DNA of 26,194 nucleotides from positions 1 to 26,194 of IMG/VR virus record IMGVR_UViG_3300047552_002018. One strand, written 5' to 3'. The position numbers were made by a program, and so were the translations under genes. This DNA is from a virus. Numbering within the stretch: the stretch's first letter is position 1; every line of letters begins with the position of its first letter. The notes beneath the pieces were generated by a model. It was given only the letters and a program-made list of their open reading frames with translations, was not told where the DNA came from and did not search any database. Of this stretch, positions 1 through 26,194 are shown piece after piece.

Positions 1-98
1 GTATTCTGTAGCTCTCTATCCATCGAGATCATTCGTTCCGTCTTAGTCGGCTTTGGATCCAACTTAACACCGCGCTTCATCCCATTAACTGGCTTCAT
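1..98 (-). CDS. Unknown protein, N-terminal part only (runs off the window)
   Basis: An ATG at 98 opens a reading frame that stays open to the window edge (32 codons seen). It starts MKPVNGMKRGVKLDPKP and is lysine/arginine-rich. The start is well supported: AAGGAG lies 8 bases upstream, and the ATG shares one base with the TAA stop of the kinase-like gene upstream (TAATG), which is the tight coupling seen elsewhere in this genome. No family can be recognised from so short a piece. The C-terminus is missing only because the window ends. Confidence 0.6.
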   Translation of the reverse strand, partial: MKPVNGMKRGVKLDPKPTKTERMISMDRELQN

Positions 99-865
99 TA
101 TTGTTTCTCCTTGAGTTTCTTACAAAAGAATTTAAGCAAATCAACTTCTTCAGTGGAAAATTGATTATTGATTGTCTCTGTTTTTGTACCGAGAATCTTC
201 CCCAATTCAGTATTAAGGAAAGTTCTTAGATTGGTCTCTATTTTGTCGTAGATCGGTCCCTTCTGCTTAACGAGACGCTTAGAAAGAATGTCATTGATGG
301 CGTTCGCAGTCTCAAGCTTGATCTGCTCGTTGGTAAGTTTAGGGGTAGCAACAACAGACTTAGTTACTTCAATTGGTGGTTTAGTTAAAACTTCCTGTGG
401 AGCAATCTCAGGAAAGTCGAGAAGGGTCTTCCGCACAAAACCATATTTATCAGCCATAGTCGAAAACAATGCCCGAGCTCGTACGAACTGTGGCTTAGTC
501 AATGGTTCCTTATTATCAACGCAGCGCTGCCAATGAGCTTCTACATTATGATCGACCATGAGAATTCGTACAGTGTTTACTGATTCTTCTAACTCACCAA
601 GCACTTCGAGGCTTTCCTCAGAAAGAAGCGCCTCTCGACCATATATTTGAGGCCAAATCAACTCACCGTAGTATGAACGGTCGAGAATAATATCTCTCTG
701 AGCGGCTCGTGAAACTAATTGTATTTGTTCTTCTAAATACAAATCAGCTGTCATTCCTTTCGGAGGGGCAGATTGATGAACAACTTCAAACCCCTGTGAT
801 TCATAATATTTAGCAACACTCGACTTGCCTGTGCGGTCGAGTCCTTCGAGGATAATCAAGGACAA
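98..865 (-). CDS. Deoxynucleoside monophosphate (thymidylate) kinase-like P-loop protein
   Basis: This probably phosphorylates dTMP or another dNMP for phage DNA synthesis. Visible motifs are the P-loop EGLDRTGKSS near the N-terminus and the DRS motif in IILDRSYYGE, which is typical of thymidylate kinase/deoxynucleoside kinase-like proteins. A basic stretch around NKEPLTKPQFVRAR could form the lid. The kinase domain seems to end near residue 170. About 85 further residues are charged and helical and match nothing I recognise. I chose the TTG at 865 because GGAG lies five bases upstream and the P-loop then begins a few residues in. The frame is open to a TTG at 949, but those extra 28 codons lack an SD and span a TATAAT box. 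Substrate specificity is inferred from family only. It is the last complete gene of the minus-strand run and is divergent from the IMP dehydrogenase-like gene. Confidence 0.65.
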   Translation of the reverse strand: MSLIILEGLDRTGKSSVAKYYESQGFEVVHQSAPPKGMTADLYLEEQIQLVSRAAQRDIILDRSYYGELIWPQIYGREALLSEESLEVLGELEESVNTVRILMVDHNVEAHWQRCVDNKEPLTKPQFVRARALFSTMADKYGFVRKTLLDFPEIAPQEVLTKPPIEVTKSVVATPKLTNEQIKLETANAINDILSKRLVKQKGPIYDKIETNLRTFLNTELGKILGTKTETINNQFSTEEVDLLKFFCKKLKEKQ

Positions 866-901
866 AGTGACTCCAATGGAAATGATATCGATTCTTTGAA
901 A

Positions 902-908
902 ATTATAC
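902..908 (-). promoter_or_regulatory. GTATAAT promoter candidate for the dNMP kinase-like gene
   Basis: Reads AAGTATAATTTT on the minus strand, 36 bases before the TTG start at 865. The same 12 bases occur on the plus strand at 1073-1084 before the divergent gene. No good TTGACA-like -35 is seen at 16-18 bases. Transcription would start near 895, leaving a leader that contains the GGAG ribosome-binding site. Confidence 0.45.
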
Positions 909-1074
909 TTCCAGTGATTCAATATAAGGTAGATAGGTAACGGCGCCAATAAGCATCATAAGTAGTACTCTTACACGAGAGAAAGGTCTTCTTAGAAATC
1001 ATATCTAAGAGAAAAAAACATCCTTAATATCGCATCATAATGCTCTAATTTATCTAGATCATTTTTTCCCATAA

Positions 1075-1081
1075 GTATAAT
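1075..1081 (+). promoter_or_regulatory. GTATAAT promoter candidate, start-codon proximal
   Basis: AAGTATAATTTT sits so that TATAAT ends six bases before the ATG at 1088. A -10 box in this place would start RNA at about the A of the ATG, giving a leaderless message. This fits the lack of any Shine-Dalgarno-like sequence before this ATG. No clear -35 element is visible. Confidence 0.45.
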
Positions 1082-1087
1082 TTTATT

Positions 1088-2131
1088 ATGCCCATTCTAA
1101 TCAATTCAAACACTCTAACATTTGACGACATCCTCCTTGTACCACAATTTTCCGATCTGGCATCTAGAAAAGATGTAGATATTAGCACCAACTTATTCGG
1201 TGTCTCTCTTCCAGTTCCCATTTGTTCTGCAAATATGGATACTGTAACTGAGACAGCTATGGCCGAAGAAATGTTTCGTCTAGGCGGAATTGGATTCCTA
1301 CATAGGTATGCTCCGTATGAGACAATTTTTAATTGGCTCAAAGAGATCCATGATGATAAGAAGTCTATAGCAATTCCGTCTATTGGAGTAAAAGATAGTG
1401 ACTTAGAATGGGCTCTTAAATATGCCGATTACGGAGTCTTAGGAGTTAATATCGATATAGCTCACGGTGACTCCAAGCACATGCTCAACATGATTGAAAA
1501 GTTGGCCAAAGAAGACATAAATGTCATTGCTGGTAATGTTGCTACTCGTGAAGGTGCGAGACGTCTGGCCAATGCGGGGGCGAAGGTTATTAAAGTTGGT
1601 ATTGGGCCTGGTTCGCTTTGTACCACTCGCATCATCACGGGGCATGGTGTACCACAATTGACTGCGATTATGGAGTGTGCTAGCATTAAAAAGGCTTATG
1701 GAGTTACCATAATTGCCGATGGTGGTATTCGCAACTCAGGTGATATCGTTAAAGCATTAGCTTTTGGTGCCGATCTCGTAATGGTTGGATCACTTCTAGC
1801 AGGAACGGCGGAAAGTCCAGGTAAACTAGTTGAACTGACCAATGAAAAAGGTCTTCGCTATCACGCAAAAGAGTATAGAGGTATGGCTAGTCGAGCGGCG
1901 CGAGATTCAGTATCCAAAACTGATTCTTCTTATACGCCTGAAGGCGAATCCACTTTCGTTAAATATAAGGGACCTGTTCAGGCCATCGTGCGGCAACTAG
2001 AAGGCGGTATACGCTCAGGTTTCAGTTACTCTGGTGCCCACAATCTTCAAGAATTACAAGAAAATGCCGAATACGTTGTTATCTCTGGCAACGGTATGGC
2101 TGAGAGTAAGCCACACCTAATTACTCGTTAA
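1088..2131 (+). CDS. IMP dehydrogenase/GMP reductase family enzyme without CBS domains
   Basis: A TIM-barrel enzyme of the GuaB/GuaC family, acting in guanine nucleotide metabolism (IMP to XMP with NAD+, or GMP to IMP with NADPH). The N-terminal [10 protein letters not shown], the catalytic-cysteine loop [11 protein letters not shown] (Cys about 178) and the phosphate-binding ADGGIR segment are all present. The tandem CBS domains that bacterial IMP dehydrogenases carry between barrel strands are absent, which gives a 347-residue protein of GMP-reductase length. The C-terminal part ([16 protein letters not shown], then [17 protein letters not shown]) looks more like IMP dehydrogenase than GMP reductase, so I lean to a CBS-less IMP dehydrogenase. 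The reaction is not proven by sequence alone. It is the only plus-strand gene here. Its stop lies 2 bases from the stop of the portal gene on the other strand, and it lacks a ribosome-binding site. Confidence 0.85.
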
Positions 2132-2133
2132 TT

Positions 2134-4092
2134 CTACTCACTCAATTTATTAATCGGATTGGCTACAGTTTGACCTTCAATATGGTTGGCCTTCGTAGCT
2201 CCAAATTGTTTTGCAGTATCGCCTAGAGAAGCCTGAACGACGTTATGAGCAGCATTGGCCTTAAGTTGCTCTATCTCCATCTCGTGCTTCTCTTTATTAC
2301 GATCATGTTCGGCTTCCGCATGGCGATGCTCTTGTTCAGCCTTTTGCTGCTCAAGTTGTGCTTGCTGGGCTTGAGCATCTTGCTGAGCTGCCATTTGAGC
2401 CTTTTGCTCTTTCTGACTTACAAGAGTAGCTAAGAATTGCTGCCAAGCAGCGAAGCTTGGATCTCCAGGAATATACTGGAGTTCTTTGCGTTCTGCGGCT
2501 CCCTTATCTCCTAGGAACATCTCTCGAATCTCTCCGCGAGTATAGTTCTTTTCAACAAGTGCCCAGAATGCCGCGCTGAGAGGTAGATCGGCAATCTTAT
2601 GCTTGATTGGATCCTTTTGGGCCTGGCGAAGAACATCATTCATGCTCTTATAGACAGACACTTCTGCCTGTAATTGAGCAATCTCTGTTTGGGGAGTTTC
2701 GTCTGTGTAACCAGTGAAAGTAAATTTATATTTTGCCGCTAAATTCTTATCAAGGGCGGGGAGAATATCACAGTTGATCATGTCCTCAATAAAAGTGAGG
2801 ATTGGGAGAAGGCCACGCTCGCGCGAATAATTAACCTTATATTCACTGCTTGCCTGTTGCATGTTCGATCTACCATTGCTAGAGACAAGATAGTCAAGTC
2901 CCAATTCCATAGGATCAATTTGAAATTGTGTGCAAAGAATGCGCATCAGATGGTTATTGAAGTTGATGTATTCCATTTCGCGCGATGAAGCAGAGATCGG
3001 AACCCATTGCACCTCATCAAGACCGGCAACGATAGGCGTTCTCCAGGCATTCTGCTGACCAGTAATGCTGTTGTAGAAAGAACGTCGGAAATTGGCGAGC
3101 TGCTGTTGGGTCACAGTGCCCTTAAGGTGAAGAACACCTTTAGAGGCATAACCGTGAGTGAAGAAGTTTGCGTTAAAGTTCTCAACATCAAGATGGGAAC
3201 GAACGGTGATGATAGCTAGCTCTAACGGACTGTAGCAATAACCACGAGAATCAACAAAGTTCTGAGGATTGAAGAGTTTGAAGATCATATCTTCATCGCC
3301 AAAGGTATTGAGTGGGCGATTGTCATATGAAACCTGAACGTATTTTTCGTATTCGTGCTCAGGTGTATTAACCTCTTGATCTAGACGAGGATCGTTATCA
3401 CTCTTCGGCTCATAGAGTTTTTTAGCAGCAGCTGCATCACGGGCCACAGTGGCCTTGGGTAGTTGCTTATTAATAAGATAAACAGATTCTGCTGGACGAG
3501 GGCGGAACCGATGCAAGCCACCGCCACGTGTTTTAACTTTTTCTACAGCAACGTGACCAAATGTAATAGCATCTCGAACTATTAATTTTAAAAATTCACC
3601 GAATAGGATTCTATCCTCTGTTGGCACACCCTCTCGACGACCGCAGTTGTAAATAAAATCTTCTAGCATTGCGATTTCATCGCGTTCTTGATCAGAATAG
3701 TCTGAATTATTGTCGCGCTTAAAAAAACGAAAACCCATCTCGTGGCGACGATGTTCGGGTCTTGAGAAACGAGCAGCAGTGTCTACACGGCACTGAATAA
3801 TAGAAGAGATGAGCCAATCGCGTAGTGATACTTCTTTAAGGGTTCTGTTGGTGATTCGACTGAGCTTCGTCTTGTAATTATAGTTGTTACTGACCATATC
3901 GAAATATGGGTCATCGACAAATTGACGAGCAATTTTCTTGTCTTCAGAGGGCTTATCAGGGACTTCTGGCAACTTATCAGCCGTGTTTTCCTGAGAAGTT
4001 GAAGGCTCAGGGGCAGAAACTCCGTCAGCCTTTAGAAGCTCAGAAATCTCACCTTGAATACTCTTTTTTAACCAGTCGTTATACCAGGCCAT
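2134..4092 (-). CDS. Portal protein
   Basis: This forms the ring at the capsid vertex through which the terminase pumps DNA. The call rests on portal-like segments in the middle (SPLELAIITVRSHLDVENFN, ANFFTHGYASKGVLHLKG, and WVPISASSREMEYINFNNHL), on a length of 652 residues, and on its place directly after the large terminase. About residues 565-625 are an unusual Gln/Ala/Glu/Lys/His-rich stretch, probably a long coiled coil. The N-terminal 60 residues are polar and probably disordered. The ATG at 4092 has GGAAGG upstream. The gene converges on the IMP dehydrogenase-like gene with no visible terminator, so read-through would make antisense RNA to it. The fold family is inferred from similarity by eye. 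Confidence 0.85.
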   Translation of the reverse strand: MAWYNDWLKKSIQGEISELLKADGVSAPEPSTSQENTADKLPEVPDKPSEDKKIARQFVDDPYFDMVSNNYNYKTKLSRITNRTLKEVSLRDWLISSIIQCRVDTAARFSRPEHRRHEMGFRFFKRDNNSDYSDQERDEIAMLEDFIYNCGRREGVPTEDRILFGEFLKLIVRDAITFGHVAVEKVKTRGGGLHRFRPRPAESVYLINKQLPKATVARDAAAAKKLYEPKSDNDPRLDQEVNTPEHEYEKYVQVSYDNRPLNTFGDEDMIFKLFNPQNFVDSRGYCYSPLELAIITVRSHLDVENFNANFFTHGYASKGVLHLKGTVTQQQLANFRRSFYNSITGQQNAWRTPIVAGLDEVQWVPISASSREMEYINFNNHLMRILCTQFQIDPMELGLDYLVSSNGRSNMQQASSEYKVNYSRERGLLPILTFIEDMINCDILPALDKNLAAKYKFTFTGYTDETPQTEIAQLQAEVSVYKSMNDVLRQAQKDPIKHKIADLPLSAAFWALVEKNYTRGEIREMFLGDKGAAERKELQYIPGDPSFAAWQQFLATLVSQKEQKAQMAAQQDAQAQQAQLEQQKAEQEHRHAEAEHDRNKEKHEMEIEQLKANAAHNVVQASLGDTAKQFGATKANHIEGQTVANPINKLSE

Positions 4093-4147
4093 CTTAACCT
4101 TCCTTTTCTTCTATCTTACCTTAAGTCTCACTCAACTATAAGGCCTA

Positions 4148-6109
4148 TTAAAAGTTCCACAAAAAGCTGCCACTGCCTCCACTTTCACCCTCTTCTTCAT
4201 GTTCTGCGGCCTTATCTAACTCTCTTGAAGTTCCAATTTTACCCAACTTAGACATATCCGGAGGCTCAGAATTGACAACTATATTTTGGGTTATAGCATA
4301 TTCCATTGGAGTAGGCATGCGATTAAAAGCTCCATCAGGCGTTGTGAGGCCTTCTAAGTCAGTATTTGCCAATCCACCACCCAAAACGATAGTAGTTTTA
4401 CCAAATAGAATAAACATTATATATCGAAGGGCGTCTATCCAGTGGTTGTCAGTATCTTCAGGATCATCGGTTAGTAGGCCAGATGCGTTTAATTTATAGT
4501 GATATTTTGTAAACTCATCAATGAGAGGCTGGCATGTCTCTTTAGCTAAAAACATCTTAGGTTGGGTCATACCAGGCACTCGAAGGAACTTCTTTACAGT
4601 TTGGATACTCGTATTCACTTCAGGCTTTAAGGCGTCATTGGCAACCGGCAGGCCGGCTTTCTGCATCTCTAAGACAGAACCTTTATCAGCAAGATCGGGT
4701 GCGTAGAGTTGACAGCGATACTTATTATGATATTTTGTCTTAAGTTGATGAATCCACATAGGCTGACTGATATAAGTCATACCATCACACTTCACAACAA
4801 ATATATTCTCATTCTTATCTACAAACAAATAAACAACTGTGTGTGGATTACTCCATCCCCAGTCAATTCCACCATAACATGGTAGGTTCATCTCTAAGCA
4901 TTTTTTAACAAACAGATCATGAGTACACTGTCCTGGGAACTCCTTACCAGTAAGCAAGAGCCACATTTCATTCCACTCTTTGACATGTACTTTCTCTTCA
5001 AATTCCCGGAAGATGATGCCCTCAGAAGATGGTTTCAAATTGAAGAGCTGAGAAGCTGCCCAATCATAACCTTCTCCCAAGATCTTTTGATTTAATTCGT
5101 CGATGCTCTTGAGCATGTTAGATGTAGATACTTGCTTTTTAGCATCGCCACGACAGAAGACAGCAACAGGACAAGTCCGGCACTTATCGAACATGCCTTG
5201 CTCTAAGAAATAATCTTTCTGTTTAGAAAATTCTAATCGGCTGTACTGTTCTGTACTGAGTACTTCCCCTTTCTCTACGTTGATATAATAATCGGTCTTA
5301 ATTGTCCCCGAACGCTCATCGGTGCATCTCTCTGTGAATTCTAATGCTGTCCAACAACGAATATGCCTTACCCGTTCCCCTCTCTTATTGATAGCATTCT
5401 CCATCATCTCGTTCATGAGACCGGCGCGTGATTTACGAGTTGAGATGCCAATGCGAAGAGGCTTCTTACCCTTTTTAGTATCCAACATACCGGCGACTTC
5501 TTTAATTGCCTTAATACCTTCACCTTGAAGGGTATCAAGCTCGTCACAAGAAACAAGTGAACAGTGGACGCCATTAAGCGCCTTCATTGTAGTTGGAAGA
5601 ATTTCCATTGAGCATTTCTGTCCATTGACTTCGAAAACGCTCTTAGACATTGTATTCTTTTGAAGAATCTTTTGACTTTCAGGTACGCCAGGGGGATCGA
5701 TTATCTCTTTGACATTAGGAGCGACACAGAATTGCTGAATATATTCGTAAGCACGTTCGGCTTGCTGCATGATGGCACCAACGTGAGCGATATCACGCTG
5801 ATCATGAAGCAGAATCATGAATTCTGCGATAGCAGCACCTAGGGTTTTTCCGGAACCTCGCGACGCAACGAAAAGCAACTCTTGAATCTTCTCGGGATTG
5901 TTCTTGTTTACACAGATATCATATATTTGCCACACAACTTCAAGAGGATTGGTGTCGGCATGCCGCGACACAGTGTAATCGGGGAGATCTAATCCTAAAA
6001 AATAACGAATCCAAGTTTTTAACTCAGCCCTAGTCTTACAAGGTTGAAGCATGATCTTACGCTTCTGCTCGAGAGTGAGTTGCTGAGTGGCTTTCTTTTT
6101 AGCTGCCAT
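4148..6109 (-). CDS. terL: Terminase large subunit (ATPase and nuclease)
   Basis: The packaging motor that cuts and translocates DNA into the prohead. The ATPase domain has Walker A SRGSGKT (83-89) and Walker B CSLVSCDE (183-190) with the catalytic Glu. The C-terminal RNase H-like nuclease starts at YGGIDWGWSNP (Asp about 415) and has a late acidic/His segment DDPEDTDNHWIDALRY. Between the domains lie Cys252 and Cys262, then Cys310-x2-Cys313-x5-Cys319, which could bind a metal or an Fe-S cluster; this is unusual for a large terminase. The tail is Glu/Gly/Ser-rich. The start overlaps the end of the preceding gene by 11 bases, and GAG lies just upstream. Length (653) is normal to slightly long. 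Confidence 0.93.
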   Translation of the reverse strand: MAAKKKATQQLTLEQKRKIMLQPCKTRAELKTWIRYFLGLDLPDYTVSRHADTNPLEVVWQIYDICVNKNNPEKIQELLFVASRGSGKTLGAAIAEFMILLHDQRDIAHVGAIMQQAERAYEYIQQFCVAPNVKEIIDPPGVPESQKILQKNTMSKSVFEVNGQKCSMEILPTTMKALNGVHCSLVSCDELDTLQGEGIKAIKEVAGMLDTKKGKKPLRIGISTRKSRAGLMNEMMENAINKRGERVRHIRCWTALEFTERCTDERSGTIKTDYYINVEKGEVLSTEQYSRLEFSKQKDYFLEQGMFDKCRTCPVAVFCRGDAKKQVSTSNMLKSIDELNQKILGEGYDWAASQLFNLKPSSEGIIFREFEEKVHVKEWNEMWLLLTGKEFPGQCTHDLFVKKCLEMNLPCYGGIDWGWSNPHTVVYLFVDKNENIFVVKCDGMTYISQPMWIHQLKTKYHNKYRCQLYAPDLADKGSVLEMQKAGLPVANDALKPEVNTSIQTVKKFLRVPGMTQPKMFLAKETCQPLIDEFTKYHYKLNASGLLTDDPEDTDNHWIDALRYIMFILFGKTTIVLGGGLANTDLEGLTTPDGAFNRMPTPMEYAITQNIVVNSEPPDMSKLGKIGTSRELDKAAEHEEEGESGGSGSFLWNF

Positions 6110-6719
6110 GGTTCTCGATATTCATAATTGTAACTTCTTCAATTTCTTCTTTGGGTGCCGGCAATGCCTTACCAGCTGAATAGGATAGGGCTGAAATCAT
6201 TGGAGATGACTTTTTGCCTGCGTCTTGTGGACTAGATTGAGCACCAGCAACAATTTTCAAAAGAGTATCCGTAATATCCTTATAATCTTTGATCGAAGTT
6301 ATTCTTAGAGAAGGCTTAGGATTGTTAACGGGATCGCGGACATATTTTGCCATAGTATCTAAGTGTTCAGCATTAGCAACTGCCATCATGCTAGTTAAAA
6401 AGTCTACTTGATCTAGGACACTCTTAACAACTTTAGCTTGAACTCTATCCTTAAGAGTAGACATCATACGATCTCTATCGGCTGGCCAACACTTATATGC
6501 GGCCGTGAAAGCAATTTGCCCTAATGGGTATTGAGGGAAATTTTGAGCAAGTTTGACTAAAGGTTCACCCAATAGATAAAGTTCAAATAACTTAGCAGCC
6601 TCAAGATCAGGAATAGCACCGGCAGTCTTGTGCGCTCGAAGCCAGCGAGTTGCTAACTTAATCTCTTCTTCAGAGAGTCCATATTTCTCTTTATCTGTTA
6701 AATTCGTTTTGAGGGCCAT
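6099..6719 (-). CDS. Probable terminase small subunit
   Basis: Directly upstream of, and overlapping, the large terminase gene, the usual place of the small subunit that recognises DNA and regulates packaging. The 206-residue protein has a helical N-terminal half with a possible helix-turn-helix (about residues 40-75: AAKLFELYLLGEPLVKLAQN and on). A long helical segment with many charged residues follows, which could oligomerise, then a polar Lys/Pro/Glu tail. No strict signature can be named, so the call relies on position and domain style. The ATG at 6719 has AAGGA upstream and follows the stop of the preceding gene by one base. Confidence 0.6.
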   Translation of the reverse strand: MALKTNLTDKEKYGLSEEEIKLATRWLRAHKTAGAIPDLEAAKLFELYLLGEPLVKLAQNFPQYPLGQIAFTAAYKCWPADRDRMMSTLKDRVQAKVVKSVLDQVDFLTSMMAVANAEHLDTMAKYVRDPVNNPKPSLRITSIKDYKDITDTLLKIVAGAQSSPQDAGKKSSPMISALSYSAGKALPAPKEEIEEVTIMNIENHGS

Positions 6720-6720
6720 T

Positions 6721-7098
6721 TTAATCCTTAAAATCTTCCCATGCTTTATTTTGACGAATAATAGAAATTACATGACGAAGTCTATTTATACTTATACTCT
6801 TTATACTACTAATTTGTTGAAGTGACACGTCTAGAATCAACAATTGTATCACCGACTGTTCTAAGTCGGTAAAATTGTCAAATAACCACTGTAAGTTGAA
6901 ATCAGATAGATTTTCAAGTTGCTTCCAGACAGTGATCTGAAGCAACTTTTCTTCGCTGTATTGTTGACGAATTTGTTCTAGATAGTGAGATAATGCGGAT
7001 ATGTCGCTATTCTCTAAATAACGAACCCAGAGTTCTTGACGTTCGTCGTTATCCGTTGTCAAGTGATTTATCTGATCCTGCGGCTCTACTATCTTCAT
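6721..7098 (-). CDS. Small protein with sigma-region-4-like helix-turn-helix
   Basis: A 125-residue, mostly helical protein. Its last 45 residues (from FTDLEQSVIQLLILD, through SLQQISSIKSISINRLRHVI) match the pattern of sigma factor region 4: Leu-Glu-x-x-Val start, a hydrophobic first helix, SLQQI, then the recognition-helix pattern S-x-x-RLR. I see no sigma region 2, so it could be a regulator, an anti-sigma-like adaptor or a partial sigma analogue. The ATG at 7098 is preferred over the TTG at 7110 because GAGGT lies six bases upstream. It overlaps the preceding gene by 50 bases and sits just before the terminase genes, which would suit a late-gene regulator. That role is inference. Confidence 0.45.
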   Translation of the reverse strand: MKIVEPQDQINHLTTDNDERQELWVRYLENSDISALSHYLEQIRQQYSEEKLLQITVWKQLENLSDFNLQWLFDNFTDLEQSVIQLLILDVSLQQISSIKSISINRLRHVISIIRQNKAWEDFKD

Positions 7099-7501
7099 TA
7101 TCAACCTCAAGACTATCTACGTAACAGTCGAAGCTGATAATACTGGCTTTTGCGGTCCATTTAGGACCGCAGTAGTCAGTTACGAATGAATTAAGAACCT
7201 TCTGTAAGTCAAGGCAGCCTTCTTTCTTAAGAAGTCTCTTAAATCTCCACATACCAAACAGTGACTTAGACACAGATAGTTTATTGTAAAGAGCGATTTT
7301 CTTAATGAGATCAGGAGTAACGTAGATGATGTAATCTACGAGCTTTGTTTCTGGTGTTATCTTTAACTCAACTGCCTGAACATCCTTATGAACAATCGAT
7401 CCACAGAAAAATAACTGATTTTTCACATTATCCGATACTAATCCGTTATTCAAAAGCCAACGGTCAGAGTCTAAAAGCTGTGTAATGTCAGTATTTTCCA
7501 T
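7049..7501 (-). CDS. Unknown 150-residue protein
   Basis: No family is recognised. The protein is mixed alpha/beta in character. There is a basic patch in the middle (LFGMWRFKRLLKKEG), and the tail is Asp/Ser-rich. The ATG at 7501 has GAGGGTGG eight bases upstream, and a TATAAT box directly follows the stop of the gp47-like gene before it. Its 3' end overlaps the next gene by 50 bases in another frame. It lies between the recombination and packaging modules. Confidence 0.75.
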   Translation of the reverse strand: MENTDITQLLDSDRWLLNNGLVSDNVKNQLFFCGSIVHKDVQAVELKITPETKLVDYIIYVTPDLIKKIALYNKLSVSKSLFGMWRFKRLLKKEGCLDLQKVLNSFVTDYCGPKWTAKASIISFDCYVDSLEVDNEDSRAAGSDKSLDNG

Positions 7502-7519
7502 ATTTTAAACCACCCTCTT

Positions 7520-7525
7520 ATTATA
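7520..7525 (-). promoter_or_regulatory. TATAAT promoter candidate in a gene gap
   Basis: TATAAT immediately follows the TGA stop of the gp47-like gene and lies about 19 bases before the ATG at 7501. It is preceded by TGA rather than G, so it is a weaker member of the GTATAAT group seen in other gaps. No -35 box is visible. Transcription from it would leave a short leader with the GAGGGTGG ribosome-binding site at its start. Confidence 0.3.
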
Positions 7526-8587
7526 TCAGGCCACTTGGGACTTCACTTGTTCAAGCACTTCTTTTGCTCTAGTAAGTATCTTTGCTTTATCGAGGCCACC
7601 ATTATAGACTTTATTTACAAATTCATTAACAATCTGTTCCATCGATACCGCATTAATAGAGATCTTCTTGCGCTCTTTGTCCGTAAATACTGTCTTAAGT
7701 CTTATACTAAGACCTTTTACCAACTTTAAATATCTAGCTGATTCAACATAGGCAACTACTTCAGCTTTAGGTCCAGTAATCTCTACCACATAATGGTCGA
7801 AGTCGTTAGTGAGAGTTTCCCTAAGACGTAGATGAAGTTCATCACTGCTCTTTTCTCCAATGAGCTCATACTTGAAAGAACGCCATGTTGGTAGAGGAGT
7901 TTGATGGAAAATCCACTCAAATGTATCAGTGTCGAAGATGCTGACGCCCTTAATCTGGTTGACATCGGATGCCTCTTGGCTATATGGTGAACCTACATAA
8001 ACGACCTTTCCTAAATTATGCTTCTTGTGAATATGACCAGAGATGATGATGTCCGCACTGATAGTGTTGGCATCGACTCCCTCTAGAGCATTGATAGGAC
8101 CATAATCAGCACCCAAGAACGTCTGATGCGCGACACAGATAGGCTGTGTCTTCTTAGGAAAATGGCTTCCGTCCATGAGATATGGAACAAACGTCATCCC
8201 AAACAGATCTTGTGTCTCATCTACAACGAATAGATTACCAATCCTATTCTTGAATGGTAGCAGGGCGTGATATTTAGAATCTTTAGGCATATATTGATCA
8301 TGATTGCCTTTGAGATACACATAGGGAATGCCTTGATCAACAACAGAGTAAATATGGTTCATGAGCTCATTAAGAATTTCTGAGCGAATTACAGCATGAG
8401 TGTCTAACGCATCACCCAAATTAACAACTAAATCTGGCTTCTGTTCAGTAATGAGTTTATTAATCCAAGTTAAATACTGAGTCGCTAAAGTAAACTTATT
8501 AATACGGAGATGGTTATCTCCAATGAACATTGCTCGCAAAGGATTTTCTCCATTAACTACTACCTGGCGAATGGAGCATGTATACAA
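7526..8587 (-). CDS. SbcD/Mre11/gp47-like recombination nuclease subunit
   Basis: A calcineurin-like phosphoesterase that should pair with the SbcC/gp46-like ATPase encoded at 20115-21866 to process DNA ends. All metal-binding motifs are visible in order: GDNH (D-x-H), NLGDALDTH, LKGNHDQY, CVAHQ and SGHIHKKH. A capping domain of about 120 residues follows, ending in a lysine-rich tail. The start is uncertain. The TTG at 8587 lies in the loop of a 22-bp perfect hairpin whose 5' arm holds GGAG four bases before it. The first ATG, at 8530, would begin directly at the first beta strand (MFIGDNH), as in most relatives, but has no good ribosome-binding site. In T4 the two subunit genes are adjacent; here they are 12 kb apart. 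Confidence 0.88.
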   Translation of the reverse strand: MYTCSIRQVVVNGENPLRAMFIGDNHLRINKFTLATQYLTWINKLITEQKPDLVVNLGDALDTHAVIRSEILNELMNHIYSVVDQGIPYVYLKGNHDQYMPKDSKYHALLPFKNRIGNLFVVDETQDLFGMTFVPYLMDGSHFPKKTQPICVAHQTFLGADYGPINALEGVDANTISADIIISGHIHKKHNLGKVVYVGSPYSQEASDVNQIKGVSIFDTDTFEWIFHQTPLPTWRSFKYELIGEKSSDELHLRLRETLTNDFDHYVVEITGPKAEVVAYVESARYLKLVKGLSIRLKTVFTDKERKKISINAVSMEQIVNEFVNKVYNGGLDKAKILTRAKEVLEQVKSQVA

Positions 8588-8610
8588 TATGCTCCATTCG
8601 CCAGGTAGTA
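8558..8610 (-). repeat. 22-bp perfect inverted repeat with 9-base loop at the gp47-like start
   Basis: Arms at 8558-8579 and 8589-8610 are exact reverse complements around a 9-base loop, ATTGTATAC on the minus strand. The loop contains the TTG start at 8587 and the arm before it contains GGAG. On the minus strand no T-run follows, so a simple intrinsic terminator is unlikely. An RNA hairpin here would hide the ribosome-binding site. A protein-binding palindrome or a processing site is also possible. Confidence 0.85.
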
Positions 8611-8616
8611 TTTATA
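8609..8616 (-). promoter_or_regulatory. T4-late-type TATAAATA promoter candidate
   Basis: Reads TATAAATACTACC on the minus strand, two bases after the TAA stop of the RecA-like gene. T4 late promoters consist of TATAAATA alone, often followed by CT, and need no -35. The start of RNA would fall inside the 5' arm of the long hairpin. The match is exact for eight bases, but an AT-rich 8-mer can occur by chance. Confidence 0.35.
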
Positions 8617-8617
8617 A

Positions 8618-9748
8618 TTAGTCTTCGTTATCAAGGCTGATCCCATCTACTTCTTCATCAATATCCTCAATGACAACTCCCTCAGCATCCACTTTGATCT
8701 CTGTAGAATCCTGGTGAGAAAAACACGCTGCCATGAGTTCATTTTGAACTTCTTGAGAATCAATGATAAACTGCTTCATGTTAGCTTCACCTTTGATAGC
8801 AGGATACTTGCCGAATGCCCACATCATCGCATTAGGCTTACCGGTGGTCTCGCTCACTGGATGGTAAATGAGACCTAGAGTCTTACCTAGCTCAAAAAGT
8901 TCAGCACCAGTATTTATTACCCCGTTGTCATAATGATAGGCGAATTGAGCAACACGAGCTGGTCGCCCTAGACGATTCTTCTTTATCTTGACTCGAATAA
9001 TATGACCCACCTGGTGCGCAGAACCAGAAAGGGCCGTTCCAGATTCTAAAACTCCTGCCTTTGAGTCAAGTTTAGTAATCTCAAGCATCGTATCAGCCGC
9101 ATGCTTAAGAGCGCGACCTTCAGTGATAACATAAGGATTCCTCTTTGCCTTATTGGGGTCAATCTCCATTGTAACCTGTTGGATTAGAAAAGCTAGAAGA
9201 TTGAATTCTGCTACAATTGGAATTATCCACTTGAGAGCTGTTGGAAGATATGAAGCACCAGTTCCACCCATCTTTTGATCAGTGGTCTTCTTCATATTCT
9301 GCTCTTTTGGATACAAGATTGACTTGATGGAGTCGATGGCAAATCCACGAATAGGACAGCCATCTTGTAGCAGAGCCTTCATATCCTTCTTCATGTAATC
9401 GAAGATCTTCTCTGGGTCATTGGTACGACGCAGATATAGACGATCTGGATCTCCTCCGACCTTGACGAACAGCTTGAGATTGAATGAGAATTCAGCATCA
9501 AACCATACGAAGATGGCCTCAGGATCTCGCTTCTGATAATCGGCAATTGCCATCATTACGAGTAGTGATTTGCCAGCGCTCTCTGGTCCATATGGAACAT
9601 ACACCTTTCCTGGTTGGAATCCGCCAATATCGAGAGCCCAATTGAGAGAAGGTGAGCGCGTTGGAAGTACAGCTGGTAGCATATTTTTTAATTCTGACGC
9701 TACCAGTCCAAAATCACTGCTCATCTTAGAAAGCCATTTATTAGCCAT
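8618..9748 (-). CDS. RecA/UvsX-like recombinase
   Basis: An ATP-dependent strand-exchange protein for recombination-dependent replication and repair. Walker A is GPESAGKS (54-61), the catalytic Glu is in WFDAEFSFN (about 86), and Walker B ends at GFAIDS (Asp139). Loop L1 region (DQKMGGTGAS) and L2 region (IQQVTMEIDPNKA) are present. The C-terminus is strongly acidic (DIDEEVDGISLDNED), as in RecA. At 376 residues it is of normal RecA length. The ATG at 9748 overlaps the preceding TAA (TAATG). The protein is flanked by the gp32-like, unknown and gp47-like genes, a coherent recombination cluster. Confidence 0.92.
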   Translation of the reverse strand: MANKWLSKMSSDFGLVASELKNMLPAVLPTRSPSLNWALDIGGFQPGKVYVPYGPESAGKSLLVMMAIADYQKRDPEAIFVWFDAEFSFNLKLFVKVGGDPDRLYLRRTNDPEKIFDYMKKDMKALLQDGCPIRGFAIDSIKSILYPKEQNMKKTTDQKMGGTGASYLPTALKWIIPIVAEFNLLAFLIQQVTMEIDPNKAKRNPYVITEGRALKHAADTMLEITKLDSKAGVLESGTALSGSAHQVGHIIRVKIKKNRLGRPARVAQFAYHYDNGVINTGAELFELGKTLGLIYHPVSETTGKPNAMMWAFGKYPAIKGEANMKQFIIDSQEVQNELMAACFSHQDSTEIKVDAEGVVIEDIDEEVDGISLDNED

Positions 9749-10026
9749 TAGACGATATCCTGAACTTCCGCAAACACGGGACGACCGATCTGAGGAAGGC
9801 GTAAGAAACGAGGGAAACAGTGAGTAACCGCAGTAACTGCCTTACCGTTACGAACACGATTTACATAAAAAACAACGTCTTGTCCTTCAACGGTGACATA
9901 TACTTGATCATTTTTAAGTAACTGTTCACGAAAGAGATTGAATGTTTCATCCCCATCAAATTGTGCAAGATTCAAAGTAACTAGCGTTCCATCTGTATGC
10001 GATGCTTTATTAAATTTAACTTTCAT
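9748..10026 (-). CDS. Unknown 92-residue protein between SSB and RecA
   Basis: No family is recognised. It reads as a small mostly beta protein (TLVTLNLAQF, DQVYVTVEGQDVVFYVNRVR) with one Cys and no membrane segment. The ATG at 10026 has GTGGAGAT upstream and the stop overlaps the RecA start. Close coupling to RecA suggests a replication or recombination accessory role, but that is context only. Confidence 0.8.
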   Translation of the reverse strand: MKVKFNKASHTDGTLVTLNLAQFDGDETFNLFREQLLKNDQVYVTVEGQDVVFYVNRVRNGKAVTAVTHCFPRFLRLPQIGRPVFAEVQDIV

Positions 10027-10047
10027 AGGTTATCTCCACAGGTTATA

Positions 10048-10497
10048 TTACATACCTTCAAAATCGGTCATGTTTGCGTCAGCGTATGTGACTTTTTTAA
10101 GGTCATCATGAGCCTGCTTAAGTTCGCTAACTTTACCCTTAAGCAAGATTACTAAGGCCTCTGTTTGCGCCTTTTGATCCTTAGCCTCAACGACAGCAGG
10201 ATCAATATTCACGTATTGTTTTCGCGCCTCAGACGTATCTTTGATACCCTTGGCATCAAGATATGCTTTAGCATTTTCTAGGTAGGCAATGGACTCAACA
10301 TACTCAAGTTTAGCTTTTGCTTTCGCATCAGCCTTTACTGCTTTAGCATACAAGTTCGTCGCAACATCCTGACCAATAATAAAGTCCCGGAGATAGACGG
10401 GAGTCAGCATCTTTGATACTGATGCTGACTCCTCAATCTTGTTTATGTAAGCAGCGAGTTGAGTAATATCCAGTACCTTTTCAGGTAGGTTACTCAT
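10048..10497 (-). CDS. Unknown helical protein; possible recombination mediator by position
   Basis: A 149-residue, strongly helical protein. It has an Ala/Lys-rich middle (YAKAVKADAKAKAKLEYVES) and a second predicted coiled coil (KAQTEALVILLKGKVSELKQ) near the C-terminus. It sits between the single-strand binding protein and the recombinase. In T4 a small helical mediator of similar size (UvsY, 137 residues) loads UvsX onto gp32-covered DNA. I cannot show sequence similarity to UvsY, so the idea rests on size, helix content and neighbours. The ATG at 10497 follows AAAGGGAT at the end of the SSB gene. Confidence 0.75.
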   Translation of the reverse strand: MSNLPEKVLDITQLAAYINKIEESASVSKMLTPVYLRDFIIGQDVATNLYAKAVKADAKAKAKLEYVESIAYLENAKAYLDAKGIKDTSEARKQYVNIDPAVVEAKDQKAQTEALVILLKGKVSELKQAHDDLKKVTYADANMTDFEGM

Positions 10498-10500
10498 TTA

Positions 10501-11547
10501 TTATCCCTTTAGGATCGCGTCAGCTTGGGCCATAAAATCGTCATCATCCATAACTGGTGCTGACTTCTTTACGACTGCCTTAGGTGTTTCCTCTACTGCG
10601 TCATCGTCGTCTTGGAGCTTAAGAGCGACAGGTGCTTTGCCCGTTGGCTTGGTAACAGTTGACGTTGCCTGAGCCTTCGCATGGCTAGCCGCCTTGACTG
10701 GAACCGCCTCTTCGTCAGCATCGTCTGAATCCAGATCGACCGGAAGGGAGAGATTTGCTTCGGGACAAACTTGATGAAAAGTATCCATATTGGCTTGAAG
10801 TACTTCGTTCACATCATCGTAGGTTGTGCTCTTATAAACAGAGCTCAAGTCATAGGCAAGATTGTCAAAATTCTCTACAATGACATCGGCCAGAGGTGAT
10901 CGATCATCTTGGAACGAAACGGTATTGCCGTTCTTGACCTTATTCTGAACCTTCTCAACCTTATATTCTGTATCGAAACCTTCGCCAGAGCGCTTCACAT
11001 TAAACCATACGCCTGAATCATCATCGGCGCTGTTCAAGGAAGTAGGATCTTGGTTGTAATCACGAATGTAATCGTTCATACAGGCCTTCATATCCTTGTG
11101 AGCAGTTGCCTTTAGCTCTAGAAGGCCAACGACTCCCGCCTTATCAGCAGCGTTGTAAATATATGTGGTCTTAGGTGTAATATCACGTGTAAACTTTGAG
11201 AGACGCTCATACTTTGGATGCTTGCGAACAGCCTTGTCATCCAAACCTCGAGTCTTTAGATCGCCTTCCATCTTAGATAGACGCTCCTTCAACAGATCGA
11301 CATACTCTGTTACAGGACATCGCTTCTCAGTCATCAAAGGAGATGCATAAGGACGGACACGACCACTTGCGGGATCAGTGAGTCCCCAGATAATCTGCCA
11401 CTTTCGATAAGGATAACCGTTTGAATTGTCTCCAAACGGAGGGAGAATGCGGAAGATGTTGCTACCGTTCTTCACCTTGTGACGAATCCACTCCTTAGAG
11501 GTCTTGAGTGAATCCATGTTCAGCTTAATTTTATTATTTGAGTTCAT
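10501..11547 (-). CDS. gp32-like single-stranded DNA-binding protein
   Basis: It coats single-stranded DNA during replication and recombination. The N-terminal half has the pattern of phage gp32-like SSBs: a basic start (SKEWIRHKVKNGSNIFRILP), then an aromatic-rich OB-like region, then GVWFNVKRSGEGFDTEYKVE. The C-terminal 90 residues are a low-complexity linker rich in Ala, Val, Lys and Pro with acidic blocks, ending in the acidic tail DDDDFMAQADAILKG, the partner-docking tail typical of SSBs. Cysteines (two) are too few for the T4 zinc ribbon. The ATG at 11547 has only a weak AAGAG upstream. Gene order SSB, small proteins, RecA supports the call. Confidence 0.8.
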   Translation of the reverse strand: MNSNNKIKLNMDSLKTSKEWIRHKVKNGSNIFRILPPFGDNSNGYPYRKWQIIWGLTDPASGRVRPYASPLMTEKRCPVTEYVDLLKERLSKMEGDLKTRGLDDKAVRKHPKYERLSKFTRDITPKTTYIYNAADKAGVVGLLELKATAHKDMKACMNDYIRDYNQDPTSLNSADDDSGVWFNVKRSGEGFDTEYKVEKVQNKVKNGNTVSFQDDRSPLADVIVENFDNLAYDLSSVYKSTTYDDVNEVLQANMDTFHQVCPEANLSLPVDLDSDDADEEAVPVKAASHAKAQATSTVTKPTGKAPVALKLQDDDDAVEETPKAVVKKSAPVMDDDDFMAQADAILKG

Positions 11548-11596
11548 AGGGTATTTTCTCTTTTTAGTTAGGTTAATTCAAAGGATATCTTCAAAA

Positions 11597-12109
11597 TCAG
11601 CTAGCTGATTCCTCAGATTGCTCCTTGGTAACAGCTGGCTTTCCAACAACTTTCTTGGGCTTTAGGCCTAGAAATTCATCTAGGTCTTTTTCTTCGATCG
11701 CGTCGATACCGTTCCTAAAAAACGGACTGGTATCTCCCCAATCACCGACGTAATAAATCAACTTTGTTCCATTGGGTCGATTCTTTATATTATACTCCAA
11801 AACCTTCTCAAACGTAAGAGGGGATTCCTTTTTTAATAGACGAACCACAATTCGACTTAGATCTTCTTCACTATTAAAAGATAGACCTTCATATTGAGAA
11901 AGAGGGATCTTGAAGACATTAAGATCCACATCGTACTTCTGCCGAATAGAATTCAAAATGTCTCGTAGATGATTAAGACCTGTAAGATTCTTTTTGGCAG
12001 CCTTATGCGCATTATTCCTAATCTGCTCCAAAAAATCTGGTGATTCTAAAACAATCTCACCCTTCCTTAGAGTAGTTGGTGCTGTCTTTACCATTACAAA
12101 CTTTGACAT
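11597..12109 (-). CDS. Unknown 170-residue protein
   Basis: Not recognised. It is mixed alpha/beta with a helical basic N-terminal part (EQIRNNAHKAAKKN), a middle segment LLKKESPLTFEKVLEYN, and a Lys-rich then Ser/Glu-rich tail. No membrane segment or metal motif is visible. The ATG at 12109 has AAAAGGTG upstream, within the end of the small gene before it. It is transcribed between DnaE and SSB, so a replication accessory role is possible. Confidence 0.78.
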   Translation of the reverse strand: MSKFVMVKTAPTTLRKGEIVLESPDFLEQIRNNAHKAAKKNLTGLNHLRDILNSIRQKYDVDLNVFKIPLSQYEGLSFNSEEDLSRIVVRLLKKESPLTFEKVLEYNIKNRPNGTKLIYYVGDWGDTSPFFRNGIDAIEEKDLDEFLGLKPKKVVGKPAVTKEQSEESAS

Positions 12110-12110
12110 A

Positions 12111-12254
12111 TTATTTCACCTTTTCTAGCTTATCGAGCATTAAAGTTTCAATTTTGTCAATAATAACTTGCGATACTTCTGCATTTTTCAGCATAACCAG
12201 TAAGCCAGCTAAAGTTGCAAGATCGTTCATTTTTGTATTTTCTTTCGCCTTCAT
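12111..12254 (-). CDS. Small 47-residue protein
   Basis: An ATG at 12254 with AAAGGAC upstream opens a 47-codon frame ending one base before the next gene's start. The product starts MKAKENTKMNDLATLAGLL and ends in a charged helix (TLMLDKLEKVK). It is helical with a short hydrophobic run, too short to be a sure membrane segment. A GTATAAT box precedes it, at the DnaE stop codon. The function is unknown. Confidence 0.6.
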   Translation of the reverse strand: MKAKENTKMNDLATLAGLLVMLKNAEVSQVIIDKIETLMLDKLEKVK

Positions 12255-12274
12255 ATTTGTCCTTTAATGAAAAT

Positions 12275-12281
12275 ATTATAC
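12275..12281 (-). promoter_or_regulatory. GTATAAT promoter candidate after dnaE
   Basis: Reads TTAGTATAATATTTTC, beginning on the TAG stop codon of the polymerase gene and 21 bases before the small gene's ATG. RNA would start near 12268, just before the AAAGGAC ribosome-binding site. There is no recognisable -35. It could start the transcript for the SSB-RecA-gp47 cluster. Confidence 0.45.
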
Positions 12282-15200
12282 TAATCATTAGATAGGCGCT
12301 GTATTTCATGTATATCTAAGCATACTGGAGTCTTCCAGCCAGGCTTCAATTGGCCCTTAACATAGACAATAGAGTTTTTGGGCCATCCAAAGGCCCTTTT
12401 AGCCTTCCAGTCGACACATTCAATTGTGGCATATCCATCAGAAAGTTGAACTCCTACTTTCGACCATGGACGATTGTTCTTCTTAGAAGTTCCGCTGGTA
12501 AAAGCAGAAGATTCGTAAAGCAAGATAAGACCAACATCTTTATCTGTTTTCCCACAGAAACCCTCAGCGATCTTGATATTAGCAAGAATCGGAACACTTC
12601 CCATAAGAAACGGCACAGCTTCCCTATTAGTAGTCACAAGACTATTCAATTCTAATGAAGCTTCGTCGGTGTGATACTTTTTCACTATTGCCATAATGTC
12701 GGGATCGCTGAGTAATGTCTTATTAAAGACCTTATTTGTTTCTTTTTCTTGCAAGAAGATAGATAATGGATCAAATTGAAATACGTCTTCTTGAAGTTTA
12801 AGAGGCTTCTTGCGCAAACGCTTAAAATCATCAATAAATTTGCGACGACGGGATGGATACTCCAAGACAGACATATCCATCATGTCATCTGCAGCACGAC
12901 CCTTAATTAGAGCAGATATGCCGCCAGTATTACACTTAGCATGGTCAATACGCTCAACAAAATCTTCTAGTGAAGAAAAAGGACCCTTGGCACAGAGTTC
13001 TTGAACTACCTTTGGACCGATCCCTTTGATAACAGATACTGGAGCCACAATACATCCATTCCCATTTTCATCTTGACGAACTTCAAATCTTGAGGATGGG
13101 TGACGAAGTGATGGAGGTCGGACAATGTCTCCTAATTTAGCTACATATTTACGTAGTTTATCTTCTTTAAGATCTAAGTTCAACATCGAAGCCCACCACT
13201 CAAGTGGGTGATGGTGCTTAAGATACATAGTGATATATCCCAATTCACCATAAGCATAAGAGTGTGACCTATTAAATGAATATCTCGAGAAGGCCAATAT
13301 CTGTTGGCAGACTGTTTCAATGGACTCATCGTCCCAACCGCGGTTCCTACACGACGCTCGAATTCTATCAAAGCAATTCATGATGACTTCTTGCTTCTTC
13401 TTTGCGATAGCAGAACGAATGATGTCTGATTCTTCCCAAGAATATCCAGCAATTTCAACTAGAAATCTCATTACAGATTCTTGATAGATAAATACACCGT
13501 TTGTCTCTGAGAGAATCGGGACCAGATCCTCGTGTAGGAAGGTTAGTTCTTTATTGCCATTGCGAACATCCATGTAGTACTGAGCGGCTGTCGAATCCCC
13601 CAAAATTGCGTCCAGCGCACCAGGTCGAGCCAAGGCAGTAAAGTCTGCGAGAGCTTGACGATTGAGCGGACAAAACTCTTGTACCATGCCCTTAATGAGC
13701 TCAGTATTGAACTGAAATGAAGAATCTGTGTCTTTATTGTAAAAGTCCGTGTAGACATCTTTATCTTCAGGTAACCGATAAACGAGTGGGACTCCATTCT
13801 CTTCTTGAAGATAATCTATTCCTTTCGCCTTCATCAATTCAACACAGTCAGAAACTGCAGTAAGCGTTGATAGACCTAGAATGTCTGCTTTAACAAGGCC
13901 AATTTTTTCAACCATTACGGCGTCATATTGGGTGACCTGAATCTTCCCTATATGATCATCATCTAACATCATGGTTGGAACCCGATCCGCAGATAGATCT
14001 AGAGTAGAAATAACAAATGCTGAAGCATGTCGACCCCAGCCACGAACTGTTCCAATTAGCTTATTGACCATGGTCTGAATATCGGGATTTATCTGAAAAA
14101 ATTTTGCCAATGTTTTATTCAACTCTACGACGCCATGGTTATAGTTACCTTCTTGATCAGTATAGCCATACAAGAAGTCGTGTTCATCAACGCCCTGTGG
14201 CGAATCCGGAATAGTCTCGCAGATGGCCATCACTTCTGGATCATTGCCTTTTTTGCCATAGAGAGCGTACATGGCATCCTTGATGGCATTCTTTGTCTTC
14301 ATCTTCTGAAAGGTCGCAATTTGGGCAAAACCGAGTTGGTACTTGTCCTGAAGATACTTCATAATTAGACCACGGGCTCGATCACCAATATCCGCATCGA
14401 TATCTGGAAAGGATCCAGCGCGGATTCGAGCATGAGACAAGAAGCGCTCGAATGGAAGATTAGCCTTGATAGGGTCAAGATGAATAATCTTGAGATAGAA
14501 TGAAATCAGTGAACCGCCGGCAGAACCTCGAGCCAGTCCCTGAAGAATGCCCTGTGATCGAGCATAAGTTCCAATATCCTCATAGACTAAGAAGTAAGGA
14601 ATGAAGTTGAGTTTCTCGTTCTTCATGATGACATCGAGTTCTGTCTTGAATCGCTGAACATACTTGGGATCAGGATTCCATCTTCCATGGGCCTTAATGC
14701 GCTCCATCATGTAATAGTATGTTTGAGCATTATAGTCATCTGGAGCTTTTGCCTGAATATGCTCTGGAATTTGAATCTTTGGAAGGTGATATTCAAACTT
14801 TAAATTAATGCTCTTAGAGCGTTCAAGCGGAATATGTGTATTCTCAATCCACTCAGAAAACCTCTCTTCTGTCATCCACTCTGGACCAAGATGAACTTGA
14901 AGTTTCTGAAACATCTCTTCAGAACGAAGTTGATGATAAGATTCATAGAAATACCAGCCATTAGAATTGCCATTCTTCAGTAGACAATCTTGAATTATCT
15001 TATCTTCAGGAAGAATGAAGTGAGCATCCGTCACAGGAACACATCTGCCGCCATACTTATCAACCATCTTCTTGAGAAAGAGATTGTATCCGCGCTGCTT
15101 ATTATGATCGCATGTACACTCATCAGGTCTGTTCTCAACTGGGAACGCGTCAAAACCACCTGTCTTCTTGTTAAAATCATGGGTGATATCACCAACATGA

Positions 15201-15802
15201 AATTCGATTAGAAGATTGTCGCCAAACAGTTCCTTGTACATGAGGAAACGTTCTTCGGCAAGCTTTTCATCTTTGTCATGCATGATCGCTTGACCAATAC
15301 AACTAACAATACATCCGGTCCCAAACATCAAACCTTCTCTATATTGCTTAATTTGCTCAAATGTTACTCTAGCCTTTATCGAACCAAAATAAGTAACAGT
15401 ATCATTATAAGCTAATGAAGCTAGCTTCATCAGATTGTGATAGCCCTCATCACTACAAGCCCAAGCAGTAATGTGATAATGTCCTTTGTCTTCAGCGTTA
15501 AGTTTAACATAGAGTTCAACACCAGGAATTAAACGGGTGCCGTCTAGAGGATATTCGGGCCTGGGAGGTTCACTAGGATTCTCCTTATTCCAGTCCTTAT
15601 TCTCTTTATTAATATTTTTAATAAGCTCGGGAGTTCGTAAGGCATCATACATGCTAATCGCAGTGCCATGGTCAGTCACTGCTAAACCCGGTGTGCCTGT
15701 TTCTAGGCACCAGCGGACCCATTCTTGGGGAGAAGGAACAGCATCTAGTAATGAATACTTCGAATGACAATGCAACTGTACAGTTTCTTTAAACTTAGAC
15801 AT
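12281..15802 (-). CDS. dnaE: DNA polymerase III alpha subunit (DnaE-type replicase)
   Basis: A complete C-family replicative polymerase of 1173 residues, close to the 1160 of E. coli DnaE. The N-terminal PHP domain has HCHSKYSLLD (11-20), TDHG (43-46), GVELYV (94-99) and TDAH (258-261), so its metal site looks intact and could proofread. The palm has ARGSAGGS (424-431), FPDIDADIG with the catalytic Asp469/Asp471, and the third Asp at about 640 in VKADILGL. The helix-hairpin-helix (IKGIGPKVVQEL) and a C-terminal OB-like domain follow. No separate epsilon exonuclease or clamp is seen in this window. The ATG at 15802 overlaps the end of the preceding nuclease-like gene by 8 bases, with AGGA upstream. 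Confidence 0.95.
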   Translation of the reverse strand: MSKFKETVQLHCHSKYSLLDAVPSPQEWVRWCLETGTPGLAVTDHGTAISMYDALRTPELIKNINKENKDWNKENPSEPPRPEYPLDGTRLIPGVELYVKLNAEDKGHYHITAWACSDEGYHNLMKLASLAYNDTVTYFGSIKARVTFEQIKQYREGLMFGTGCIVSCIGQAIMHDKDEKLAEERFLMYKELFGDNLLIEFHVGDITHDFNKKTGGFDAFPVENRPDECTCDHNKQRGYNLFLKKMVDKYGGRCVPVTDAHFILPEDKIIQDCLLKNGNSNGWYFYESYHQLRSEEMFQKLQVHLGPEWMTEERFSEWIENTHIPLERSKSINLKFEYHLPKIQIPEHIQAKAPDDYNAQTYYYMMERIKAHGRWNPDPKYVQRFKTELDVIMKNEKLNFIPYFLVYEDIGTYARSQGILQGLARGSAGGSLISFYLKIIHLDPIKANLPFERFLSHARIRAGSFPDIDADIGDRARGLIMKYLQDKYQLGFAQIATFQKMKTKNAIKDAMYALYGKKGNDPEVMAICETIPDSPQGVDEHDFLYGYTDQEGNYNHGVVELNKTLAKFFQINPDIQTMVNKLIGTVRGWGRHASAFVISTLDLSADRVPTMMLDDDHIGKIQVTQYDAVMVEKIGLVKADILGLSTLTAVSDCVELMKAKGIDYLQEENGVPLVYRLPEDKDVYTDFYNKDTDSSFQFNTELIKGMVQEFCPLNRQALADFTALARPGALDAILGDSTAAQYYMDVRNGNKELTFLHEDLVPILSETNGVFIYQESVMRFLVEIAGYSWEESDIIRSAIAKKKQEVIMNCFDRIRASCRNRGWDDESIETVCQQILAFSRYSFNRSHSYAYGELGYITMYLKHHHPLEWWASMLNLDLKEDKLRKYVAKLGDIVRPPSLRHPSSRFEVRQDENGNGCIVAPVSVIKGIGPKVVQELCAKGPFSSLEDFVERIDHAKCNTGGISALIKGRAADDMMDMSVLEYPSRRRKFIDDFKRLRKKPLKLQEDVFQFDPLSIFLQEKETNKVFNKTLLSDPDIMAIVKKYHTDEASLELNSLVTTNREAVPFLMGSVPILANIKIAEGFCGKTDKDVGLILLYESSAFTSGTSKKNNRPWSKVGVQLSDGYATIECVDWKAKRAFGWPKNSIVYVKGQLKPGWKTPVCLDIHEIQRLSND

Positions 15803-16652
15803 GTAGGATTCCTATTTCAATAAGTTTATTTTTTATAAACTCTTTTAAATTCTTTTTCTGTGTGTAGGGAATTCTTATTAAAGTAATTCCAAAAGTCGCA
15901 CATAGCTCATCTTTAATTTGATCTCTTACTTGAGTAGCCATCAAACTAGATGTTGTATTAGTTCCCCAATAGGGAACAAAGTGAAATTCACCGTCATATT
16001 CAAAGGCGAGTTGCAATTCTTCACAGTATCCATCTAACTGCATAATACCGTTACTGTTTGAGTTTGGATTTTTTAACCATTGCGGCCTAACAGATGGAAA
16101 CTTCTTGTTGGTTAAAATCTCAAAAATTTCTCTAACTTTATTTTCTGTACCTGACTTACAACCCGGACAAGAGTAACGTTTGAAATCAGAAAACGTAATA
16201 TTCCATGCATAACTACACTTATTGCATTTAAATAATATTTTCTTGTTACTTGCTTGATAAGAAGCCTCATCAAAAATAAAATTTCTATTTTCCACTTCAT
16301 TTTTTACTTCTTCTAGAGAAGTTCTTCTAGAAATACCATAACATTGGCGGCATCCACCTTTAGTTTTCTTAAGGTTTGTAATAGAAGAAACCCACTCATG
16401 ACCGTTATCACATTGAACGACCATTTGCGGCTGTTTGGTATTCTTTTCTATTCTTAGAAAAATAAGCCCCAAATCTAAAACTGTCTGTTTGTAAGATTCA
16501 AAAGTATTTTTATGCCGAATCGTATCAACTGTTTTATTAGTTTTTCTTAAATACCAAAGTCTATTTACACAAACTTTAGAGCAACAGACCTTATTTTGAT
16601 TCGAAGTCTTATCCTCAAATTCAGTGCCACATTGAAGACAATTCTTAGACAT
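15794..16652. mobile_element. Inserted homing-endonuclease gene bounded by a 9-base direct repeat
   Basis: ATGTCTAAG (minus strand) occurs at 16652-16644 as the start of the nuclease gene and at 15802-15794 as the start of dnaE. Removing one copy and the DNA between would leave the phosphatase gene ending in the same ATGTCTAA overlap directly on dnaE. This looks like a clean insertion that kept both neighbours readable. Confidence 0.5.
15795..16652 (-). CDS. Zinc-ribbon plus PD-(D/E)XK/Vsr-like nuclease, probable free-standing homing endonuclease
   Basis: The N-terminal 170 residues carry several Cys pairs that look like short zinc ribbons: C5-x2-C8 with C24/C28, C101-x2-C104, C143-x2-C146 and C162-x2-C165. 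The C-terminal domain starts at ENKVREIFE and has MQLDGY (Asp207), AFEYDGEFHF (Glu218, Asp220, His224), then VRDQIKDELC and LIRIPY. This is the layout of Vsr-like/EDxHD homing endonucleases such as the I-Bth0305I group, and probably cuts DNA. It overlaps both neighbours by the same 8 bases (ATGTCTAA), so it appears inserted exactly at the phosphatase-dnaE junction. It looks more AT-rich than its neighbours, which fits a mobile origin. Confidence 0.75.
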   Translation of the reverse strand: MSKNCLQCGTEFEDKTSNQNKVCCSKVCVNRLWYLRKTNKTVDTIRHKNTFESYKQTVLDLGLIFLRIEKNTKQPQMVVQCDNGHEWVSSITNLKKTKGGCRQCYGISRRTSLEEVKNEVENRNFIFDEASYQASNKKILFKCNKCSYAWNITFSDFKRYSCPGCKSGTENKVREIFEILTNKKFPSVRPQWLKNPNSNSNGIMQLDGYCEELQLAFEYDGEFHFVPYWGTNTTSSLMATQVRDQIKDELCATFGITLIRIPYTQKKNLKEFIKNKLIEIGILHV

Positions 16653-17181
16653 TATCTCTCACAAGAAGTTCCGCTAATGTTAGCGGCGTAAAGTTCGATA
16701 CATCTACACCAACATTGATTATTTTACCTTTTCGTTTCCATTCTGTGTGTACATGACCACAAAGAAAGTAATCATAATACTCCGGAGGTTGAGACTTAAG
16801 TTCCTCGGGATACCATCGCTTGCCAGGATCTAGTTGGAGGGGAATATGTGCTAAGAATAGTTTATGTCCATCGATCTCGATCTCGAGTTTGCGATGAATC
16901 TCGTCAAAACCAGCTTCCTTAAGAAGAGTATCTTTCCTGTCATGATTGCCCTTAATCAAAATTATCTTTCCATTCAAGCGCTTACGAATAAAGACATTCT
17001 CCTTTGGGCCCATAGAGAAGTCCCCAAGATGATAAACGACGCATCCTGGATCAACTACGGCGTTCCATTTTTCAATCATCGTCTCATTCATCTCATGAAT
17101 ATCCTTAAATGGACGATTACAATATTGAATTATGTTAGTGTGGCCGAAGTACCTAATGCGTGTCCGATGTAAAGAAGACAT
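16645..17181 (-). pseudogene. Calcineurin-like metallophosphatase with the first catalytic motif out of frame
   Basis: The frame encodes GHTNIIQYCNRPF, HLGDFSMG (51-58), IKGNHDRK (76-83), FLAHIPL (109-115) and CGHVHTEW (141-148): all motifs of small phage/bacterial metallophosphatases except the first, D-x-H. That motif is present one frame away. Starting from the GTG at 17206 the DNA reads ...KENVFFTSDTH and then a TAG at 17155-17153; skipping one base at that point joins it to RYFGHTNII of the main frame. So the gene is either broken by a small insertion, affected by a sequencing error, or needs +1 frameshifting. The ATG at 17181 lies in the loop of an inverted repeat and is 22 bases from the strong SD AAGGGAGG. 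It overlaps the next gene by 8 bases. Confidence 0.7.
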
Positions 17182-17200
17182 TTTCTTTACGTGGACACGC
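17158..17200 (-). repeat. Inverted repeat over the metallophosphatase start
   Basis: On the minus strand GCGTGTCC pairs with GGACACGC, and inside it GTAAAGAA pairs with TTCTTTAC. A small internal bulge separates the two stems, and the 6-base loop AATGTC holds the ATG at 17181. The 3' arm ends right at the CAT TAG where the frame breaks. Confidence 0.75.
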
Positions 17201-17217
17201 AGGCACCTCCCTTTCTT

Positions 17218-17246
17218 GTATTAACATTTATCTATATTCCTTTCAA
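17218..17246 (-). promoter_or_regulatory. Sigma-70-like promoter candidate for the phosphatase-dnaE transcript
   Basis: TTGAAA (17246-17241), a 17-base spacer and TAATAC (17223-17218), preceded by TGT as in an extended -10. It lies between the upstream terminator and the strong AAGGGAGG ribosome-binding site, where a new transcript is expected to start. The -10 is imperfect. Confidence 0.4.
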
Positions 17247-17279
17247 ATAAAAAACAAGGTTACATTTAGTAACCTTGTT
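17246..17279 (-). terminator. Rho-independent terminator
   Basis: An 11-bp perfect stem (AACAAGGTTAC with GTAACCTTGTT) and a 5-base loop TAAAT, followed on the minus strand by a T-run (TTTTTTATTTG, including the last two stem bases). It lies about 40 bases after the stop of the gene at 17320 and ends the right-hand transcript. It is the clearest terminator in the window. Confidence 0.9.
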
Positions 17280-17319
17280 AATTCTTCCTAATCAAGGGTA
17301 GATCACCCATCGCGTGCAA

Positions 17320-17682
17320 TTAGAAAGTAAAGTTTAGATCAATATAAGTATTAACGGTATCAGTAGTGTTGAGCGCAGGAACACACTCGAAACCATAAAT
17401 TAGTTGAACAGATAGTGCTTCTGAAACACCAGAAAGAAAGGCCTTTAAGATAAGGTTATTGCCCTTATTCCCACGAAGAGCAGCAGGATTATAGGTCACT
17501 GGAATCGTGACCGTAAAAGTGGTTAGACCTAATGCCGCATTCGCTTGCAATCCAGCCGTGATTGCATCATACTGACCTTGACCTGTGCCCGCACCAACTA
17601 AAGCAACACCAGCATCATGAGCATCCTTCTGCTTCTGAAGAACTCCAGTTAAACCATCAAAATATGCATCTTTAAGTGACAT
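17320..17682 (-). CDS. Unknown 120-residue protein, possibly structural
   Basis: Not recognised. A helical N-terminal part (SLKDAYFDGLTGVLQKQKDA) and a Gly/Ala-rich middle are followed by a beta-rich, Thr/Asn-rich C-terminal half (TTFTVTIPVTYNPAALRG; YIDLNFTF at the end). That composition is common in small virion or host-interaction proteins, but nothing fixes a function. The ATG at 17682 has AAGGAATT upstream. It is the last gene before the terminator. Confidence 0.78.
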   Translation of the reverse strand: MSLKDAYFDGLTGVLQKQKDAHDAGVALVGAGTGQGQYDAITAGLQANAALGLTTFTVTIPVTYNPAALRGNKGNNLILKAFLSGVSEALSVQLIYGFECVPALNTTDTVNTYIDLNFTF

Positions 17683-17691
17683 AGCAATTCC

Positions 17692-17976
17692 TTATGTGTT
17701 AAGTCCAGAAGAAGGGTTAACGGAACCATCCTGGATTTCTTCAATCTTATCTAGTAAGAAAGCAATCTTTGCCTTCTCATAGTTTAGAGCACTATTATAA
17801 CCTGCCGCCAGCTCCTTAGCAATATTCTTTGCTGCGTTTAGCTTCTCATCAGCTGCGCGCTCTTCCTTGATCTGACGAATCTTCTGCTCAGCCTCAACAA
17901 TAAGAACATTGGCTTCATCTTCGTTTAGATTCTCTGCATTATCGACAAATGATTGACTTAGTTTTGAATCGCTCAT
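17692..17976 (-). CDS. Unknown 94-residue helical protein
   Basis: Nearly all helical and highly charged (EDEANVLIVEAEQKIRQIKE, then AAKNIAKELAAGYNSALNYE), probably a coiled coil; no family is recognised. The ATG at 17976 has AAGGA upstream, and a GTATAAT box lies at the end of the preceding HNH gene. It seems paired with the small gene that follows by 9 bases. Confidence 0.78.
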   Translation of the reverse strand: MSDSKLSQSFVDNAENLNEDEANVLIVEAEQKIRQIKEERAADEKLNAAKNIAKELAAGYNSALNYEKAKIAFLLDKIEEIQDGSVNPSSGLNT

Positions 17977-18009
17977 GGTGTTTTTCCTTGATGGTGAATT
18001 TCAAAATAA

Positions 18010-18016
18010 ATTATAC
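18010..18016 (-). promoter_or_regulatory. GTATAAT promoter candidate
   Basis: Reads CGGTATAATTTATTTTG on the minus strand; its TAA is also the stop codon of the HNH gene. It lies 33 bases before the ATG at 17976, leaving room for a leader with an AAGGA site. It shares GTATAATWT with the other gap motifs and lacks a clear -35. Confidence 0.45.
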
Positions 18017-18556
18017 CGATGATTGATTTTTGACAAGCTGTTCTTTCAGCTTTATAGCTCTATCTGCGATATCTTTTAGTCCAGAAGTTTTCTTCTTTCC
18101 AATATACTTCTTAAGAAGTTTGAGAGCGTCTTTGTCAGAAAGATCCTTTGACTTCACTCGTCCCTCAAGATCATCCAGCTCTTTTCCATATTGAAGTAAG
18201 AGACGAGAAATACGCTCTGATTGAGTCTTTACGTTATGACAAGTATCGCAGATGACCTGAAGATTCTCAGCAGCGCAGAATAATCGATCTTTAAAAGTCT
18301 GTAAGTCGATAAATCCATCAGTTACAGAGACAACCGGCTCAATATGATCAACTGTCACCATTGTGCTGCCTACATAATTCTTACAGACATTACATCGATA
18401 TTGAACAGCATCTTTCTTAGAACGATTACCATCCTTATTATAGCGAGCAACTTCTCTTCTCACCTTAAATAAGACCTCACGAATCACAGGGGATCTAGAG
18501 AAAACTCTTCGTAATGCGCCACGAATAGCTGCATCTTCATTCCATTTCTTAGCCAT
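18011..18556 (-). CDS. HNH endonuclease
   Basis: An HNH nuclease of 181 residues. YRCNVCKNY gives the first Cys pair, VDHIEPV holds the catalytic Asp-His, and NLQVICDTCHNVKT gives the Asn, the second Cys pair and the final His. The N-terminal part is basic (IREVLFKVRREVARYN) and the C-terminal third is Lys-rich and helical, both able to bind DNA. It could be a homing endonuclease or a packaging/recombination helper; it is far from the terminase genes, so homing is more likely. The ATG at 18556 lies 9 bases after the preceding gene, in a tight unit. Confidence 0.85.
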   Translation of the reverse strand: MAKKWNEDAAIRGALRRVFSRSPVIREVLFKVRREVARYNKDGNRSKKDAVQYRCNVCKNYVGSTMVTVDHIEPVVSVTDGFIDLQTFKDRLFCAAENLQVICDTCHNVKTQSERISRLLLQYGKELDDLEGRVKSKDLSDKDALKLLKKYIGKKKTSGLKDIADRAIKLKEQLVKNQSSV

Positions 18557-18565
18557 AAACCTATC

Positions 18566-18787
18566 TTACTCGACCTTCTCCAAATACATAGTTTTATGTT
18601 TATTATCGAGTAACTCAGTTATGCGATTTTTAGTAGATGCAGACATCTTTCCTTCAGGGAACATGTCACAGTGAAATTTGTCTGAATGAGTCGGAAAACT
18701 GATTTGATCCCCACGGACCACAAATTGACCAATGACTCGATCTTCGCCTTGAAAAACACGATGTAAATGGAACTTAATCTCTTTCAT
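18566..18787 (-). CDS. Unknown 73-residue protein
   Basis: A small basic protein with a beta-rich first half (EIKFHLHRVFQGEDRVIGQF) and a short helix (KNRITELLDNKHKT). No family is recognised and no membrane segment is visible. The ATG at 18787 has AAGGAT upstream, and it sits 8 bases after the kinase-like gene, so it is probably co-transcribed with that gene. Confidence 0.7.
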   Translation of the reverse strand: MKEIKFHLHRVFQGEDRVIGQFVVRGDQISFPTHSDKFHCDMFPEGKMSASTKNRITELLDNKHKTMYLEKVE

Positions 18788-18795
18788 AGATATCC

Positions 18796-20100
18796 TTAAT
18801 CAATTAACCAAGCTGGTTCTTTGTTTTCGTGTCGATACATTGGGCCGGAGGTCGTACGGTTATTCTCTAACAAATCATACACACTTCTATAAGATTTTTG
18901 ACCATTATTTACTGCATTCTTCATACCTTGCAATCTACGCAGAAATCCCTGTGTCACAGAGGAATTGGGGCCATGACCCTGAGCAGCCAATATCTCTTTA
19001 GCTTTATCGGAATCTAAGGAATTTAGCCATTTAACCGCCTCTGGATGTAAAGAAGTGCCATCTTTGCCCATCCCTTTAATCTTAGAATCTTCGGTATGCT
19101 TAAGATAGGCAGGATAGTCGTTCGTATCAAAGTTTTTGTAGTCAAAAGACGTACCATTATCGATTAGATGTAGCTTATCATCGCCTTCTACCATGTAATT
19201 ACCACCATGGCGATCATGATGTCCCATGATATTGTCCATTAAGGCCAACTTGTGAAGTGTTCCATTATCATGAAGTTTGTTTAAAATTTTTCCATGACTT
19301 TCATCTGCTAACTCTTTCTGGCCCTCAGCTTCAAATGGATTTTCGCCCTCTTGAGTGGGTTTGTCTAATACATCATCTTTAAGATCGACGTGTTTAGCTT
19401 TAGACTTCATCTCTTGAACAGAATAATCTTCACCATCGCGTGAAAATCCGGCAGTTGTTGGAACATGTTCGCCGAGGCCGAAATACCCATGGGCCATGTC
19501 GTGAAACAACACTTCACGCTTAGCTGAATTAAATCCATTATCTAAATGACCACGCTCTTTTTGATTCGCGTGATCGCTAGCTCTCTTTAAGATCACATTC
19601 TGCTTGCTGATCGGATTAGAGGCTAAATGCGCTCCACCGGCGATACTTCCTCTCATGGGTTTTGAATTATTTACATCAAGCCCATGAATCAACTTAGTCT
19701 GATCTGGAGAATGCGTCTTAAATCCCTCCACACTAGAATTGATAGGTGCTATTTTCTGAGCCTGACGAGTGACTATCGCAGGAGTTGAGGGTCTATCGAC
19801 TTTTGTCCCAATCGATTTTGAGAATGACCATTGCCCATTTTCCTCAATTTTTAAAACTTCAACATTAACCTTGCCAGGATTTGGGTTTTTTAGTTGTTGA
19901 GCTACCTTAATTGGATCTTTTTTGGATGGCGGCGGTAAACCACTTGGAATCTTTCCTATAGTCGGTTGCTTAATAGATGGCTTAGGTGCATTTAATGAAG
20001 GCGACTTAAGAGCAGGTACAAAAAAATCCTTCTTTGCATTGGTCTTCAATGAAAGCAAGGACTTGAGCAATTCTTCGACTTTTTGTGCCAAATCATCCAT
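18796..20100 (-). CDS. PI3/4-kinase-fold (atypical protein or lipid kinase-like) protein
   Basis: The C-terminal two thirds fit the PI3K/PI4K/FAM20/HipA-type kinase fold. QNVILKR has a likely ATP-binding Lys172. SAKREVLFHDMAHGYFG carries Glu196 in the alphaC position, and EHVPTTAGFS resembles the hinge-side strand. The catalytic loop is MDNIMGHHDRHGGNYMV (Asp296, Asn301), and HLIDNGTSF (Asp314) is the metal-binding DFG equivalent. The first 125 residues are Pro/Lys/Ser-rich and probably disordered. The substrate could be a protein, lipid or nucleotide and cannot be told. The ATG at 20100 has no ribosome-binding site; a TGATAAAAT box ends 8 bases before it. It lies between gp46 and small genes of unknown function. 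Confidence 0.7.
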   Translation of the reverse strand: MDDLAQKVEELLKSLLSLKTNAKKDFFVPALKSPSLNAPKPSIKQPTIGKIPSGLPPPSKKDPIKVAQQLKNPNPGKVNVEVLKIEENGQWSFSKSIGTKVDRPSTPAIVTRQAQKIAPINSSVEGFKTHSPDQTKLIHGLDVNNSKPMRGSIAGGAHLASNPISKQNVILKRASDHANQKERGHLDNGFNSAKREVLFHDMAHGYFGLGEHVPTTAGFSRDGEDYSVQEMKSKAKHVDLKDDVLDKPTQEGENPFEAEGQKELADESHGKILNKLHDNGTLHKLALMDNIMGHHDRHGGNYMVEGDDKLHLIDNGTSFDYKNFDTNDYPAYLKHTEDSKIKGMGKDGTSLHPEAVKWLNSLDSDKAKEILAAQGHGPNSSVTQGFLRRLQGMKNAVNNGQKSYRSVYDLLENNRTTSGPMYRHENKEPAWLID

Positions 20101-20108
20101 AATGCTAC

Positions 20109-20117
20109 ATTTTATCA
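20109..20117 (-). promoter_or_regulatory. Extended -10 candidate before the kinase-like gene
   Basis: TGATAAAAT (TGn plus TAAAAT) overlaps the TGA stop of the gp46-like gene and ends 8 bases before the ATG at 20100. RNA would start within about two bases of that ATG, so the message would be nearly leaderless, in line with the missing ribosome-binding site. It is a weaker match than the GTATAAT group. Confidence 0.3.
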
Positions 20118-21866
20118 GGTTACAGTATTGAGCTGTGAAATCCCATTGCGTTTTTCAATTCTTAGAATTTTATCGAATGAAGCCCGCATCTCACTGGCAT
20201 GATCAATGACTATCACCTGTTTATCTATAGATAAGCCCCTAATCAATTCTAGAGCAAATTCTTTGCCTGCGGCATCTAGACCATCAAATGCCTCATCAAA
20301 GATAATCGGGGACATATGTAGGCCAAACTGTTGTTCAAGAATACCTAGAAGGGCTATGTCTGCACAAATCGAAAGGGCCTTTAATTCACCTCCAGACAGG
20401 CTACCTAGAGAGATCTCCTTCCCGTCCATGATAATGGACTCAGAAAATTTAGCAGTTACTTCACCTTTCACATTCTCTTTATATGACTGTAGTTCATAAG
20501 TAAGATTTGGCCATAACATATTTACATACTTAGAGATCTGTTCATTAAAAAGAGCAACTGCCGAATCCAATATATAGGCTTGTGCACCAGTCGCAGAATA
20601 AATAGCTGCAACCGTCTTCTGTAATTCAATTTCTTCTGCAATCTGCAATAGCCCGGAATTATGAGTGTCTCGTTGAGCCCGTAATGCATTGATCTTCTCC
20701 ACTAATTGGGCATTATTATTCAACTTTTTATTCAAATCATCGATCAGGGAATCAATGGATCGAATACTCGCAGATAATTCAACTTGGGCAATCGAGGCCT
20801 GTTCGTATTCCGCAGATTCCTTCTTCTTTCGCTCCTTAACCTTAGTATGAAGGTCAAATACTTGTTGCTCAGCTAAAAGAGAAGTATCGATAGCATCAAT
20901 CTGCTCCTTGAGTTCGAGGCGCTCCTGCTTGAGACGTTCCATTTCTGTATTATGCGCAAGTTCGGCGTGAGAATTGTCTAATGCTGAACCGCATGTAGGA
21001 CATGACTCGTTAGCAGCAAAGGGCTTAATCTTTTTTTCAAGTTGATTCCATTGAGCAAACAGCATTTCACGCTTAGTTCGCTGTCTTGTAAATTCAGACT
21101 TTTTTAAGAGAATATCTTCTTCAAGTTTTTGGTATTTAGCTAGATCAGGTCGCTGAACAGCTTGTACCTTCTCTAAAGCTTGTACGAAAGATGATCTAGC
21201 ATCTTGCTTTTGAGCAATCACAAAATTGGTTTCAGATTCATCTATAACAGCTTCGCCGTAAGCATCAATTTTTACTTGCAATTCTGATATCTGACGTTGA
21301 AATGTTTGCAACTTAACTTGCATTGAAGCAATAATCTCATCACACTTCTTTTTGCACAAATTAAATTCATCTAAATTAAGTAACTGCAATAAGAACTGTT
21401 TTTTATCAGAATCGTTTAAAAGTAAGAATCGAGATGAAGTCGCACTATTAGTCTGTGAACAATACATTGCAACTACAAACTGGTTATAGGATACGCGAAG
21501 TTTGGCTTCCCATTCCTCCTGGGTAAGCGAGAGATTCTCAACCGTTCCATTAACCTCACGCGTAAATACAACTCCCTTAGGTCTTGATCGGTACACCCCA
21601 AAAATCTCGCCTCCGACATCAAGTCGGACAAAAACACTCCCCTTTTTTGCTCCGCGTCTAAGCAATTCTGAAGCAGTAACCTTGCGAGGAAGCTTATCAT
21701 AAAGTCCGAATGAGATTGCATTAAGAACTGCCGTCTTCCCGGCGCCATTGGCTCGGTCCACGTCATAGTTCCACCCCTCTAACAAAAGCATGCCTGTACT
21801 TTCAAAGTCTAGGTGTGCCTTTTCGATACTAAGAAAATTCTCAATGTCAATAGATATAAGTTGCAT
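20115..21866 (-). CDS. SbcC/Rad50/gp46-like recombination ATPase
   Basis: An SMC-like ATPase that partners the gp47-like nuclease in DNA end processing. Walker A is NGAGKT (40-45), a long coiled coil surrounds the zinc hook CPTCG near the middle, the signature is LSGGELK, Walker B is PIIFDEAFDGLD and the H-loop is VIDHA. It is short for SbcC (583 residues) but typical of phage gp46. I place the start at the ATG 21866 (MQLISIDIENF, the usual N-terminus); the TTG six bases earlier would add two residues. There is no ribosome-binding site; GTATAAT lies directly upstream. The stop is 14 bases from the kinase-like gene's start. Confidence 0.93.
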   Translation of the reverse strand: MQLISIDIENFLSIEKAHLDFESTGMLLLEGWNYDVDRANGAGKTAVLNAISFGLYDKLPRKVTASELLRRGAKKGSVFVRLDVGGEIFGVYRSRPKGVVFTREVNGTVENLSLTQEEWEAKLRVSYNQFVVAMYCSQTNSATSSRFLLLNDSDKKQFLLQLLNLDEFNLCKKKCDEIIASMQVKLQTFQRQISELQVKIDAYGEAVIDESETNFVIAQKQDARSSFVQALEKVQAVQRPDLAKYQKLEEDILLKKSEFTRQRTKREMLFAQWNQLEKKIKPFAANESCPTCGSALDNSHAELAHNTEMERLKQERLELKEQIDAIDTSLLAEQQVFDLHTKVKERKKKESAEYEQASIAQVELSASIRSIDSLIDDLNKKLNNNAQLVEKINALRAQRDTHNSGLLQIAEEIELQKTVAAIYSATGAQAYILDSAVALFNEQISKYVNMLWPNLTYELQSYKENVKGEVTAKFSESIIMDGKEISLGSLSGGELKALSICADIALLGILEQQFGLHMSPIIFDEAFDGLDAAGKEFALELIRGLSIDKQVIVIDHASEMRASFDKILRIEKRNGISQLNTVT

Positions 21867-21873
21867 TGACAAT

Positions 21874-21880
21874 ATTATAC
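21874..21880 (-). promoter_or_regulatory. GTATAAT promoter candidate, start-codon proximal
   Basis: CTCGTATAATATTGTC ends one base before the ATG at 21866; TATAAT is 7 bases from it. Transcription would start at or one base before the A of the ATG. No Shine-Dalgarno-like sequence and no clear -35 are present. This is the same arrangement as at the IMP dehydrogenase-like gene. Confidence 0.45.
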
Positions 21881-21884
21881 GAGA

Positions 21885-22238
21885 TCATTTTTCCTTGGGT
21901 CCCTTAGCAACAATCATCTCACCCTTTTCGTTATATGTGACCCAGCCCTCTGCTAGCATCGTTTCAACTGAATAAATGCCACTTTCAACAAACCGCGGCA
22001 CTTCAACACTCCAAAAGTGTTCGCGACGTCGATTTTCCAGTTTCTTCTTCTGATCTTCTTCATGACGAATATTGAGAAATGGATCAACAGTCTCTGTTAC
22101 CTTTTGACTGCCTATATTGGGAAATAGGCGTACAGCATTACCATCACATTCTTTACATGAAACTACCTCTGTGCGAACAGAGGCATATCGTTCACTTATT
22201 ACTGAGCATTTTTCGCATTTAAAACGATATTTGGCCAT
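21885..22238 (-). CDS. FmdB-like zinc-ribbon protein
   Basis: The N-terminal 40 residues form a zinc ribbon of the FmdB/putative regulatory protein type: YRFKCEKCSVISE and VSCKECDGNAVRLFPNI, two C-x2-C knuckles. The middle is highly charged (RHEEDQKKKLENRRREHFW) and the C-terminal part could be a small helical domain (SGIYSVETMLAEGWV). Phage zinc-ribbon proteins of this kind are often found near replication genes, but their job is not established. The ATG at 22238 overlaps the stop of the preceding gene (TAATG) with AAAGG upstream. It precedes the gp46-like gene by a 12-18 base gap. Confidence 0.75.
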   Translation of the reverse strand: MAKYRFKCEKCSVISERYASVRTEVVSCKECDGNAVRLFPNIGSQKVTETVDPFLNIRHEEDQKKKLENRRREHFWSVEVPRFVESGIYSVETMLAEGWVTYNEKGEMIVAKGPKEK

Positions 22239-23056
22239 TAACGTACCTTTCTAAAGGGATGCCATCCAAAAGAGAGCCCAAAATATGGAGAAGCACTATG
22301 AGTATCAACAACTGCCCAAACTCGGGGTCCAAGATCAAATTTGCCAATCTCAAAATCAGCGCCTACAGCGGCAAGTATTCCAGGGTTAGTACCTACTCCA
22401 AATTCAGTAACAACAGATAGCTTTTCGTACCACTTCTCTTCGAGAAGATATGGATTCACGCCAGCAAGCGCAATCTCGACATCAAAAAGCTTTGTAGATG
22501 ATGTTGCCGAAGAACGCCAAGTTCCATCTTTATCCTGAGAAACTATAACACTGAATCTGATTGGACTACGCTGACTGAGTTTTACATCATAATGTGCCTT
22601 ACTAGTATCGCAATCAATATCTACCTTTCCAGTGACCTGAAATGGATCGAATCTCTCATTAGTATCGATATTTACTTGCTTGACACCAGGCTTCGCAGGA
22701 TCAACCGCCACTACTGGAACGTCCCTTGCGTCCTGTAGATCTTTACGCAATTTCACAATAAGAGTATTGGCGGTAAGTAATTCAGATCCCTGCTTTTTAA
22801 GTTGATTTCTCAATGATGTCAACTCAGCATCTTTATCTTTAAGGAGTTGGTCTAGATCTTTAGACTGTTGCGTCAATCTTTGATATACACCTTCCTGGAC
22901 TTCAATAGTCTTATCACGTTGAGCAACTTGATTTTGAAGTTCAACAATTCTTGCCGAATATTGATGTTCACGAATTGTCATATAACCAGCAAATGCAAGA
23001 GCAGCCGTTAGCAAAACTCCAGCAACAACTAGTGCGACTTTAATAGATGAATTCAT
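22238..23056 (-). CDS. Membrane-anchored coiled-coil protein with beta-rich C-terminus
   Basis: One N-terminal transmembrane helix (about residues 6-25, KVALVVAGVLLTAALAFAG) is followed by a long coiled coil (about 35-110). A Pro-containing linker then leads to a C-terminal domain of about 150 residues rich in beta strands, ending in alternating aromatic/Gly segments (SPYFGLSFGWHPF). The layout fits a protein fixed in the inner membrane and reaching outward, for example an inner-membrane spanin-like or envelope-linked protein. The C-terminal strands also recall outer-membrane barrels. No lipobox is seen and no second spanin subunit is nearby. Its place between the chaperonin and gp46 is not a lysis cassette. 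The ATG at 23056 has GGAGTAA upstream. Confidence 0.7.
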   Translation of the reverse strand: MNSSIKVALVVAGVLLTAALAFAGYMTIREHQYSARIVELQNQVAQRDKTIEVQEGVYQRLTQQSKDLDQLLKDKDAELTSLRNQLKKQGSELLTANTLIVKLRKDLQDARDVPVVAVDPAKPGVKQVNIDTNERFDPFQVTGKVDIDCDTSKAHYDVKLSQRSPIRFSVIVSQDKDGTWRSSATSSTKLFDVEIALAGVNPYLLEEKWYEKLSVVTEFGVGTNPGILAAVGADFEIGKFDLGPRVWAVVDTHSASPYFGLSFGWHPFRKVR

Positions 23057-23060
23057 AAAG

Positions 23061-24779
23061 TTACTCCTGTCCTACGTGGCCGGTTGAGTCGGACATCATA
23101 TCTTTGAAGGCACTCTTAGAAAGAGCTAATTGTGCCTCTAATCCAGCATCCCGCGGGGAAACAATCAACCCACCCAATGTTGACAAGATAGACGCAACAG
23201 AAAGGGCATTTCCAATGGTGACTCGACAGACCTTTGCGGGCTCAAGGATGCCGGCTTCTTCGGGCTCTACGATCTTATGAGTATTAGCATCAAAGATATG
23301 AGTAGGAGGAACATCGGAATTGGTGATGAATTGGTTCATCGCGTTCCAGATATCGGCAAAATCTTCGCCACAGTTAGAGAGAAGCAACTTAAAGGGTTCC
23401 ATTAGACTCTGTTCCATGATGACCCATGAAGGAAGACGGTTCGTGTCGCGACGAATGATATCGGCAAGGATGAGATGTATCCCGCACCCTCCTGGGATGA
23501 TCCCTTCAGCAATAGCAGAACGAACGGCCTCAACGGCATCCTCTACACGGGCCTTCTTTTCGCGTGCCTCTAATTCAGATCCTCCGCCTACCCAGATCGT
23601 TGAGATACCACCAGTGAGTTTAGAGATGGCTGCCTTTACGAACATCTTTTCACGGTCATTCGGTGCGATAGCGGCAATAGACTTCAGTTCGGCAATTCGA
23701 GCCTCTAAGATATCTGGATCTGGTTCAGCTGTAAGGAAGGCCTCGTAGAAATTCACCTTAGCAGTCTTAAAGGAACCAAAAGAAAGCCCCTCTTCGATAG
23801 CAAGATCAAGGTTAGCCGGGTCATATACAGTAGCTGAAGTATAGGCCGCAATATCATGTAAGAACATGACTCGTGAGTTAGCGACTCCACCCATTGGAGT
23901 CTTAACTGGAACTACTGTGTATCCGCCTTTTGTAGTCTTAGCAAACTTGTCTAATACAACATCAGCAAAGTGATGAGCAAATACGATGATTGGCTTTCCA
24001 TAGAGGTTGGTTCCTTCGACAGCCTGTTGAATAGCAGCAGGAACCTTGAGGTCATTCAAGGACCCATCGAAAAGAAATACCAATCCTTCATCCATCTTTG
24101 CTTGTTGGTTTGCTCTATCGTTGATAAATGAGATTCCAATCGTCCCGAGATCCTTGAGTCCTGACGTAACGATACATCCCTCCATCGATTCAACTCGGAT
24201 AGTTGGATCATCAGCTTCTTCCACCAAAACTTGCCCGTCTTCTCCTGCTGCCATAACTGCGTCAACCGCAGCCGTAGCAATAGTGGTATCCCCATTCGCA
24301 CTGATTGTTGCGACATTAATCAATTCCTCCCGTGATTTCACAGACTTAGCATGTTTCTTTAAGAATGGAACAATAACGCTCTCATATAGCTTATTAAGAT
24401 CATTGATCATCCGCTGCGGATTGTATTTAGGATTGGCCTCTAGAAAATTAGAGGCATTCTGAACAAGAGCATTAGCTAACACAATTGCCGTAGTCGTTCC
24501 ATCTCCTGCTTCCTTTGCGGTACGAAGACAGATCTCTTTAGCGGCCTCAACAACAACAGAGGCCTGAGCGTTTGCCATACCTACCGCCTTAGCAACAGTG
24601 ACTCCATCCTTGGTTGCTAAGGGCGCTAGATTATCACGCTCGATGAGCACTGTACGACCGCCAGGTCCAAGGGTCGAACCTACAATAGTCGCCATCTCAT
24701 TTAGAGCAGCTTGAACAACGCGTTTGATCTCGGCCTTGTCAGTTGTGACTTCTTTAGCTTTTTGACGCTCATATAACAT
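23061..24779 (-). CDS. GroEL-type chaperonin
   Basis: A group I chaperonin subunit of 572 residues that should form ATP-driven folding rings, probably for phage proteins. Motifs are LGPGGRTVLI (38-46), KDGVTVAK (57-64), GDGTTTA (92-98) and RVEDAVEAVRSAIAEGIIPG, so the ATPase residues corresponding to Asp52, Asp87 and Asp398 of GroEL appear present. The Gly-Gly-Met tail is missing and replaced by an acidic/Ser end (SDSTGHVGQE). Sequence is well diverged from bacterial GroEL, as in the chaperonins of large phages such as phiEL. No GroES gene is seen in the window. The ATG at 24779 overlaps the preceding TAA (TAATG), with GAGGGAC upstream. Confidence 0.92.
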   Translation of the reverse strand: MLYERQKAKEVTTDKAEIKRVVQAALNEMATIVGSTLGPGGRTVLIERDNLAPLATKDGVTVAKAVGMANAQASVVVEAAKEICLRTAKEAGDGTTTAIVLANALVQNASNFLEANPKYNPQRMINDLNKLYESVIVPFLKKHAKSVKSREELINVATISANGDTTIATAAVDAVMAAGEDGQVLVEEADDPTIRVESMEGCIVTSGLKDLGTIGISFINDRANQQAKMDEGLVFLFDGSLNDLKVPAAIQQAVEGTNLYGKPIIVFAHHFADVVLDKFAKTTKGGYTVVPVKTPMGGVANSRVMFLHDIAAYTSATVYDPANLDLAIEEGLSFGSFKTAKVNFYEAFLTAEPDPDILEARIAELKSIAAIAPNDREKMFVKAAISKLTGGISTIWVGGGSELEAREKKARVEDAVEAVRSAIAEGIIPGGCGIHLILADIIRRDTNRLPSWVIMEQSLMEPFKLLLSNCGEDFADIWNAMNQFITNSDVPPTHIFDANTHKIVEPEEAGILEPAKVCRVTIGNALSVASILSTLGGLIVSPRDAGLEAQLALSKSAFKDMMSDSTGHVGQE

Positions 24780-25510
24780 TATTTGTCCCTCTTGATTTTA
24801 TTTTTCTCTGTATATTCTTTGATTATGGCTTCGCACTTTTTTACCATCTTAGCATCCATATTGAAACCGTAAAAGGTGTGGCCAAGATGTAAGGCTGCCT
24901 TGAGAGAGCCAGTGCCTCCACCAAATGGATCCAGGATGATTGATCCTGGCAAACAGTCTGTCATCCTAATTAAGAGCTCAGCGAGATCTACAGGATAGGC
25001 CTCATCTAGCGAACCGGTCTCTATGGACCACGTATTGCCAGGACAGCTGATCTCGTCGTCTGTATTGAGATATCTTCGAATCGGGAGTCGATCTAATTTC
25101 CATACATTTCCATTACAGAAATGTAACACATATTCATGTGAGTTGACTAGATTGACTTCAGATCTTTTGCCTGGAAACCAGGTCTTCTGAATAACGATAT
25201 TATCGATATGAAAAAAGCCGGCATCTGTCATAGCTTGCGCTATCTCAAATGGCCGACTCTTAGCTTCTATTGGGGCGTAGCAGATCAAGAATACAATCCC
25301 ATTTGGGATCATGTGCTTCTTTAGCTTTGTCGCAAATTTCTTAAATGTCTCTATGTCAAATCCATCACGCTTTCTAATCGGAACACGAGTTATACATATT
25401 TCCGTGTTCATTGGCAAAACAGCATCTTCACTCATTGGATTAAGTGAAGAGATTCGAGCTGACGGATTAAAAACATCCTGAAATAGATTTAGTTTTTTTG
25501 AGGGAGCCAT
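24779..25510 (-). CDS. DNA methyltransferase-like protein with degenerate catalytic motif
   Basis: A Rossmann-fold protein of the beta-class N4/N6 DNA methyltransferase type. The SAM-binding motif ILDPFGGGTGSLKAALHLG lies near the C-terminus with a preceding PVDLAELLIRM, the usual order. The catalytic motif IV expected earlier (DPPY or SPPY) is not present: the matching position reads ICITRVPIRKRDG. The residue after motif I where an acidic side chain normally binds SAM is Asn (YGFNMD). It may therefore be inactive, act on another substrate, or serve as a binding protein. I chose the ATG at 25510 (AGGGAG three bases upstream) over a TTG at 25561 that would overlap the dUTPase. The start lies in a small hairpin loop. 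A TAATG overlap joins it to the chaperonin. Confidence 0.7.
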   Translation of the reverse strand: MAPSKKLNLFQDVFNPSARISSLNPMSEDAVLPMNTEICITRVPIRKRDGFDIETFKKFATKLKKHMIPNGIVFLICYAPIEAKSRPFEIAQAMTDAGFFHIDNIVIQKTWFPGKRSEVNLVNSHEYVLHFCNGNVWKLDRLPIRRYLNTDDEISCPGNTWSIETGSLDEAYPVDLAELLIRMTDCLPGSIILDPFGGGTGSLKAALHLGHTFYGFNMDAKMVKKCEAIIKEYTEKNKIKRDK

Positions 25511-25517
25511 TGACTCC
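25497..25517 (-). repeat. Small hairpin with SD in the stem and ATG in the loop
   Basis: AGGGAG, loop TCAATGG, CTCCCT on the minus strand (25517-25499): a 6-bp stem whose first arm is the ribosome-binding site of the methyltransferase-like gene and whose loop holds its ATG. It is short, so the structure is only moderately supported. Confidence 0.45.
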
Positions 25518-25538
25518 CTTATACCTACTTGCCTTAAA

Positions 25539-26057
25539 TTAAATCGAGCCTGAACTGCCAAATCCTTCAGTACTGCGATCTGTGTCTGTACTCACTGACT
25601 CGACTTGAGTCAAGTAAAAGTTATCACTGTACGGACTTAGGATCATTTGCGCCAGTTTCTCTCCCTTCTTAATGACAATCGGCTGAGTCCTCATTAGTGG
25701 AATACCGTCTTCATCTAGACCGTGAATCATCCACAGGTTAGTAAAGACTACATGAGGAATACCGCGATAGGCTTGATCGATGACTCCAGCATAAACAAGA
25801 AGACCCCTTGCTCCTAATCCAGACTTAGAGGTGATCTCGGCCCACGTCCCGGGAGGAAGCTCTAGACGAATATTTAGAGGGTGCTTCATGACTTGACCAG
25901 GATAGATGTAGATATCCTCTGTCGCATATAGATCCCAACCAGCGTCAGTTGCATGCGCCTTTGTAGGCATCTTTCCGCCTTCAAGTACTTCGACCTTAAT
26001 CTCATACATATCTTTGTGCATCTCTTGCGCAAATTTCTTCGCTTCTTCGTTCGTCAT
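25539..26057 (-). CDS. dut: dUTPase (dUTP diphosphatase)
   Basis: It hydrolyses dUTP to dUMP, keeping uracil out of DNA and feeding dTMP synthesis. All five trimeric dUTPase motifs are visible: ATDAGWDLYA, SKSGLGARGL, GVIDQAYRGI, GEKLAQMIL and the C-terminal arm DRSTEGFGSSG. An insertion before motif IV (WMIHGLDEDGIPLMRTQP) makes it slightly longer than usual. The ATG at 26057 has AAAGGA six bases upstream and is preferred over a GTG at 26081. It is the first complete gene at the right of the window, 28 bases before the methyltransferase-like gene. Confidence 0.95.
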   Translation of the reverse strand: MTNEEAKKFAQEMHKDMYEIKVEVLEGGKMPTKAHATDAGWDLYATEDIYIYPGQVMKHPLNIRLELPPGTWAEITSKSGLGARGLLVYAGVIDQAYRGIPHVVFTNLWMIHGLDEDGIPLMRTQPIVIKKGEKLAQMILSPYSDNFYLTQVESVSTDTDRSTEGFGSSGSI

Positions 26058-26136
26058 TGTTTGTCCTTTATGGATTTGCACGTTCTAGAAGAAGATCTGT
26101 ACTAGATCTGATCTTGTGCGGTCATGATTATTGTAC

Positions 26137-26194
26137 CTAAGAAGGAAAAGATTCGAGGATAGAGTCTTTTAGAGAAGAACTATCTTCACTAAAC
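26137..26194 (-). CDS. C-terminal end of an unknown gene (runs in from outside the window)
   Basis: One minus-strand frame is open from the edge to a TAG at 26139-26137, encoding FSEDSSSLKDSILESFPS. It is too short to recognise and could be chance. The gap of about 80 bases to the dUTPase start has no other gene. It holds a small AGATCT-based inverted repeat near 26092-26108. Confidence 0.3.
   Translation of the reverse strand, partial: FSEDSSSLKDSILESFPS

What the first reader, a model, noticed from the sequence alone, without database searches (positions are those of the whole stretch)
18796..20100. Phage-encoded PI3/4-kinase-fold protein
HDRHGGN plus IDNG, with a plausible ATP-binding Lys and alphaC Glu, form a complete kinase active site of the PI3K/FAM20/HipA-like superfamily, behind a disordered Pro/Lys-rich N-terminus. 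It sits beside the recombination ATPase gene and lacks a ribosome-binding site. Such a kinase could modify host proteins or virion proteins, or counter host defence. Its substrate class seems undescribed.
Basis: partly seen in the sequence, partly recalled or inferred. Interest (0 to 1): 0.65.

Follow-up and report, generated by a model that had tools for sequence, protein, structure and literature searches.

The report
Phage kinase on a virion-cargo tag
A bacterial virus carries a kinase-like enzyme, shaped like a human lipid kinase, behind a short reusable sequence tag that related viruses put on many different proteins, probably to load them into the virus particle and deliver them into the bacterium.

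Summary
A model of residues 130-434 (pLDDT 80.8, pTM 0.84) matches type II PI4-kinases (Z 19.2), then CtkA, FAM20 and HipA/HipT. Lys172, Glu196, Asp296, Asn301 and Asp314 are conserved. PI3/4K-like kinases are not rare in phages: dozens were found. The same ~95-residue leader, ending in LKxxxNGQWSxxK, sits at the same locus in about a dozen related phage loci but with other C-terminal sequences. A short NGQWxLxK tag recurs on many unrelated proteins (31 genomic sites against 2 control sites), mostly at the N-terminus, often near capsid, prohead-protease or tail-sheath genes. In Mx1-like phages the same kinase domain is instead the C-terminus of the prohead protease. A transglycosylase-like domain likewise occurs either tagged or inside a prohead protease. 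The protein is probably a virion-packaged, injected effector kinase, analogous to T4 Alt and internal proteins, using a tag I found no description of. Packaging, injection and substrate are inferred, not shown.

The parts
18796..20100 (-). Whole gene, 434 aa: leader + NGQW tag + PI3/4K-like kinase domain
19807..20100 (-). Conserved leader, residues 1-98: N-terminal helix, Pro/Lys-rich linker, KKDPxKVAQQLKNP; shared with loci that carry other C-terminal sequences
   Evidence: phmmer of residues 1-100: L139 9e-43, L140 5e-19, L143 4e-15, L147 9e-12
19816..19854 (-). Tag motif LKIEENGQWSFSK, residues 83-95
18841..19713 (-). Kinase domain, about residues 130-420, including the family-specific C-terminal HPEAxxWL...RL region
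19585..19587 (-). Lys172, predicted ATP-binding Lys
   Evidence: invariant in the 14-sequence alignment
19513..19515 (-). Glu196, predicted salt-bridge Glu
   Evidence: invariant
19198..19218 (-). HDRHGGN catalytic motif, residues 295-301 (Asp296, Asn301)
19153..19164 (-). IDNG metal-binding motif, residues 313-316 (Asp314)
20109..20117 (-). TGATAAAAT, an extended -10-like element ending 8 nt before the ATG; its TGA is also the stop codon of the SbcC gene. It could give a nearly leaderless transcript
   Evidence: similar element before the L002 and L005 kinase genes and before some NGQW-tagged genes (L186/L214, L213); the simple promoter scan is not clearly above shuffles here
20115..21872 (-). 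SbcC/Rad50-like recombination ATPase, conserved upstream neighbour
   Evidence: 28% to Mx1 'recombination endonuclease'; same neighbour in relatives
18011..18556 (-). HNH-like gene, conserved downstream neighbour (a RuvC-like gene in some relatives)
   Evidence: the HNH/RuvC names are by eye

Best explanation
The gene encodes a PI3/PI4-kinase-fold kinase made as virion cargo. The leader with its NGQW tag targets the protein to the assembling prohead, the kinase is enclosed with the DNA (possibly after cleavage near the tag), and it is injected at infection. There it phosphorylates a host target, most likely a protein, to help early takeover or counter defence, in the manner of T4 Alt and the T4 internal proteins. 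Shown here: the kinase fold and complete active site, the modular leader with variable C-terminus, the recurring tag on unrelated proteins often in structural gene clusters, and the alternative fusion of the same domain to a prohead protease. Inferred: packaging, cleavage, injection, catalytic activity and substrate.
For: Fold: Z 19.2 to PI4KIIbeta over 240 residues, 18.9 PI4KIIalpha, 13.5 CtkA, 13.1 FAM20C, 12.0 HipT, 11.0 HipA, 10.6 VPS34. Catalytic residues invariant. Orthologues L007 and L002, and the Mx1-like L039, pass Pfam's PF00454 cut-off. Prohead-protease fusion: Mx1 WNM70322.1 has a head-maturation-protease-like N-terminus and this kinase domain at its C-terminus; L039, L040 and L055 have protease and kinase in one frame. 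Leader swap: the locus after SbcC in L139, L140, L141, L143, L147, L150 and others keeps the leader but not the kinase. Tag: 31 NGQW sites against 2 for the reversed pattern in 26 records, up to 8 per record. In 19 distinct N-terminal tags, the unsearched positions +2 and +4 after the W are L/I in 18 and K in 17. Tagged genes in nine loci lie near prohead protease, MCP or tail sheath genes. A transglycosylase-like domain occurs NGQW-tagged (L187), inside a prohead protease (L205, E 4e-14), in Mx1's polyvalent protein (3e-15) and fused to a PI3K-like kinase (L081, 1e-17). A tagged 504 aa protein matches PHROG 9427 'head maturation protease', E 8e-6.
Against: No virion proteomics exists for this phage; packaging is inferred from fusion and gene context. 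The window kinase gene itself lies in the replication/recombination cluster, not among head genes. The tag sits at residue 88 behind a leader, not at the N-terminus as in T4's targeting sequences. The window protein alone scores below Pfam's cut-off for PF00454 (21.8 against 27.1). No known structural protein was seen to carry the tag. No catalysis was tested.
Confidence: 0.6

Rival explanations
1. The kinase acts during assembly: it phosphorylates scaffold, capsid or protease proteins inside the prohead and is not an injected effector.
For: The same domain is a C-terminal part of the prohead protease in Mx1, L039, L040 and L055.
Against: The kinase is dispensable: close relatives keep the leader without any detectable kinase. 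The tag is shared with transglycosylase-like and GNAT-like domains, which have no obvious assembly role.
Confidence: 0.15
2. The tagged proteins are sorted within the infected cell (for example to a replication or assembly compartment), without packaging; the kinase modifies host proteins there.
For: The window gene lies in the replication cluster beside SbcC; it has its own -10-like element.
Against: Many tagged genes lie in head/tail clusters, and the same cargo domains are fused to prohead proteases.
Confidence: 0.13
3. A lipid (phosphoinositide) kinase that alters host membranes.
For: Closest fold matches are type II PI4-kinases.
Against: The fold also matches protein kinases CtkA, FAM20C, HipA and HipT; the protein has no cysteine, so no CCPCC membrane anchor of PI4KII; most bacteria lack phosphatidylinositol (general knowledge).
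Confidence: 0.07
4. A pseudokinase or structural relic of a prohead-protease tail with no catalysis.
For: Mx1's copy has drifted (VDRNDGN, IDNA).
Against: All catalytic positions are kept in the window family across 37-66% identity.
Confidence: 0.05

Closest known systems
PI3/PI4-kinase superfamily (Pfam PF00454), especially type II PI4-kinases
   Same: Fold over nearly the whole domain (Z 19.2, rmsd 3.4, 240 residues); ATP Lys, catalytic Asp and Asn, and metal Asp conserved.
   Different: 13-17% identity; no cysteine-rich anchor; a family-specific HPEAxxWL C-terminal region; attached to a phage leader or a prohead protease.
T4 internal proteins (IPI-III) and Alt with their capsid targeting sequence
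   Same: Short conserved sequence attached to otherwise unrelated proteins, some of them host-modifying enzymes; T4 proteins with it go into the prohead and are ejected (PMC9026906).
   Different: The sequence is different (NGQWxLxK); in the window it follows a long leader; packaging unproven; kinase instead of ADP-ribosyltransferase.
Polyvalent proteins of phages (Iyer et al. 2017, PMC5512222)
   Same: Virion-context multidomain proteins with ART, GNAT and kinase domains, predicted to be injected; Mx1 carries one with ART-PolyVal, NUDIX and GNAT.
   Different: In the window lineage the domains are on separate tagged proteins; the kinase family described there belongs to the Ser/Thr/Tyr kinase superfamily, not the PI3/4K-like one.
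MuF-linked effectors of actinobacteriophages
   Same: PI3K-like domain inside MuF(VG15)-ART fusion proteins next to portal genes in mycobacterial prophages.
   Different: Carrier domain is MuF, not a tag or prohead protease; similarity to the window kinase is confined to the catalytic core.
SCO1664 family (TIGR03843)
   Same: Similar catalytic core and RE-containing helix.
   Different: Bacterial proteins; the window protein scores 18.9 bits against a cut-off of 172.4.

Membership tests
PI3/PI4-kinase superfamily (PF00454) | Profile score above the curated cut-off | tested here: inconclusive
   Window 21.8 against 27.1; its orthologues L007 32.5 and L002 27.9 and fusion L039 31.0 pass
PI3/PI4-kinase superfamily (PF00454) | Two-lobed kinase fold like solved members | tested here: met
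   PI4KII Z 18-19, VPS34 Z 10.6
PI3/PI4-kinase superfamily (PF00454) | ATP Lys, catalytic Asp and Asn, metal-binding Asp | tested here: met
   K172, D296, N301, D314 invariant in 14 sequences
Type II PI4-kinase (family proper) | Cys-rich CCPCC palmitoylation motif in the catalytic domain | tested here: not met
   No cysteine in the protein; that the motif defines the family is general knowledge
Type II PI4-kinase (family proper) | Phosphatidylinositol 4-kinase activity | not testable with these tools
   Needs an enzyme assay
HipA toxin kinases | HipA_C profile match / HipB partner | tested here: inconclusive
   No HipA_C match for the window protein up to E 10, though HipA is among fold matches at Z 11.0; no HipB-like gene was noticed among neighbouring ORFs, not searched specifically
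Kinase-PolyVal (polyvalent-protein kinases) | Match to that Pfam family | tested here: not met
   Not among matches up to E 10
T4-type internal proteins | Short shared targeting peptide on diverse cargo | tested here: inconclusive
   A shared NGQW tag is on many unrelated proteins; its sequence differs from T4's and that it targets anything is not shown
T4-type internal proteins | Located in the virion and processed by the prohead protease | not testable with these tools
   Needs virion mass spectrometry
Prohead-protease-fused kinases of Mx1-like phages | Homologous kinase domain over its full length | tested here: met
   L039 345 bits and L040 307 bits to a family profile that includes them; Mx1 tblastn 4e-11 with the window protein
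Prohead-protease-fused kinases of Mx1-like phages | Protease in the same polypeptide | tested here: not met
   Window protein has the leader instead; the contigs of relatives L139, L141 and others have a separate prohead protease

The most novel reading that the evidence does not exclude
A lineage of large phages uses a previously undescribed peptide tag (NGQWxLxK) as a general packaging signal for a swappable set of injected effectors, and the locus between SbcC and the HNH/RuvC gene is a cargo slot where the leader stays and the effector is exchanged; the window family puts a PI4K-like kinase in that slot.
Probability: 0.5. Interest if true: 0.8.

Novelty: new variant of a known kind. Interest (0 to 1): 0.62.

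Why it matters
If the tag is a virion-loading signal, every gene that bears it becomes a predicted injected effector, so hidden takeover and counter-defence proteins of many uncultured phages could be listed by a simple motif search. It would also show one effector domain moving between carriers (prohead protease, polyvalent protein, tagged leader), and the tag could be a short handle for loading chosen proteins into these phage heads.

Tried and rejected
The first structure job, with five full-length orthologues, gave a poor model (pLDDT 49.6); adding more diverse kinase domains solved this. A sequence search of the PDB found nothing. Foldseek against the PDB gave no match at E <= 0.001; the second aligner was needed. 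The plasmid search gave only a catalytic-core match. Mx1's kinase domain found no relatives in IMG/VR by exact peptides. By eye I took several tagged proteins (L186, L210, L218, L233) for ADP-ribosyltransferases; profile comparison and Pfam did not support this, so I drop it. The GNAT reading of L139's C-terminus is below Pfam cut-offs (21.4 against 27 and 18.8 against 20.7). The window's promoter-like element is not clearly above chance in a generic scan. Literature searches found no description of phage PI4K-like kinases as cargo; the tag itself was not searched as a term and the library is partial.

Full report
Observation. The gene at 18796-20100 (-) encodes 434 aa with HDRHGGN and IDNG as described. 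It is not a chance ORF: four other phage contigs carry it at 37-66% identity, between an SbcC/Rad50-like gene and an HNH- or RuvC-like gene. The window is a 26 kb fragment of an uncultured phage. Its TerL, portal, SbcD, RecA, SSB, DnaE, SbcC and GroEL all have counterparts in Myxococcus phage Mx1 at 26-32% identity, in a similar layout.

Kinase. Pfam's PI3_PI4_kinase model reaches 21.8 bits for the window protein, below the cut-off of 27.1, but 32.5 and 27.9 for the orthologues L007 and L002. A model of residues 130-434 built on 14 sequences has pLDDT 80.8 and pTM 0.84. Its best structural matches are type II PI4-kinases (Z 18.3-19.2), then CtkA (13.5), FAM20C (13.1), HipT (12.0), HipA (11.0) and VPS34 (10.6). 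The invariant positions are the expected Lys, Glu, Asp, Asn and Asp. The kinase reading therefore stands; activity is not shown, and the fold does not tell protein from lipid substrates.

Relatives. PI3K/PI4K-domain proteins from phages are already in databases. Mycobacterial prophages have a MuF-kinase-ART fusion next to the portal gene. Mx1 has a second such kinase, WNM70334.1, which passes the Pfam cut-off.

Prohead-protease fusion. In Mx1 the domain closest to the window kinase is the C-terminus of a 1,239 aa protein annotated as prohead protease, whose N-terminus matches SPO1-type head maturation proteases. L039 (from a 169.6 kb contig), L040 and L055 have the same protease-kinase protein in one frame; the contig of L048 has both parts and probably the same gene. 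The window lineage differs: the contigs of relatives such as L139 and L141 have a separate prohead protease, and the kinase, where present, stands alone beside SbcC.

Leader and cargo slot. When I collected phages by their SbcC gene, the next gene kept the window protein's first ~95 residues but not the kinase: L139 (phmmer 9e-43 for the leader), L140 (5e-19), L143 (4e-15), L147, L141, L156, L163, L161, L150, L155 (3e-5) and, marginally, L148 (3e-4). A profile search of 24 such records found the kinase only in L006's. The C-termini differ in length and content; L139's is GNAT-like at sub-threshold scores; in L156, L157 and L161-L163 the protein ends just after the tag motif.

Tag. The leader's end, LKxxxNGQWSxxK, recurs elsewhere. 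The NGQW codon pattern has 31 sites in 26 records against 2 for the reversed pattern, with 8 in one 166 kb contig. Many are N-terminal: MEKLxxxxNGQWxLxK at the start of otherwise unrelated proteins. A scan for MEK-x5-NGQW gave 19 distinct tags; L/I two residues and K four residues after the W, neither part of the search, occur in 18 and 17 of them. Tagged genes lie near prohead protease, MCP or tail sheath genes in L185, L210, L211, L212, L213, L218, L230, L233 and L234. A transglycosylase-like domain is tagged in one phage (L187), inside the prohead protease in another (L205, E 4e-14), part of Mx1's NUDIX/ART-PolyVal/GNAT polyvalent protein (3e-15) and fused to a PI3K-like kinase in L081 (1e-17). 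A tagged 504 aa protein matches a PHROG of head maturation proteases. Tag and protease fusion thus look like two ways to bring the same cargo to the prohead.

Interpretation. T4 targets its internal proteins into the prohead with 10-19 residue peptides, and Alt and internal proteins are ejected into the host (PMC9026906). Polyvalent proteins are predicted to be injected likewise (PMC5512222). By analogy, I propose that the window kinase is virion cargo. Packaging, cleavage at or near the tag, injection and substrate are inference. The missing ribosome-binding site may mean a leaderless transcript from the TGATAAAAT element 8 nt upstream; similar elements precede L002, L005 and some tagged genes, but a generic promoter scan was not clearly above chance.

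Verdict. The kinase is a new member of a known superfamily. The modular leader and the recurring tag make it a new variant of the known virion-delivered effector strategy, and I found no description of the tag.

Noticed in passing
L055:6497-11500: The prohead protease-kinase protein carries an intein-like insertion (Intein_splicing E 2e-4, below cut-off) in its middle and a ParB-like match.
   Followed up: partly
L088:2-3766: One open frame with three PI3K-like kinase matches in a row; L031 and L060 have two each.
   Followed up: no
L014:28851-30710 (Mx1): Second PI3/4K-like kinase, annotated only as 'kinase', above the Pfam cut-off with a weak GNAT-like N-terminus, beside the NUDIX/ART/GNAT polyvalent protein.
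   Followed up: partly
window 15795-16652: A 285 aa ORF (by eye a mobile homing-endonuclease-like gene) between the phosphoesterase gene and DnaE; absent in L005, where these two genes adjoin.
   Followed up: no
window 1088-2131: A lone plus-strand gene that by eye looks like an IMP dehydrogenase/GMP reductase, convergent with the portal gene; no family search was run.
   Followed up: no
window 23061-24779: A phage-encoded GroEL-like chaperonin, conserved in the relatives examined and in Mx1.
   Followed up: no
L212:3464-5848: NGQW-tagged 795 aa protein with many leucine-rich-variant repeats (Pfam LRV E 1.5e-37).
   Followed up: no
L150:7803-9617: Leader protein with repeated QWSLxK motifs between segments, as if the tag were repeated along a polyprotein.
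   Followed up: no
L184:541-2900: Three NGQW-tagged paralogues in tandem on the 166 kb contig.
   Followed up: no
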